A DNA stretch of 64,000 nucleotides from Pseudomonadota bacterium. GTDB taxonomy: Bacteria; Pseudomonadota; Alphaproteobacteria; Dongiales; Dongiaceae. The DNA lies in NCBI GenBank assembly GCA_021792365.1, contig JAJYUT010000005.1:186001-250000 (forward strand), read 5' to 3'. The notes beneath the pieces were generated by a model. The model saw nothing but the letters and a program-made list of their open reading frames with translations. It did no database searches and was not told the DNA's origin. The position numbers and the translations under genes were made by a program. Positions 1 to 64,000 of this stretch are shown piece by piece. The number at the start of each line of letters is the position of its first letter. Position 1 is the first letter of the stretch.

Positions 1-61
1 GGTCGAAATAGTCGTCGCGGGGATCGGCGTGCGGCCAGACCTCGAAGATGACGGCAATCAT
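1..61 (-). CDS. Antibiotic biosynthesis monooxygenase-like protein, N-terminal fragment
   Basis: Only the first 20 codons lie inside the window; the gene runs off the left edge. The ATG is at 61-59 on the minus strand and overlaps the TGA of the upstream P450 gene as ATGA, so the two are probably translated together. The visible start, MIAVIFEVWPHADPRDDYFD, matches the first beta strand and the following turn of small ABM (antibiotic biosynthesis monooxygenase) fold proteins, which often begin MIAVIFEV-P. These are dimeric ferredoxin-like proteins that may oxidise small molecules. The family call rests on 20 residues only, and any role as a P450 partner is inference from the coupling. Confidence 0.6.
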   Translation of the reverse strand, partial: MIAVIFEVWPHADPRDDYFD

Positions 62-1287
62 GTAGCTCCTCCGAACAGGGGAATGCGGCTGTTGATGGAA
101 GGCCGATACTCCACCGGTCCCGCGAGCGCCGCAATATCGAGCCCATGGGCCATCAGCGCTTGGATGCCCGCCAACGCGATGCTCGTCGCGATTGCCTGCC
201 CGGCGCAGGCATGCCGGCCCGCGCCGAAGGTGAAGCTGCCGCGATCGCGGCGGTCCGGATCGAAAACGTGCGGACCCGCATGGCGCACCGGATCGCGATT
301 CGCGGCGGCGAGCACCAGCAGGATCTGATCCCCGGCCTTCATCCGCTCGCCCGCCACCATGCCGTCCTCAGCGACAAAGCGGCGCGTGTTGTGGATCGGG
401 GGATCGTGCCGGGCGACCTCCTCGATCACGCGCCGGAGGAGCGCATCGTCGCCGGCGGCGCGCCGGCAGAGCGCGAGGTCGCGCGCCAGGGCCAGGAGCG
501 CGTTGCCGATCAGCCCGGCGGTCGCCTCGTAGCTTTGCGACAGGAAGCCGATCAGGTTCGCGACGATCGCCTCCCTGTCCTCCAGGCCCAGGCTTCGTAA
601 CCGGTCGCCCTGCATGGCGAGGCTGCCGTGACGAGACTGGCGCAATTCATCCTGCACTATGTCCAGCAGACGGGACGCCGCTTCATTGCTGCGCGCGATC
701 TCGGCAGGCCCGCTGAGCGGCGACAGGCAGCGCACGAAATCGCCGGTCAGCGTCGCGCATTGCGCCGCGGCCTCCGGCGGCAAGCCGATCATCTGCGCGA
801 CCACCCGCACGGGCAGCGCGGACGCGAAGCGATCGAGCCCGCCTGGGTCGGTGCCGAGTTTGTGGGCTAGGCCTGTCGCCGTGCGTCGGGCGAGGGCAGT
901 GAGGCGTGCGGGATCGAAGCCGGCCAGGCACGCGCCGACGGCCGCTTTCATGTGCGCATGGCGTGGACCGTCATTCATCCGCACCAGGTCCTTGAAGATG
1001 GCACCGGCCGGCCCGCCCGCGAGGGCGGCGGGCACCGGCTCCGCGGCCGGCCGGACCCGGCACAACGTGCTCGACAGGACATCTGTGACCGCCTGTGCGC
1101 CGAGCGCGATCCAAAGATCGAGCCGATGCTCGCTATAGATCGGCCGGTAGGCGAGCAGGGCTGCGTAGTAGGGATAGGGATCGGTATGAGCAGCGGCGGT
1201 CAGCACGCTGTCGGGGAACTGGTCTGCCGATTGCGGTGGCTTGAACATGATATGGCCCGCGATGGTGGCGATGGATTGTCGCCGCAT
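58..1287 (-). CDS. Cytochrome P450
   Basis: Soluble bacterial P450 monooxygenase of about 409 residues, normal for the family. Three signatures are visible: the C-helix stretch DGPRHAHMK, the ExxR motif in EEVARHDPP, and the heme loop FTFGAGRHACAG, whose Cys (about residue 361) is the fifth iron ligand. The I-helix reads FLSQSYEATAGLIGN, so the usual acid-alcohol pair (E/D-T) is shifted: E is followed by A and then T. That may signal an unusual oxygen-activation step or a peroxygenase-like habit. The substrate cannot be read from sequence, and no ferredoxin or reductase gene is adjacent. An internal ATG at 1248 (MFKPPQS) is an equally plausible start. The stop overlaps the next gene start by ATGA. 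A palindrome-like site at 1312-1331 lies just upstream. Confidence 0.9.
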   Translation of the reverse strand: MRRQSIATIAGHIMFKPPQSADQFPDSVLTAAAHTDPYPYYAALLAYRPIYSEHRLDLWIALGAQAVTDVLSSTLCRVRPAAEPVPAALAGGPAGAIFKDLVRMNDGPRHAHMKAAVGACLAGFDPARLTALARRTATGLAHKLGTDPGGLDRFASALPVRVVAQMIGLPPEAAAQCATLTGDFVRCLSPLSGPAEIARSNEAASRLLDIVQDELRQSRHGSLAMQGDRLRSLGLEDREAIVANLIGFLSQSYEATAGLIGNALLALARDLALCRRAAGDDALLRRVIEEVARHDPPIHNTRRFVAEDGMVAGERMKAGDQILLVLAAANRDPVRHAGPHVFDPDRRDRGSFTFGAGRHACAGQAIATSIALAGIQALMAHGLDIAALAGPVEYRPSINSRIPLFGGAT

Positions 1288-1311
1288 CGCGGGCCGCTGT
1301 CATGAAGCGAC

Positions 1312-1331
1312 GGTTCGGTCTGGACGAAACC
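1312..1331. promoter_or_regulatory. Candidate operator upstream of the P450 gene
   Basis: Read on the minus strand this 20-mer is GGTTTCGTCCAGACCGAACC. Seven of ten positions are symmetric, in the pattern GGTTnnGTCnnGACnnAACC. It lies 25-44 nt before the P450 ATG. A related 20-mer, identical over 15 of 19 core bases, sits upstream of the ArsR-type gene at 1905-1924. This is the arrangement expected if that regulator controls both itself and the P450. Binding is inference. Confidence 0.45.
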
Positions 1332-1340
1332 TTAGCGCCG

Positions 1341-1754
1341 TCAATGAGGCGCGATCTTGAGGTTCTGCAGATCCCGGGGCGTGAGTCCGACTGATTCCAG
1401 TTGATTTACCGTCTGCCAGCCCTCGCCGAAATCCACCACGCAGCTCATGCCTTCGGGCGTGGTCTTGATGACCGTGAAGCTGCCGCTCGCCGAGAGGAAT
1501 ATCTCCACCAGAGTGCCGTCGCTGGAGACGCCACGGCCCAGTACCTTCTCGCCGAATTCGGAGTGCAGCTTGTCGTTGGCGCTGTCGTGCGGCAGGCAGG
1601 CCTGCGGCTGCGCGGGCGCCTGCGGCGGGCTCATCTCTCCCGGCCGCTGGGCCAGTTCGACCGGCGGATCGGCGAGGAGAGCGCCGCCGCTCATGACGTA
1701 AAGAAAGGCCGGCGCCGCGACGGCACCGCAAATCCTCGCTGGGATGCTCGGCAT
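1341..1754 (-). CDS. Hypothetical exported protein
   Basis: A 137-residue protein starting at MPSIPARICGAVAAPAFLYV, with a short hydrophobic N-terminus that looks like a signal peptide ending near ALLADPP. A proline/glutamine-rich linker (about residues 38-52) follows, then a compact beta-rich region with two cysteines overall (ACLPHD and MSCVVDF), compatible with a disulfide in the periplasm. I do not recognise the family. The C-terminal stretch with FLSASGSFTVIKTTPEGM resembles small periplasmic proteins of unknown function that are common in Alphaproteobacteria. The reading frame stays open upstream to 2645, but that extension is antisense to the regulator gene and has no coding look, so the start at 1754 is preferred. 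Confidence 0.6.
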   Translation of the reverse strand: MPSIPARICGAVAAPAFLYVMSGGALLADPPVELAQRPGEMSPPQAPAQPQACLPHDSANDKLHSEFGEKVLGRGVSSDGTLVEIFLSASGSFTVIKTTPEGMSCVVDFGEGWQTVNQLESVGLTPRDLQNLKIAPH

Positions 1755-1904
1755 CGGCACCTCCACAGGCTTGCCAACCCATAAAAAACGCCTGGGACGG
1801 GAAAAGAGTTCCAGTGCTGGAAGAAGCAGGCGCTCCAACCGCCCCACCCATCGTCCCAAGAAGCCGCATCGGCGACCGGAGCAATCGCGCGACACTCCTG
1901 CCAT

Positions 1905-1924
1905 GGTTTGACCGGGACGAAACT
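1905..1924. promoter_or_regulatory. Candidate operator upstream of the ArsR-type regulator
   Basis: The plus-strand 20-mer GGTTTGACCGGGACGAAACT shares GGTT-G--C-GGACGAAAC with the site before the P450 gene (1312-1331). It is 44-63 nt upstream of the regulator ATG at 1968, a suitable place for autoregulation. Its own symmetry is weaker (about five of ten pairs). Confidence 0.4.
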
Positions 1925-1967
1925 GTGATCGCTTGTTGCGCCCGCGGTAGGGAATTAGTGTCCGATC

Positions 1968-2669
1968 ATGACCAGGCTGGAATCCGGCGAAGCGGGTCTC
2001 GAGCGGTTCGCCAAGATCATCGGTGATGCCACGCGCATCCGCATGCTGCAATTGCTGATGGAAGGTCGCGCGCTGACCGCCAAGGAGCTTGCCTATGGCG
2101 CGCGGGTAGAGCCGGCGACCGCCACGCAGCATCTGCGTCGCTTGCAGGAAGGCGGACTGGTGACTGTGCGGGCGCAGGGCCGCCATAAGTATTTCAAGCT
2201 GGCCTCGCCCCAGGTCGCGGAGCTCATGGAGCTGTTGATGGTGCTGGCACCGGCGCAGGATGGCCGGCCTGTGGGCCCTCGCATCGAGGAGGCGTTGCGA
2301 CGCGGACGCATGTGCTACGACCACCTGGCGGGCGAGCTTGGCATCGGCATCACCGAGGCGCTGGTGCAGCAAGGCATCCTGCGCAAGGAAGCCGATTCCT
2401 TTGCGGTCACCCGACGCGGCGTGGCGTGGTTTGCCGCGTTCGGCATCGACGTGGACTCTGCCCGCGCCCTGCGCCGCAAGTTCGCCACATCGTGTCTGGA
2501 TTGGAGCGAGCGGCGCGATCACCTCGGCGGCGCGCTCGGCGCCGCCCTGGCGGAGCGCCTGGTCGATCTCGGCTGGATCGCCCGCAGGCGCAACAGCCGC
2601 GCCGTTGCGGTGACCGAGGTGGGACGGCGCAAGCTGGCGGAGCACTTTGCCGATGCGGGCGGCGTCTAG
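1968..2669 (+). CDS. ArsR-family winged-helix transcriptional regulator
   Basis: A 233-residue DNA-binding protein. Residues about 10-90 form an ArsR/SmtB winged helix: DATRIRMLQLLMEGRALT, the recognition helix ATATQHLRRLQEGGLV, and the wing VRAQGRHKYFKL. The C-terminal half (about residues 95-233) is an extra domain, including RMCYDHLAGELG and later a basic, tryptophan-containing region. This is the layout of the larger ArsR relatives annotated simply as winged-helix regulators. It lacks an obvious cysteine metal site in the recognition helix, so metal sensing is unlikely. It is transcribed away from the hypothetical exported protein and the P450 gene. The related 20-bp sites at 1905 and 1312 make it a candidate controller of the P450 pair. 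Confidence 0.82.
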   Translation: MTRLESGEAGLERFAKIIGDATRIRMLQLLMEGRALTAKELAYGARVEPATATQHLRRLQEGGLVTVRAQGRHKYFKLASPQVAELMELLMVLAPAQDGRPVGPRIEEALRRGRMCYDHLAGELGIGITEALVQQGILRKEADSFAVTRRGVAWFAAFGIDVDSARALRRKFATSCLDWSERRDHLGGALGAALAERLVDLGWIARRRNSRAVAVTEVGRRKLAEHFADAGGV

Positions 2670-2748
2670 AGGTTATCAAGTTGCGCTTGCCGCAGGCTGA
2701 TGGAATGCATGCGGGCAGGCATCTGCCGCTGCTAGCGGTGCCATCTGA

Positions 2749-2925
2749 TCCACCCGGAAGCGTGGCGGTGAGAAACTGCACAATCTGGAAGCAGTGCCGA
2801 TCCAGGATCTACGGGCGCTGATCGGCAGGGTTCGAGCGCCATGTCTCCAGGCTTTGAGCGCTCTCAAGAAGGCATTGGAGGCAGCACGACGAGCGAGTCG
2901 AGTCCAGCGGAGGCAACAATGGTGA
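2749..2925 (+). pseudogene. C-terminal remnant of an ArsR-family regulator
   Basis: Directly after an in-frame TGA (2746-2748) there is an open stretch reading STRKRGGEKLHNLEAVPIQ, followed by an ALSALKKALEAA tail and a TGA at 2923-2925. This matches the wing and last helix of ArsR repressors that pair with SRPBCC genes (the wing is usually RREGREKLHYLNPVPIQ). No helix-turn-helix can be found upstream in any frame back to 2670, so the N-terminal two thirds are gone. The stop overlaps the start of the SRPBCC gene at 2919, as in intact ArsR-SRPBCC operons. It was read by hand from the bases. Confidence 0.65.
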
Positions 2926-3434
2926 AGCATGGAAAGCCGAGCTTCGTCTACTCAACCTACGTCGCGACCACGCCTGAGAAGCTTTGGCACGCGCTGACCG
3001 ACGGCACGCTGACACGGCAATACTGGTTTGGGCGGCGCGCCGAGTCGGACTGGAAGGTCGGCTCGACCGTGACGTTCTGGTATCACGCGGAGGGCGGCGA
3101 GGCGGTGAGCGATCGCGGCATTGTCCTGGAGAGCCATCCGCCGCGACGGCTTTCCTACACGTGGCACGTCGAATTCGCCGACGAATTGCGCGACGAGCAT
3201 CCCTCGCGCGTGACGTTCGAGCTTGAGCCGAGCGGCAATGAGGTCAAGCTCGCGCTGATCCATGACGATTTCGAGCCGGGCAGCAAGATCCTGGAGAGCG
3301 TGCGCTCCGGCTGGCCCGCCATCCTGGCGAGCCTCAAGGCCATGCTGGAGACGGGCAGCCCGCTGGCGAGCACCTCTGCGGAAGCGGCGGCAGCCGCGCA
3401 CGCAAAGGCCATCGGGCAAGCCAAGAAGCGCTAA
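2919..3434 (+). CDS. SRPBCC / AHSA1-domain protein
   Basis: A 171-residue START-like protein. The N-terminus FVYSTYVATTPEKLWHALTD, followed by a TRQYWFG-like segment and WKVGSTVTFWY, is the signature of the Aha1-C/SRPBCC subgroup: a helix-grip fold enclosing a hydrophobic cavity for a small ligand. The tail (about residues 148-171) is Ala/Lys-rich. The start at 2919 is chosen because it gives the standard N-terminus and overlaps the stop of the ArsR remnant; the longer frame from 2841 would only add an antifunctional overlap with it. Members normally sit behind their own ArsR repressor. Here that repressor is truncated, so control is probably lost or taken over by another factor. The ligand is unknown. 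Confidence 0.8.
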   Translation: MVKHGKPSFVYSTYVATTPEKLWHALTDGTLTRQYWFGRRAESDWKVGSTVTFWYHAEGGEAVSDRGIVLESHPPRRLSYTWHVEFADELRDEHPSRVTFELEPSGNEVKLALIHDDFEPGSKILESVRSGWPAILASLKAMLETGSPLASTSAEAAAAAHAKAIGQAKKR

Positions 3435-3442
3435 CGCCCGCG

Positions 3443-5257
3443 CTACATCTTGCAGACGATCCGCTCAAAGACCTTGCACTTGCTCTTGCTGCAGAACTGG
3501 CCCTCGAGCGTCTCGGCCTTCACTTTCTTGCTATCGACCTTGATGTCGTCTGCTGCAGCAAAGCCCTGTTTGGCGCAGAAGTTCTTTGCAATCGAGCGGT
3601 AATCGCCCTTGCCGCAATCGTCGCCGTCGAGCTCGAGGCATGCGAACAGGCGATTGTTATTGGCGGTCAGCGGCGGCTTGTAGGTTTGCGCTTGGGCTTG
3701 CGGAGGCGACGGCTGTGGTGTCGGAACCGGTATGTCCGGATCCTGCGACACACCGCCGGGCGGCGAGAACACGAACAACTGATCATCCGCGATCGCGTAG
3801 ACATGTCCCTGCGGACCGATGGCGACAGGCGAGGTGCCGCCGCGGCGCCACTCGAATGTCGCGACCTCCGACATGTTCGCCTTGTCGAAAGTGTGGAGCG
3901 CGCTCGCCGTGGAGACGAAGACATGATTGCGCGACGCCGCCGCCGAAGCGATCGACTCGCCCGGCAGCTTGACCTCGGTCTCGATCGACGCGCCACGCAA
4001 GACCGTGACGCCGCCGTAGCGATGGACCAGCGCGAACCTGCTGTTGCCGAGGGCGGTGGGCGCCGCCCATGAGAGCGGACCGGCGGCGCGTATGGTGGAC
4101 ATCTGTAGGCCGGCAAACATGACCTCGGAAGGCTTGCCGTAGCCGCCGGTGCTGATCATCACATGACCGTCCGGCCAGGCCAGCGGTGTCGACACCAGAT
4201 GGCGACTGTCATCGCGGACCCGGAACCGCTCCAGGAAGCTGCTGCCGTTGAAGAAGTAGCCGACGACGTCCTGGAACCCATCCGACACCATCACGAGCGG
4301 CACATTGTTGGTGGCTGGGTTGTACACCGCGACCGCGGGAAAGGGTGAGAGCATCCGGCTCGGCAGGTTGTGGACGGTTGCCGCCGCTTGCGGTCCCGTG
4401 AAGGAGCATCCATCGATCCAGTAGCACAGCGAAATGAAATTGAAATACTCGTACCACTTCCAGCCGCTGCCGCCGGTGGTCTCCGGCACGAAGTTCTTCA
4501 CCACCTGATCGGCCAGAACCGCTCCGGAGTCCGAGAACGCCGTCAGCTTTGCCTGGAAGCCGCCGAACTTGCGCACCGTCGGCACCATGATCACGTCGTA
4601 GCCGCCCGCGCGCCAGATGTTGGGCGGCGCGCTGGTTGTGAGGCCGCCAGCCGCGCCGGGCAACGGCACATGCCAGACGTAGCCACCGCCGGAGGTGAAC
4701 TTGTGCAACTCCGCGATGTAGGTGGTGGTCGGCGGGTTTGTCCGCTTGTCGCGGATCGTTGCGGCACTCACGAAATAGATCGAGCCGTCACTGCCCAGAG
4801 CGGGCGAAGACAGAACGCCCCCGGTCGCGATGTCACGGCTCCAGCCCGGCGTGCCGTCGGGCTTGAACGACATCAGCTTGCCGCGACCATTGACCACATA
4901 GACCGTGCCGTCCGGCGCGATGACCGGGCCGGCCCCTGGTGCGATGCCGCCGAGCCTCGGCGCATTCGGCAGCGGGCTTCCGGCCGGCGCAGTATCCACG
5001 TCGACGGCGCCGCTGTTGTCCGGCTTGCCGTGCGCGGTCTGCCACGCCGCAGACGGGTCTGCGATGGCGGTCAGAAGGGTGAGCGAGGCGGCGAGGGCGC
5101 CGGCAAGACGGCGCAAATTTTGTGGGCTGAAGCTGTGCAAGCGGGCCTCCAGGCGGCTAGACCAACGCGCCCGCGATCCCTGGGGATTCGGGTGCTTCCG
5201 GATTGACCAGCCCACAAGGAGCGGGGAGATACACGAGTCCTGTGTGTCTGCCAACAT
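3443..5257 (-). CDS. Secreted PQQ-like beta-propeller protein
   Basis: A protein of up to 604 residues. A signal peptide is visible near LAGALAASLTLLTAIADPSAA; a TTG at 5140 would start right before it and is a good alternative to the upstream ATG. The body has blades with repeated DGTVYVVN, DGSIYFVSA and QGHVYAIADDQLFVF motifs, typical of PQQ/quinoprotein-like propellers without obvious enzyme residues. A proline-rich linker (PVPTPQPSPPQAQAQ) leads to a small cysteine-rich C-terminal domain of about 70 residues (six or more Cys, such as ACLELDGDDC and SKSKCKVFERIVCKM). It probably acts outside the cytoplasm as a structural or binding protein. The function is unknown and I recognise no close family for the Cys-rich tail. 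Confidence 0.75.
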   Translation of the reverse strand: MLADTQDSCISPLLVGWSIRKHPNPQGSRARWSSRLEARLHSFSPQNLRRLAGALAASLTLLTAIADPSAAWQTAHGKPDNSGAVDVDTAPAGSPLPNAPRLGGIAPGAGPVIAPDGTVYVVNGRGKLMSFKPDGTPGWSRDIATGGVLSSPALGSDGSIYFVSAATIRDKRTNPPTTTYIAELHKFTSGGGYVWHVPLPGAAGGLTTSAPPNIWRAGGYDVIMVPTVRKFGGFQAKLTAFSDSGAVLADQVVKNFVPETTGGSGWKWYEYFNFISLCYWIDGCSFTGPQAAATVHNLPSRMLSPFPAVAVYNPATNNVPLVMVSDGFQDVVGYFFNGSSFLERFRVRDDSRHLVSTPLAWPDGHVMISTGGYGKPSEVMFAGLQMSTIRAAGPLSWAAPTALGNSRFALVHRYGGVTVLRGASIETEVKLPGESIASAAASRNHVFVSTASALHTFDKANMSEVATFEWRRGGTSPVAIGPQGHVYAIADDQLFVFSPPGGVSQDPDIPVPTPQPSPPQAQAQTYKPPLTANNNRLFACLELDGDDCGKGDYRSIAKNFCAKQGFAAADDIKVDSKKVKAETLEGQFCSKSKCKVFERIVCKM

Positions 5258-5288
5258 ATAAAGCGCTGACTGTGAGCCTGGTCACAGT

Positions 5289-5313
5289 CAAAGAAAAGCC
5301 CGCCGAAGCGGGC
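5289..5313 (-). terminator. Rho-independent terminator
   Basis: On the minus strand the sequence forms GCCCGC-TTCG-GCGGGC followed by TTTTCTTT. The stem is six perfect pairs closed by a stable TTCG tetraloop. It lies about 30 nt after the stop of the small gene at 5345-5608. Confidence 0.85.
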
Positions 5314-5344
5314 GGGCCAGATCTGGCAGGAGGAGCTTGGAAGA

Positions 5345-5608
5345 TTAGTGATGCTGGCCGCGGGCGACCTTCATGAAGCGGTCGATCTCGCCCTGCATGA
5401 TGGACGCACGGGCCAGGACCTGATTCGCGATGTCGCGCACACGGTCCGGCGTCTGCAGCGACCGATCGGCGGCAAGCGACAGAGCAGAGCCGATCCCCTC
5501 GAGGGCGGCTTGGCGCGTGGCCTCGCAGACCATGTCGGCCATACGGGCCACCTCGGCCTGCAGCTCGGCGACATCCTGGTTGCGCTCTAGTTTCAATGCC
5601 TCGGACAT
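5345..5608 (-). CDS. Small helical hypothetical protein
   Basis: An 87-residue, Cys-free, almost entirely helical protein with heptad-like stretches (RNQDVAELQAEVARMADMVCE apart from one Cys) and a His-rich end. It ends before a strong intrinsic terminator at 5289-5313, which supports a real, singly transcribed gene. It has no signal peptide. The composition loosely resembles phasin-like or dimerising coiled-coil proteins, but I see no diagnostic motif. The start ATG at 5608 gives MSEALKLERNQ; the minus-strand bases before it are moderately purine-rich. It is divergent from yebC across a 245-bp spacer. Confidence 0.6.
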   Translation of the reverse strand: MSEALKLERNQDVAELQAEVARMADMVCEATRQAALEGIGSALSLAADRSLQTPDRVRDIANQVLARASIMQGEIDRFMKVARGQHH

Positions 5609-5853
5609 GACGGTTCCCCAAAACGCCTGTTGGTACAGGACCAGCCTGCGCCTGGAGCCGTAAAGGAAGGGTTAACCGGTCGCCTCTATGACCGTCCGGC
5701 AAGTGCTTGGCGCGGCAGGGATTTGTGCTATATGGGCGCCCAACTCCTGCCATATTCGCGGCCTAGCTTGATCAACTGGTCCTGGCCGGACCCGCTAAAT
5801 ATGGTAGGTTTTTCCGCAACGCTCTCAAAGATTTGGGTCCCGGAGTCTGGGTC

Positions 5854-6603
5854 ATGGCCGGTCATTCACAATTCAAGAACATCATGTATCGCAAGGGCGC
5901 GCAGGACGCGAAGCGCGCCAAGGTCTTTACCAAGATCATCCGCGAACTGACGGTCGCGGCCAAGACCGGCCTGCCCGATCCCGCGGCCAATCCGCGCCTG
6001 CGCGCCGCCATGATCGCCGCGCGCGACGCGAACATGCCGAAGGACACGATGGAGCGCGCGATCAAGCGCGGCGCCGGCGGCGGCGATGACACGGCGTATG
6101 AGGAGGTGCGGTACGAGGGCTATGGCCCAGGCGGCGTCGCCCTCATCATCGAGGCGCTGACCGACAATCGCAACCGGACCGCCGGCGAGATCCGCACCGC
6201 CTTGACCAAGCACGGCGGAAATCTGGGCGAGACCAATTCGGTTTCCTTCATGTTCGAGCGTAAGGGCGTCATCCTCTACCCCGTGAAGGTGGCAAGCTCC
6301 GAAGCCATGTTCGAGGCGGCGCTGGACGCGGGCGCCGACAATGTCGAGAGCGATGCCAGCGGCCACGAGGTCACCACCGCGCCGGAGGATTTCGCGGGCG
6401 TGCGTGATGCGCTCGAGGTGAAATTCGGCGCGGCGCGCGAAGCGAAGCTGCAATGGCGGCCGCTCAACACGGTGGCGGTGGAGGGCGATGCGGCGGGTAC
6501 GCTGCTGAAGCTGATCGATGTCTTGGAAGACAATGACGACGTCCAGGTCGTCAGTGCGAACTTCGAGATATCCGACGATATACTCGCCAAATTGACGGCG
6601 TGA
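5854..6603 (+). CDS. yebC: YebC/PmpR-family regulatory protein
   Basis: A cytoplasmic protein of 249 residues, the normal length. The start [21 protein letters not shown] is the family hallmark (MAGHSKW-N-I--RK--QD--R). Further motifs include [15 protein letters not shown] and [18 protein letters not shown]. The family acts as a DNA-binding regulator and, in recent work, as a factor relieving ribosome stalling at proline-rich motifs. An upstream TTG in the same frame at 5833 is rejected because the conserved N-terminus begins at 5854. It stands 6 bp ahead of ruvC, a gene order shared by many Proteobacteria. Confidence 0.95.
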
Positions 6604-6609
6604 TCCTCA

Positions 6610-7122
6610 ATGAAGCTGCTGGGCCTCGATCCCGGACTGCAACATACCGGATGGGGTGTGATCGAAGCGGAGGGCTCGCGGCTCAGCTTCATCGCGGCGG
6701 GTACGATCCATTCAACCGCAAGCCGGGCGCTGGCGGAGCGGCTGGTGGAGATCCACGACGGCCTGCGTGACGTGATCGACCACTACCAGCCGGCCGAGGC
6801 GGCGGTCGAGGAGACCTTCGTCAACAAAAACCCGACATCCACTTTGAAGCTCGGCTTGGCGCGCGGCGTCGTGCTGCTGACGCCGGCCTTGTTCGGGCTG
6901 AAGGTCGCGGAATATCCGGCGAACCTTGTCAAGAAGTCGGTGGTCGGCGCCGGCCATGCGGCAAAGGAACAGGTGCAGATGATGGTGCGCGTGCTGCTGC
7001 CCGCCGCCAGTGCGGGGACGCCGGATGCCGCGGATGCCTTGGCGGTGGCGATCTGCCATGCGCATCACCGCGCGTCGCTCCAGAGATGGGGCGCCAGGGA
7101 TTTCCGCGAGGTGCTGCGGTGA
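6610..7122 (+). CDS. ruvC: Holliday junction endonuclease RuvC
   Basis: The 170-residue crossover-junction resolvase. The catalytic acids are recognisable: Asp7 in LGLDPG, Glu67 in [12 protein letters not shown], and the C-terminal aspartates in [16 protein letters not shown]. It works as a dimer that nicks Holliday junctions after RuvAB branch migration. The stop codon overlaps the GTG start of ruvA (GTGA), and ruvA overlaps ruvB, so the three are co-translated. Family length and motif order are standard. Confidence 0.97.
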
Positions 7123-7739
7123 TCGGCAAGCTGACCGGCGTGCTCGACTCGGTCGCGGGCGATGCCGCGGTGGTCGACGTCGGTGGCGTCGGCTATGTCG
7201 TGCATGCGGCGAGCCGCACGCTGTCGCGCCTCGGCCCTGCCGGGGCGCCGGTGAGCTTGCTGATCGAGACGCAGGTGCGCGAGGACGCGATCAATCTCTA
7301 CGGCTTCTGGGACGCGACCGAGCGCGACTGGTTCCGCCTGCTGACGACGGTGCAGGGCGTCGGCGCCAAGGTGGCGCTGGCCATCCTCGGCGTGCTGGCG
7401 CCGGACGATCTCTCCCTGGCGATCGCGGCACAGGACAAGGCGATCATCACGCGCGCGCCCGGCGTCGGCCCGAAGCTGGCGCAGCGCATCGTCTCGGAAT
7501 TGAAGGATAGGGCCGGCGACATCGCGCTCGGCGCCGGCGCGGTCGCTCCCGCAGTGGCGGTGAACGGCGGCGCGAAGGCATCGGGCGGGCCGGCGGAGGA
7601 CGCGATCTCCGCCCTGGTCAATCTCGGCTATCGCCGCGCCGAGGCCTATGGCGCCGTCGCCAAGGCGGCGCGCGATCTCGGCGACAAGGCGAGCCTCGAT
7701 GCGCTGATCCGCGCCGGGCTCAAGGAGCTGAGCCAGTGA
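7119..7739 (+). CDS. ruvA: Holliday junction DNA helicase subunit RuvA
   Basis: A 206-residue protein starting at the GTG at 7119 ([20 protein letters not shown]), the conserved RuvA N-terminal OB fold. The helix-hairpin-helix segments appear as [18 protein letters not shown] and [15 protein letters not shown], which bind the junction arms. An Ala/Gly-rich flexible linker (about residues 140-155) joins the C-terminal domain III ([20 protein letters not shown]) that activates RuvB. Extending the frame to 7086 would overlap ruvC by 37 nt without adding conserved sequence. It overlaps ruvB by four bases. Confidence 0.96.
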
Positions 7740-8806
7740 ACCAGCAGCCCTTCGATCCGGCGCAGCGCATCACCGATTCGGGCCGCCAGCCCGAGGACGC
7801 AAGCGAGCAGTCGCTGCGTCCCCTGGTGCTTGCCGATTTCATCGGCCAGCAGAAGCTGCGCGAGAACCTCGCGGTGTTCATCGAGGCGGCGCGCGGCCGC
7901 GACGAGGCGATGGACCACGTGCTGTTCTACGGGCCGCCGGGCCTCGGCAAGACGACCCTGGCGCAGATCGTCGCACGCGAGCTGGGCGTCGGCTTCCGCG
8001 CGACCTCCGGCCCCGTCATTACGCGGGCGGGGGACCTTGCCGCGCTGCTGACGAATCTGCAGCCGCGCGACGTGCTGTTCATAGACGAGATCCATCGCCT
8101 GAGCCCCGCGGTCGAGGAGGTGCTCTATCCCGCGATGGAGGACTTCCAGCTCGACCTCATCATCGGCGAAGGGCCGGCGGCGCGCTCGGTGCGCATCGAC
8201 CTGCCCAGGTTCACGCTGGTGGGCGCCACCACGCGGCTCGGCCTCATCACCACGCCGCTGCGCGAGCGCTTCGGCATACCGCTGCGGCTCAACTTCTATG
8301 AGCCGAGGGAGCTCGATCTCATCGTGCGGCGCGGCGCGCGCGTGGTGGGCCTGGACCTCGACCACAGCGGCGCGATGGAGATCGCGCGCCGTTCCCGCGG
8401 GACACCGCGCGTGGCCGGCCGCCTGCTGCGCCGGGTGCGCGACTTCGCGAATGTCGCGAAGGTGAAGGTGGTGGACCAGCGCGCCGCGGACGAGATGCTG
8501 AAGCGCCTGGATGTCGACGATCTCGGCCTCGACGCCATGGACCGCCGCTATCTGCGCCTGATCGCCGATCACTATGGCGGCGGGCCGGTCGGCGTGGAGA
8601 CGCTGGCCGCGGCGCTCTCCGAGCAGCGCGACACCATCGAGGATGCGATCGAGCCTTATCTCATCCAGCAGGGCCTGCTGCAGCGCTCGCCGCGCGGCCG
8701 CATGCTGACCATCACCGGCTACCGCCATCTCGGCCTCACCCCGCCGCGCAACCAGGCGCAGCTCGATCTGTTGACCGCGCCGTCCAGCGAGGTCGCGGAT
8801 GAATGA
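7736..8806 (+). CDS. ruvB: Holliday junction ATP-dependent helicase RuvB
   Basis: A 356-residue AAA+ motor. Walker A is [12 protein letters not shown] (about residues 66-77), Walker B is [10 protein letters not shown], sensor I is [10 protein letters not shown] and the arginine-finger region is PLRERFGI. The C-terminal winged helix ends with the conserved RGRMLT segment. It forms hexamers around DNA on RuvA tetramers and drives branch migration. The start ATG at 7736 overlaps the ruvA stop (ATGA), and the stop overlaps the start of ybgC by eight bases, linking the ruv genes to the tol operon. Confidence 0.97.
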
Positions 8807-9248
8807 GGTGAGCAGGATGGGCGCGTCGCCGGCGCCGATCGCGACTCATCGGCAGGCGATCCGGGTCTATTTCGAGGACACCGACGCGGCCGGCATCGTC
8901 TACTACGCCAACTACCTGAAATTCGCGGAGCGGGCACGCACCGACATGCTGCGCGACCTCGGCATCTCGCATGCCGAGATGATGAAGACTGATGGCCTGG
9001 TGCTCGTCGTGCGCCGCTGCGAGATCGACTATCTCAAGCCGGCCAGGCTCGACGACCTGCTGACCGTCGAGACCGAGGCGGCGAAACTCGGCGGCGCATC
9101 GGTCGAGCTGCGGCAGCGCGTGCTGCGTGACGACGAACTTTTGGCGGAACTCAACGTGCTGGTGGTCTGTATCGGCAAGGACGGCCGGCCGGCCCGCATC
9201 CCAGATTACGTACGCGGCGTCATTCCGCGTGCGGCTCAATCCGACTGA
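8799..9248 (+). CDS. ybgC: Acyl-CoA thioesterase YbgC, Tol-Pal associated
   Basis: A 149-residue hotdog-fold thioesterase of the 4-hydroxybenzoyl-CoA type. The active-site block [16 protein letters not shown] contains the catalytic Asp and is followed by [12 protein letters not shown], both typical. It hydrolyses acyl-CoA or acyl-ACP and is generally the first gene of the tol-pal cluster. Its role in phospholipid metabolism at the inner membrane is reported for relatives. The short upstream extension [11 protein letters not shown] is kept because it overlaps ruvB. A later start (MGASP at 8817) is possible. Confidence 0.95.
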
Positions 9249-9263
9249 CACAGGTGTAGAGAG

Positions 9264-10058
9264 ATGGAACAAGAAGGACCCCAGGCAGCCCCGGTCGCGC
9301 CGGTCGACCCCGGCCAGGCCATGGAACAGCTGCAGGGCGCAGCCACCACGACCGGCCCGGGCATCGGCGTCGCCGCCCACGATCTTTCGGTCTATGGCCT
9401 GTTCATGCAGGCCGATTGGATCGTGAAGGCCGTGATGGTCATGCTGCTGCTCGCCTCGATCTGGAGCTGGGCCATCATCATTCACAAGATGATCCGCCTG
9501 CGTGCGCTGCGCGCCCAGGCCAAGCAGTTCGAGGATGCGTTCTGGTCCGGCGGCTCGCTGGAGGAGCTGTTCGACCGGATATCAAACCGGCCGACCGATC
9601 CGATGGCCTCGATCTTCGTTGCCGCGATGCGCGAATGGCGCCGCTCGGCGGCCAGGGGCCTGCTCGGCAACGAGGCGCTGCGCGAGAGCCTGCGCGACCG
9701 TATCGAGCGCGTGATGAACATCGCGCTGGGGCGCGAGATGGACCAGCTCGAACGCTACATGACCTTCCTGGCTTCGGTCGGCTCCGCCGCGCCCTTCGTC
9801 GGGCTGTTCGGCACCGTCTGGGGCATCATGAACTCCTTCGCGGCGATCGCGGGGTCGAAGAACACCTCGCTCGCGGTCGTGGCGCCGGGCATCGCGGAGG
9901 CGTTGTTCGCGACCGCGCTCGGCCTGGTCGCGGCCATTCCGGCGGTGCTCGCCTTCAACAAGCTGAACAGCGACATCGCCCGCTACAGCAACCGCCTGGA
10001 GGCCTTCGCCGGCGAGTTCGGCGCCATCCTGTCGCGGCAGCTTGAGGAGAAGCACTGA
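9264..10058 (+). CDS. tolQ: Tol-Pal system proton channel subunit TolQ
   Basis: A 264-residue MotA/TolQ/ExbB-family inner membrane protein, slightly longer than the E. coli form because of an Ala/Pro/Gln-rich N-terminus. The first membrane helix is around residues 52-75 (WIVKAVMVMLLLASIWSWAI). The second and third lie in the conserved block SAAPFVGLFGTVWGIMNSF and TALGLVAAIPAVLAFN. With TolR it forms the proton-driven motor that energises TolA during outer membrane constriction. It lies 15 bp after ybgC with a purine-rich site before the ATG, and 2 bp before tolR. Confidence 0.97.
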   Translation: MEQEGPQAAPVAPVDPGQAMEQLQGAATTTGPGIGVAAHDLSVYGLFMQADWIVKAVMVMLLLASIWSWAIIIHKMIRLRALRAQAKQFEDAFWSGGSLEELFDRISNRPTDPMASIFVAAMREWRRSAARGLLGNEALRESLRDRIERVMNIALGREMDQLERYMTFLASVGSAAPFVGLFGTVWGIMNSFAAIAGSKNTSLAVVAPGIAEALFATALGLVAAIPAVLAFNKLNSDIARYSNRLEAFAGEFGAILSRQLEEKH

Positions 10059-10060
10059 CC

Positions 10061-10546
10061 ATGGCGATCCGGCTCGGCACGCGGCCGCAACGCGGCATCC
10101 ACCGCCGCAGGGCGCATCCGATCGCGGACATCAACGTGACGCCGATGGTCGACGTCATGCTGGTGCTGCTGGTCATCTTCATGATCACGGCGCCGCTGCT
10201 GACCGTCGGCGTGCCGATCGACCTGCCCAAGACCAGGGCCGAGGCGATCCAGGACCCGGACGAGCCGCTGGTCGTCTCGATCAACAAGGAAGGCAAGATT
10301 TTCCTGCAGGAAGCGGAACTTACCGCCGAGCAACTCGGCCCAAGAGTTGCCGCAATCTCCAACAACAATCCGGAAGTGAAGATTTTCATCCGCGGCGACC
10401 AGGCGGTGAACTACGGCAAGATCGCCGAGGTGCTGGGCCATCTGGTCTCGGCCGGCTTCCGGCACCTGGCGCTGATTTCGGATTCGGCCGCGCAGGCCAA
10501 TGCTCCGGCCCCGGCAGGCGAAACGACCGAGCAGCAGGCGCAGTGA
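10061..10546 (+). CDS. tolR: Tol-Pal system protein TolR
   Basis: A 161-residue ExbD/TolR protein with a single membrane helix, INVTPMVDVMLVLLVIFMIT. The Asp in TPMVDVML is the protonatable residue of the motor. The periplasmic part (about residues 50-161) carries the usual dimerisation domain (EVKIFIRGDQAVNYGKIAEV and HLALISD). It is co-transcribed with tolQ, and tolA follows on a GTG 20 bp downstream. The tail is Ala/Pro/Gln-rich. Confidence 0.96.
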   Translation: MAIRLGTRPQRGIHRRRAHPIADINVTPMVDVMLVLLVIFMITAPLLTVGVPIDLPKTRAEAIQDPDEPLVVSINKEGKIFLQEAELTAEQLGPRVAAISNNNPEVKIFIRGDQAVNYGKIAEVLGHLVSAGFRHLALISDSAAQANAPAPAGETTEQQAQ

Positions 10547-10565
10547 CAGATCGCGGCGAGAGAGC

Positions 10566-11555
10566 GTGACTCCCTATTCGCAACATGTCGGCTCGAAGCA
10601 AGGCGAGCCCCCCAGCAACGGAAGCTCCGTGAACGGCAGCCATTCCCAGGGCTCGCTCGGCACCGGCGTGCTGGTGAGCGTCGCGCTGCATGTGGCGCTG
10701 GTCGGGTTCGTCATTTTCGGCCTGCCGATCTTCTGGCAGCCGGATCCGCTGCCCGGCGCCATCGGAATCGAATTGGCGCAGCTTTCCGACATCACCGCCG
10801 CGCCGCCCGTTCAGGAGCAGGGCAAGCCGAACAACAAGCCGCCCGCGCCGCAGGCCGCAAAGAAGGAGGAACCGCCGAAGAAGGAGACGCCACCGCCGCC
10901 GCCCAATCCGCCGGCCGCCGCCGCGCCTCCACCCCCGCCGCCCGAAGAGGAGGAGGTGGTCGAGAAGATTCCGGACCCGGAAGCCGAGAAGAAAGAGCAG
11001 GACGAGCTGAAGAAGAAGGAAGAGGAGGAAAAGAAAAAAAAGGCGGAGGAGGAAAAAAAGAAAAAGGAAGCCGAGCGCAAGAAGAAGGAAGAAGAGATCA
11101 AGAAGCAGCAGAAGAAGGACGAACAGGCCCTCGATACGCTGCTCGCCAACGTGCTCGAGCAGAAGCCGGCGCCCGAGCCCGAGGAGAAGCCCGCCAAGAA
11201 GGCCGAAGCGCAGCCCGCCGAGCCGAGCACCGGGCCGCAGACGGAGAATATCTCCGAAATTCCGATGACGGCATCGGACGAGGAGGGAATTCGCGCCCAG
11301 ATCGAGGCCGAATGGAATAAGGCGAGCTTTATGGGCGCTCCAGATATCGAGAACATGCTCGTTGAATTGCGGATCACGGTCCAGCCAGATGGTACGGTGA
11401 CCGGCGCGAAGGTTCTGAATGATGATCCAAACCCATTCTTTCGCGCAGCGGCGGACAGCGCTGTACGCGCTGTTATGATGTCTAGCCCGTTGAAGCTCCC
11501 GCCTGGGAAATCGTGGCCATCGATTCGACTTCGGTTCTACCCTGGCCGGGGTTAG
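10566..11555 (+). CDS. tolA: Tol-Pal system protein TolA
   Basis: A 329-residue energy-transducing protein that starts at the GTG at 10566 (MTPYSQHVGSKQ). A single N-terminal membrane helix (LVSVALHVALVGFVIFGLP) is followed by a Pro-rich stretch. Then comes a long, highly charged Lys/Glu helix (about residues 135-195) that spans the periplasm. The C-terminal TolA/TonB-like domain ends with AVRAVMMSSPLKLPPGK. The DNA under the Lys-rich helix contains an A8 run (11034-11041) and an A7 run, exceptional in this GC-rich genome. The frame remains open upstream to 10500 inside tolR, but no conserved residues support that extension. Confidence 0.93.
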   Translation: MTPYSQHVGSKQGEPPSNGSSVNGSHSQGSLGTGVLVSVALHVALVGFVIFGLPIFWQPDPLPGAIGIELAQLSDITAAPPVQEQGKPNNKPPAPQAAKKEEPPKKETPPPPPNPPAAAAPPPPPPEEEEVVEKIPDPEAEKKEQDELKKKEEEEKKKKAEEEKKKKEAERKKKEEEIKKQQKKDEQALDTLLANVLEQKPAPEPEEKPAKKAEAQPAEPSTGPQTENISEIPMTASDEEGIRAQIEAEWNKASFMGAPDIENMLVELRITVQPDGTVTGAKVLNDDPNPFFRAAADSAVRAVMMSSPLKLPPGKSWPSIRLRFYPGRG

Positions 11556-11560
11556 GCACG

Positions 11561-11619
11561 CCAATCGCGGCGCGGCAACATTCCGCAAATGGCAGCTATG
11601 TGCCCACTACCGCGATTGG
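11561..11619 (+). other. Inverted repeat between tolA and tolB
   Basis: CCAATCGCGG (11561-11570) pairs perfectly with CCGCGATTGG (11610-11619) across a 39-nt loop, in the 280-bp tolA-tolB spacer just after the tolA stop. There is no T-run behind it, so it is not a classic terminator. It could be an mRNA stability element or a processing site. Confidence 0.4.
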
Positions 11620-11835
11620 TGGACCGAGTACTAGTCCATCCGGGAACCGGCGCCAACGCCAAAGCCCCACAATTGCCACGATCTTGCGGCAGGAACCTCC
11701 TGGGAACCTCTCTGGGCCGTGGCCATTCCTGGCACGGGCTCGGTAGGCAAGGCTCCGGGGCAACGGTATAAATCTCGACCAATCGGCCGATTCGGCAAGC
11801 ATCCAAGATCGAAATTCAAGAGCTGAGGCAGAACG

Positions 11836-13185
11836 ATGGTTTGGACGGTACGGAAAGCTGCAACTGCGGCGCTGGCGGTCACACTGGCGGCTACCATCTG
11901 GGGCGCGGCCCTGGGGCTGGTGCCGTCGCCCGCGAAGGCCGAGCCGGTCATCGACATCACCAAGGGTGTGGTGGAGCCGATGCCGATCGCGATCCCCGTC
12001 TTCGGCGGCGGCAGCCCGACCGACAACCAGCTGGGCGCGGAGATCGCCCGCGTCATTGCCGCCGACCTTGAGCGCTCCGGCCTGTTCGCCCCCGTCGAAG
12101 AGCGCGCCTTCATCCAGCAGGGCATCACGTCCGACATGCTGCCGCGCTTCCAGGACTGGCGCCTGATCAATGCCCAGGCCCTGGTGGCGGGCTCGGTGAA
12201 GCCGGGGGCCGGCGGCAAGTACAGCGTCGAGTTCCGCCTGTGGGACGTGTTCGGCGGCGCGGAGATGTTCTCCAACTCCTATACCTTCACGCAGGACATC
12301 TGGCGCCGCGCGGCGCATATTGCGGCCGATGACATCTACAAGCGCATCACCGGCGAGGACGGCTATTTCGACACGCGCATCGTCTACATCGCCGAATCCG
12401 GGCCTAAGGATAACCGGCAGAAGCGCCTGGCGATCATGGACCAGGACGGGGAGAACCATCAGTTCCTGACCAACGGTGCCGACCTCGTGCTGACCCCGCG
12501 TTTCTCGCCGGCGGCCCAGGACATCACATACATGTCCTATTACGGGAACAAGCCGCGCGTTTACCTCTTCAGTATCACGACGGGGCAGCAGGAGGTGCTG
12601 GGCGACTTCCCGGGTATGACCTTCGCTCCGCGCTACTCGCCCGACGGGAACAGTGTCATCATGAGCCTGGCGCAAGGCGGCAACACCGACATCTACGTCA
12701 TGGATGTCCGCACCCGACGGTCCCAGCGCCTGACCGACCATCCCGCCATCGACACCTCGCCGTCCTATTCGCCAGATGGCAGCCGGATCGTTTTCAATTC
12801 GGACCGCGGCGGGGAACAGCAACTCTACATCATGGGCGCCGACGGTTCCGGCGTGACCCGCGTCAGCAAGGGGCAGGGGCGCTACGCCACCCCGGTCTGG
12901 TCGCCGCGCGGCGACCTCATCGCTTTCACCCGCATGTACCAGGGCAGCTTCTACATCGGGGTGATGCGCCCGGACGGGTCGGGCGAGCGCATGCTGTCGC
13001 AGGGCTGGCTGGTCGAAGGGCCGACCTGGGCGCCTAACGGGCGGGTTCTCGCCTTCTACACCCAGGACCAGCGGGGCCGTGCACAGCTCCATTCCATCGA
13101 CCTCACGGGTCATAACGAAAGGGTGCTGAAGACCCCCATGGATGGCTCTGATCCGGCCTGGTCGCCCTTGCTGAGTAAGCAATAA
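11836..13185 (+). CDS. tolB: Tol-Pal system beta-propeller protein TolB
   Basis: A 449-residue periplasmic protein. A signal peptide runs to about residue 35, near PSPAKAEP. The N-terminal domain (residues 40-170) contains the DLERSGLF motif typical of TolB. It is followed by repeated WD40-like blades such as [45 protein letters not shown] and [12 protein letters not shown]. TolB binds Pal and is released by TolA as the outer membrane is drawn in. The gene has its own 280-bp leader after tolA, which may hold a promoter. Confidence 0.96.
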
Positions 13186-13344
13186 TGCTCTATGTTCCGC
13201 GCGATTCCGGGGGTTCTGAAGGCCCGGCGAGTAGCCTAACCATCAGTTGCGGAATTTCCGAACAAGCCGGTGTCCTTGGTTCCTGGTAGCGGGGGCTGAG
13301 GGTTGCGCACGGTTTGAGACAAACAAAGAGGATGAGAGGACAAA

Positions 13345-13842
13345 ATGCGTCTTAAAATGATCTCGGCGATGGCTGCAGCGCTGCTGCTCGCAGCTTGCGC
13401 CTCCGATGAGGCCGCGACCACTGGCGACGGCAGCGCCAGCGGCGCCACGTCCGGCACCGGCACCACACAGGGCGCCGTCACGCCGGGTTCGCCCGAGGAC
13501 TTCCAGCAGAACGTCGGCGATCGCGTGTTCTTCGGTTTCGATCGCTACGACCTGTCGGGCGAGGCCCAGTCGCAGCTTCAGAAGCAGGCTGCGTGGCTTG
13601 CGCAGTTTCCGGCCGTGACGGTGACCATCGAAGGCCACGCCGACGAGCGCGGCACGCGCGAATACAACCTGGCGCTGGGCGAGCGTCGCGCCAATGCGGT
13701 TGCGAACTATCTGACGGCCCTCGGTGTCGATGCTGGCCGCATCTCCGTGATCTCCTACGGCAAGGAGCGTCCGGAGTGCGCCGACTCCAACGAGAGCTGC
13801 TGGGCGCAGAACCGCCGCGGGGTGACTGCGGTCAACCGATAG
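13345..13842 (+). CDS. pal: Peptidoglycan-associated lipoprotein Pal (copy 1)
   Basis: A 165-residue outer membrane lipoprotein. The N-terminus MRLKMISAMAAALLLAAC carries a lipobox (LLAAC; Cys18). A Thr/Gly/Ser-rich tether follows, then the OmpA-C domain from about residue 55: RVFFGFDRYDL, EGHADERGTREYNLALGERR and SYGKERPEC. The Asp/Arg pair of the diaminopimelate-binding loop is present. The domain has a disulfide-type CADSNESCW near the end. It anchors the outer membrane to peptidoglycan and binds TolB. A strong terminator follows at 13910, so the second pal copy is transcribed separately. Confidence 0.96.
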   Translation: MRLKMISAMAAALLLAACASDEAATTGDGSASGATSGTGTTQGAVTPGSPEDFQQNVGDRVFFGFDRYDLSGEAQSQLQKQAAWLAQFPAVTVTIEGHADERGTREYNLALGERRANAVANYLTALGVDAGRISVISYGKERPECADSNESCWAQNRRGVTAVNR

Positions 13843-13909
13843 ACCCAGAACAGGGATCGGAAGTCGAAGGTCAGAGACCTTAGCGATTTCTGATCCGGCA
13901 TAAGGCGCA

Positions 13910-13947
13910 GCCCCTCCTCCGGCTACCCGGAGGAGGGGCTTCTTTTT
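13910..13947 (+). terminator. Strong rho-independent terminator after pal
   Basis: A 13-bp perfect stem (GCCCCTCCTCCGG, 13910-13922, with its complement at 13927-13939) closes a four-base CTAC loop and is followed by TTCTTTTT. It ends the tolB-pal unit. Confidence 0.93.
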
Positions 13948-14118
13948 GGTCCCTGAACGGTCCCGATTCCGCCATCAAATTCCCGTGATGCTGCCACACC
14001 TGCGCCGCGGAGCGGCCGCAGGCTCGCGCGACACTTCTCCTGTCCGTATCTCTCGGCGCCGCCATGTCTTCCTTCCTGCGCGCCGGGCGGATTGTTCAAC
14101 GCAGCTTGGGGAAACAAG

Positions 14119-14649
14119 ATGCCTCAGCTTCATTCCGGGTCCGGTCGCACGACCATTGTGTCGGCGGCCCTGTTGTCGCTTGCCTTGCTCGCGGGGTGCG
14201 AGAGCACGGCGAGCAATCGCGAGTCGGGCTCAGTCGATTCCGATTTGGCGAGCACGAATGGCGGCCCGATCTCGCCCGCCGAACGGCCTCTTCATACTCT
14301 TTCAGAGCAACTGGTGAGCATCGGCGATCAGGTGCATTTCGAGTTGGACCGGTACGATCTGTCGCCGGGCGCGCAAGTAATACTGCATCGGCAGGCTGGA
14401 TTTCTGCAGGACTTCAAGGCGGTGACCGTTACCATCGAGGGCCATGCCGATGAGCGCGGCACGCGGGAATACAACCTCGCGTTGGGCGAACGCCGCGCGA
14501 CCAGCGTCCGGAACTACCTCATCGCACTCGGCGTCCCACCAGAGCGCATTTCGGTGACGTCGCTCGGCAAGGAACGTCCGGTATGCGCCGAGGCTGCCGA
14601 GCCGTGCTGGGCGCAGAACCGGCGCGGCGTCACAATCGTCAATCAATGA
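14119..14649 (+). CDS. Pal-like OmpA-domain lipoprotein (copy 2)
   Basis: A 176-residue lipoprotein. The start at 14119 (MPQLHSGSGRTT) lies after GGGGAAACAAG and gives a signal sequence ending in the lipobox LALLAGC. The C-terminal OmpA domain is nearly the same as in Pal copy 1: EGHADERGTREYNLALGERRA, the ALGV-P-RISVTSLGKERPVC segment, and CWAQNRRGVT. The divergence is concentrated in the N-terminal tether. It lies 277 bp after pal and behind a terminator, so it must have its own promoter. It is a tandem duplicate that has kept all ligand residues. Whether it substitutes for Pal or serves another TolB-independent role is unknown. Confidence 0.9.
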   Translation: MPQLHSGSGRTTIVSAALLSLALLAGCESTASNRESGSVDSDLASTNGGPISPAERPLHTLSEQLVSIGDQVHFELDRYDLSPGAQVILHRQAGFLQDFKAVTVTIEGHADERGTREYNLALGERRATSVRNYLIALGVPPERISVTSLGKERPVCAEAAEPCWAQNRRGVTIVNQ

Positions 14650-14664
14650 TCAGAACTCGGATGC

Positions 14665-14697
14665 AGACGTCAGAGCCGCTAACCCGTTCTGACGTCT
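14665..14697. other. 10-bp inverted repeat after the second pal copy
   Basis: AGACGTCAGA (14665-14674) and TCTGACGTCT (14688-14697) are perfect complements across a 13-nt loop. The sequence downstream is pyrimidine-rich but without a clean T-run, so it may be a weak terminator or an mRNA-end structure. Confidence 0.5.
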
Positions 14698-14869
14698 GAC
14701 TTCCAACTTCTGACTTCTTGAAGCCGGGCCACCCCTCTGGCATCTTCCGCTCACTACCTTGTGGCGGAATCGCCGGGCCTATAGCCATGTTTTCGCCTCA
14801 TTGACGGTCGACGATCGGCCATGTCCAAAGCTCCGCCGGGGCGGAGCCGAAACGCACGAGGATGATGAG

Positions 14870-15925
14870 ATGGTGGGTCATGCCACGCGGGGGCGGTTGA
14901 GCCGGGGCGGCTGGGTTGGTGCCGGATGCCTTGCTCTCGTTCTGACGATCGGAGCCGCTGGCGCCGCACGCGCCGACGAGGTCGATGACCTGCGCCGGGA
15001 GGTGCAGCAGCTCAAGCAGCAGGTGCTCTATCTCCAGAACCAGGTTCCAGGAGCCAGCGCGGGCGGCGGAGTGGGCGGCGGCAATCTGGTCGCCCAGCAG
15101 CAGGTCCAGATGCAGCAGCTACAGCAGCAGTTGACGCAGCTCACCGGCCATGTCGAGCGGGTCGAGCTGAAGGTCAACGATGTCGCCGCGCAACTCGAGC
15201 GCATGCAGAAGGATACCGAATACCGGCTGGGTGCATTGGAAGGCGGCGGCGCTGGCGCGGGTGCCGTGATGATGGGCGCGGACGCGGCCGGTCAGGATCC
15301 GTCGATGGCCGGCCAGCCCGGCGCCGCGGAGCAGACGTTGCCCGGGGCGCAGGCCGGGGCGCAGGTTGGGGCGCCGCAATCGCCGCCACCGCCAGCCCCG
15401 GGCCAGCCCGGCGTTCTCGGGACCCTCTCGGCTGAGCAGGCGGCGAACCTGCCGCAGGCGCCCGCCGGCGCCGCGGAGGAGGCGGCCGCCAGGGCCGGCC
15501 AGCAGGTGGCAGTGCCGACTGGCGCGGCTCTGCCGTCGAACGCGAGCCCGCGCGAGCAGTATGAATATGCCACGAACCTGATCCAGCGCGGCGCGTATGA
15601 CGAGGCCGAGGTCGCGCTCAAGAGCTTCGTCCAGCAGAACCCTAGCGATTCGCTGGCGGGCAATGCGCAATACTGGTTGGGTGAGACCTACTACGTGCGC
15701 AACGACTTCAAGAGCGCGGCGGTGGCCTTCGCCGAGGGCTATCAGAAATATCCCGAGAGCCAGAAGGCGCCGGACAATCTGCTGAAGCTCGCCATGGCGC
15801 TCGGCCAGCAGGGGCAGAAGGAGAATGCCTGTGTGGCCCTGCGGCAGCTCGAGAAGCGCTATCCCGACGCTGCAGCCAACGTGAAAGACCGCGCCACGCG
15901 CGCCAAGAAGAACTACGGCTGCTGA
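14870..15925 (+). CDS. cpoB: Cell division coordinator CpoB (YbgF-like)
   Basis: A 351-residue periplasmic protein starting at the ATG at 14870 after CGAGGATGATGAG. The signal peptide runs to about AARA (residue 34). A coiled-coil trimerisation segment (VDDLRREVQQLKQQVLYLQN) comes next. A long Ala/Gly/Pro/Gln linker follows (about residues 110-220). The C-terminal TPR domain has the family motifs AQYWLGETYYVRNDF and APDNLLKLAMALGQQGQ. CpoB couples Tol-Pal to peptidoglycan synthases at the septum. The in-frame upstream ATG at 14759 would bury the signal peptide and is rejected. It ends four bases before tilS. Confidence 0.93.
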   Translation: MVGHATRGRLSRGGWVGAGCLALVLTIGAAGAARADEVDDLRREVQQLKQQVLYLQNQVPGASAGGGVGGGNLVAQQQVQMQQLQQQLTQLTGHVERVELKVNDVAAQLERMQKDTEYRLGALEGGGAGAGAVMMGADAAGQDPSMAGQPGAAEQTLPGAQAGAQVGAPQSPPPPAPGQPGVLGTLSAEQAANLPQAPAGAAEEAAARAGQQVAVPTGAALPSNASPREQYEYATNLIQRGAYDEAEVALKSFVQQNPSDSLAGNAQYWLGETYYVRNDFKSAAVAFAEGYQKYPESQKAPDNLLKLAMALGQQGQKENACVALRQLEKRYPDAAANVKDRATRAKKNYGC

Positions 15926-15928
15926 ACC

Positions 15929-17272
15929 GTGCGGCCAGAGCGCCGCGACATGTCTGACGTCGATCTCGCAGACCTGATGGCGCCGCTCGGTCCGTTCGAA
16001 CGGCCGCCCATGATCGCTGTCGCAGTGTCAGGTGGCTCGGATTCCCTTGGCCTGGGGCTGATGTTGGCTGACTGGGCGAGAAAGCGCGGCGGCCATCTTC
16101 ACGTGCTGAGCGTCGACCACGGATTACGTCCGGAGTCTGCCGCCGAGTGCGCACGTGTCGCGGACATCTTTGCTGCAATCCCAAGCTCTTCGGCTCGCAT
16201 CCTGCGATGGAATGGCGTGAAGCCCGCGCGCGGGCTGCAGGCGGCGGCTCGGGCGGCGCGCTATGGGTTGATGACGGATTGGTGCCGCGCGCATGGCGTG
16301 CTGCACCTGGCAGTCGCCCACACGGCGGATGACCAGGCCGAAACCGTCGCGATGCGCCGCGGCCATGGTAGCGGCGCGATCGGCTTGGCCGGCATGGCGG
16401 CGGTGCGGCCCGAAAGCGGCGTGCGGCTGCTGCGCCCGTTCCTGTCCGTCTCGCGGGCATCCATCAGGGTATGGCTGCGGGCGCGCGGGCAGGACTGGAT
16501 CGAGGATCCCAGCAACGAACTGACGAAGTTCGAGCGGGTGCGAGTCCGGCAAAGCCTGAATCCAGCGACATCCGGAGAGGCGCTGGAACTGGCAACGCGC
16601 TTCGGCAGGTCCCGCGATGCGCTTGAGCGCGAGGCTGCCCGCCTGCTGGCCGAGGCGGGCCAGGTGCACAAGGCGGGATATGCCTCGGTCGGGCTCCAGG
16701 CCTTGCGGTTGGCGACGCCGGAGGCGCGGTCGACCATCCTCCGTCATTTGATCTTGGCAGTAAGCGGCGCTCATTATGCACCTGACGTTGAAGATTTTTC
16801 TGCAGCCCTGGCTGGGGATGCGGAGGAGGCCGCACCAGCCGCCCGGACACTGGGGGGGTGCCTGATCCAGGCCCTCCGAGGGCGCTTGCACCTGTTCCGG
16901 GAAGCCGCGGGCATCGGCCCGCCGGTTCCTGCCAGCCCCGGCTGGCGCGGCGCCTGGGATGGCCGCTTCGCCCTGGCGGTCTCGGAAGGGCTTTCCCCGG
17001 GCGAAAGCTGGACCATCGCACCCCTGGGCGAGGCCGGGCAGCGGCAGGCCGTGGATAGGTTTGGAATCCGCCTGAAGCGCCACCATATCCCACTCCCGGC
17101 TAGGCTGGCCCTGCCGGCCCTTTGGCGGGGGGAACACTTGGTAGCCCAGCCGCATTTGATGCTGGGAGAAGGGCTTGCGGCGAATTTGGCGCCCCGCCAT
17201 ACCGTGACAACATGCGGCTTTACAGTTGCGGCCCCGCGGCCGCACACTATGTATTCATCACCGCTGTGCTAG
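15929..17272 (+). CDS. tilS: tRNA(Ile)-lysidine synthase TilS
   Basis: A 447-residue PP-loop ATPase. It modifies the wobble cytidine of tRNA-Ile (CAU) to lysidine, converting its specificity from AUG to AUA. The P-loop-like SGGSDSL (about residues 34-40) and the following SVDHGLRPESAAE are diagnostic. LHLAVAHTADDQAET is the second conserved block. The C-terminal half is poorly conserved, as usual. The start is a GTG at 15929; an ATG at 15950 (MSDVDLADL) is an alternative. It lies between cpoB and ftsH, as in many Alphaproteobacteria. Confidence 0.93.
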   Translation: MRPERRDMSDVDLADLMAPLGPFERPPMIAVAVSGGSDSLGLGLMLADWARKRGGHLHVLSVDHGLRPESAAECARVADIFAAIPSSSARILRWNGVKPARGLQAAARAARYGLMTDWCRAHGVLHLAVAHTADDQAETVAMRRGHGSGAIGLAGMAAVRPESGVRLLRPFLSVSRASIRVWLRARGQDWIEDPSNELTKFERVRVRQSLNPATSGEALELATRFGRSRDALEREAARLLAEAGQVHKAGYASVGLQALRLATPEARSTILRHLILAVSGAHYAPDVEDFSAALAGDAEEAAPAARTLGGCLIQALRGRLHLFREAAGIGPPVPASPGWRGAWDGRFALAVSEGLSPGESWTIAPLGEAGQRQAVDRFGIRLKRHHIPLPARLALPALWRGEHLVAQPHLMLGEGLAANLAPRHTVTTCGFTVAAPRPHTMYSSPLC

Positions 17273-17356
17273 TTTGGAATTATTGCAAATCGGGGGGCAG
17301 TTCCTCCGGACACGCGCCCAAATCGGCCGGCTTGCGCAGGTAACGAGGATCATTCG

Positions 17357-19267
<1,911 letters not shown>

Positions 19268-19289
19268 TCACCGATTGCGCGAGCTTCCC

Positions 19290-19331
19290 CCGGCCGGCGA
19301 GCCTTCCTGGTTCGCCGGCCGGTTTGCTTTT
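19290..19331 (+). terminator. Rho-independent terminator after ftsH
   Basis: An 11-bp perfect stem (CCGGCCGGCGA, 19290-19300; TCGCCGGCCGG, 19312-19322) is followed by TTTGCTTTT. It lies 23 bp after the ftsH stop and separates ftsH from folP. Confidence 0.88.
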
Positions 19332-19410
19332 GCCCGCTACTTGCGCGCTCCACGAGATCGCTGTTGCCGCGCCCCTCGGGATTGTGAGACTGGGTGGTGA
19401 AAGAGGGATC

Positions 19411-20445
19411 ATGGCGCGTTATCTCATTCCCACAGGGCTCATCTCCGGTCCGGCGGCCGCCCGGGCGGCCGAGGCTGCCCTTGCGCTTCCCTTGGCGGGT
19501 GGACGGCTAGCCTTCACTGCGGCAGAGGCGGTCGATCGTGAACCGGGAGAGGAAGGCCGCCGGCGTCCGGTCGACCTGGCGGCGGCTCGCGCGTTCGCGC
19601 CCGCGCTGATCGACGCCTTCGGCAATCCGCGTGCGCCCTGGGCCGGCTTCGATCTCAAGCGCCCGCTCATCATGGGTGTCGTCAACGTGACGCCGGACAG
19701 CTTCTCCGACGGCGGCGACTTTGCGGAGGCGTCGGCTGCCATCGATCAGGGGCGCGCCTTGCTGTCGGCCGGGGCCGATATCATCGACGTGGGAGGAGAG
19801 TCCACGCGGCCCGGCGCCAGTCCGGTCGCGCCGGATGACGAGGCCGCGCGCGTGCTGCCCGTGGTGCGCGCGCTCGCTCATGCCGGCGCGGTGGTCTCGA
19901 TCGATACACGGCACGCTGCGGTGATGGATCAGGCGGTCCAGGCCGGCGCGTGGATCATCAACGACGTCACGGCCCTCACGGGCGACCCGGAGAGTCCGCG
20001 CATCGCCGCGCGATCCGGCGCCGCCATCGTCCTCATGCATATGCTGGGCGACCCGCGGACCATGCAGCAGGATCCGCGCTATGCGGACGTGACCTGCGAC
20101 CTGCTGGATTACTTCGAGGAGAGGCTCGCCGCGCTCGCCGCGCTGGGCGTCGACCGCACGCGCATCGCCGTCGATCCAGGCATTGGCTTCGGCAAGAAAG
20201 ATCCGCACAACTTGCGCCTGCTGGATGAGCTTGCCGCCTTCCACATGTTCGGCTGCCCGGTCCTGCTCGGGGCTTCGCGCAAGGGCTTCATCGGTCGCCT
20301 CAGCAGGGGCGAGGCGGCGAAGCAGCGCTTGGCCGGCACGCTCGCCGCGCACCAGATGGGCTTCGATCGCGGCGTCCAGATTGTCCGCGCGCACGACGTG
20401 GCGGAGGCGTTCCAGGCGCGCGCGATCTGGGCGGCGGCAGGCTAG
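19411..20445 (+). CDS. folP: Dihydropteroate synthase
   Basis: A 344-residue TIM-barrel enzyme that joins p-aminobenzoate to hydroxymethyl-dihydropterin pyrophosphate. The motifs are MGVVNVTPDSFSDGG (from about residue 87), DVGGESTRPGA, SIDTRHAAVM, DPGIGFGKKDPHN and GASRKGFIG. The first 80 residues are an extra N-terminal region seen in many alphaproteobacterial FolP. The ATG at 19411 is preferred. The long upstream extension from 18763 is antisense-free but overlaps ftsH out of frame and is not coding. A glycosyltransferase starts 2 bp after the stop, where glmM would normally stand. Confidence 0.96.
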   Translation: MARYLIPTGLISGPAAARAAEAALALPLAGGRLAFTAAEAVDREPGEEGRRRPVDLAAARAFAPALIDAFGNPRAPWAGFDLKRPLIMGVVNVTPDSFSDGGDFAEASAAIDQGRALLSAGADIIDVGGESTRPGASPVAPDDEAARVLPVVRALAHAGAVVSIDTRHAAVMDQAVQAGAWIINDVTALTGDPESPRIAARSGAAIVLMHMLGDPRTMQQDPRYADVTCDLLDYFEERLAALAALGVDRTRIAVDPGIGFGKKDPHNLRLLDELAAFHMFGCPVLLGASRKGFIGRLSRGEAAKQRLAGTLAAHQMGFDRGVQIVRAHDVAEAFQARAIWAAAG

Positions 20446-20447
20446 GC

Positions 20448-21746
20448 ATGGCGCCGCCGACCTTTTCGATCGTCCTGTCGACCTACAATCGGGGTCGCCA
20501 TATCGAGCCCACGATCCGATCGGTCCTGCAGCAGAGCTTTGCCGACTACGAGCTGATCATTGTCGGGGATTGCTGCAACGATGGCACCGCCGACACGGTC
20601 AGGCCTTACCTGTCGCAACGGGTCATCTGGCACAACCTGGAGTCTCGCGCCGGGAACCAGTTCGGGCCTAACAATGCGGGCTGCGCCATGGCACGCGGCG
20701 GATATGTTGCCTATCTGGGGCACGACGACATCTGGGCGCCGGATCACCTGGCTGCCTTGCATCGCGCCTTCGCCGCCGACGCCGATGGCGCCTTCGCAGT
20801 TTCCGGCTGCATCATCTATGGTCCGCCGGGCAGCGGCGTCTACCTGGTGTCCGGCTTGTTCCAGGACGATAGCGCCAAGTTCGTGCATCACTTTCCGCCA
20901 TGTTCCTTCGCGCATCGCCGCGAGGTCGTGGAGCAAATCGGCCCCTGGCGCTCGCCGCGCATCATGAGCCGGCATACTGATGCCGATTTTCTGCTGCGGG
21001 CGGCGGAGGCAGGCCTGCGGTTCGTCTGCACTGAGACCATCACGGTGCACAAGGTCGCCGCCGATATCGGGCGCTACCTGGCCTACGTAAGGCAGGATTC
21101 GAGCGAGCAGGAGGCGCTGCTGGAGATGCTCGCGGAGCCGGGCTTTCCCGCCTTCGCGGCCTCGGTCGTGGCGCACGCACGAAGCCGCGATACGTATATG
21201 ACATTGAAGCACCCGGACTATTCGCAGTTTCCGACCGGGGCGCTGGCGGCCAGATCGGAGACGAGCAGGGGTCTTGTCCGACCGACTCTCGCCAGGCTCG
21301 ACGGCAAGTTCGTGCTGGAGCAGAGCGACGAGCCGCGGGGCATGGACTGGCGGCGGCTGAAACGCAGGAACGCGACCGCATTCCGCTGGTCGGGGCCGAA
21401 CCCGCGGCCGAAGATGCTGCTGCCCGTTGCCGCGAGGGGCCAGGCGGAGTTGCGCATCGGCGTGGTCAATGCCTCGGATCGCGGCACGCTCGACCGGCTG
21501 ACGCTGCGGGTCAACGACATCGCCGTGCCATGGACGTTCCAGCGCCGCTCGAATCACGGTAAGAAGGCGGTCCTGCAGTGCCGCGCCCGACTGCACGCTG
21601 ACGATCACAGCGTCCTCGAGTTCGACCTGACGGGCGGCGCTTCCGTGAAGGATCTGCTGCGCGACATCGAGGGCCGGGCGGAGAGGATCGCAATCGGGTG
21701 GCTATCCGCGCAGCCGCTGCCTTGGTACAAGCAGATCTGGTCATGA
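20448..21746 (+). CDS. Family 2 glycosyltransferase with C-terminal extension
   Basis: A 432-residue protein. The N-terminal GT-A domain is clear: FSIVLSTYNRGRHIEPTIRS, QSFADYELIIVGDCCNDGTA, and a GHDDIW sequence that stands for the DxD-like metal site. These are the hallmarks of GT2 enzymes transferring sugars from nucleotide donors. After about residue 235 comes a roughly 200-residue region of beta-rich sequence without a recognisable motif. It may bind an acceptor. There is no membrane helix, so it is probably a cytosolic or peripheral enzyme. It begins 2 bp after folP, so it is likely co-transcribed. The acceptor is unknown. Confidence 0.85.
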   Translation: MAPPTFSIVLSTYNRGRHIEPTIRSVLQQSFADYELIIVGDCCNDGTADTVRPYLSQRVIWHNLESRAGNQFGPNNAGCAMARGGYVAYLGHDDIWAPDHLAALHRAFAADADGAFAVSGCIIYGPPGSGVYLVSGLFQDDSAKFVHHFPPCSFAHRREVVEQIGPWRSPRIMSRHTDADFLLRAAEAGLRFVCTETITVHKVAADIGRYLAYVRQDSSEQEALLEMLAEPGFPAFAASVVAHARSRDTYMTLKHPDYSQFPTGALAARSETSRGLVRPTLARLDGKFVLEQSDEPRGMDWRRLKRRNATAFRWSGPNPRPKMLLPVAARGQAELRIGVVNASDRGTLDRLTLRVNDIAVPWTFQRRSNHGKKAVLQCRARLHADDHSVLEFDLTGGASVKDLLRDIEGRAERIAIGWLSAQPLPWYKQIWS

Positions 21747-21837
21747 AGGCAGAGGCGTGCGGTCCATGCGCTCGCGCCTGGGCTAACGAAACGTTAAGCT
21801 TGCCGGTCTTGAATGGCGCAACAATTGGGGGTGGCCG

Positions 21838-22251
21838 ATGACATTTCGTTACCTGGCATTTGCGACCGTCCTCGTGATTGGCGGCCTGGCGCTGCTGCGA
21901 ACGCGCAGGCGTCCGGCGCCGCCGGTCGAGATCGATCCCGCTGCATACTTCCGCGAGGAATGCCAGGGCCTGCTTGAGACCAACAAGCTGGATGAGCTGA
22001 TCGCCTATGCGCGCGAGCGTATCGCCCAGCGGCCCAACCACACCTATGCGCATTGGTATCTCGGCCGCGCGCTCTATCTGCAGCAGAAATGGACCGAGGC
22101 GCTGGGCGCCTTCAACCAGGTCGCGCGTCTCGACCCGAGCTGGATCGAGGATAGCGTGACGCCCTATGTCCGCGCGATCGAGGCCAAGCTGCGACCGCGG
22201 GAAATGCCGGTCACGTCCGACACGCCGGAGCAGCCGCGCACGCTGCACTAG
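21838..22251 (+). CDS. Small TPR-like membrane protein A
   Basis: A 137-residue protein. It has one N-terminal membrane helix (FRYLAFATVLVIGGLALLRT), a basic turn, and a cytosolic C-terminal part with a single TPR-like helical pair: LDELIAYARERIAQRPNH then TYAHWYLGRALYLQQKW and ALGAFNQVARLDPSWIED. A tandem paralogue (22275-22703) shares this core almost residue for residue. A good ribosome site (GGGGGTGGCC) precedes the ATG, and TAACG-AAA-CGTTA lies further upstream. It has no signal-peptidase site, so it is likely anchored in the inner membrane. The function is unknown; TPR repeats suggest a protein-binding adaptor. Confidence 0.75.
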   Translation: MTFRYLAFATVLVIGGLALLRTRRRPAPPVEIDPAAYFREECQGLLETNKLDELIAYARERIAQRPNHTYAHWYLGRALYLQQKWTEALGAFNQVARLDPSWIEDSVTPYVRAIEAKLRPREMPVTSDTPEQPRTLH

Positions 22252-22274
22252 GACGATGGCATCCAGGAGGGCCA

Positions 22275-22703
22275 GTGCCAGAACGCGCCGCGGACTTGGG
22301 AGTGATCGCTGCAGAACTGTCTGACATCAAGGTTCTGCTGGTCGCGATCCTCGTCGTGGCCATCCTTTCGGCTGTCATGGCGATTCTTCGTTTCGCTTCG
22401 GCAAGCCTGAGATCGCTGCTCTCGATGTGGGACGATTTCTTCCGCGACGAGGCCAAGCGTTTGTTCGATCGCGACGAGGTGGATGAATTGATCCACTTCG
22501 CCAAAGACAAGTTGAAGAAGCGGCCGAACCACGTCTATGCGCATTGGTACCTTGCTCGCGCGTACTACGTGCGGGAACAATGGGCGGAATCGCTGGCGGA
22601 GTTCCGCGAGGTCGCGCGCCTCGATCCCACCTGGATCGAGGATCACGTCAAGCCCTATGTGAGCGCCATCGAACGCAAGACCGCTGGCGGGACGATCCAC
22701 TAG
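22275..22703 (+). CDS. Small TPR-like membrane protein B
   Basis: A 142-residue paralogue of the gene 23 bp upstream, starting on a GTG. The N-terminus holds a membrane helix (VLLVAILVVAILSAVMAILR). The shared core reads VDELIHFAKDKLKKRPNH, VYAHWYLARAYYVREQW and FREVARLDPTWIEDHVKPY. The conserved RPNH-YAHWYL and VARLDP-WIED signatures in both copies indicate selection on the same surface. It ends TIH, with the stop overlapping the stop region of a convergent gene by four bases. The pair may form a heterodimer or a short helical scaffold; this is inference. Confidence 0.75.
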   Translation: MPERAADLGVIAAELSDIKVLLVAILVVAILSAVMAILRFASASLRSLLSMWDDFFRDEAKRLFDRDEVDELIHFAKDKLKKRPNHVYAHWYLARAYYVREQWAESLAEFREVARLDPTWIEDHVKPYVSAIERKTAGGTIH

Positions 22704-23434
22704 GCCGCGGTTGCTATGTCGGCGACGATGCCGTCGATTGCCGCCATCATGTCTTCGGAGCCGGTGAAGCCGGTCGCGTCCAGCCTCTCCAGCGCGTCGC
22801 GCTCCAGGGGCGTGAGCGTCTCCGCAGGCGCTGAAGACGATTTGAGCGCGATGGCGCATGAGGTTGGTCGGCGGCGCGCCGCGGCGAGCGCGCGATCTCG
22901 GACGCTCCGCAAGTGATCGAGGATGCGCTCCCGGTTCCACACTTGCTCGTGCGACCAGGTGCCGGGATCGGAATCCGCGGCGTCGCCGGCAAAGACCGCG
23001 TCGCACTGCGCGTGATAGCGGGCCCAGATCTCCGCCTCGCCATCCTGCTTCGCCGCCTGCCACATTCCTCGCTCATCCGAGGCACCCTCGGCGGCCAGCT
23101 TGATCATGGCGTCCAGCGCCGCGTAGACGGCGGGCCAGGTCATCCGTCCCGCACCGACCAGGGCAGCCAGTCGGATCGCGTCGGCCAAGGGCAGGCGCGC
23201 CAGCAGATCCGCGCCGGTGTACGGGAGAGCGAGCCAATCGCGCTCTCGCCAGGCAAAATCTGCCGGGGGAGAGAGGGCGGCCTCGGCACTGACGGCGGTT
23301 GCCTCCGATCTGGATCGCAGTGACTTAAATCCTGTTTCGTCAATCTGTTGCAGGTAAGGTGCTCGCACCTTGGTTGAAGGCGCTGCGACGGAAAGAAGAC
23401 TGCAACCTGGCATTCTGGTCCTCATGCTTGGCAT
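22700..23434 (-). CDS. Hypothetical protein
   Basis: An open frame of 244 residues on the minus strand, converging with the TPR-like pair. The central part (about residues 60-190) has balanced composition with Trp-rich helices ([20 protein letters not shown] and [20 protein letters not shown]), unlike a random high-GC frame. The first 50 residues look non-coding, so the true start may be an internal codon nearer 23300. No family was recognised. The complementary plus-strand frames are arginine-rich and less protein-like, which supports this strand. The start region shares a spacer with glmM, giving divergent promoters. Confidence 0.5.
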
Positions 23435-23556
23435 TCTCTAGGAATACCGACGCAAGCTGCATGCCGGCGGACCAGAGCGGACGCTTGGCGGGCTGTCTTA
23501 ATTCCGCCATAACGGCCTCCAGAATCAGATTGTTGCAGGGGAGTCGCAGAAGCCAC

Positions 23557-24909
23557 ATGGCGCGCAAGCTGTTCGGGACGGACGGGGTCAGGGGGCAAGC
23601 CAACAGCGAGCCGATCACGGCGGCGACGGCGCTGAAGCTGGCTCTGGCCGCCGGGGCGCACTTCCGGCGGGGCGACCACCGACACCGGGTCATCATCGGA
23701 AAGGACACCCGCCTCTCCGGCTACATGCTGGAAACGGCGCTCACCTCCGGCTTCCTCTCCATGGGGATGGACGTGATGCTGCTGGGGCCGCTGCCGACCC
23801 CGGCCATCGCCATGCTGACGCGCGTGATGCGGGGCGATCTCGGCGTCATGATCTCCGCCTCTCACAATCCCTACGAGGACAATGGCATCAAGCTGTTCGG
23901 GCCTGATGGCTACAAGCTCTCCGACGCGATCGAGCTGGAGATCGAGCGGCGCATGGAGAGCAACGATTTTTCCAAGACGCTCTCGCCCTCTTCCGAGCTG
24001 GGCCGCGCCAAGCGGATCGACGACGCGCCGGGCCGCTATATCGAGTTCGTCAAGTCGTCCTTCCCCAAAGGGCGCGATCTCGGTCGCCTCAAGATCGTGG
24101 TCGATTGCGCCAACGGCGCCGCGTACAAGGTGGCGCCGACGGTGCTGTGGGAGCTGGGCGCCGAAGTCATCGCCGTCGCCTGCGAGCCCAACGGCACCAA
24201 CATCAACGAGCAGTGCGGCGCAGTCCATCCGCACGCCATGCAGAGCCAGGTGGTGGCGCATGGCGCCGATCTCGGCATCGCGCTCGACGGGGACGCCGAC
24301 CGCCTGATCATCGCTGACGAGAAGGGCGAGGTGCTGAACGGCGACCAGTTGATGGCGCTGATTGCCCTGTCCTGGCACGCGGACGGTCGGCTGAAGGCGG
24401 GCGGGATCTGCGCGACGGTGATGTCCAATCTCGGACTCGAGCGGATCCTGGCGGAGCGAGGGCTGAAGCTCTGGCGCGCGCCGGTCGGCGACCGCTACGT
24501 GCTGGAGGAGATGCGCAAGACCGGCTGCAATCTCGGCGGCGAGCAGTCCGGACACATCATCCTCAGCGACTTCGCCACCACCGGCGACGGGCTGCTGGCG
24601 GCGCTGCAGGTGCTGGCCGTGCTGGCCGAGAAGCAACGGCCGTTGAGCGAAGTAGGGCGCGTTTTCGCGCCGCTGCCGCAGATCCTGAAAAGCGTGCGCT
24701 TCAGGGCGGAATCCGGACAGCCGCTGGAGAACGCGCAGGTCAAGGCGGCCATCGCGTCCGGCGAAGCCGCGCTCAACGGCAAGGGCCGGCTGCTGATCCG
24801 CAAATCGGGCACCGAGCCGTTGATCCGCGTGATGGGCGAGGGCGAGGACGAGGCCCTGGTGACGCGCATCGTCGCCGACATCGTCGCGGCGGTTCAGGCC
24901 GCAGCGTAA
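23557..24909 (+). CDS. glmM: Phosphoglucosamine mutase GlmM
   Basis: A 450-residue enzyme converting glucosamine-6-phosphate to glucosamine-1-phosphate on the way to UDP-GlcNAc for peptidoglycan and [19 protein letters not shown] is the standard N-terminus. The phospho-serine lies in MISASHNP (Ser near residue 101), the metal loop is DGDADR (near 245), and the sugar loop is GGEQSGH. The C-terminal phosphate-binding motif is [13 protein letters not shown]. The frame extends upstream to 23359, but the conserved start at 23557 is clear. In relatives it follows folP directly; here a 3-kb block intervenes. Confidence 0.97.
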
Positions 24910-25095
24910 CAAGCGAAGCCGCCGACCGCGGCGGCGGCTCTCCGATTGGCAAATCAGGGCGTGCCGACGGCCACACGTGGCCGGCTGTGATCGCATGGGA
25001 GGTGTTCAGGGTCACGGCAGCGCCGAATCCACATACCTCGCCGAGCGCGGCACCGGCGACGCTCTCGGGGATGCTCCAGTGTCACGAAGCCGTTG

Positions 25096-25215
25096 TCGGC
25101 CCCGTTCTGCTCGGCCCCGTTCTGCTCGGCCCCGTTCTGCTCGGCCCCGTTCTGCTCGGCCCCGTTCTGCTCGGCCCCGTTCTGCTCGGCCCCGTTCTGC
25201 TCGGCCCCGTTCTGC
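25096..25215. repeat. 15-bp minisatellite, eight perfect copies
   Basis: The unit TCGGCCCCGTTCTGC is repeated eight times without a mismatch. On the minus strand it would encode a GAEQN pentapeptide repeat and on the plus strand LLGPV, but neither frame has other protein features. Perfect identity indicates recent slippage expansion. Confidence 0.95.
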
Positions 25216-25302
25216 TCGATTGCAACATGATAGCCGTCCGCTTCTCCCGCGTCAGGGTGGGCTGGGAAAGGTCGCTCCCCGTCACGGCCGGGTGACCGGC
25301 GA

Positions 25303-25356
25303 TCCACGAGCGTCTGCGCGGTCTTGCTCGTGGACTCCCGGATCCGAAGGTCCGGG
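25303..25356. repeat. Nested palindromic (REP-like) element
   Basis: TCCACGAGC (25303-25311) pairs with GCTCGTGGA (25326-25334), and CCCGGA (25337-25342) pairs with TCCGGG (25351-25356). Both hairpins lie within 54 bp, the architecture of interspersed REP/BIME-type elements in intergenic DNA. Whether it occurs elsewhere in the genome cannot be seen here. Confidence 0.65.
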
Positions 25357-25409
25357 CATGACGGGGAGAGGGCGGCGCGCAGTGGGCTGAACGGCGCGCC
25401 GCCCAAACG

Positions 25410-28400
25410 CTACGCGAAGCCTCCGGCCTCGCTTGTGATCACGTCGGCGAGGGTGGCATTGGTGACGCCCTGGAGGACTGCGAGGGTCACGAAACCGTCG
25501 CCGCCGCCGTCCTTGTCGAACTGCACCAGCGTGTCGCCATTGTTCACCAGAAGCCGCAGCGTGCCGTCGCCGACCACGTCCGTCCCGTCGAGCTCGAAGT
25601 CGTCGAACAGGTCGTAGAGGTCGATCTTGTCCTTGCCGACCTGGAAACCCTGGATCAGGTCGCCGGCGATTGTGTCGGGGTCCAGGGGGTCTTCGAGTGT
25701 GTAGCGGAAAAGATCGTTGCCACCACCACCATTCAGCGTATCGACGCCGAGGCCCCCCTCCAGCACGTCGTCGCCGGCGCCGCCGGTCAAGGTATCGGAG
25801 CCGCCCGAGCCATACAGAAGGTCCGCTCCTTTGCCGCCGGTGAAGGAGTCGGCGCCGGTGTATCCTTGCATCGTGTTGTTGAGGTCATTGCCGATGATGG
25901 TCACCGCACCGCTGGAAACGAACGCGTTCTCGACATTGGCGGCGAGGGTGAGGTCAACGCTGGTGACGATGAGGTCGGTCCCGCCGCCCGTAGCCTCCTG
26001 GACCACATCATCGGCGGAGTCCACGTAGTAGATGTCATTGCCGATGCCGCCGGTCATTGCGTCATTGCCGGCGCCGCCTGAGAGCACGTCGTTCCCCGTG
26101 CCGCCGATGAGCGTGTCGTCGCCCTCATCGCCGACGAGCGTGTCGTGCCCGAGGCCGCCAATCAGATTGTCGTTTCCCAAGTTGCCGGAGATGAGGTCGT
26201 TGCCGGCCTGGCCATCCAGCCTGTCATTGCCGTTGCCGCCGCCGATGCCGTTGTTGAGCGCGTTACCGGTCCCGATGGCATTGGCGTTTCCATCGAACTG
26301 CAGATCCTCGAGGTTTGCACCGAGCGCGTAGCTTGAGAGGGTGGTGATGACCCCGTCATAGTCGCCTTCCTTGGCATTCTCGACCACCACGTCTTTCGCG
26401 CTGTCCACATAGTAGCGGTCGCTGCCCTTGCCGCCGCGCATGGCATCGTTGCCGAAGCCGCCGAGCAGCGTATCGTTGCCGCCACCGCCGTTCAGCGTGT
26501 CGTTGCCAGCCTGGCCGTCGAGCGTGTTGTCGCCCTCGCCCCCGGTGATCACGTTTGACAGCTCGTTGCCGACCCCGTTGACATTGAGCGTGGTGGTCAG
26601 GATGAGGTTCTCGATGTTGGCGCCAAGCGAATGGTTATCAACTGCCTCGACGGTGTCGATGCCCTGGTTCGCGAGTTCGACGATCGTGGCGGCGCCGTCC
26701 ACTTGGACGTAGCGGTCATTGCCGACGCCGCCGATCAAGGTGTCGGCCCCGCCAGCGCCCCTCAGGGTATCGTTGCCCGCGCGGCCCGCGAGAGTGTTGT
26801 TCCCGCCGTTGCCTTCGATGGTGTTGTTGAGACCGTTGCCGGTGCCATCGATGTTCGCAGTGCCGAGAAGGACAAGCCTCTCGATGTTGTTGCCGTTGGC
26901 GCTGCCGAGATCGTAGGAGATGGTGGCCTGGATCATGTCGTTCCCCTGGCCGGCCAGTTCCGTCACCTTGTCATCGAGGCTGTCGACGAGATACTGGTCG
27001 TTGCCCAGGCCGCCGCGCAGGATGTCCGCACCGGCGCCGCCATCCAGATAGTCGTTCCCGGAACCGCCCAGCAAGGTGTCGTTGCCGGCCGCGCCAGCGA
27101 TCGTGTCGTTGCCGGCCGCCCCATCCAGGCGGTTCCTGCCCTGGGCGCCCGTGAGGTAGTTGTCCAGAGCGTTGCCGGTGCCGTCGATATCGCCGGGATA
27201 TATGATCTCGAGGAACTCGAGATTTGCGCCGAGAGTGTAGTCGAAGGTGACGAAGACCCGGTCGGTACCCTGGCCCGCGCTCTCGACCACCACGTCCTTC
27301 GCGCTGTCGAGATAGTAGCGGTCATTGCCCTTGCCGCCGACCAGCCGGTCGGCTCCCGAATCGCCGAACAGGACATCCGCGTTGTTCCCGCCCAGGAGGG
27401 TGTCATTGCCCGCTCCACCGCGGAGGATGCAGCCGGCGTTGTTGGCCTTGATGACGTTAGCCAGGGCGTTGCCCGTGCCTTCGTTCTGAATGCTGCCCGT
27501 GAGGGTCAGGTTCTCGACATGCGCCAGCGCGGCGAGGGACCAGCTCACGCTCGAGCGAATCTCGTCGGTCCCGGCGTCCACCAGCTCCTCGATCGTATCG
27601 GTATTGCCGTTGACGATGTAGATGTCGTTGCCGCCGCCGCCGCGCAGGATATTGGAACCCGCACCGCCGTCGAGCAGGTCGTCGCCCGCTTCGCCAGCGA
27701 GATCATCGTCGCCGGCACCGCCCTTCAGCGTGTCATTTCCGAAATAGCCGAGCAGGGAATCGTTGCCTTCGCCGCCATCGAGGGAATCGTTGCCCAGGCC
27801 GCCGTCGAGGCTGTCATTGCCCGCACCGCCCTGAAGCGTGTCGTTGCCGGAGTTGCCGACCAGGATATTGTGGCCGTCATTGCCGGTGATGCGGTTCGCA
27901 AGCGCATTGCCCGAGGCGTTCAGGTTGGCGCTGCCGCTGAGAAGCAAGTGCTCAATATTGGCCAGGGCCTTGTCGGACAGCGCCAGATTGATGCTCGTGA
28001 CGACGGTGTCGATGCCTTGGCCCGCCAACTCGATGACCGTATCTCCGCTGTCGAGATAGTAGCGGTCGTTGCCGGCCCCGCCGGCCATCGTGTCGTCGCC
28101 AAGCTCGCCGAGCAGGCTGTCATTGCCGTTGCCGCCGATCAGCTTGTCGTTGTCGGCGTCGCCAAAAAGGATGTCATCGCCTTCGCCGCCATCGATCGTG
28201 TCCGAGCCGGCGCCGCCGTTCAGGGCATCGACCCCGCCCAGCCCCGACAGCCTGTCATTGCCCAGGTTGCCGATGATGGTGTTCTCGCCGGCATTGCCGG
28301 TGCCCACGGCGGCGCTCGTAGCGTCGAACCGGAGGTCCTCAAGGTTCGCACCAAGGACGTAGGTGGAAAGACTCGTGTGTACGGTATCCAGGCCCTGGCC

Positions 28401-30623
28401 GGCATGCTCGACCACCACGTCCTTCACGTCGGCGACGTAATAATGATCGTCGCCCTTGCCACCCTCCATGCGGTCGTTGCCTTCGCCACCCAGCAGCGTG
28501 TCGTTGCCAAGCCCGCCGATCAGCGTGTCGTTACCCACGTTGCCGGTCAGGTAGTTGTCGGCCACGTTGCCGGTGATGCGATTGGCGAGGTTGTTGCCGT
28601 GGCCGTCGAGCGCGGCGAGGCCGCCGAGCGTGACGTTCTCGATATGCTCAAGACCGACGGTGGCGAGATCGACGGTGATGGTGTCGCTGACCACGGTATC
28701 GATTCCCTCGCCGGCCAGTTCCACGATGGTGTCGGTGCCGAGGCCGATCACATAGATATCGTTGCCCTTGCCGCCCTTCAGCAGGTCGTTGTCCAAGCCG
28801 GCATCCAGCGTGTCATTGCCGTCGCCGCCTTCGAGCGTGTCGCTGCCGCTGCCGCCGACCAGCATGTCGTTGCCGCCATGGCCCTGGAGCAGGTTGGCGC
28901 CGCTGCCGCCTTCGATTTTGTTGTGGAGGCCGTTGCCCTGGCCATCCACCGCGCCGCCGTTGGCGGAGAGCGACAGGTTCTCCACGTTGGCGCCGAGGGT
29001 GTAGCCGATGAGGGATTGGACGGTGTCGATCCCTTCGCCTGCTTTCTCCGTCACCGCATCGCCAAGGGAATTTACAAAATAGATGTCATTGCCCTTGCCG
29101 CCCGCCATCTGGTCGTCACCGGTTTGCCCATCCAGGAAGTCGTCGCCATCGCCGCCGACTACGAGGTCGTTCCCGTCCCCGGCGATGAGCGCGTCATTGC
29201 CCGTTCCGCCGAGCAGCGTGTCATTGCCATCTGCGCCATGGATCTCGTCATTGCCGCCGGCACCGTCGAGCTTGTTGTTGCCGCTGCTGCCGGCGATCTC
29301 ATTGTCCTGTGCGTTTCCGGTGCCGTTCAGATCACCGCCCTCGAGCACGAGAGCCTCGAAGGTCGCGCCGAGCACGTAGCTGAAATTGGCGACGATCGCG
29401 TCGTATCCTTCCCCGGCCTTCTCCGTCACCACGTCCTTCGTGCTGTCGATGTAGTACCTGTCGTTTCCCTTGCCGCCGATCATGGTGTCGTTGCCGGTGC
29501 CGCCATCGAGCGTGTCGTCGCCCGTGCCTCCGTCCAGCCTGTCGTTGCCGGCATCGCCAGTGATGTTGTCATGGCCGCTGCCGCCGAATATCGTATCGTT
29601 TCCGCCAAGGCCGGATATGCCGTTGTCTCCGCTGTTGCCTTGAATGATGTTATGAAGGCCGTTGCCTGCGGCTTCCCAATCTCCGGCTCCGATCAGCGTG
29701 AGCTTTTCGATATGGGCAACGTGGAACGCCTGCAGCTTGCCTTGGACCGTGAAGTATCCAACGTCCGCCAGGTCGACATCGCCAGCGGCGCGAACCTCGT
29801 CAATGCCTTCGCCGTCATGTTCGACGACACTGTCGTTGTCTTCCAGAAAGTAGATGTCGTTTCCGATGCCGCCGACCAGCAGGTCATCGTCTCTGTCGCC
29901 TTCAAGCCAATCGTTGCCGGCACCGCCGATCAGAGTGTCTTTGCCGTCCTCGCCGAACAGAGTGTCGTTGCCGGTTCCGCCATCGAGTTGGTTGTCGTAG
30001 TTATTGCCGTTGAGTACGTTGTTGAGCGCGTTGCCGGTCCCGTTGATCGGAGCGCTGCCAGCCAGGTGCAGGTACTCGACATTGGCGCCGCTGACGGACA
30101 AATCGAACGAAGCTTCGCTCACGACACCGTCAAACCCCTGGCCGGCCAGCTCGATGACAATATCGTCGCCGTCCACGACGTAAATATCGTTGCCGGCGCC
30201 GCCCTGTAGCAGGTCCTTGCCCGCGCCGCCGAAGAGCGTATCGTCGCCGCCGCCGCCGATCAGCGTGTCGTCGCCAAGGAAACCGTTGAGATTGTCGTTT
30301 CCCGCGCCGCCATCGAGCCGGTTAGCGAAGGTGTTGCCGAGCATCGTGTTCTGCTCGGAATTCCCGATGCCATTGAGTGCGCCGGCCAGCAGCGCGAGAT
30401 GCTCGACATTGGCGGCGAGGGTGAGGGAAACGGTGCTGACGACCGCATCGTCGCTGCCCTTGTTGGCGAGTTCCGTCACCACGTCGCCGGCCTGGTCGAC
30501 GAAATAGAAGTCGCTGCCGCCATTGCCCGCCATCCGGTCGGCGCCGGTGAAACCGTTGATGAGATCGTAGCCGTTAGACCCGGTGAGCGTGTCGTTACCG
30601 GCGGCTCCGGTGATAATCGCCAT
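25410..30623 (-). CDS. Giant RTX calcium-binding protein
   Basis: A 1737-residue acidic protein without a signal peptide. It is built almost wholly of nonapeptide RTX repeats (GGxGxDxUx, for example LDGGAGNDNL and FGGAGKDLL) that form calcium-filled beta-rolls. I count 14 modules, each ending in a NDxYxVD...DxVxExAGxG block and then a spacer of the type LGANVENLxLxG...GTGN. The last 130 residues (from about LFRYTLEDPLD) are the acidic, repeat-free tail typical of type I secretion signals. The start has a good ribosome site (GGGAG about 10 bp before the ATG). No HlyB/HlyD/TolC genes lie within the window, so the exporter is elsewhere. It has no enzyme domain; a surface-layer or matrix role is inference. 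Confidence 0.9.
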   Translation of the reverse strand: MAIITGAAGNDTLTGSNGYDLINGFTGADRMAGNGGSDFYFVDQAGDVVTELANKGSDDAVVSTVSLTLAANVEHLALLAGALNGIGNSEQNTMLGNTFANRLDGGAGNDNLNGFLGDDTLIGGGGDDTLFGGAGKDLLQGGAGNDIYVVDGDDIVIELAGQGFDGVVSEASFDLSVSGANVEYLHLAGSAPINGTGNALNNVLNGNNYDNQLDGGTGNDTLFGEDGKDTLIGGAGNDWLEGDRDDDLLVGGIGNDIYFLEDNDSVVEHDGEGIDEVRAAGDVDLADVGYFTVQGKLQAFHVAHIEKLTLIGAGDWEAAGNGLHNIIQGNSGDNGISGLGGNDTIFGGSGHDNITGDAGNDRLDGGTGDDTLDGGTGNDTMIGGKGNDRYYIDSTKDVVTEKAGEGYDAIVANFSYVLGATFEALVLEGGDLNGTGNAQDNEIAGSSGNNKLDGAGGNDEIHGADGNDTLLGGTGNDALIAGDGNDLVVGGDGDDFLDGQTGDDQMAGGKGNDIYFVNSLGDAVTEKAGEGIDTVQSLIGYTLGANVENLSLSANGGAVDGQGNGLHNKIEGGSGANLLQGHGGNDMLVGGSGSDTLEGGDGNDTLDAGLDNDLLKGGKGNDIYVIGLGTDTIVELAGEGIDTVVSDTITVDLATVGLEHIENVTLGGLAALDGHGNNLANRITGNVADNYLTGNVGNDTLIGGLGNDTLLGGEGNDRMEGGKGDDHYYVADVKDVVVEHAGQGLDTVHTSLSTYVLGANLEDLRFDATSAAVGTGNAGENTIIGNLGNDRLSGLGGVDALNGGAGSDTIDGGEGDDILFGDADNDKLIGGNGNDSLLGELGDDTMAGGAGNDRYYLDSGDTVIELAGQGIDTVVTSINLALSDKALANIEHLLLSGSANLNASGNALANRITGNDGHNILVGNSGNDTLQGGAGNDSLDGGLGNDSLDGGEGNDSLLGYFGNDTLKGGAGDDDLAGEAGDDLLDGGAGSNILRGGGGNDIYIVNGNTDTIEELVDAGTDEIRSSVSWSLAALAHVENLTLTGSIQNEGTGNALANVIKANNAGCILRGGAGNDTLLGGNNADVLFGDSGADRLVGGKGNDRYYLDSAKDVVVESAGQGTDRVFVTFDYTLGANLEFLEIIYPGDIDGTGNALDNYLTGAQGRNRLDGAAGNDTIAGAAGNDTLLGGSGNDYLDGGAGADILRGGLGNDQYLVDSLDDKVTELAGQGNDMIQATISYDLGSANGNNIERLVLLGTANIDGTGNGLNNTIEGNGGNNTLAGRAGNDTLRGAGGADTLIGGVGNDRYVQVDGAATIVELANQGIDTVEAVDNHSLGANIENLILTTTLNVNGVGNELSNVITGGEGDNTLDGQAGNDTLNGGGGNDTLLGGFGNDAMRGGKGSDRYYVDSAKDVVVENAKEGDYDGVITTLSSYALGANLEDLQFDGNANAIGTGNALNNGIGGGNGNDRLDGQAGNDLISGNLGNDNLIGGLGHDTLVGDEGDDTLIGGTGNDVLSGGAGNDAMTGGIGNDIYYVDSADDVVQEATGGGTDLIVTSVDLTLAANVENAFVSSGAVTIIGNDLNNTMQGYTGADSFTGGKGADLLYGSGGSDTLTGGAGDDVLEGGLGVDTLNGGGGNDLFRYTLEDPLDPDTIAGDLIQGFQVGKDKIDLYDLFDDFELDGTDVVGDGTLRLLVNNGDTLVQFDKDGGGDGFVTLAVLQGVTNATLADVITSEAGGFA

Positions 30624-30994
30624 TCGCCTATTCTCCCGAAATGGGCAGCCTTGCGGCCGTTACATGCGCGATGAGAGTGCGTTGCGATGTCGCCCGGCCA
30701 GCACCAACCGCCAGCGGCTCGCGAGACCACGTTGCAAAGTTCCCAAAAGAGCGCTGAAAAGCGCCGCGCGGCAGGCGATTTATTGTTGAAAGTTCCATAA
30801 GTCAAACCGAAAAGGAGGACTATATGCCCTGATGAGGATTTGCGGTGTGCATTTGACAGCCGTCCGTCAAGGAATTCCGCAGCTTGGCGGCGCTCTCAAA
30901 AGTGCATCAAAAGTGTTTTGAGACACTCACCCACCGCAGAGTCGGCGGAAGCCGGCGCTGGGCGGTACGGATTCGTGCGGCCGGATGACCGAAT
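30624..30994. other. Spacer upstream of the RTX gene
   Basis: A 371-bp region between two minus-strand genes. For the RTX gene, a possible promoter is TTGACT (minus strand, bases 30805-30800) with an AT-rich -10 zone near 30778-30785, giving a leader of about 150 nt. On the plus strand, AAAAGGAGGA leads into ATG-CCC-TGA (30824), whose stop overlaps a 29-codon frame at 30832-30921. Beyond this small frame I see nothing convincing. Confidence 0.4.
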
Positions 30995-33025
<2,031 letters not shown>

Positions 33026-33214
33026 CGTGCCTGCGCCACCACCCCGATAGCGGTCAACGGTCCAAAAAAATTGTGCACCCCCATAGGTTAATAAACCCTG
33101 GCGAAGCTGCGCACAACCCGGCCTCCGGCACGGTACCACCCGTCAGTGTTGCCCACACGGAGCCGGCGGGCCGCCTGGAACTTCTCAGGCTCGGAAAGCT
33201 TAGGCTTGAGGTTC

Positions 33215-33535
33215 TCAGCCGGTCAGCGCGCGCAGGGCCATGGCCACCCCCAGCCCCACGGCGATGGTGGCCATGAGATTGCGCGTCAGCAGCGACGCCG
33301 CGACGGCGGCGATGGTTGCGAACAGGTCGGGGTTGAGCCACGCGCTGCCGTCGGGCGCCTGGTCGAGGTGCAGCGCGAAGGGCACGATGATCGCGGTGAG
33401 GACGGCGACCGGGCAATGTGCCAGCGCCCGCTCGACGATCGCCGGGATGCGGATCCGGTTGGCCACCAGGAATAGCGGGCAGCGCAGCACCAGATTGATC
33501 AGAGCCATGCCGAGGATCACGACGCCGATGCTCAT
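33215..33535 (-). CDS. azlD: AzlD-type branched-chain amino acid exporter subunit
   Basis: A 106-residue protein with three or four membrane helices (VVILGMALINLVLRCPLFLV, VAVLTAIIVPFALHL, AAVAASLLTRNLMATIAVGL). The second-strand motif NRIRIP with the Ala-Leu-Ala-His pattern is typical of AzlD. It forms the small partner of AzlC in export of branched-chain amino acids. The ATG at 33535 overlaps the azlC stop (ATGA). It was found in a frame that stays open further upstream, where azlC overlaps it on the same strand. Confidence 0.88.
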   Translation of the reverse strand: MSIGVVILGMALINLVLRCPLFLVANRIRIPAIVERALAHCPVAVLTAIIVPFALHLDQAPDGSAWLNPDLFATIAAVAASLLTRNLMATIAVGLGVAMALRALTG

Positions 33536-34287
33536 GCCGACCTCCCGCGTTCCACGTGGCGCTCGACCATCACGGCGACGGCGATCGCGACGAGGGTCGC
33601 GATGGTGAGGCCGGCCTTGTAGGGAAGGGTGGCCAGCAGCGCGGCCAGAAGTCCCGCAACGGCCGCCGCGACCAGCGCGCCGGGGGTGCGCAGCTTCTGC
33701 ACCACCATGCCGATGAAGGTGGCGATGGCGGCGAATTCGAGGCCCAGTCCATCCAGACCTTTCATCTGCGTGCCGACCGCGATGCCGACCATCGTCCAGC
33801 AGTTCCAATTGACGTGCATGGCGGTGACCGAGGCGAGATACGCCCAGTGGCTGTTGCGTCGGACGCCGAGGCGGCGGTAGCGGTCCTCCATCGCCGCGAA
33901 GGTCTCGTCCGTCAGGCCCGCGGAAAGGACGAAGCGCCAGCCGAGAGAGAGATGGCGCACGCAGCCGACCAGGGTCGCTGCATAGAGCACGTGGCGCAGA
34001 TTGAGGATCAACGTGACGAGCCAGATCACCCAGACTGGCGTCGCGACGGCGATCAGTGAAATTGCCACGAACTGCGCCGACCCGGAAAACACAAACAGCG
34101 ACATCGCCATGGTCTCGAGTGGAGACAGGCCCTCGGCGGTTGCGAGCGCGCCGAAGATCACGCCGAACGGCGCCGCGCCCACCATGAAGGGCAGGGTGAC
34201 CTTGAGACCGTCGACACTCTCCGCGCGACGGCTCGGTGCGGCCGCCTGCGTGTCGGCGGCCGGCTGCACCGTTGTTCCATCAGACAA
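33532..34287 (-). CDS. azlC: AzlC-type branched-chain amino acid exporter
   Basis: A multi-pass membrane protein of about 251 residues, starting at the TTG at 34287 (MSDGTTVQPAADTQ). The family signatures are visible: PFMVGAAPFGVIFGALA near the N-terminus, FSGSAQFVAISLIA, NLRHVLYAATL and GLTDETFA. With AzlD it exports branched-chain amino acids or azaleucine. The start overlaps the end of the MocR gene by eight bases. A longer ATG start at 34386 would overlap it by 107 bp with no conserved sequence. Co-transcription with the MocR-type regulator is likely. Confidence 0.9.
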   Translation of the reverse strand: MSDGTTVQPAADTQAAAPSRRAESVDGLKVTLPFMVGAAPFGVIFGALATAEGLSPLETMAMSLFVFSGSAQFVAISLIAVATPVWVIWLVTLILNLRHVLYAATLVGCVRHLSLGWRFVLSAGLTDETFAAMEDRYRRLGVRRNSHWAYLASVTAMHVNWNCWTMVGIAVGTQMKGLDGLGLEFAAIATFIGMVVQKLRTPGALVAAAVAGLLAALLATLPYKAGLTIATLVAIAVAVMVERHVERGRSA

Positions 34288-35704
34288 GGCTGAAACCGAC
34301 CCTCGGCTTCTCGCGCACGAGGCGCGCGACGATGTCGAGCCCGCGTGCCACCGTATCGATGGAGCAGGGCGCACTGATGCTGACACGCACGCCGTTGCGG
34401 CCGTTGCGCGTCAGGGAGAAGCTGCTGGTCGGGCACACCGCAACGCCGCGGATGCGCGCCTGCAGCGCAAAAGCGTCGGCCGGCCAGTCATCGGGCAGAT
34501 CCAGCCAGCCGTGCATCGCGTTGGGATGCGCATGATAGGGAAGACCCGAGAGGATCTCCCGCGCGGCCGCCTGCCGACGCGCGTATTCGTCGCGGCGCTT
34601 GGTCGCGATCCGCTCGCCTTCGCCGCTATGGATCCAGCGTGCGGCGATCTCCGCCGCCAGCGGCATCGCCATCCAGGTGGTGGATCGCACCGCTTCGGTG
34701 ATCAGCGATGAATCCTCGGTCATGACGCCGAGATAGCCGACGCGGAGGCCCGGCGCCATCGACTTGGAGACGCTGGTGCAGAACACGCCCAGCTCCGGCG
34801 CGAAATTGACCAGCGGCTGCAGGCGATCGGGCACCAGGAATCCGTAGACGTCGTCCTCGATGATCTTGACGCCGTAGCGGCGCGCGACTTCCGCGATCTC
34901 GCGGCGGCGCTGCTCCGGCACGATGATGGAGGTCGGGTTCTGCAGGTTCGGCACGCAATAGAGCGCCTTGATGTTGCGTCCGCGGCAAGCCGCCTCGAAC
35001 GCATCGGGCAGGATGCCGTCCTGATCCATCGGCAGGCCCTGCACGCGGAACCGCAGGAAGTCGCCGAGCCGCCTGAGGCCGGGCCATGTCAGGCACTCGG
35101 TCAATATGGTGTCGCCCGGCTCGGTCAACGCGCCGAGCGCGACGGTCATCGCATGCTGCGCGCCGGCGGTGATCAGCACGCGGTTGGGATCGACCCGGAT
35201 GCCATGCTGGGCGAGCAGCCCGGCGCCCGCTTCGCGATGCAACTGCGTGCCGCCATTGGGCTGGTAATTGAGCAGCGCGCCGATGCCCTGCGTACCCGCC
35301 AGGTCGGTCATGGTCGCGCGCAGCGTCGCGTCATACTCGCCGCCGGCGTCGAGATCGGTCGGCGTGTTGATGCTGAATTCGATGAGGCCCGGTTCAGAAA
35401 CGCCGTGGCTATTGGCGCCCGGCATGGGAGAAGCCATCCGCGCGTTGGTTCGCACCGAAATGTCGCTGCGCACGAAGGTGCCGCGCCCCACTTCGCCGCC
35501 GATGAGGCCGCGCCGTTCCGCCTCGCCATAAGCGCGCGTGACGGTGCCGACCGTGACGCCAAGGCGATAGGCAAGCTCGCGATGCGTGGGAAGGCGATCG
35601 CCGGGCGAAAGCCGGTTGCTGCGAATATCGGTGGCCAACGCATCCGCAATCGCCAGATAGCGCGGCCCACGGTGACTGCTAAGGTCGGGAATCCAAATTG
35701 TCAT
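34280..35704 (-). CDS. MocR-type GntR regulator with aminotransferase domain
   Basis: A 474-residue chimera. The N-terminal GntR helix-turn-helix (residues 1-75) contains RLPTHRELAYRLGVTVGTVT. An alanine-rich linker is followed by a class I aminotransferase fold (about 110-470) with YCVPNLQNPTS, EDDVYGF and the Schiff-base Lys in CTSVSKSMAPGLRVGYLG. Such proteins usually sense PLP or an amino-acid-derived aldimine and regulate the neighbouring operon. The start MTIWIPDLSSHRGPRY at 35704 is preferred to the ATG at 35740, which lies inside the operator. It is immediately followed by azlC on the same strand and is divergent from the DUF1127 gene, sharing the palindrome at 35708-35738. Confidence 0.92.
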   Translation of the reverse strand: MTIWIPDLSSHRGPRYLAIADALATDIRSNRLSPGDRLPTHRELAYRLGVTVGTVTRAYGEAERRGLIGGEVGRGTFVRSDISVRTNARMASPMPGANSHGVSEPGLIEFSINTPTDLDAGGEYDATLRATMTDLAGTQGIGALLNYQPNGGTQLHREAGAGLLAQHGIRVDPNRVLITAGAQHAMTVALGALTEPGDTILTECLTWPGLRRLGDFLRFRVQGLPMDQDGILPDAFEAACRGRNIKALYCVPNLQNPTSIIVPEQRRREIAEVARRYGVKIIEDDVYGFLVPDRLQPLVNFAPELGVFCTSVSKSMAPGLRVGYLGVMTEDSSLITEAVRSTTWMAMPLAAEIAARWIHSGEGERIATKRRDEYARRQAAAREILSGLPYHAHPNAMHGWLDLPDDWPADAFALQARIRGVAVCPTSSFSLTRNGRNGVRVSISAPCSIDTVARGLDIVARLVREKPRVGFSLV

Positions 35705-35707
35705 AAG

Positions 35708-35738
35708 GACAATGTTCGCGTTGACGCAAAACATTGTC
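35708..35738. promoter_or_regulatory. Candidate MocR operator in the divergent spacer
   Basis: A perfect 9-bp inverted repeat, GACAATGTT (35708-35716) and AACATTGTC (35730-35738), centred 20 bp from the regulator start. TTGACG at 35721 with a CAATAT-like -10 at 35744 would place a plus-strand promoter over it for the DUF1127 gene. This supports autoregulation and divergent control. Confidence 0.55.
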
Positions 35739-35806
35739 AACTACAATATGCGTCTCAAGGGAGGCAATCGAGACAATTCTGCACTTCTGATGCTGGAGAA
35801 GCCAAG

Positions 35807-36055
35807 ATGTATCGGTACAATACGGGCGACAAGTCGGGTTCCTACTTTGTGCGGCCTACGCCAGGCAAGACCGGCGGCGGCCTTGTCACGCGCCTCCTCG
35901 ACCAGGTCATCAACTGGCTCGAACGCTCGCGTCAGCGCCGCCAACTGGCCGAACTGGATGACCGGCTGTTGCGCGATATCGGCGTCAGCCGCGCCGAGGT
36001 CGAGCACGAGATCGCGCAGCCGTTCTGGCGCGCCGATCGCAGCCATAGCAACTAG
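35807..36055 (+). CDS. DUF1127 family protein
   Basis: An 82-residue protein. The C-terminal DUF1127 motif is clear: RRQLAELDDRLLRDIGVSRAEVE. The N-terminus (MYRYNTGDKSGSYFVRP) is variable and basic. Relatives are small RNA-binding or phosphate-related regulators in Alphaproteobacteria, with short C-terminal Arg-rich motifs. The ribosome site CTGGAGAAG precedes the ATG. It is divergent from the MocR gene and likely shares its operator. The frame reads open far upstream, but this conserved segment fixes the start near 35807. Confidence 0.85.
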   Translation: MYRYNTGDKSGSYFVRPTPGKTGGGLVTRLLDQVINWLERSRQRRQLAELDDRLLRDIGVSRAEVEHEIAQPFWRADRSHSN

Positions 36056-36159
36056 CGCGGCCGGTGCGGACGCGGCGGGCGCCGAACCGGCAGTAGATCC
36101 GGCAAGCGCCCGGCGTATTCCTCCTATCGCGCACGCTCAATTCGTGGAGTGTGATCCAC

Positions 36160-36798
36160 ATGCATGTACCGGCCTCATTCAAGATGACCGAGCAATCGGA
36201 CGTGCTGGCGTTGATGAAGGCCAATCCCTTCACGGCGCTCGTCAGTCACGATGCCGACGGCCTCACCGCGACGCATCTGCCGACGGTCGCACGACAGGCG
36301 AGCGAGACGCTCGTCGTCGAAGGCCACCTCGCGCGTCCCAATCCGCATTGGAAGCGGCTCGCCGCCAATCCCGATGCGGAGGTCATGATGATCTTCGCCG
36401 GGCCGGACGCTTACATCCGACCAGGCTGGTATCCGTCGAAAGCGGAAGGCGGCAAGGCCGTGCCGACGTGGAACTATGCCACCGTTCACGCCTATGGCTG
36501 CGCGGAGATCATCCAGGACGGCGCGTGGCTGTTGCGCCACGTGGGCGAACTTTCGGAGCAGCAGGAGAGTCCGTACGAGATGCCGTGGAAGACCAGCGAG
36601 GCGCCCGAGCAATACATCGCGGCCTTGATCCGCGGCATCGTCGGCATCCGCGTGTCGGTTTCGCGCATCGAAGCCAAGGCGAAGATGGGCCAGAACCGCG
36701 ACACGCGCGACGCGCTCGGCGCCGCCGACGGCCTTGCCGCACGCGCGGAACGCTCTGATCTCGCCGTTTCCGCCATGATGCGCGCGGCGCGGGGCTAG
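36160..36798 (+). CDS. PaiB-like FMN-binding regulator
   Basis: A 212-residue protein. The N-terminus MHVPASFKMTEQSDVLALM matches PaiB (MYIPKHF). The flavin-binding split barrel shows FTALVSHDADGLTATHLP, EVMMIFAGPDAYIRPGWY and VPTWNYATVHAYG. PaiB relatives bind FMN and are linked to protease or sporulation control in Bacillus. The equivalent role here is unknown. The ATG at 36160 is preferred to a GTG at 36151. A LysE-type exporter starts 4 bp after the stop, so the gene probably belongs to the amino-acid cluster. Confidence 0.9.
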   Translation: MHVPASFKMTEQSDVLALMKANPFTALVSHDADGLTATHLPTVARQASETLVVEGHLARPNPHWKRLAANPDAEVMMIFAGPDAYIRPGWYPSKAEGGKAVPTWNYATVHAYGCAEIIQDGAWLLRHVGELSEQQESPYEMPWKTSEAPEQYIAALIRGIVGIRVSVSRIEAKAKMGQNRDTRDALGAADGLAARAERSDLAVSAMMRAARG

Positions 36799-36802
36799 GA
36801 GC

Positions 36803-37414
36803 ATGACGGTCGAATCCGCGATCGCCTTCGGCATCGGCCTGTTCTTTCTTTCGCTGTCGCCGGGGCCGGGACTGGCGACGATCCTCTCGCGGGCGCTGGC
36901 GACGGGACCGGTTGCGGGGCTGGCGGTGACGGCCGGCCTCGTGCTGGCGGATTTTCTTTTCATGGGGCTCGCAATGGCCGGGCTGACCGCGATTGCCGCA
37001 ACGCTCGGGCCGCTGTTCCAGGTCGTCAAATACGCAGGCGCCGCCTATCTGCTGTGGCTGGGCTACCGCGCGTTCCGGTCGTCCGCCTCGCCTCTGGCGG
37101 TCGCGCCGCGAAGCGGGAAGGGCATCGTGAAGGACATCGGCCTTGGTTTCCTGGTGACGCTCGGCAATCCCAAGGCCATCCTATTCTACAGCGCGCTGCT
37201 GCCCACTTTCCTCGACATGACGCAGATTAGGCTTGCGGATTTCCTGGTCCTGGCCGGGATCGCGGCGGTCGTGTCCTATGCGGTCTATGGCGTGTACATC
37301 TTCGTGGCAGAGCGTAGCCGGCGGCTCTTGTCATCCCGCGCCGCCGCACGTGTGTTCAATCGCCTGACGGGATCGATCCTGATGGGCGCGGGCGTCGCCG
37401 TCGCCAGCAGATAG
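36803..37414 (+). CDS. LysE-family amino acid exporter (first copy)
   Basis: A 203-residue protein with six predicted membrane helices. LSLSPGPGLATILSRAL is the LysE N-terminal signature. The following region reads KYAGAAYLLWLGYRAFR, and GFLVTLGNPKAILFYSALLPTF is the fourth-helix signature. It exports an amino acid (Lys, Arg, homoserine or threonine in relatives). It follows the PaiB-like gene and precedes phzF by 9 bp, so the three are probably one unit. The substrate cannot be assigned. Confidence 0.93.
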   Translation: MTVESAIAFGIGLFFLSLSPGPGLATILSRALATGPVAGLAVTAGLVLADFLFMGLAMAGLTAIAATLGPLFQVVKYAGAAYLLWLGYRAFRSSASPLAVAPRSGKGIVKDIGLGFLVTLGNPKAILFYSALLPTFLDMTQIRLADFLVLAGIAAVVSYAVYGVYIFVAERSRRLLSSRAAARVFNRLTGSILMGAGVAVASR

Positions 37415-37423
37415 AGGGGAACA

Positions 37424-38209
37424 ATGTCGCTGAAATTCTTCCAGGTGGATGCCTTTGCCAGCAAGCCGTTCGCGGGCAATCCGGCCGCCGTCATGCCACT
37501 GCCGGAATGGCTGCCGGATGCCACGCTGCAGGCGATCGCGGCGGAGCACAATCTGGCGGAGACGGCCTATTTCGTGCCGCAAGGGCCGGACTTCCATTTG
37601 CGCTGGTTCACGCCAACGGTCGAGATGCCGTTGTGTGGACACGCGACCCTGGCCAGCGCCTACATTGTCCTCAATCATCTGGACCGCAACCGGGACAATG
37701 TCGTGTTCCATACGCTTTCGGGGGCGTTGTCCGTTGCGCGCGACGGCGAGCGGCTGGTGATGGATTTCCCGACGCGGCCGAGCGAGCCGGCTTCCGCATC
37801 CGAGATCGCGCCGGTCGCCGAAGCAATCGGCGCGAGAGTGATCGACCTGCGCCGCGGCTGGACCTATCTCGCCGTCGTCGAATCCGAGGACGTGGTGCGC
37901 AATCTCAAGCCCGATATCGCGAAGATCGCCGGGCTGCCGCTCGACGTCATCGTGACCGCGCGCGGCGCGAAGGCGGACTTCGTTTCGCGCGTGTTCGTGC
38001 CGAAGTTCGGCATTCCGGAGGACCCGGTCACCGGCGCGGCGCATTGCTTGCTGGTCCCCTACTGGTCGGAGGTGCTGGAGCGCAGGACCTTCTTCGCGCG
38101 CCAGGTCTCGCAGCGCGGCGGCGAGCTTTGGCTGCGGCTGGATGGCGATCGCGTGAAGATGGCGGGCCATGCGGTGCTCACCGTCACCGGAGAGGTCCAC
38201 GTCTGGTGA
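37424..38209 (+). CDS. PhzF-family isomerase
   Basis: A 261-residue protein with a diaminopimelate-epimerase-like double fold. FFQVDAFASKPFAGNPAAV is the family N-terminus, and the Glu in NLAETAYF (about residue 45) is the catalytic base. GHATLASAYI and the C-terminal GAAHCLL block with DPVTG complete the pattern. PhzF itself isomerises an anthranilate derivative in phenazine synthesis, but this lineage shows no phenazine genes nearby. Placement between two LysE exporters suggests a role in amino-acid-derived metabolite handling. The start ATG at 37424 follows AGAGGGGAACA. Confidence 0.93.
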   Translation: MSLKFFQVDAFASKPFAGNPAAVMPLPEWLPDATLQAIAAEHNLAETAYFVPQGPDFHLRWFTPTVEMPLCGHATLASAYIVLNHLDRNRDNVVFHTLSGALSVARDGERLVMDFPTRPSEPASASEIAPVAEAIGARVIDLRRGWTYLAVVESEDVVRNLKPDIAKIAGLPLDVIVTARGAKADFVSRVFVPKFGIPEDPVTGAAHCLLVPYWSEVLERRTFFARQVSQRGGELWLRLDGDRVKMAGHAVLTVTGEVHVW

Positions 38210-38847
38210 TGATTGTGTCTTTCGCCACGTTCGCAGCCTTCGCGGCCGTTGCGCTGGCAATGGTGCTCACGCCGGGGCCGAACATGGCCTATCTCGTGTC
38301 GCGCACGATCTGCCAGGGCCGCGCGGCGGGCTTGGTGTCGCTGGGCGGCGTCGGACTGGGGTTCGTGATCTACGTGCTGCTGGCCGGCCTCGGCATCACC
38401 GCATTGCTGCTGGCGGTACCCTATGCCTATGACGCTTTGCGTCTGGCCGGCGTCGCCTATCTGGGCTGGATGGCCTGGAATGCCTTGCGGCCGGGGGGCG
38501 CTTCGCCGTTCCAGGTGCGCAAGCTGCCTGCCGATTCGCATCGCCGGCTGTTTTCGATGGGCCTGCTGACCAGCCTTCTCAATCCGAAGGTCGCCGCGCT
38601 CTATCTTTCGCTGCTGCCGCAATTCATCGATCCGGCGAACGGCAGCATTCTCGGCCAGACCGTCCTGCTGGGCATGACGCAGATCGCGATCAGCCTCACG
38701 GTCAACGCGCTGATCGTGCTGACGGCCGGCGCCGTCTCTACCTTCCTGGCCGGCCGGCCCTTCTGGCTCCTGGTGCAGCGCTGGCTCATGGGCACGGTGC
38801 TGGCCGGTCTCGCCCTGCGCATGGCGCTCGACACCGGCCGGCGCTGA
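38209..38847 (+). CDS. LysE-family amino acid exporter (second copy)
   Basis: A 212-residue LysE protein. The start MIVSFATFAAFAAVALAMVL at 38209 shares one base with the phzF stop (TGATG), so it is translationally coupled. LTPGPNMAYLVSRTICQG and TSLLNPKVAALYLSLLPQF are the LysE signatures. It differs from the copy at 36803 in sequence and so is not a recent duplicate. The last codons are followed by a short 14-bp tandem repeat that begins inside the stop codon. Confidence 0.93.
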   Translation: MIVSFATFAAFAAVALAMVLTPGPNMAYLVSRTICQGRAAGLVSLGGVGLGFVIYVLLAGLGITALLLAVPYAYDALRLAGVAYLGWMAWNALRPGGASPFQVRKLPADSHRRLFSMGLLTSLLNPKVAALYLSLLPQFIDPANGSILGQTVLLGMTQIAISLTVNALIVLTAGAVSTFLAGRPFWLLVQRWLMGTVLAGLALRMALDTGRR

Positions 38848-38914
38848 CCCCGCGCGCCCGACCCTGCGCGCCTGACCCTGCGCGCCTGACCCTGCGCGCG
38901 CCCGACCCTGCGCC
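38845..38914. repeat. Short 14-bp tandem repeat
   Basis: About five copies of TGACCCTGCGCGCC with small variants, the first overlapping the lysE stop codon. It probably arose by replication slippage. Confidence 0.75.
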
Positions 38915-38957
38915 GGATCGCCGCTTGCGGCAATGGCGCGATTGCGGCTAGTTACCT

Positions 38958-40160
38958 GTGCCCAAGGCCCGCCCGATCAAGGCGGGCTGGGCGCTTGTAC
39001 AGTCAGTCGAGATCGCGCCCGAACCCATGGCCAACGGCAAGGACCATCAATATCTGCTGCCTGCGGGGCTGAAGGACGGCTTGCCGCCCGATGCCGCCTT
39101 CGAGGCGGCAATGGTGGAGCGGCTGATGGCCTGCTTCGCCGCCTGGGGCTATGAGCGGGTCAAGCCGCCCCTGATCGAGTTCGAGGACGCGCTGCTCTCC
39201 GGCATGGGTGCGGCAATGGCGGCTGACACCTTCCGCCTGATGGATCCGGTTTCGCAGCGAATGATGGGACTGCGCGCGGACATGACGCCGCAGGTCGGTC
39301 GCATCGCCGCCAGCCGCCTCAAGGGCTCAGCCAGGCCGCTACGCCTGTCCTATGCCGGCCAGGTGCTGCGCGTGAAGGGCGAGCAGATGCGCCCCGAGCG
39401 GCAGATCGGCCAAGCCGGCATCGAACTGATCGGCACGGAAGGCGCCGCCGCCGATGCGGAGGCCGTGCTGCTGGCCGCGGAGGCGCTGCGCCAGGTCGGC
39501 GTCGCCCAACTGGTGGTCGATCTGAACGCGCCGATGCTGGCAGTTTCCTATCTGCGCGAATCCGGCATCGCCGACCCGGCGCCCATCGTGGCCGCGCTCG
39601 ACCGCAAGGATGCGGCGGCAGTGAAGGATCTGGGCGGGCGGCTCGCGCCGGTCCTGCAGCAATTGATGAATGCTGTCGGCGCGCCGCCACAGGCACTGGA
39701 TCGCCTGTCCGCGATCGCGCTGACGCCCGATGCCGCCGCGCAGCGCGACCGCCTGATCGACGTGGCGAAGCTGGTGCAGGCGGCGGCGCCCGATCTGGGG
39801 CTCAACATCGATCCCACCGATCATCGCGGCTTCGAATACCACACCGGCGTGACGTTCTCGCTGCTTGGGCGCGGTGTCGCCGGCGAGTTCGGGCGCGGCG
39901 GGCGCTATGTCAACCAGGCGGGCGAGGACGCGACCGGCTTCACGCTCTATCTCGACACGCTTTCGGCGGCCTTGCCGGCGCCGAAGCCGGCGCGTCGCGT
40001 CTTCCTGCCGCGCGGCACCTCGCATGACGCGGCGTCGCGCCTGCGCCAGGAAGGCTGGGTCACCATTCACGCGCTCCACAGCGGCGTGGAAGACGAAAAG
40101 GAAGCGCGCCGCCTCGGCTGCTCGCATCTCTGGCGCAACGGCGCCGTGCAAATGCTTTGA
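38958..40160 (+). CDS. hisZ: ATP phosphoribosyltransferase regulatory subunit HisZ
   Basis: A 400-residue class II aminoacyl-tRNA-synthetase-like protein. It lacks the HisRS anticodon domain and pairs with short-form HisG to make active ATP phosphoribosyltransferase, the first step of histidine synthesis. The motifs include LLPAGLKDGLPPDAAF, RPLRLSYAGQVLRVKG and FEYHTGVTFSLLGRG. The start is uncertain between the GTG at 38958 and the ATG at 39027 (MANGKDHQYLL). hisG is not in the window. The following purA is 15 bp away; the hisZ-purA order is typical of several Alphaproteobacteria. Confidence 0.92.
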   Translation: MPKARPIKAGWALVQSVEIAPEPMANGKDHQYLLPAGLKDGLPPDAAFEAAMVERLMACFAAWGYERVKPPLIEFEDALLSGMGAAMAADTFRLMDPVSQRMMGLRADMTPQVGRIAASRLKGSARPLRLSYAGQVLRVKGEQMRPERQIGQAGIELIGTEGAAADAEAVLLAAEALRQVGVAQLVVDLNAPMLAVSYLRESGIADPAPIVAALDRKDAAAVKDLGGRLAPVLQQLMNAVGAPPQALDRLSAIALTPDAAAQRDRLIDVAKLVQAAAPDLGLNIDPTDHRGFEYHTGVTFSLLGRGVAGEFGRGGRYVNQAGEDATGFTLYLDTLSAALPAPKPARRVFLPRGTSHDAASRLRQEGWVTIHALHSGVEDEKEARRLGCSHLWRNGAVQML

Positions 40161-40175
40161 CGGAGAGTCTTCGGT

Positions 40176-41465
40176 ATGGCGAATGTAGCGGTCATCGGCT
40201 CGCAGTGGGGCGACGAGGGCAAGGGCAAGATTGTCGATTGGCTGTCGGAGCGCGCCGACGTGGTGGTGCGCTTCCAGGGCGGCCACAATGCGGGCCATAC
40301 GCTCGTCATCGGCAGCAAGACTTACAAGCTGAGCCTGCTGCCCTCCGGTGTCGTGCGCGGCAAGCTTTCGGTGATCGGCAACGGCGTGGTTGTCGATCCC
40401 TGGGCGCTGCTCAAGGAGATGGATACGCTGCGGGGGCAGGGCGTCGCGGTGACGCCGGATGTGCTGGCAGTGGCGGAGAACGCCGCGCTTATCCTGCCGC
40501 TGCACAGCAGGCTCGACCTGCTGCGCGAGGAGGCGCGGGGCGCGGGCAAGATCGGCACGACGGGTCGCGGCATCGGCCCGGCCTACGAGGACAAGGTGGC
40601 GCGCCGCGCGATCCGCGTGTGCGACCTGCTCGATCTGGATGCGCTGGACGGCAAGGTGCAGAACCTGCTGCAGCATCATAACGCGCTGCTGCGCGGCATG
40701 GGCGCGGAGGAGGTGAGCGCCGCCGAACTGCTGGCGCAGTTGCGAGACGTCGCGCCGAAGGTCGCGCCCTATATCAAGACCGTCTGGCAATTGCTCAACC
40801 AGGCGCGCAAGCGCGGCGACCGCATCCTGTTCGAGGGCGCGCAGGGCTCCATGCTTGACGTCGATCATGGCACCTATCCGTACGTCACGTCGTCGAACAC
40901 CGTGGCGGGCCAGGCGGCGACCGGCGCGGGCATCGGCGTCGGCGCCGTCGGCTACGTGCTCGGCATCACCAAGGCCTACACGACACGCGTCGGCTCGGGC
41001 CCGTTCCCGAGCGAGCTGCAGGACCAGATCGGCCAGACGCTGGGCGAGCGCGGCCACGAATTCGGCACCGTCACCGGGCGCAAGCGCCGCTGCGGCTGGT
41101 TCGACGCGGCCCTGGTCCGCCAATCGGCCAAGGTGGGCGGCATCAACGGCATCGCGCTCACAAAGCTTGACGTGCTGGACGGATTCGAGACGCTGAACAT
41201 CTGCGTCGGCTACGACATCAACGGCCAGCGCTTCGACTATCTGCCCTCGGCCGCGCATCTGCAGGCCGCCGCCAGGCCGGTTTACGAGACCCTCGAAGGC
41301 TGGTCGGATTCGACGCGGGGCGCGCGCTCCTGGGCGCAATTGCCGGCGACCGCCATCAAATACATCCGCCGCATCGAGGAACTGATCGAAGTGCCCGTCG
41401 CCCTGCTCTCGACAAGCCCGGAGCGCGACGACACGATCCTGGTGACCGATCCGTTTGCGGATTGA
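40176..41465 (+). CDS. purA: Adenylosuccinate synthetase
   Basis: A 429-residue enzyme that makes adenylosuccinate from IMP, aspartate and GTP in AMP synthesis. The P-loop [11 protein letters not shown] (residues 12-22) and the neighbouring GGHNAGHT are diagnostic. Further motifs are [14 protein letters not shown], the GAQG segment and [20 protein letters not shown] ends the conserved region. The ribosome site CGGAGAG precedes the ATG. It is the last gene of the hisZ-purA pair; a 336-bp spacer follows. Confidence 0.97.
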
Positions 41466-41801
41466 GCCGCGCATGAGCGCCTCGGTTGCGATAGTACGTG
41501 CTTCGCATCCCGGCTCAGACCATAGCGACGAGCGGAGCAGCAAGATGTCGGTGCTGCCGATGGGTTCGGCTGTTCGATCTCGGCCAGAATGCTGGTGTTG
41601 GAGCTGCTGGTGCTGCGCCTGCGCGATATCACAGGCGAGACCGCGCCTTAATGCGCCGGCGCCACACGAACCTCGAATAGGCGCATTCCTTACCGTCCGT
41701 TAACGACTTCCCGTCATAACCTAGGATCGGCCCATTTCGCATGGGACCGGCCGGGCTAAAGGGCTCTGGCCGCACGGTTTCGGCGCAAAGCGCGGTTGGT
41801 G
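41466..41801. other. Spacer between purA and the pseudokinase gene
   Basis: A 336-bp region without a convincing gene. A cysteine-rich plus-strand frame near 41545 and an arginine-rich minus frame are both judged non-coding. The AT-richer part at 41690-41730 (TTACCG, TTAACG, then TAACCTAGGAT) is the likeliest promoter zone for the kinase-like gene. Confidence 0.4.
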
Positions 41802-43826
41802 ATGGCGGACGATCAAATCCTGCTCGACGAGCGATACGAGATTGCAGCGGACAGGCGTCTGCCCAAGTTCGATTCGCCCGGCGTCGAAGCCTTCGCCGTC
41901 GACGATCGCAACGAGCCCGGGCGCCCGATGTTCGCGCTGATCGCGCCGGGGCACCTGCCATGCCGGCATCTCGGCCTCCTGGCGAAAAAGCCGCCATCCG
42001 ACGCACCGGTGCTGTGGCCGCGCGCAGCCGGCGTGGTCGACTGGCCGGTCGCGCGGGCGGAGAACGGGGCGGCCGTGTGGGGCCGCCGCCCGCTGCTCAT
42101 CTTCGACGCGCCGAAAGGCGAGCGCATGTTCGGCGGCGACGCGCCGCCGCCCAGGCCGATGACGGAGCCGCAACTGGCGCGCAACATCATTGCGCCCATC
42201 GTCATCGCGGTCCGCGAGATGAGCGCGCTGGGCATCCCGCACCGCGCGATCCGCCCTGGCAATTTGTTCTATCAGTCGAGCCATCAAGGCCCGGTCATGC
42301 TCGGCGAGTGCTTCAGCATGCCGCCCGGTTTCGCGCAGCCCGCCCTCTACGAGACGATCGAGAACGCGATCGCGGACCCCTATGGCCGCGGCCCGGGCAT
42401 CTCCTCCGACGACCTCTATGCGCTGGGCGTGCTGCTGCTCCAGCTTCATGTCGGGCGCGACCCGACCGAGGGCCTGTCCGAGGAGGAGATCATCTCGGCC
42501 AAGATCAGCGCCGGCTCCTTCGCCGCGCTGGCGGGGCGCGAGAAGCTCTCGACCTCCATGGCCGAGATCCTGCGTGGCCTGCTGAACGACCGCCCCGGCG
42601 ACCGCTGGACCTTGCGCCACCTCGAAGCGTGGAACACGGGGCAGCATTTCACGCCGACCATGCCGTATCTGCCGCAGCGTGCCTCGCGGCCGATCCGCTT
42701 CGCCGAAGGCGAATATATGAACAAGCCGGCGCTCGCGCACGCCATGGGGTATCACTGGCCCGACGCCACGAAGCTGGTCGACAGCAGCGACTTCGACAAC
42801 TGGATGAAGCGCAGCTTCAACGAAGACAAGGCCGGCGACGTCATGATGCGCATTCTCGGATCCGCCGCCGGCTCCGGACCGGCCGCCGCGATCAAGGACC
42901 GCTATGTCGCGCGCCTTATCATCTGGATGAACGCCCAGTCGCCGGTCTGCTATCGCGACATCCGGGTGAACGTGACGGGCATGTCGGCCATGCTGGCGAA
43001 CGTCCTCGACCAGCAGCCGCTGCTGAACCAGTTCGTCGAGTTGCTGCGCGGCCGGCTGCCCCAGGTCTGGCTGAACGAGCAGCCCACTCTCAATGCCGAC
43101 CAGCTCCAGGCCCGCCGCATCATGGAGGAGGTGGAGAAGCATATCGAGCGGCCCAATATCGGCCAGGGCATGGAGCGTGCGCTCTACGAGCTCGATTCAC
43201 TGGTGCCTTGCCGCTCGCCCATGATTGCCGATTTTTACGTCACCCACATTCGCGACTTGCTGCCGGCGATCGACGCGGCCCTGCCAGGTGTGGGCGAGGG
43301 CACCATCCCCATGGACCGCCACATCGCGGCGTTCATTGGCGCGCATCTCCGGCGCACCATCGATCGCGAGATCGCCGCCATCTCCCAGGCGACGGACGAA
43401 ACCGACCGCAGGATCGCCATTCTCCGCCTGCTGGCGCTGGTCCAGCAGGCCCATCCGAACCGCAAGCTGCCGCGCCTTGCCGATGCCCTCGTTGCCATGC
43501 TGGTGCCGGCGCTGACCTGCTTCCATCACGCCGCCTCGCGCACCGATGCGGAGCGGCGCATGCGCAAGCTGGGCAAGGATTGCGATCTGCTGGGCCTGGC
43601 GCTGCTGTTCGACCCGAACGGACCGGCGCGCAGCGCCGACAGCCTCGGCTTCGCCGCGGCCAGGAGCGCCTATGTCGCGCTGAAGCGCGAGGAGCAGTGG
43701 CTGGAGGGCGGGGGATTGACCAATCCCGTTCGCACGCGCCTGATCGGCCAGCGCGCCGCCGCCGTCACGTCCGCGTTCGTCGCGAGTGCGGCCATCGCGG
43801 CCTATAGCGTCTTCGCCTTGCTGTGA
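41802..43826 (+). CDS. Membrane-anchored pseudokinase
   Basis: A 674-residue protein. Residues about 1-290 resemble a serine/threonine kinase fold, but the key residues are missing. The catalytic loop HRDxxxxN is HRAIRPGN (near residue 147), losing the Asp. The DFG position is LGECFS, and no clear glycine loop or beta-3 Lys is visible. The helix F region SSDDLYALGVLLLQLHVGRDP still matches kinases. Residues about 300-640 are helical with no family I know, and a C-terminal membrane helix (VTSAFVASAAIAAYSVFALL) ends the protein. It therefore looks like a pseudokinase tethered facing the cytosol. It is 10 bp upstream of a small membrane protein and probably co-transcribed with it. Confidence 0.72.
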   Translation: MADDQILLDERYEIAADRRLPKFDSPGVEAFAVDDRNEPGRPMFALIAPGHLPCRHLGLLAKKPPSDAPVLWPRAAGVVDWPVARAENGAAVWGRRPLLIFDAPKGERMFGGDAPPPRPMTEPQLARNIIAPIVIAVREMSALGIPHRAIRPGNLFYQSSHQGPVMLGECFSMPPGFAQPALYETIENAIADPYGRGPGISSDDLYALGVLLLQLHVGRDPTEGLSEEEIISAKISAGSFAALAGREKLSTSMAEILRGLLNDRPGDRWTLRHLEAWNTGQHFTPTMPYLPQRASRPIRFAEGEYMNKPALAHAMGYHWPDATKLVDSSDFDNWMKRSFNEDKAGDVMMRILGSAAGSGPAAAIKDRYVARLIIWMNAQSPVCYRDIRVNVTGMSAMLANVLDQQPLLNQFVELLRGRLPQVWLNEQPTLNADQLQARRIMEEVEKHIERPNIGQGMERALYELDSLVPCRSPMIADFYVTHIRDLLPAIDAALPGVGEGTIPMDRHIAAFIGAHLRRTIDREIAAISQATDETDRRIAILRLLALVQQAHPNRKLPRLADALVAMLVPALTCFHHAASRTDAERRMRKLGKDCDLLGLALLFDPNGPARSADSLGFAAARSAYVALKREEQWLEGGGLTNPVRTRLIGQRAAAVTSAFVASAAIAAYSVFALL

Positions 43827-43836
43827 GGGACCGGCC

Positions 43837-44304
43837 GTGAGCAAGCAAGCATCCACCAAAGCCGCCGCCGCCCGGCCGAAAGGATTCAAACCGACCCTGC
43901 TGCTGATCCTGCTGCTGCCGGTGGCCGTAGTGATGGCGCCGCTCGCGATCGTGCTGGTGGCGGCGATGGTTCCGAGCTTCGTGGCGCGGCTGGTCGATAC
44001 GAGCCCGGGGCGCCACCTCACCTTCACGGTCTCCAGCTTCAACCTGATCGGGGCGCTCTATTTCGTGCATCAGATCTTCACGAAGGGGAACAGCCTGGAA
44101 GTGGTGACCACAGTCCTGCGGGATTCGATCGGCTGGCTCGCGGCCCTCAGCGGAGCAGGCTGCGGCTGGCTGCTGTTCCTCGCCATGCCGCCGCTGGTCG
44201 CCAAGATGGCGGAGGCGCAGTCCGCCTTGCGCATGCGCCGCGTACATCGCGACCAGAAGCAGTTGGTGAGCGACTGGGGCCAATCCGTCGCGACCAAGGA
44301 CTGA
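43837..44304 (+). CDS. Small multi-pass membrane protein
   Basis: A 155-residue protein starting on a GTG (MSKQASTKAAAARPKGF). A basic N-terminus precedes three probable membrane helices: TLLLILLLPVAVVMAPLAIV, VSSFNLIGALYFVHQIF and AGCGWLLFLAMPPLVAKM. The C-terminus is charged and cytosolic (ALRMRRVHRDQKQLVSD). I do not recognise the family. It stands 10 bp after the pseudokinase gene and before the rpoH terminator, so the two form a compact unit. A complex in the membrane is inferred from the anchor in the neighbour. Confidence 0.72.
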   Translation: MSKQASTKAAAARPKGFKPTLLLILLLPVAVVMAPLAIVLVAAMVPSFVARLVDTSPGRHLTFTVSSFNLIGALYFVHQIFTKGNSLEVVTTVLRDSIGWLAALSGAGCGWLLFLAMPPLVAKMAEAQSALRMRRVHRDQKQLVSDWGQSVATKD

Positions 44305-44327
44305 TCGCGCAAGCACCGGTTTCCGAT

Positions 44328-44366
44328 GCAAAAGGAAAACCCGCGGCCACACGGGACGCGGGTTTG
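44328..44366 (-). terminator. Bidirectional terminator between the membrane gene and rpoH
   Basis: AACCCGCG (44338-44345) pairs with CGCGGGTT (44357-44364). On the minus strand the stem is followed by TTTTCCTTTT, making a good rpoH terminator. On the plus strand only a short T-run follows. Confidence 0.8.
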
Positions 44367-44384
44367 CTCAGGCCTTTAATAACG

Positions 44385-45269
44385 CTACTGCGCCGCCAGC
44401 TTCTCGTCCAATGCGGCGTTGCGGATGGCGCGCTGGACCTTGTCGAATGCGCGCACCTCGATCTGGCGCACGCGCTCGCGGCTGATGCCGAACTCCTTCG
44501 ACAGGTCCTCGAGCGTGGTCGGCTCGTCCTTCAGGCGGCGCTCCGAGAGGATGCGCCGTTCGCGCGGATTGAGCAGCTTGAGCGCGCGATCCAGCAGCTT
44601 TTGCCGCCGTCCGAATTCCTGACTCTCCGCCAGCAGCACCTCCTGGCTGTCGCCTTCATCGACCAGCCATTCCTGCCACTCGCCCTCGCCATCCATGCGG
44701 ACCGGCGCGTTCAGCGAGTGGTCGGGCGCGGCGAGGCGGCGGTTCATGTCGACCACGTCGCTCTCCGCCACGTCGAGGCGCGTCGCGATCTCCTTCACCG
44801 TCTCCGGCTGCAGGTCGCCTTCCTCGAGCGCCTTCAACTGGCCCTTGATGCGGCGCAGGTTGAAGAACAGCTTCTTCTGCGCGGCAGTGGTGCCGATCTT
44901 CACCAGCGACCAGGAATGCAGGATGTATTCCTGGATGGCGGCGCGGATCCACCACATCGCATAGGTCGCGAGGCGGAATCCCTTGTCAGGGTCGAAGCGC
45001 TTCACGGCCTGCATCAGGCCGACATTGCCTTCAGAGATGACTTCGGACATCGGCAAGCCATAACCGCGATAGCCCATCGCGATCTTCGCGACCAGCCGCA
45101 GATGGCTGGTGACCAGCTTGTGCGCAGCCTCGGTGTCCTGATGTTCCTGCCAGCGCTTGGCCAGCATGAACTCTTCGCTTTGCTCCAGCATCGGGAACTG
45201 GCGAATCTCCGCGAGGTAGCGGGCCAGGTTGGAATCACTGACGAGGCTTGGCAGATTTCGTGCGGCCAT
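44385..45269 (-). CDS. rpoH: Heat-shock sigma factor RpoH
   Basis: A 294-residue sigma-32 factor. Region 2 is clear in [20 protein letters not shown] and the following [15 protein letters not shown]. The RpoH box [13 protein letters not shown] distinguishes it from housekeeping sigma factors. Region 4 has [20 protein letters not shown]. It directs RNA polymerase to heat-shock promoters and is degraded by FtsH in relatives. The start ATG at 45269 follows AAGGGGACGAT. It ends at a strong terminator. Confidence 0.97.
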
Positions 45270-45322
45270 ATCGTCCCCTTATGGTGTCCGTTTGGACATC
45301 ATAGAACAGCCCAGTCTCCATC

Positions 45323-45352
45323 CCATTACGATTGCCGCAGGGCTGCAGACAA
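45323..45352 (-). promoter_or_regulatory. Candidate rpoH promoter
   Basis: On the minus strand TTGTCT (45352-45347) and TAATGG (45328-45323) are separated by 18 bp, with the rpoH start 54 bp further on. An ATGTAA/TTACAT inverted repeat (45384-45402) lies just upstream and could be an operator. The -10 is weak, so this is only a candidate. Confidence 0.4.
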
Positions 45353-45448
45353 CTCCCTGCATGGCTGTTGGAGAGCCGAGTAAATGTAAGATTGGTTTAC
45401 ATTACCCGCATTTCAAGGCGTCCCGGCCGGATGACTGGAAATCGGCGC

Positions 45449-46411
45449 CTAAACCTTTGAAAGAGATGAGGATAGCGCCACCAGATCGGCGGGTAACGGC
45501 GATTCCCAGCGCAGCTTCTTGCCCGTCCGCGGGTGGCCGAGGCCCAGCACCGCCGCATGCAGCGCCTGGCGGGGGAAAGCGGCCGCCGCCGGGAAGGCCT
45601 TGCGCCGCGCGGGGGTGACACGGCCATAGACGGGATCGCCGATCAGCGGGTGGCCGATCGCGGTCAGGTGGACGCGGATCTGGTGGGTGCGCCCGGTCTC
45701 GAGCTGGCAGCGCAGCTCGGCGGCGCCGAGCCCGAACACCTTCGTCACCTGGTAATGGGTGACGGCGTGCCTCCCGCCGGATTTTACGATGGTCATGCGC
45801 TTCCGGTCGATGCCATGGCGGCCGATATTGCCTTCGATCGTGCCGGATTTCGGCGAGGGCAGGCCCCAGACAAAGCAGCGGTATTCCCGCTCGATATCAT
45901 GCGCGGCGAAGGCTTCGCTCAGCGCCTTGTGCGCGGCATCGTTCTTGGCCGCGACCACGAGACCGCTGGTGTCCTTGTCGATGCGATGGACGATGCCCGG
46001 CCGCTTCACGCCGCCGATCCCGCTCAGGCTTTCGCCGCAATGGGCGATCAGGGCGTTGACCAGCGTGTTCTCCGGATTGCCCGGGGCCGGGTGCACCACC
46101 ATGCCGGCCGGCTTGTCGACCACGATCAGGTCGCGGTCCTCATAGATGATGGTGAGCGCAATTGCCTGAGCGCGCGGCACCGCATCCTCCGGCGGCGGGA
46201 CAGCCAGTTCGAGAATCTCGCCCGGTTTGACCCGGTAGGAGGGGTCGTCTAAGGTCTCGACCGCGCTGCCCGCCGGTCCGGCCAGCCGCAAATTGCCTTG
46301 CTCGATCAGCGCCTTGATGCGGCTGCGCGACAGGTCCGGGAGCGCGGCGGCCAAGCAGCGGTCGACCCGCTCGCCGCCTTCCGCACCGGTGACGTGGTGA
46401 CGAGCGATCAT
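45449..46411 (-). CDS. RluD-type 23S rRNA pseudouridine synthase
   Basis: A 320-residue protein with an N-terminal S4 RNA-binding domain (VDRCLAAALPDLSRSRIKAL). The RluA/RluD catalytic domain carries the catalytic Asp in GIVHRIDKDTSGLVVAAKN. Further motifs are VVDKPAGMVVHPAPGN and ETGRTHQIRVHLTAIGHPL. RluD isomerises uridines in helix 69 of 23S rRNA; the exact target here is inferred. The start MIARHHVTGAEGGERV at 46411 is preferred. The frame stays open to 46999, but that part overlaps a divergent gene and shows no domain. Confidence 0.92.
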   Translation of the reverse strand: MIARHHVTGAEGGERVDRCLAAALPDLSRSRIKALIEQGNLRLAGPAGSAVETLDDPSYRVKPGEILELAVPPPEDAVPRAQAIALTIIYEDRDLIVVDKPAGMVVHPAPGNPENTLVNALIAHCGESLSGIGGVKRPGIVHRIDKDTSGLVVAAKNDAAHKALSEAFAAHDIEREYRCFVWGLPSPKSGTIEGNIGRHGIDRKRMTIVKSGGRHAVTHYQVTKVFGLGAAELRCQLETGRTHQIRVHLTAIGHPLIGDPVYGRVTPARRKAFPAAAAFPRQALHAAVLGLGHPRTGKKLRWESPLPADLVALSSSLSKV

Positions 46412-46462
46412 GGTAGTGGGCGGGCCGCTGCTGGGGGCGATCATTTCGAATGGGGTGTCAGG

Positions 46463-46795
46463 GTGCCGGAAGCTGGAGTGGAGCATCAGGTACAGCAGCA
46501 CGGTCGTGCGCTCAAGGGCGCGGTGGCCGGCCTCTGTGCGGTGCTGGCGATCTGCGCGATCGTCATCACGGCTGCGATCACCTACCGCTTCATCACACCC
46601 GCGCCGCCCTCGGCCCTCACGCCGTTCGGCGTCTCGGCCTTGCCGGTGCCGGTCGGCTGCTCGCTCGACTACGTGACCGCGGATGGCGACCGCCTGATCG
46701 TCCAGATCGGGGGCGGCGAGGAATGCCGGCGCGTCCTCATCGCCGACATGCGGACCGGCGCTCTGCTCGGCCAGTTCCAGTTCCCCCATCAATAG
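46463..46795 (+). CDS. Small single-helix membrane protein (DUF6476-like)
   Basis: A 110-residue protein starting on a GTG at 46463. One membrane helix (VAGLCAVLAICAIVITAAIT, about residues 21-40) is followed by a short extracytoplasmic tail with two cysteines (PVGCSLDY and EECRRVLI), suggesting a disulfide. It is divergent from the rluD gene. Small proteins next to rluD in related bacteria, annotated DUF6476, have the same shape, a single helix and a beta-rich tail that ends in something like DAxTG. The family assignment is from memory and moderate. Confidence 0.6.
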   Translation: MPEAGVEHQVQQHGRALKGAVAGLCAVLAICAIVITAAITYRFITPAPPSALTPFGVSALPVPVGCSLDYVTADGDRLIVQIGGGEECRRVLIADMRTGALLGQFQFPHQ

Positions 46796-46811
46796 GATTG
46801 CGGACCACATC

Positions 46812-47867
46812 ATGAACTTCCTCAGCGATAATGCGGTCGGCGTGGCGCCGGAGATCATGGGCGCCCTCGCGGAGGCCAATCGCGGCCCCAGCATGCCGTA
46901 TGGCGCCGATGACTGGACCCGGCGCGTCGAACGCAAGATGGCGGAGATCTTCGAGCGCGACGTCCGCGTCTTTCCGGTGGCGACCGGCACCGCAGCCAAT
47001 GCCCTGTCGCTCGCCTGCCTGGCGCCGCCCTACGGCGCGATCTACGCGCATGAGGAAGCGCATGTCATGGTCGACGAGTGCGGCGCACCGGAGATGTTCA
47101 CCGGCGGCGCCAAGCTGCGGCCGCTGCCCGGTGCGCATGGCAAGCTGACGGCGGAGATCCTGGAACGGGCCCTGACGAGAGACCACAGCGGCGATGTCCA
47201 TCAGGCAATTCCGGCCGCCGTCAGCGTCACCCAGACCACTGAGGCAGGCACCGTCTACAAGCCGGCCGAATTGCAGGCCATCGCCGAAGTGGCGCGCCGG
47301 CACAAGGTGCGGCTGCATATGGATGGCGCGCGCTTCGCCAACGCCATGGCGTTCCTCGGCGTGCCGGCGCGCCAAGCGACCTGGGAGGCGGGGATCGACG
47401 TGCTCTCATTCGGCGGCAGCAAGGGCGGCTGCATGGCGGCGGAAGCGGTGGTGTTCTTCGATCCCGCGCTGGCTGACAGCTTCGGGCACCGGCGCATGCG
47501 GGCCGGGCATCTCGTCTCCAAGATGCGCTTCATCTCCGCGCAGCTCGACGCCTATCTGGCGGATGGGCTCTGGCTGAAGCTGGCGCGCCATGCCAATGCC
47601 ATGGCGCAGCGCCTGGCGCAGGGGCTGAGCGCGGTGTTGCCGCGCTTCCCCGGCGCGCGATTGCTGCACCCGGTCGAGGCAAACGAGGTGTTCGTGCAAT
47701 TGCCGGCCGGGATCATCGCGGACCTGCGCCAGGCCGGTTTCGCGTTCTATGACTGGCCGGGAGAGGACGGTCCGGCGATCCGGCTGGTCACCGCCTTCAA
47801 CACCGAGTCTGGCCATGTCGAGCTGCTGCTCAAGACCGTCCGTGACCTCGCCGGCCGGGCGGCGTGA
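46812..47867 (+). CDS. Low-specificity L-threonine aldolase / beta-eliminating lyase
   Basis: A 351-residue PLP enzyme of fold type I. The N-terminus NFLSDNAVGVAPEIMGALAE, followed by an NRGPSMPYGADDWT segment, is characteristic of threonine aldolases. PLP binding is seen in HMDGARFANAMAFLG and the Schiff-base Lys in SFGGSKGGCMAAEAV. It cleaves threonine and allo-threonine to glycine and acetaldehyde in relatives. The start at 46812 is 16 bp after the small membrane protein, so the two may be co-transcribed. Length and motifs are standard. Confidence 0.93.
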   Translation: MNFLSDNAVGVAPEIMGALAEANRGPSMPYGADDWTRRVERKMAEIFERDVRVFPVATGTAANALSLACLAPPYGAIYAHEEAHVMVDECGAPEMFTGGAKLRPLPGAHGKLTAEILERALTRDHSGDVHQAIPAAVSVTQTTEAGTVYKPAELQAIAEVARRHKVRLHMDGARFANAMAFLGVPARQATWEAGIDVLSFGGSKGGCMAAEAVVFFDPALADSFGHRRMRAGHLVSKMRFISAQLDAYLADGLWLKLARHANAMAQRLAQGLSAVLPRFPGARLLHPVEANEVFVQLPAGIIADLRQAGFAFYDWPGEDGPAIRLVTAFNTESGHVELLLKTVRDLAGRAA

Positions 47868-47996
47868 TGGGGGCGCTTCTGGCGCGATTTCCTTTGGATA
47901 TAAACTCTTAAGAGCGAAACTTCACGTCAGCACAACGCAATATTAACCCGGCTGGCGCACCATTCCTTTGACCTCACGTGCGGATGGGCAAAGGGG

Positions 47997-50900
47997 ATGC
48001 GCTGGTCATTCCTGCGTGACAGAGTGCAGTTCGACTCCCGGTCGCTGCCATACTGGATGGCGGTGGCGCTGGGCGCGCTCGGCTACCATGCGCTCGCCAG
48101 GCTGGGCCTGCAGTTCTACAGCCCGGAACTGGGCGTCTCCTCGGTCTGGCCGGCGTCTGGCCTGGCCGTCGCGCTGATCCGTCTGTTCGGCTGGCGCATG
48201 TGGCCGGCGATCTTCATCGGCGCGCTCTCCGCGAGCATCGGCGGTCAAAGCCAGGTGGTGGCGCTGGTCACCGCGACTGGCAGCACGCTCGAGGGCCTGA
48301 TCGGCGGCGCGATCGTGCAACGCCTGGTCCGGCGGTTCGGCGACCACCTCATCATCGGGCGCGTGCTCGGCATCGTGCTGGCGGCCTTGTGGGCGACGCT
48401 GGCCGGCACCGCGCTGGGCGTCAGTGCCGCTTACTTCATCGGTGGGCTCTCGGCTCATCGCCTGGCGGAGACCTGGTTCATCTGGTGGGTCGGCGATGCG
48501 CTCGGCATCCTGATCGTCACACCCGCCGCGCTGGCACTGCGGCGGCGCTACGGCATCGACCTCGGACTGCGCGAGACGCTGGGGCGCACGGGGGTGCTGG
48601 CGCTCGCGGCGATCTCTGTCCTGCTCCTCGGCAGCATGGGCGGCGACATCTCGGTCGCGATCTTCCTGGCATTTCCGGTGGTGATCCTGGCCGGCCACTG
48701 GTTCGGGTTCCGCGGCGCGGCCTGGAGCGTCCTGGCCGTGGCGATCCCGCTGACGGCGATCACCGCCGCCGGATCCGGCCCATTTGCCGAGCCGCGCCTG
48801 AGCGACGGGCTGCTCCACATGCAGGCGTTCCTGGCCGTCCTCGCGCTCGCCGCCTTGCTGTCCTCCGATCTTAAGTCGCTGAGCGTGCGGCTTCCGGTGG
48901 CAGTCCTGCTGGTGGGCGTCGCCGTTGCCGCCGGCGCCTATGTGGCCGAGCAGCGGCAGTTGGATCATCTGGACGATGTGCGCTTCCAGCAGTTGATCCA
49001 GACCGCTTCCGATCGCGTGCGCGAGCGCATGACGATCTATACCAACGCCTTGCGGGCGGGCGTCAGCATGTACAGGGCGAGCGAACGCGTGACGCGCAAG
49101 GAATGGAACGCGTTCGTGACCTCGATGGCGCTGGTCGAGCGCCATCCCGGCGTGATGGGCATGGGCGTCGCGGTGCCGGTGGCGCCGGATCGCCTGCAGG
49201 ATTTCCTGCTTCGGGAGCGCTCCGACGGCGCCCCGGGGCTGGAGCTGAAATCCTACCCCGATGTTGCGACCGCACGGTCGTCCGGCGGAGAGCACTTCGT
49301 CGTGCTCTATGTCGAGCCGGTCGAGTGGAACGGCGCCATGCTCGGCATGGACCTGTCCTCGGAGCCTGTCCGCCACGCGGCTGCTGCCAAGGCGCGCGAT
49401 ACCGGGCTTCCCACCATTACGGCGCAGATCGCGCTGTTCCCCGACCCGCTCCAGCGCCCCGGCTTTCTGTATCTGCTGCCGATCTACGAAGGGACGGAGC
49501 CGGCTTCGACCATCGCGGAACGGCGCGGGCGATTCCGCGGCTGGGTCTTCGCCCCGTTCCTGACGGCCGGCTTCTTCCGCTCGGCTCTCAGCGATCTCTC
49601 GGGCCAGATTCATGCCGAGATCTTCGAGGGCGATTCCACCGACCCGGACCGCTACCTGCTCTCGACCGTTTCCGGCGCTGCCCGTCCCGCGGCAAGGACG
49701 GGCTGGCACAAGGTGTCGACCCTGTCGCTGGTCGACCGGTCCTTCACAATGCGCTGGCATCCCGGGCCGGACTTCCCGCAGGCGAGCCGCAGAAGCCCGG
49801 TGCTCGCCAGTTGCACCATCGTGCTGCTCGCAACGCTGCTGGCCGCGCTGATCGCGAACCTGCAGTCGCTGCGAGAGCGCGCCACCGGCATCGCGGAAGA
49901 CATGACCAAGGCGCTCGCCGCGAGCAACGCGCGGCTGCACGCGGCCATCAGCGTCATGGAGGATGGCTTCGCCCTGTTCGATCCCGAGGACAGGGTCGTC
50001 CTCTACAACGAGCGCTTCCTGGACGAGGCGACGTGGAAGGCGCTGGGCGGCAATGTCACCGGCCGCAAGTTCGAGGAGATCGCCCGTGCTTTCGCTCAAC
50101 ATGGCGGCATGGCGGAGCGGGAACCGGGGTTCGATGTGGAAACCTGGGTCGCGCGCCGCATGGAGCTGCACCGCAACCCGCCCCATGCGCCGCTTGAATT
50201 GCAGTGGAGCGGCGGCCGCTGGATGCGCATCAGCGAGCGGCGCACCGCGGACGGCGGCTATGTCGGGATCTGGAGCGACGTGACCGAGATCAAGCTGGCG
50301 GAGCAGCGGCTGATGACCGCCATCGACGCGATGGACAGCGGCTTCGCCTTGTTCGATGCGAACGACGTGCTGGTGGTCCACAACAAGGGATTCGTGGACG
50401 ACACGATCGCGCGGAATTTTGGCGGCGATGCCAGGGGCCGGACCTTCGAGGAGATCGTCCGCGCCTTCGCGGCCAACCCGGTGTCGCTGGCGGACGGACC
50501 GGTCGATGAGGACTGGATCCAGCGACGGCTCGCGCGCCACCGCAACCCGCCCTCGGAAGCGTTTGAGCTGCAATCGAGCGACGGCTCCTGGGTGCGGGTG
50601 TCGGAGCGCCGCACCCAGGACGGCGGCTATCTCGGCACCTGGACCGACATTACCGCGCTGAAGCGGGTCGAGACGCAGTTGCGCGACGCGATCGAGAGCA
50701 TCAACGAGGGCTTCGCCCTGTTCGATGCGGAGCTGCGTTGCGTTGTCGTCAACAGCCGCCTGGCGGCGCTCTATCCGGTCTCGGGGCACCTGGCGAAGCC
50801 GGGCGCCCGGCTGGAGGACATGCTGCGCTACGGCGCGGAGCACGGCGAATATCCGGGCATCGAGGGGTCGGAGGCGGTGGATGCCTTCGTGCGGCTCTGG

Positions 50901-51863
50901 ATGTCCTGCTTCGCCAGCAGCCAAGCCTTCGTCGGCGAAAACGAGCTGGCGGGCGAGCGCTGGCTGATGGTCAGCCATCACCCGACCGGCAGCGGCGGCT
51001 ATGTCAGCATCCGCGCCGACATCACCGCGCAGAAGCAGCGCGAGCGGGAGTTGCAGGAGGCGAAGGACGACCTCGAGGCCAGGTCCGGCGAGCTGATGGT
51101 GCTGGCCAAGGAACTGGAGCAGGCGCGGCGCGTCGCCGACGCCGCCAATTTCACCAAGTCGCAGTTCCTCGCCAACATGGCGCACGAGCTTCGCACGCCG
51201 CTCAACGCCATCAACGGGTTCTCCGAGCTCATCCTGCGCGAGGCGTTCGGCCCGCTCCAGCCGACGAAGTACCGCGAATACGTGGAGTTCATCGGACAGG
51301 GCGGGGCGCACCTGATGTCGCTCATCAACGACATCCTCGATCTCTCGAAAATCGAGGCCGGCAAGATGGAGCTGCACATCGAGGCCGTGCCGACAGAGCA
51401 GGTGGTCTATCAGGCGGCGGAAGCCGTGCGCAAGATGGCGGTCGACCGCAGTGTGGCGCTGCGCTCCGACGTTGCCGGCGATTGCCCGATCCTGCACGCC
51501 GACCCGCGCGCCATCCGTCAGATCCTGCTCAATCTGCTCTCCAACGCGGTGAAGTTCACGCCGGCGGAAGGCTCGGTCACCATCGAGGTCACGCGCAACG
51601 GCGGCCACGGAATCGACATCGCGATCGCCGATACCGGCATCGGCATGACGGAGGAGGAGGCGGCCAAGGCGTTCGAGCTCTACGGCCAGGTGAATTCCGA
51701 CCTCACCCGGAAAAACGTCGGGACCGGCCTAGGCCTGCCGCTCGTGAAATCGCTGGCGGAGCTGCATGGCGGCTCGTTGTCGCTGGTCAGCGAGAAGGGC
51801 AGGGGCACGAGGGTCAAGGTCTTCCTGCCCTGGCACGCCGACCTGCCGATCGGATTGAGCTAG
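47997..51863 (+). CDS. MASE1-CHASE-triple PAS sensor histidine kinase
   Basis: A 1288-residue membrane kinase. Residues about 15-300 are an eight-helix MASE1-type region (for example SSVWPASGLAVALIRLFGWR and WFIWWVGDALGILIVTPAAL). A CHASE-like extracytoplasmic domain lies around 330-580. A further helix near 601-622 (CTIVLLATLLAALIANL) is followed by three closely related PAS-7-type segments (about 645-770, 770-895, 895-1020), each with MEDGFALFD-like and RISERRT-like motifs. The HisKA box is FLANMAHELRTPLNAI (His near residue 1063). The ATPase shows IADTGIGMTEEEA and GTGLGLPLVK. No response regulator lies nearby. It starts at the ATG at 47997 directly after AAAGGGG. Confidence 0.93.
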   Translation: MRWSFLRDRVQFDSRSLPYWMAVALGALGYHALARLGLQFYSPELGVSSVWPASGLAVALIRLFGWRMWPAIFIGALSASIGGQSQVVALVTATGSTLEGLIGGAIVQRLVRRFGDHLIIGRVLGIVLAALWATLAGTALGVSAAYFIGGLSAHRLAETWFIWWVGDALGILIVTPAALALRRRYGIDLGLRETLGRTGVLALAAISVLLLGSMGGDISVAIFLAFPVVILAGHWFGFRGAAWSVLAVAIPLTAITAAGSGPFAEPRLSDGLLHMQAFLAVLALAALLSSDLKSLSVRLPVAVLLVGVAVAAGAYVAEQRQLDHLDDVRFQQLIQTASDRVRERMTIYTNALRAGVSMYRASERVTRKEWNAFVTSMALVERHPGVMGMGVAVPVAPDRLQDFLLRERSDGAPGLELKSYPDVATARSSGGEHFVVLYVEPVEWNGAMLGMDLSSEPVRHAAAAKARDTGLPTITAQIALFPDPLQRPGFLYLLPIYEGTEPASTIAERRGRFRGWVFAPFLTAGFFRSALSDLSGQIHAEIFEGDSTDPDRYLLSTVSGAARPAARTGWHKVSTLSLVDRSFTMRWHPGPDFPQASRRSPVLASCTIVLLATLLAALIANLQSLRERATGIAEDMTKALAASNARLHAAISVMEDGFALFDPEDRVVLYNERFLDEATWKALGGNVTGRKFEEIARAFAQHGGMAEREPGFDVETWVARRMELHRNPPHAPLELQWSGGRWMRISERRTADGGYVGIWSDVTEIKLAEQRLMTAIDAMDSGFALFDANDVLVVHNKGFVDDTIARNFGGDARGRTFEEIVRAFAANPVSLADGPVDEDWIQRRLARHRNPPSEAFELQSSDGSWVRVSERRTQDGGYLGTWTDITALKRVETQLRDAIESINEGFALFDAELRCVVVNSRLAALYPVSGHLAKPGARLEDMLRYGAEHGEYPGIEGSEAVDAFVRLWMSCFASSQAFVGENELAGERWLMVSHHPTGSGGYVSIRADITAQKQRERELQEAKDDLEARSGELMVLAKELEQARRVADAANFTKSQFLANMAHELRTPLNAINGFSELILREAFGPLQPTKYREYVEFIGQGGAHLMSLINDILDLSKIEAGKMELHIEAVPTEQVVYQAAEAVRKMAVDRSVALRSDVAGDCPILHADPRAIRQILLNLLSNAVKFTPAEGSVTIEVTRNGGHGIDIAIADTGIGMTEEEAAKAFELYGQVNSDLTRKNVGTGLGLPLVKSLAELHGGSLSLVSEKGRGTRVKVFLPWHADLPIGLS

Positions 51864-52043
51864 CGGCGCGGCCGGAGCCCCCGGCCAGCCCGCAGCATCA
51901 TGGGCCGGTAACGCCTTGGCCTTGCGGCAAAAACACCGCGCAAGGTGAATCCGCCCGATCGGCCAGAAAATCCCTTGATCGGCCGCCGCCAATCCCTTAT
52001 CTGATGCGGCGGCCCGGCCCTCGGCAGGAGCCATTCGCGCCAC

Positions 52044-52119
52044 GTCCCCATCGTCTAGTGGCCTAGGACACCAGCCTCTCACGTTGGTAACACGGGTTCA
52101 AATCCCGTTGGGGACGCCA
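52044..52119 (+). tRNA. tRNA-Glu (anticodon CTC)
   Basis: A 76-base tRNA with an encoded CCA. The acceptor stem GTCCCCA pairs with TGGGGAC. The anticodon stem CCAGC pairs with GTTGG around the loop CTCTCAC, with CTC in the anticodon position. The TpsiC arm contains GGTTCAAATCC. It reads the GAG codon. Confidence 0.97.
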
Positions 52120-52143
52120 CGCTTCTCCGTTCGACGCTCCAGT

Positions 52144-52641
52144 CTATTTCTGCTTTGCCGCAAGGCCCTGCGCCGTGTTGAGGTGCTGCTCCAGGATCGG
52201 CACGGTCGCCTTGGCGAACTCGGCGACTTCGCCGCTGCCGGACTGCGCCTGCTCTTCGAATTTCTGGATTTCCTTCTCGTGCGACATGACCATGTGCTCG
52301 GCAAAGGCCTTGTCGAACTCCTCGCCGGTCAGGCCCTGCAACTGCTCGAAATGCTGCTGAGCGTCGGGCGCCGGCTGGTCCGGCACCGGCGCTTCCACGG
52401 ATTCCGCCAACGCGGTCGCCTGGTCCATGGACGTGGAATGGTCCGTGACGAGCGTGCTGCCGAAGGCGCGGACCTCCTCGCTCCCGCCGTTCTGCTGCGC
52501 CAGTTGGCCCATCTTCACTTCCGCGATCGAGCCCTGGATCGCTTCTTTCAGGAACGTGGCATCGTCCGCAGCCCAACTCGCCGATGCCATTAACGCGCCC
52601 GCGAGCGCCGCCGCTGTCACTCCGATGATCTTGCCGTGCAT
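52144..52641 (-). CDS. DUF4142 domain protein
   Basis: A 165-residue exported protein. The signal peptide (VTAAALAGALMASASWAADD) is followed by a helical DUF4142 domain: FLKEAIQGSIAEVKMGQLA, VRAFGSTLVTDHSTSMDQA and AFAEHMVMSHEKEIQKFE. The conserved histidines in DHS and EHMVMSHEKEI suggest a metal-binding four-helix bundle of the ferritin-like type. The ATG at 52641 follows GGTGGAAG. Such proteins respond to stress in relatives, but their function is unproven. Confidence 0.9.
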   Translation of the reverse strand: MHGKIIGVTAAALAGALMASASWAADDATFLKEAIQGSIAEVKMGQLAQQNGGSEEVRAFGSTLVTDHSTSMDQATALAESVEAPVPDQPAPDAQQHFEQLQGLTGEEFDKAFAEHMVMSHEKEIQKFEEQAQSGSGEVAEFAKATVPILEQHLNTAQGLAAKQK

Positions 52642-52716
52642 CTTCCACCTAATGCTTTGTGATGGTCCTCCGTCGTGAACCTTGCACGGGCTTCGGCGTT
52701 GCACGCGCCTCGCGCG

Positions 52717-52971
52717 TCAGGAGGGGGCGGATGAGTGATGCGCGCGCTGTGCGCGCCGCTTGAGCACGCCGTCGGCGGCGACGCATTTGCTGCAGAGAAT
52801 CCCGGTGCGCGTCGAAGGTGCGAGCAGATCGCTGCCGACCTCCAGGTCGCACAGGGTCCAGATCAGGAGCTCGCTCCCGATCGGTGCGGCGCTTTCGCAA
52901 ATATGAATGACGCCGGATTCATCGGTCCAGCAGGTCGGGGTCTCGGGGCGATGGGAACTGCGCATTGCCAT
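52717..52971 (-). CDS. Small hypothetical protein with CxxC motif
   Basis: An 84-residue protein. A central segment (DESGVIHICESAAPIGSELL and IWTLCDLEVGSDLL) is followed by LCSKCVAADGV, a CxxC that may bind zinc. The N-terminal half contains Trp and Cys residues; the tail (KRRAQRAHHSSA) is basic. I recall similar small hypothetical proteins in Alphaproteobacteria, but no function. The call is tentative because the frame is short and no ribosome site stands out. Confidence 0.45.
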   Translation of the reverse strand: MAMRSSHRPETPTCWTDESGVIHICESAAPIGSELLIWTLCDLEVGSDLLAPSTRTGILCSKCVAADGVLKRRAQRAHHSSAPS

Positions 52972-53030
52972 GGCATGTGAACCCGTGCCATGGCCCCGCA
53001 GTTCCTCGCCGCGCGCCGTGTTTCTCGCCG

Positions 53031-53780
53031 TCAGCCGCGCCCGACGAACGGCATCTTGGTGGCCATGACGGTCATGAACTGCACGTTCACGTCGAGCGGC
53101 AGATCGGCGATATGCACGATGGCGTTGGCGACATGGACCGGGTCCATGGTCGGCTCCGCCATCATGGTGCCGTTGGCCTGCTTGATGCCCTGGCCGATGC
53201 GCTCGGCCATCGCGGTGCGCGCGTTGCCGATGTCGATCTGGCTGCAGGCGATGTCATAGGGCCGCCCGTCGAGCGAGATGGATTTGGTGAGGCCGGTGAT
53301 GGCATGCTTGCTCGCGGTGTAGGGCGCGGAATCCGGACGCGGCGCATAGGCCGAGATGGAGCCGTTGTTGATGATGCGGCCGCCCTGCGGGCGCTGCGCC
53401 TTCATCTGGCGGAACGCCGCCTGGGCGCACAGGAACGAGCCGTTCAGGTTGACATCGATCACGCTGCGCCACTGCTCGAAGGTCAGATCCTCGAACAGAG
53501 CGCCGACCCCGGTGCCCGCATTGTTGAACAACAGGTCGACGCGACCGAAGGCACGCACCGTTGCCTCAAACAACGCGGCGACCGAAGCCGGATCGGTCAC
53601 GTCGGTCGCGACCGGCAGCGCGTTCGCTTTGTGATCGCCCGCCCGGCGCACGGTTTCCTGCAGCGCCTCCAGCTTGCGACCCGCCAGCGCGACCTTGTAG
53701 CCGTGAGCAAGCAGGGCGAGCGCCGCCTCCCGTCCGATGCCCGATCCCGCGCCCGTCACCACCGCAACCCTGTCCGCCAT
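53031..53780 (-). CDS. Short-chain dehydrogenase/reductase
   Basis: A 249-residue classical SDR. The cofactor loop is [15 protein letters not shown] and the NNAGTG motif is present. The catalytic triad is Ser in NNGSISAYA and the YxxxK in [10 protein letters not shown]. The Arg after the first Gly-rich loop (AGRKLEAL) suggests NADPH preference. The substrate is not determinable. It stands alone between oppositely spaced minus-strand genes, with a 51-bp gap to the next coding frame upstream. Confidence 0.93.
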
Positions 53781-53864
53781 CGCTTCCTCCCTCGGCCAAC
53801 TGTGGCCCCAAACTAGCGGCCCGCGCGGCGGGTGAGAAGCATTTGATGTGGCGGCAGGGGCGAT

Positions 53865-54428
53865 CTAGGAGGCCGCTTGCATGTGCTGGCCCTCGGCGAA
53901 CTCCTCGATCATCTTGCGGCAGAAGGCCGGAAGATCGTCGGGCTTGCGCGAGGTCACGAGGCCTTGATCGGTCACCACCTCCTGATCGACCCAGCGCGCG
54001 CCGGCGTTGCGGAGATCCGTCTTCAGCGAGGGCCACGAGGTCACCTTCTTGCCGTCGACGCCGCCGGCATCGATCAGCGTCCAGGGCCCGTGGCAGATCG
54101 CCGCGATCGGCTTGCCGGCCTGCACGAACGCGCGCACGAACTCGATCGCGCGCGGCTCCAGCCGCAGGGCATCCGGATTGATGACTCCGCCGGGCAGCAC
54201 CAGGGCCGCGTAGCGCGCGGGGTCCGCGCCGTCCAGCGCGGCGTCCACCGGTATCTGATCGGCCTTGTCGTGGTGCTTGAACCCCTGGATGCTGCCGGAC
54301 TTGGGCGCCACGACGTGAACCTCCGCGCCGGCCGATTTGAGCGCCTTCACCGGCTCGGTCAATTCGACTTGCTCCACGCCGTCGGTCGCGAGTACAGCTA
54401 TGCTCTTGCCGCTCAGGTCTTGCGCCAT
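53865..54428 (-). CDS. DJ-1/PfpI family protein (type 1 glutamine amidotransferase-like)
   Basis: A 187-residue protein. The start MAQDLSGKSIAVLATDGVEQ lies at 54428; an ATG at 54446 would add six residues. The nucleophile Cys is in AICHGPWTLIDA, and the strand-turn ALVLPGGVINPD holds the family glutamate-proximal loop. PfpI/YhbO relatives are general stress proteins with deglycase or chaperone activity under debate. It is divergent from the NUDIX gene across a short spacer. Confidence 0.92.
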   Translation of the reverse strand: MAQDLSGKSIAVLATDGVEQVELTEPVKALKSAGAEVHVVAPKSGSIQGFKHHDKADQIPVDAALDGADPARYAALVLPGGVINPDALRLEPRAIEFVRAFVQAGKPIAAICHGPWTLIDAGGVDGKKVTSWPSLKTDLRNAGARWVDQEVVTDQGLVTSRKPDDLPAFCRKMIEEFAEGQHMQAAS

Positions 54429-54520
54429 GATCCATCGTCCTTGCATCCTGGATTGCCTGTTGCTCTAAACCGGATGGCGGCGGGACCGTTGCAAAAGCGT
54501 GCGGAGTCATATGGAGCCAT

Positions 54521-54997
54521 ATGAAGCGCAGCGCCGCGATCCTGGTCTACCGACGTATCGAGGACCGGCTGCAGGTATTCCTCGTGCACCCCGGCGGTCC
54601 GTTCTGGGCGAAGAAGGATGCCGGCGCCTGGTCCATTCCCAAGGGCGAGTTCGACGAACCCGAAGACAGCCTCGTGGCGGCAAAACGCGAGTTCTTCGAG
54701 GAGGTCGGCCAGGCCATCGAAGGCCATTTCATCCCGCTCACGCCGGTCAAGCAGAAGGGCGGCAAGGTCATCCATACCTGGGCGGTCGAGGGGGCGGTGG
54801 ATGAATCCCGGATTAACAGCAACGAGTTCGAGATGGAATGGCCGCCCAGGTCCGGCCGCAAGGCGCGATTCCCTGAGGTGGACCGGGGGCAATGGTTCCC
54901 GCTGGCGGAGGCGCGCCGGCGCCTGCTAGGCAGCCAGGTGCCCATTCTCGACGAGCTGGCCGCGAGGCTGGGCGAGGGCGCCCAGAATTCAGGTTAA
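54521..54997 (+). CDS. NUDIX hydrolase
   Basis: A 158-residue pyrophosphohydrolase. The Nudix box GEFDEPEDSLVAAKREFFEE, followed by VG, has all metal-binding glutamates (GX5EX7REUXEEXGU). The N-terminus RSAAILVYRRIEDRLQVFLV and the WSIPKG strand precede it. The substrate may be ADP-ribose, NTPs or a sugar nucleotide; no substrate-specific motif is visible. It overlaps no gene and is 58 bp upstream of the SLC13 transporter start. Confidence 0.93.
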   Translation: MKRSAAILVYRRIEDRLQVFLVHPGGPFWAKKDAGAWSIPKGEFDEPEDSLVAAKREFFEEVGQAIEGHFIPLTPVKQKGGKVIHTWAVEGAVDESRINSNEFEMEWPPRSGRKARFPEVDRGQWFPLAEARRRLLGSQVPILDELAARLGEGAQNSG

Positions 54998-55055
54998 ACC
55001 GGAACCGGTGCCGGGGTTCCGGGTTCACTACCCGCACCGGTGGAGCTTCGAGGGG

Positions 55056-56834
55056 ATGACATTCGATCAAGGCATGGCGTTCGCCATCGTCATCGCGGCG
55101 ATGGGACTCTTCGTGTGGGGGCGGCCGCGCTATGACATCGCCGCGTGCCTGGCGCTGGTGGCCGCCGTGGCGACCGGCCTGGTCAGTCCGGAAGACGCGT
55201 TCAGCGGCTTCAGCGACGACATCGTCATCATCGTCGGCAGCGCCTTGGTGGTCAGTGCGGCCATTGCCCAGACCGGTCTGCCGGAAGTGGCGCTGCAGCG
55301 GGTATCGCGGCACATCCATTCGACCCGTCTCCAGGTCCTCATCCTGGTCGCGACTGTCACGGTGCTCTCGGCCTTCGTGAAGAATGTCGGCGCGCTCGCT
55401 CTCATGATCCCCCTGGCCTTCCAGATCGCGAGACGGTCCGGCACGTCGGCCTCCTGCTTCCTGATGCCGATGTCGTTCGGCGCCCTGCTCGGCGGCCTCA
55501 TGACCCAGATCGGCACGTCGCCCAACATCATCGTGTCGCGGGCGCGCGAGGATATCGTGGGGACGCCCTTCTCCATGTTCGATTTCACGCCGGTAGGCGC
55601 GAGTCTGGCGCTTGCCGGCGTGCTGTTCCTGATGTTCGGCTATCGCGTCCTGCCGGTCCGCACGCGCACCACCGTCTCGCTCGACGAGGCGCTCTCGGTG
55701 AAGAAATACGTGACCGAAGGGGAAGTGATCTGGGAATCGCCGATTGTCGGCAAGACCATCGCCGATCTCCAGGAGCTGGCGCATGGCGAAGCCAAGGTGA
55801 TCGCCATTCTGAAGCCTGACGGCACCCGCGTGGCGCCGCTGCCGGACGCGGAGCTCAATGTCCGGGACATCCTGATCCTGGAGGGCGATCCGCACGCGCT
55901 GGAGCGGGTCGTGTCGTCCGGTGGGCTGAAGCTGGAATCCGGGCATCGCGTGCCAGACGCGAAGCAGCCGCAGGCGGAGATCAGTAACATCGAAGCGGTG
56001 ATCGGCTCGAACTCGCCGCTCATCGGCCTCTCGGCGCAGGCAAGCGCGCTATTCGAGCGGTTCGGGGTCAACCTGCTCGCGGTCAGCCGGACCGGGGAGC
56101 GGCTGGCCGAGCGGCTCGGCACCATCACCCTCAGGGCCGGCGACATCATCGTGCTGCAAGGCAACCTGGCCCACATGCCGGACCAACTCAAGGCATTGGA
56201 TTGCCTGCCACTGGCCGAGCGTACGCTGCATCTCGGCAAGGCGCGCCGCGCCCTCCTGCCGCTCCTGGCGCTCTTGGGCGCGATGGTGACGACTGCTCTG
56301 GGCCTCGTGCCGGTCTCGATCGCCTTCTTCACGGCGGCCGTCCTGATGGTGGTAACGGGCGCTGTCACCTTGCGGCAGGTATACCAGACCGTCGACTGGC
56401 CCATCATCATCCTGCTCGCGGCGCTGATCCCGGTGAGCGAGGCGCTGCGCACGACCGGCGGCAGCGACCTGATCGCGGCCTGGCTGTCGCAGGCCGCCCA
56501 GAATCTACCGGCTTATGGAGCCCTGGCCCTGATCCTCGGGGCGGCGATGCTGGTGACGCCATTCCTCAACAACGCGGCGACCGTCCTGGTCATGGCGCCG
56601 ATCGCGGTCAGCTTCTCGAGCTCGCTCGGCTATAAGCCGGACGCCTTCCTGATGGCGGTTGCCATCGGTGCCGGCTGTGACTTCCTGACCCCTATCGGGC
56701 ATCAATGCAACACGTTGGTCATGGGGCCGGGCGGCTACCGCTTCGGCGACTATGCGCGCCTCGGTGCGCCATTGTCCCTGCTGGTGATCGCCATCGCGGT
56801 GCCGACCTTGCTGCTGGTATGGCCGGTGCGCTAG
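55056..56834 (+). CDS. SLC13-family permease with two TrkA-C domains
   Basis: A 592-residue inner-membrane carrier with about 12 helices. The N-terminal half has VSAAIAQTGLP and VKNVGALALMIPLAF, and the sequence TQIGTSPNIIVSR is the signature of SLC13/DASS transporters. Two cytosolic TrkA-C (RCK) domains sit between the halves (about residues 215-310 and 320-410). The second half carries TPFLNNAATVLVMAP and DFLTPIGHQCN. The pattern resembles sodium/dicarboxylate or sulfate carriers, but the ion is undetermined. The start at 55056 (MTFDQGMAFAIVIA) gives the first helix. Confidence 0.9.
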   Translation: MTFDQGMAFAIVIAAMGLFVWGRPRYDIAACLALVAAVATGLVSPEDAFSGFSDDIVIIVGSALVVSAAIAQTGLPEVALQRVSRHIHSTRLQVLILVATVTVLSAFVKNVGALALMIPLAFQIARRSGTSASCFLMPMSFGALLGGLMTQIGTSPNIIVSRAREDIVGTPFSMFDFTPVGASLALAGVLFLMFGYRVLPVRTRTTVSLDEALSVKKYVTEGEVIWESPIVGKTIADLQELAHGEAKVIAILKPDGTRVAPLPDAELNVRDILILEGDPHALERVVSSGGLKLESGHRVPDAKQPQAEISNIEAVIGSNSPLIGLSAQASALFERFGVNLLAVSRTGERLAERLGTITLRAGDIIVLQGNLAHMPDQLKALDCLPLAERTLHLGKARRALLPLLALLGAMVTTALGLVPVSIAFFTAAVLMVVTGAVTLRQVYQTVDWPIIILLAALIPVSEALRTTGGSDLIAAWLSQAAQNLPAYGALALILGAAMLVTPFLNNAATVLVMAPIAVSFSSSLGYKPDAFLMAVAIGAGCDFLTPIGHQCNTLVMGPGGYRFGDYARLGAPLSLLVIAIAVPTLLLVWPVR

Positions 56835-56871
56835 ACAGGGGCGGCACGGACGGGCAGCGCAGGACCCGGAA

Positions 56872-57420
56872 TTGGCAACGATCATCCTCCTCAACGGCGT
56901 CGGCAGTGTGGGCAAGTCGTCGATCGCCAAAGCGCTGCAGACCATCACGGCGGAGCCATTCCTGCATATCGAGATGGACGCGTTCCTCAACATGATGCCC
57001 GAGTGCTACTGGGATGATCCCGACGGCCTCGTATTCGAGACCGTGCAGCAGGATGGCAAGCCCGCGGTGGTCATCAGGAGCGGCCCTGTCGCCGACCGCA
57101 CTTTTCGCGGCATGCGCCATGCGATCGCCGCCTTGGCGGGGCAGGGCAACAACCTGATCGTCGATGACGTCCTGGTCGAGGATGAACTGGCCGAATACGC
57201 AGCCCTGCTCGCCGGATTCACGTTCCACCTGGTCGGGCTGCATGCGCCGCTCGACATCCTCGAGGCACGCGAGCGCGCGCGGGGCGACCGGCTGATCGGC
57301 CTTGCGCGCTGGCAATACGACCGCGTCCACCGGGGAAAGCGCTACGATCTCGAGCTTGACACCAGCAAGGCGGCGCCCATGGAATGCGCGCAAGCGATCA
57401 AGGGGCGCTTCGGCCTCTAG
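56872..57420 (+). CDS. Chloramphenicol phosphotransferase-like kinase
   Basis: A 182-residue P-loop kinase. The Walker A is NGVGSVGKSSIAKAL, typical of CPT-like proteins that begin IILLNG-SSSGKSS. The substrate-binding region holds EMDAFLNMMP, and HLVGLHAPLDILEARERAR is the family arginine segment. In Streptomyces the enzyme phosphorylates chloramphenicol, but most relatives have unknown small-molecule substrates. The start is the TTG at 56872, 37 bp after the transporter. Antibiotic resistance is not implied. Confidence 0.85.
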   Translation: MATIILLNGVGSVGKSSIAKALQTITAEPFLHIEMDAFLNMMPECYWDDPDGLVFETVQQDGKPAVVIRSGPVADRTFRGMRHAIAALAGQGNNLIVDDVLVEDELAEYAALLAGFTFHLVGLHAPLDILEARERARGDRLIGLARWQYDRVHRGKRYDLELDTSKAAPMECAQAIKGRFGL

Positions 57421-57454
57421 GCGGAGCGCCCGCCCGAACAAAGGAGAGCCAGCC

Positions 57455-58003
57455 ATGCCGACCGCATCTGCCGAGATGACGATGGGAACGCCCGCGCCGG
57501 CCTTCGACCTGCCGGATCCGAAGGGCCGCCGCCATGCGCTGAAGGATTACGCGGAGAAACCTGCGCTGCTCGTCGTCTTCATGTGCAACCACTGCCCGTA
57601 CGTGAAGCACCTCAAGAAGGCGCTGGTCGATTTCGCCGGCAAGTACCAGGCGCGGGGCCTCGGCATCGTTGCGATCAACAGCAACGACTGGACGCGCTAC
57701 GCCGAGGATTCGCCGGAGAAGATGCAGGTGGATATCGACACCTACTCCTATCCGTTCCCGTATCTGGTGGATGAGAGCCAGGCCGTTGCCAAGGCCTATG
57801 GCGCGGTCTGTACGCCGGAGTTCTACCTGTTCGATAGCGGTCGCAAGCTGTTCTATCACGGCCGGTTCGATGACAGCACGCCGGGCAATGGCCGCCCGGT
57901 CACCGGCGCGGATCTTTCCATGGCGGTCGAGGCGGCTCTGGCGGGCGAGCCTTATCCCCGCGAGCAGAATGCGGCGATGGGCTGCTCGATCAAGTGGCGC
58001 TGA
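57455..58003 (+). CDS. Thioredoxin-like AhpC/TSA family protein
   Basis: A 182-residue thioredoxin-fold protein. The redox motif is CNHCPY (about residues 46-51), a CxxC that follows LLVVFM. PAFDLPDPKGRRHALKDY is the AhpC/TSA N-terminus. Further conserved segments are GIVAINSND and YGAVCTPEFYLFD, the latter containing the cis-Pro. No signal peptide is present, so it is cytosolic. The ATG at 57455 follows AAAGGAGAG. The relatives reduce thiols or peroxides; no partner is nearby. It converges with the next gene. Confidence 0.93.
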   Translation: MPTASAEMTMGTPAPAFDLPDPKGRRHALKDYAEKPALLVVFMCNHCPYVKHLKKALVDFAGKYQARGLGIVAINSNDWTRYAEDSPEKMQVDIDTYSYPFPYLVDESQAVAKAYGAVCTPEFYLFDSGRKLFYHGRFDDSTPGNGRPVTGADLSMAVEAALAGEPYPREQNAAMGCSIKWR

Positions 58004-58007
58004 CGCG

Positions 58008-58967
58008 CTACTCGGGTCGGATCACCACCAAGCGGTCCGTGCCGGATTCCGCGCCCCAAACCTCGCCAGGCCGGCCGAGCAATTGCCGGACCGCCGCATC
58101 GTCGCGATCGCTGGGGAAGCTTTCGAAGGTCTCGGTTTCGGGATCGAACCGCACGATCGCATTGCCGCCGAAATCGGTCAGCCATACCTTGTCCTGGTCA
58201 TCGACGTAGACGGCGTAGGTCTTCGGGCCGTCGCCGGGGAGGCGCCACTTGCGCCACGTATCGGAAGCTGGGTCATAGACGGAGACCTGGCCGGATTTCC
58301 ACTCGCTGACCCAGATGCGGCCCTTCGAATCCGACCAGACGCGCCGCGCACCCTGATCCTCCGTCGGCGGCTCGATGATGGTGGCCTTGCCGGTTTCGGC
58401 ATCGATGCGCGCGATATGGCTGCCGGCGAGGGAGGCGTAGTACACCGTGCCGTCCGGCGTAGCCGTGATGCCATAGGGGCCGCGCCCCTCAGGGTCCTCA
58501 TAGATCGCCATCTTGCCGGTCGCTGGATCGAGCGAGCCGTAGATTCCGTTCTGGCCAGTGAACCACAGGATGCCGCCCTTGCCGAAGGCGGCGGTGTTGA
58601 GGTTCGCGTAATCGTTCGGGTCGGGCAGGGGATAGGTCTTGACGTCCAGGCTCTTGGGATCGACGCGGACGATGGCATTGAGCCCGCCATCGGTGACCCA
58701 GGCGGCGCCGTCGGGTCCAACGATCACGCCATGCGGCGCGGAACTGTCGCCGAGCGGGATCTGCTTGACCTCTCCGCTCCTGGGATCGAGGCGGCCGAGC
58801 GCACCCTGGCCCTGCGCCGTGTACCACACGGTCCCATCCGGCGCCGGGGCAACGTCATGTGGGCCGGCGCCCTCGGGCACGGGGAAATACTGGACCGTTT
58901 CGGCCCTGCTCACGGATGTTGCAGTTGCGAGGCAAAGGAGAGCGGCGGAGAAGGCAACGAGTCTCAT
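58008..58967 (-). CDS. Vgb-type beta-propeller protein (virginiamycin B lyase-like)
   Basis: A 319-residue exported protein. The signal peptide is MRLVAFSAALLCLATATSVS, starting at 58967; the ATG at 59000 lies further out. Repeats such as GPHDVAPAPDGTVWYTAQG, GVIVGPDGAAWVTDGGLN, GPYGITATPDGTVYYASL and DKVWLTDFGGNAIVRF form a seven-bladed propeller. The lyase itself opens streptogramin rings, but many homologues have no such activity. The catalytic His of Vgb could not be confirmed by eye. It runs towards the thioredoxin-like gene, with stops 5 bp apart. Confidence 0.85.
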   Translation of the reverse strand: MRLVAFSAALLCLATATSVSRAETVQYFPVPEGAGPHDVAPAPDGTVWYTAQGQGALGRLDPRSGEVKQIPLGDSSAPHGVIVGPDGAAWVTDGGLNAIVRVDPKSLDVKTYPLPDPNDYANLNTAAFGKGGILWFTGQNGIYGSLDPATGKMAIYEDPEGRGPYGITATPDGTVYYASLAGSHIARIDAETGKATIIEPPTEDQGARRVWSDSKGRIWVSEWKSGQVSVYDPASDTWRKWRLPGDGPKTYAVYVDDQDKVWLTDFGGNAIVRFDPETETFESFPSDRDDAAVRQLLGRPGEVWGAESGTDRLVVIRPE

Positions 58968-59130
58968 CGGGATCTCCTGGGAAGCGCCGGCAATTCTCAC
59001 GCGTGTCGCGACTTAGATGTGTCGTACGGGACCGCTGTGCAATAGGCGGAGTCACAGGCTGCCCGCCTTGCAACGCCATCCCGGCCCCCCGGTTGATTGA
59101 GGACCGCGTTCCGGAAAAGGAGGTTTCGTC

Positions 59131-59571
59131 TTGCAGATCAGGGAAATCATGAGCCGCGATGTGGTCCTGGCCAGCCCGCGTCAGACTCTCAGCGAGGTGG
59201 CGCAGATCACGGCGGAGCGGGACATCGGGTTCCTGCCGGTGGGCGACCATGACAGGATCGTCGGCATGGTCACCGACCGCGACATCGTCGTGCGCGGCTT
59301 GGCCGCCGGCAAGGGGGCCGACGCAAAGGTCGGCGAGGTCATGACCGAGGACGTCAAGTATTGCTTCGAGGACGAGGAGGTCGACCATGTGGTCGAGAAC
59401 ATGGGGGCGAACCAGGTGCGTCGCCTGCCGGTGATGAGCCGGGAGAAGCGCCTCATCGGGGTTGTCACTCTGGCGGACGCCGCGCTGGAGCACGACCCGG
59501 TGTTGGTGGGCGAGGCGTTCCTGCGCGTGGTCGAGCCTGGCGGGGAGCATTGCCAGTCGACGGCGGCGTAG
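59131..59571 (+). CDS. CBS-domain pair protein
   Basis: A 146-residue protein with two CBS domains in tandem (about residues 8-60 and 70-125). IGFLPVGDHDRIVGMVTDRDI and RRLPVMSREKRLIGVVTLAD are the second strands of each. It probably binds AMP, ATP or a related nucleotide as a dimer. The start is a TTG at 59131 (MQIREIMSRDVVLASP); the site AAAAGGAGGT precedes it. It converges with the DUF72 gene with only 4 bp between the stops. Confidence 0.9.
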   Translation: MQIREIMSRDVVLASPRQTLSEVAQITAERDIGFLPVGDHDRIVGMVTDRDIVVRGLAAGKGADAKVGEVMTEDVKYCFEDEEVDHVVENMGANQVRRLPVMSREKRLIGVVTLADAALEHDPVLVGEAFLRVVEPGGEHCQSTAA

Positions 59572-59575
59572 ATCC

Positions 59576-60475
59576 TCATCGGCGCGGAAGCACGCCAAGG
59601 CGCCGGTCGACCTTCTTCATCAGAGAGTGCGCGTCGAACGGGGCGCGCACTTTCGCGTCATTGTCGAAATAGACGAACACGTCGCGGGTCGCCCGCTTGG
59701 GCGCCGGCGCGCCGGCAACGCGCGTTCCACTCTTGTGCTCGCGCCCCTTGGCCCAGGCCGCGACCCGGTCGGCCCAGATCTCCAGCGCGTCATCGTCGTA
59801 GCCGCTGGCATAGAGCTGTTCCGAGCCGTGCAGGCGGCAATAGACGAAGTCGCTGGTCACGTCCATCAGCAGCGGCCACTCGACGGTATCCGCGCAGACG
59901 AGGCCGATCCTGTGTTTGCGCAGCAGCTTGATGAAGTCCGGCGTCATGAAGCTGTCATGCCGGATCTCCATGGCGTGGCGCAGCCTCCGCCGCGGGCCGG
60001 GCCTCAGGAAGGCGCGGCCTTTGACCCGCGCATCGTGTCGGCGGGCGAGGCGCGCGGCCTGCTCGGTATCGCGCGGCAGAAGCTTGAAGAACGCCTCCAG
60101 CTTTTCGGCATTGAAGCGGAAGTTGGGCGGAAACTGCCACAGGATGGGGCCGAGCTTGCGGCCCAGCGCCAGCACCCCGCTGGCGAAGAAATTGGCCAGA
60201 GGCGTCTCTGCGTTGGTCAGCCGCAGCATGTGGGTGATATAGCGCGAGCCTTTGACGGCAAAGGTGAAATCGGCCGGCGCCTCGGCGCTCCACGTCTGGA
60301 AGAATTCCGGCCGCTGCAGGGAATAGAATGTGCCGTTGATCTCTACGGTGGGGAAATTTCGGGCCAGGAAACTCAACTCGTCCTTCTGCCGCAGGCCGTC
60401 AGGGTAGAAGACGCCGCGCCAGCCGCCGTAGCGCCAACCGGAAACGCCGATCCGCACCTGTCCCGCTCTTGCCAT
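59576..60475 (-). CDS. DUF72 domain protein (YecE-like)
   Basis: A 299-residue TIM-barrel-like protein. The motifs RIGVSGWRYGGWRGVFYP, FPTVEINGTFYSLQRPE and DFTFAVKGSRYITHMLRL are the DUF72 signature. The C-terminal part holds VYCRLHGSEQLYASGYDDD. The function is unknown; relatives are sometimes found near DNA-damage or radical-related genes. The start ATG at 60475 shares the 234-bp spacer with the DeoR regulator, which has a large palindrome. Confidence 0.92.
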   Translation of the reverse strand: MARAGQVRIGVSGWRYGGWRGVFYPDGLRQKDELSFLARNFPTVEINGTFYSLQRPEFFQTWSAEAPADFTFAVKGSRYITHMLRLTNAETPLANFFASGVLALGRKLGPILWQFPPNFRFNAEKLEAFFKLLPRDTEQAARLARRHDARVKGRAFLRPGPRRRLRHAMEIRHDSFMTPDFIKLLRKHRIGLVCADTVEWPLLMDVTSDFVYCRLHGSEQLYASGYDDDALEIWADRVAAWAKGREHKSGTRVAGAPAPKRATRDVFVYFDNDAKVRAPFDAHSLMKKVDRRLGVLPRR

Positions 60476-60613
60476 CGGGGATCAACACGCGATCGCAGCC
60501 ATTGGCCGCAGACAAGGAATCCAGCTCCGCTCGCGCACTGCACGGCAGACGGATAGATGCCGGCGGCGGGGCGCCATGCATCTGTTGCAAATGGACAATA
60601 AAAGTTGTGAACT

Positions 60614-60641
60614 TGCACATCAAGTGCGCACTTCATGTGCA
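60614..60641. promoter_or_regulatory. 28-bp palindromic operator of the DeoR regulator
   Basis: The half site TGCACAT (60614-60620) is mirrored by ATGTGCA at the other end, and the centre AAGTGC/GCACTT is fully symmetric. Only one base pair (C at 60621 against C at 60634) breaks symmetry. It lies 69-96 nt upstream of the DeoR start. Autoregulation is expected. Confidence 0.75.
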
Positions 60642-60709
60642 GATCACCACAATGCCGACTCCAGTCATTTCGGGTATAGAACAAGCAGGTTGAGACAGGG
60701 ACGGGCCTC

Positions 60710-61489
60710 ATGAGTGTGACAACCCAGAAACGGCTTTCAAAACGGGATCGCCAGCAGCGGATCCTGGCCGAGCTTCGGGTCTCGGCGACGCTGCGCATTT
60801 CCGAGTTGGCGAATGAACTCGGCGTCTCTTACGAGACGATCCGCCGCGACCTGGAGGAGATGGGGGAAAGCGGCCTCATCAACCGCACCTATGGCGGTGC
60901 GGTCGCGCGGCCGTTCGGCTTCGAGCCGGCCTGGAACGAACGTGCCAATGCCATGACGGCCGAGCGCGAGCACATCGCCTCGCTCGCGATCAGGTTCGTG
61001 CAGCCGGGCGAGGTGCTGATGATCGACGCGGGCTCCACCACGCTGCACTTCGCGCGGCGGCTGGCGGCGGAGCTCAAGGATCTCACCGTCATCACCAACA
61101 GCTTCGCCGTGGCGCAGGCCGTGGCGACCAACCCTTCGATGTCGGTCATCGCCTGCCCCGGCCGCTACGAGGTGCAGGAGGGTGGGGTCGCAGGCCCGGA
61201 CTGCATCGCCTTCCTCTCGCGCTTCAATGCCAACCGCGCAGTCATCGGCGCCAGCGGCTTCACCCTGGAAGGGCCGAACGAGGCGAACTCCAACGCCGCC
61301 GCCGTGAAGCGCGCGATGCTGGCGCGGGCGCAGGAGCGCATGCTGCTGATCGACCATCTGAAGTTCGGGCAGCCGAACCTGGAGGTCGTCTGCGCGCTGC
61401 AGGACCTCAGCCGCATCGTCACCGACAAGGCGCCGGCGCGCGAGATGGCGCTCGCCCTGCGCAAGGCGGAGATCGAGCTCAATCTCTGA
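60710..61489 (+). CDS. DeoR/GlpR-family transcriptional repressor
   Basis: A 259-residue regulator. The N-terminal HTH (residues about 10-65) is DRQQRILAELRVSATLRISE then LANELGVSYETIRRDLEEMG. The C-terminal effector domain (about 80-250) holds VLMIDAGSTTLHFARRL, the VITNSFAVAQ stretch and FSLDHLKFGQP-type residues. It resembles repressors that sense phosphorylated sugars or sugar acids. It stands next to sugar-acid remnants and a class II aldolase, which suggests a sugar-phosphate signal. The 28-bp palindrome upstream is its likely binding site. It converges with a glycosyltransferase. Confidence 0.94.
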   Translation: MSVTTQKRLSKRDRQQRILAELRVSATLRISELANELGVSYETIRRDLEEMGESGLINRTYGGAVARPFGFEPAWNERANAMTAEREHIASLAIRFVQPGEVLMIDAGSTTLHFARRLAAELKDLTVITNSFAVAQAVATNPSMSVIACPGRYEVQEGGVAGPDCIAFLSRFNANRAVIGASGFTLEGPNEANSNAAAVKRAMLARAQERMLLIDHLKFGQPNLEVVCALQDLSRIVTDKAPAREMALALRKAEIELNL

Positions 61490-61494
61490 ATCCG

Positions 61495-62712
61495 CTAGAG
61501 CAGTTCGTCGATCACCTTGAGCCAGGCCGGCAGGCACACGGCGCGCTGGTCGAATCGCTCGAGCACGGTCTGCCGTGCGGCGGATCGCAGCGGCGCGTAT
61601 CGTTCCGGGTGATTGCAGGCATCGATCATCGCCTGGGACAAGGCTGCGGCGTCGAAGAAATCATGCAGCAGCCCGTTGCGGCCGTGCTCGATGGCGTCGT
61701 GCAGCGGCGGCGTGTCTGAGCCGAGCACCAGGCATTCGCAGCCCATCGCTTCCACCAGCGACCAGGACAGCACGAAGGGGTAGGTGTAGTAGACATGCGC
61801 CCATGACAGAGAGAGGGCGGTGAGCATCGTCTCGTGCGGCACCGGGCCGGTGAACAGGACGCGCGACGGGTCCAGCCGGGTGCCGACTTCCTTCATCATG
61901 TAGCTGAGCCAGGTCCCACCTTCCGGCGCGGGCGCGCCATAGCCCGATGTCTTCTCGCTGCCGATCATGAGCACCGTCACGTTCGGGACGGCCTTCAGGA
62001 GCGCCGGCAGCGCGCGCATCATGATGTGGAACCCGCGCATGGGCTCGAACACGCGGTTGATGAAGGTGACGACCGGCGTCGTGCCGTCGATCTCTCGCGT
62101 CTCGCCGAGCTTCAGCCTGGCGTTGGGCCGGCGCTTGATGCGATCGGTATCGATCCCCTCGTGAATGATGAGCGCGCGGTCCCGCAGCGCGGGCGGGAAG
62201 GCACTGGCCTGGAACGGCGTGGGGCAGATGATGCGGTCGGCATCCGCATAGGTCATCGCCATCACGGCGTTCTTGGCATGGACCCTGAACGCATCCGGCG
62301 CGCCCTGGTCCGAGAACTCGGGGTCGAAGCCGACGTCGCCGCCCTTGGCCTTGTAATAGAACTCGCCGACCAGGATCTGCCGCGCGAGGGGGAAGACCTC
62401 CTTCATGAAGGCGACTTCGCCCCAAGCGGGATGGCCGATGACGAGGTCCGGCTCGAAACCGGACTCCTTCAGTTGCAGCGCGCAATCCGCAGCCGCGCGA
62501 CCGCGGATCAGGTCCGCCTCCGCACGGACCGCTAGATCGAGAATGCCCGGTGTGGAGGAGCGCTTGCTCTTCCATTGCAGCAGGGGAATGCCCTCCACCT
62601 GCCGCCCGCCTTGCGCGATCGCGGCGCATTGATGGCCGGCGGACAACAGCGAAGGAAGCAGGAATTCGAAGCGACCGGGAAAGTTGTTATGGACGAAGAG
62701 GATCTTTGCCAT
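61495..62712 (-). CDS. Family 4 glycosyltransferase
   Basis: A 405-residue GT-B enzyme. The N-terminus MAKILFVHNNFPGRFEFLLP and the LLSAGHQCAAIAQ stretch are the Glyco_trans_4_3 type. The C-terminal Rossmann domain has FEPMRGFHIMMRALP and the sugar-nucleotide-binding segment SWSLVEAMGCECLVLGSDTP. It transfers a sugar from a nucleotide donor to an unknown acceptor. The start at 62712 is preferred over the upstream ATG at 62835. The region upstream has divergent remnants, and the stop is 5 bp from that of deoR. Confidence 0.88.
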   Translation of the reverse strand: MAKILFVHNNFPGRFEFLLPSLLSAGHQCAAIAQGGRQVEGIPLLQWKSKRSSTPGILDLAVRAEADLIRGRAAADCALQLKESGFEPDLVIGHPAWGEVAFMKEVFPLARQILVGEFYYKAKGGDVGFDPEFSDQGAPDAFRVHAKNAVMAMTYADADRIICPTPFQASAFPPALRDRALIIHEGIDTDRIKRRPNARLKLGETREIDGTTPVVTFINRVFEPMRGFHIMMRALPALLKAVPNVTVLMIGSEKTSGYGAPAPEGGTWLSYMMKEVGTRLDPSRVLFTGPVPHETMLTALSLSWAHVYYTYPFVLSWSLVEAMGCECLVLGSDTPPLHDAIEHGRNGLLHDFFDAAALSQAMIDACNHPERYAPLRSAARQTVLERFDQRAVCLPAWLKVIDELL

Positions 62713-62871
62713 TCGTGCGTGAGGGGTTGCCTGCCGCGCCTCGGGCACCTTCTTCCGTTCCGCAAGTGCGGTCAAGCCGCCCTCGGGGAGGCCGATTGCT
62801 CCATCGCACCCTTGACAGGGGGGCGCGCCGGGCATCTACCTGCAGATGCCCGCTCGCGCAGCAAGGAGCCG

Positions 62872-63255
62872 ATGCAGGCGGTCAGGCGCCTCAGCCTCGA
62901 CGGACAGACGGTGAGACCGTGGCGCTGCTCGGGTCCTCTTGCGTCGGCAAGACCAGCGCTGCGCATGATCGCCGGCTTCGAGGCAGTGACGGAGGGCCAA
63001 ACTGGATCGGCCGCGAGATACCCAGGCCCGCGCCTTGATCCGCCCGCGCCGGCCTCGCGACACGTCTGCGGCGCGATCCTGGAGATCGTCTGGCTGGAGC
63101 CGCCGCCGCCTGACGCACGTCTGCTCAAGCTTGACAATGTCATGCTGGCGCCGCACATCGCCGGCGCCACCACCACCGTGCGGAGCGCTGCCCGCATGAT
63201 CGCCGAGAAGATCCGGCGCCATGCAGCGGGCGAGCCGCCGCTCAATCCCTGCTGA
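62872..63255 (+). pseudogene. Decayed sugar ABC ATPase fused to a 2-hydroxyacid dehydrogenase end
   Basis: A ribosome site (AAGGAG, 62862-62867) leads to an ATG at 62872. The frame reads VRRLSLDGQ, after which a shift gives GETVALLGSSCVGKTS in the next frame (Walker A-like, from 62910), and a second shift restores LRMIAGFEAVTEGQ (from 62959). These are the first conserved blocks of sugar-type ABC transporter ATPases. From about 63070 the same frame reads a D-3-phosphoglycerate/2-hydroxyacid dehydrogenase end: EPPPPDARLLKLDNVMLAPH, then IAGATTTVR, ending at the TGA at 63253-63255. Both genes are heavily truncated. The class II aldolase starts 8 bp later. Confidence 0.75.
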
Positions 63256-63263
63256 GGAATTTT

Positions 63264-63965
63264 ATGAAGAAGGAAGAGATGGAACTGCGCAGGGGGATCA
63301 TTGCCGCGTGCCGGGCGATGAACTCCCTCGGCATAAACCAAGGCACGTCGGGCAATATCAGCGCGCGCTACCGCGACGCCATGCTGATCACGCCCTCGGG
63401 CGTGCCGTACGAGGATCTGAAGCCTGGCGACATCGCGACCATGCCGCTCAAGGGCGAATACGGATCCTGGAGCGGGCCCCTCAACCCGTCCTCCGAGTGG
63501 CGCTTTCATCTCGACATCATGCGCTCGCGGCCCGAGGTCGGCTCGGTGGTGCACACCCACAGCACCTATGCCACCACGCTCGCGATCTGCGGCAAGGAGA
63601 TACCGGCGATCCACTACATGGTGGCGGCGTCCGGCGGGCCGAACATCCGCGTCGCGCCCTACGCTACCTACGGCACCCTGGAACTGTCGGCACTGGCGCT
63701 CAAGGCGTTGGAGGGGCGCACCTGCTGCCTCTTGCGCAACCACGGCGTGATCGCGACCGGCGCCAACATCAAGCGCGCGCTGTGGCTGGCGGCGGAGATC
63801 GAGACGCTAGCGCGGCAATACTACCTCTCGCTGTCGATCGGCGGCGCGCAGGTCCTGCCCGATGACGAGATCGCGCACGTAGTCGAGAAGTTCAAGAATT
63901 ATGGCCCGAAGGCGAAGCCGACCGCACCGGCCGCCACGAAGAAGGGGGCCAACCCCGCGAAGTAA
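63264..63965 (+). CDS. Class II aldolase/adducin family protein (L-fuculose-phosphate aldolase-like)
   Basis: A 233-residue zinc aldolase. LGINQGTSGNISAR and LITPSGVPYEDL are the substrate phosphate-binding segments. The Zn ligands are His in SVVHTHSTYAT and His in LLRNHGVIATG; the preceding Glu in the SEWRFH segment is the expected catalytic acid. It cleaves a ketose-1-phosphate or a sugar-acid equivalent. The start ATG at 63264 follows GAGGAATTTT. It is the intact member of a cassette that also contained the ABC ATPase and dehydrogenase whose remnants precede it. Confidence 0.93.
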   Translation: MKKEEMELRRGIIAACRAMNSLGINQGTSGNISARYRDAMLITPSGVPYEDLKPGDIATMPLKGEYGSWSGPLNPSSEWRFHLDIMRSRPEVGSVVHTHSTYATTLAICGKEIPAIHYMVAASGGPNIRVAPYATYGTLELSALALKALEGRTCCLLRNHGVIATGANIKRALWLAAEIETLARQYYLSLSIGGAQVLPDDEIAHVVEKFKNYGPKAKPTAPAATKKGANPAK

Positions 63966-64000
63966 GTTGCAAGGTGTCGCCAACCGCTCTCTGCTCTGTC

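Follow-up and report, generated by a model that had tools for sequence, protein, structure and literature searches.

A protein kinase fold stripped of its catalytic residues, tied to the membrane and encoded directly ahead of a small membrane protein, raises the question of what such a pair could do, and whether the genes on either side of it, purA and rpoH, say anything about the answer. We encountered the pair on a contig from an alphaproteobacterium of the family Dongiaceae; the window, to which all positions below refer unless a genome is named, is the whole stretch of 64,000 nucleotides that was analysed.

The gene pair and its protein domains

The first gene encodes a 674-aa, C-tail-anchored pseudokinase (PK; 41802..43826, + strand, from an ATG at 41802 to a TGA at 43826), and after a gap of 10 bp comes the gene for a 155-aa polytopic membrane partner (SP; 43837..44304, + strand, GTG at 43837 to TGA at 44304). 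Two conserved neighbours give context and lie outside the module: purA, upstream of PK (40176..41465, + strand), and rpoH, encoding the sigma factor RpoH and convergent with SP (44385..45269, - strand; the name is transferred from an annotated Azospirillum thermophilum locus). These coordinates bear out the initial annotation, which had described a pair with this spacing beside purA and rpoH and had allowed that the frame might not be translated. The dN/dS values against a congener (G002) are 0.18 (PK), 0.31 (SP) and, for comparison, 0.07 (purA), so that PK and SP are both under purifying selection; third-codon-position GC is 0.88 in each. Judged by their sequences, PK and SP are constrained proteins rather than chance frames. 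Searches around the two genes for regulatory RNAs and promoters found none. Between the convergent SP and rpoH genes, a GC-rich hairpin with a T-rich stretch after it (window 44340-44355, minus strand) is terminator-like, yet the scan gave no more such sites than shuffled sequences did.

The kinase-like domain of PK was delimited by profile, AlphaFold and Foldseek results to about residues 5-279 (41814..42638, + strand). The only Pfam match, to Pkinase, fell below threshold (25.4 bits; cut-off 31.7), and a profile search found protein kinases, the best being titin kinase (E 4e-10). The AlphaFold model, built from 69 homologues (mean pLDDT 91.0), has N-lobe strands, C-lobe helices to about residue 278, helices from 308 to 635 and a C-terminal helix at 642-673; its top Foldseek matches are PknB (E 2e-8, TM by target 0.67) and other kinases. 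Profile and model alike place the N-terminal part of PK in the protein kinase superfamily, with a predicted bilobal fold. Its motifs are FALI at beta3, HRAIRPGN (residues 147-154), M-L-G at the DFG position (LGECFS being residues 167-172), Asp204 in alpha-F and Arg268 in alpha-I. Among 132 non-redundant PK homologues, the DFG Asp is found in none (0/132), the HRD Asp in 2 and a beta3 Lys in 2 (Ile or Val in 112), and a conserved glycine-rich loop was not found in this set; PK itself lacks the VAIK Lys, HRD Asp and DFG Asp of active kinases. The initial annotation had called PK a pseudokinase and had named homologues retaining HRD/DFG as evidence to the contrary; with the catalytic residues missing in essentially every homologue, the designation stands. 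The HRD-position His is kept in 121/132, typically as HRA, HRS or HRN, the Gly of DFG in 128/132, the alpha-F Asp in 132/132 and the alpha-I Arg in 131/132. The PKs of Arenibaculum and Skermanella (L050, L052), which account for the two HRD Asp residues, read HGD, which puts Asp in the catalytic position, the DFG Asp still being absent.

The helical domain that follows (residues 290-645; 42669..43736, + strand) carries the conserved pattern GxGxERxLY...PCxS...DRHIAAF. A helical part of some 340 residues with no known family had been claimed at the outset, and the searches agree: over about 350 residues (about 290-640) no Pfam family was matched, no enzyme family emerged from Pfam and PDB profile searches, and outside the kinase part PK homologues share no recurrent Pfam domain. 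An armadillo identity was rejected, the PDB profile matches being short overlaps with designed repeats, none of them significant alone. The residues most invariant outside the kinase lobes all fall within this domain: E458 (129 of the 132 homologues), R459 (128), Y462 (132), C470 (130), S472 (129), D505 (129), H507 (128) and D613 (131). Such a near-invariant set suggests that the functional centre of PK lies in the helical domain. The protein ends in a membrane helix at about residues 645-674 (43734..43823, + strand), delimited from homologue C-termini and the model; the proposed membrane anchor is borne out by the predicted helix at 642-673 and by a hydrophobic C-terminal segment in all 132 homologues.

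SP was modelled by AlphaFold with a pLDDT of 91.6. A hydrophobic stretch at residues 19-53, broken at 33 and 44, is followed by helices at 60-83 and 97-147, and the long last helix terminates at a conserved WG motif (LVxxWGxxV). The broken stretch could be a hairpin, and the chain may cross the membrane more than three times; SP is a membrane protein, as the initial annotation had it, and the count of three helices given there may be too low. The N-terminus and the C-terminal helix of SP are both basic, which suggests a cytoplasmic location for the two ends; such a topology would need an even number of crossings. SP has no significant Pfam, profile or fold match; kinship to SLATT or MotA/ExbB proteins was considered and rejected on a sub-threshold match and the lack of a fold match.

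Co-retention and distribution of the pair

We searched for the two proteins in 389 alphaproteobacterial genomes, sampled evenly. PK is present in 131 of them and SP, by search, in 130; in the sole exception (G276) SP was seen beside PK, and none of the 258 PK-less genomes has SP. The two are thus retained or missing together, and the proposed two-protein module, which a pair that never co-occurs would have contradicted, has SP in every sampled genome with PK. SP lies directly downstream of PK in 145 of the 155 PK copies examined, usually within 60 bp. Because the 131 genomes are related, they do not represent that many independent events, and most of the co-occurrence could reflect vertical inheritance of one operon.

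More telling than this raw count are the cases, few as they are, in which the two genes persist in trans. In five of five tested Magnetospirillum-type genomes and in G255, adjacency has been lost and both genes have been kept; in two of these genomes, G763 and G764, PK still lies beside hisZ-purA and SP beside rpoH-rluD, which indicates that an ancestral block broke between PK and SP and that both halves were retained. In G765 (contig C132, L190) SP, unlinked from PK, follows ftsH in the same orientation at a distance of about 10 bp. From co-retention even where the genes are apart on the chromosome we infer an obligate PK-SP complex. Two points weigh against it: inter-protein coevolution is at chance level (Neff 103; the best coupling, PK664-SP22, falls in predicted membrane segments and is not significant), and two genomes of family f15 (G030 and G141; L192-L197) each carry three extra SP paralogues with no adjoining PK, among whose neighbours we looked for a common theme and found none. 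On balance, the sequences suggest that PK and SP very probably form a two-part inner-membrane machine, and we are highly confident that they work together. In a phylum-wide sample the PK family was found only in Alphaproteobacteria, the single match elsewhere covering only part of the kinase domain.

Relation to described kinases and pseudokinases

A recent review describes seven bacterial families that consist of pseudokinases or are rich in them (PMC12599244), and by their descriptions the PK family is probably distinct from all seven and undescribed. EssB/YukC of type VIIb secretion is a membrane-anchored cytoplasmic pseudokinase with a non-catalytic scaffold role (PMC12599244); PK is likewise membrane-anchored with all three catalytic motifs degraded, but it has an additional helical domain, has no domain after its membrane helix, was found only in Alphaproteobacteria and has no type VII secretion genes among its annotated neighbours, which are serC, serA, hisZ, purA, rpoH, rluD or unrelated genes. 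The MviN pseudokinase domain (ActPs3; PMC12599244) also places a degenerate kinase fold at the membrane as a binding platform; it differs from PK in belonging to Actinobacteria and in being joined to a transporter part, and PK retains the His and Asn of HRDxxxxN. EssB/YukC and MviN may be regarded as functional analogues of PK, any kinship being putative. The nearest described family in lifestyle is the GLW pseudokinases, in which GLW replaces HRD and a poly-Leu segment has Leu or Trp at the beta3 Lys position (PMC12599244); PK has instead HR[A/S/N]IRPxN and FAL[I/V]. The DLHK and CP1 pseudokinases have no membrane segment, DLHK keeping the HRD Asp and CP1 being linked to a COG3899 ATPase domain, whereas all PK homologues have a membrane helix and have lost the HRD Asp. 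With PknB-type Ser/Thr kinases, its best Foldseek match, PK shares the fold; it differs in its lost catalytic residues, its helical domain and its terminal membrane helix.

PK matched no named bacterial pseudokinase family on the features tested. An anti-phage defence kinase (PD-T4-6, MADS6) was rejected: the best PADLOC match, of 26.6 bits, is confined to the kinase C-lobe, and MADS6 scored 24.7 bits where 460 were required. The initial view of the pair as an undescribed system is upheld in that the literature searched contains no earlier description of it and that Pfam has no match for SP or the helical domain. The main risk to its novelty is that the family may sit under another name among the 42 bacterial STK families of the O'Boyle et al. 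2025 atlas; the comparison made here covers the seven families that the review describes.

Possible role of the proposed complex

We regard it as about an even bet that PK and SP act together without catalysis, as a scaffold or receptor complex anchored in the membrane that keeps a client there. PK and SP would form one inner-membrane complex, with PK cytoplasmic and anchored through its C-terminal helix, and SP as the polytopic partner, its long basic helix with the WG near its end probably on the cytoplasmic side. The kinase lobe, without phosphorylation, would provide a rigid binding platform, and the conserved polar surface of the helical domain would carry the specific function, most likely to bind a protein client or a small ligand and to retain it at the membrane, much as EssB/YukC or the MviN pseudokinase domain does.

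The main rival to the scaffold or receptor role, and one we consider rather unlikely, is catalysis of another kind: like SelO or SidJ, PK would have turned its kinase fold or its helical domain to a new enzymatic use, and SP would bring that activity to bear at the membrane. The Asn of HRDxxxxN (Asn154) is kept in 129/132 homologues, the acidic residue after the DFG-position Gly (Glu/Asp169) in 122/132 and Arg151 in 115/132, so nucleotide or metal binding is conceivable in what we take for a scaffold, and the near-invariant residues of the helical domain seem more numerous than one would expect of a simple scaffold. The beta3 Lys, HRD Asp, DFG Asp and glycine-rich loop are nevertheless not conserved, and the helical domain resembles no enzyme family.

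A flagellar or motility accessory complex is a poorer account still, and we think it very unlikely. FlhA is present in 118 of 131 genomes with PK and in 105 of 258 without it, an association confounded by phylogeny, and in G130 a PK-SP-PK-SP array immediately precedes flhA, a MotA/ExbB-family gene and the gene for a sigma-54 activator; yet a third PK copy in that genome sits after purA, FlhA is absent from 13 of the 131 genomes, and in family f97 PK is found in 9 of 11 genomes and FlhA in only 2. Persistence of the pair without FlhA in f97 refutes a purely flagellar role and places the core role elsewhere; at most some paralogues have been recruited to flagella. The tandem pairs before flhA (L132, G130:C2:117786-137700) suggest one such recruitment to a flagellar operon.

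The neighbourhood itself proved to be a block of genes, serC-serA-hisZ-purA-PK-SP followed by convergent rpoH-rluD, repeated across many families; the hisZ, purA and rpoH names were checked against a family library, and serC and serA are what we take two conserved upstream clusters to be. Among 37 sampled families, SP is adjacent to PK in 34, purA lies upstream in 24 and rpoH is convergent in 22; in 13 no examined PK-SP copy lies beside purA, the other neighbours varying. In one genome (G116, L129) the gene immediately before PK is not purA but argG, which encodes argininosuccinate synthase, likewise an aspartate-condensing enzyme. An order so old and widely conserved means that adjacency to purA and rpoH is inherited ancestral synteny and a poor guide to function. 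Regulation connected with purine synthesis or heat shock, the nucleotide or stress link raised initially, is therefore not supported and seems to us highly improbable, the frequency of purA and rpoH beside the pair being offset by the purA-free families, by hisZ, serA, serC and rluD in the same block and by rpoH on the opposite strand.

More tentatively, and with less confidence than we attach to the scaffold or receptor role, the pair may be an ancient obligate inner-membrane system of Alphaproteobacteria that combines a dead kinase fold with a new helical domain, whose E-R-Y-C-S-D-H-D set would form a new ligand-binding or catalytic module, SP being the membrane output. To our knowledge, few bacterial pseudokinases that are widely conserved come with a fixed partner. 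The present pair occurs in roughly one in three of the alphaproteobacterial species sampled, among them Azospirillum, Magnetospirillum-type genomes and genomes down to 1.4 Mb, and has been kept over deep time, although neither SP nor the helical domain has a Pfam match.
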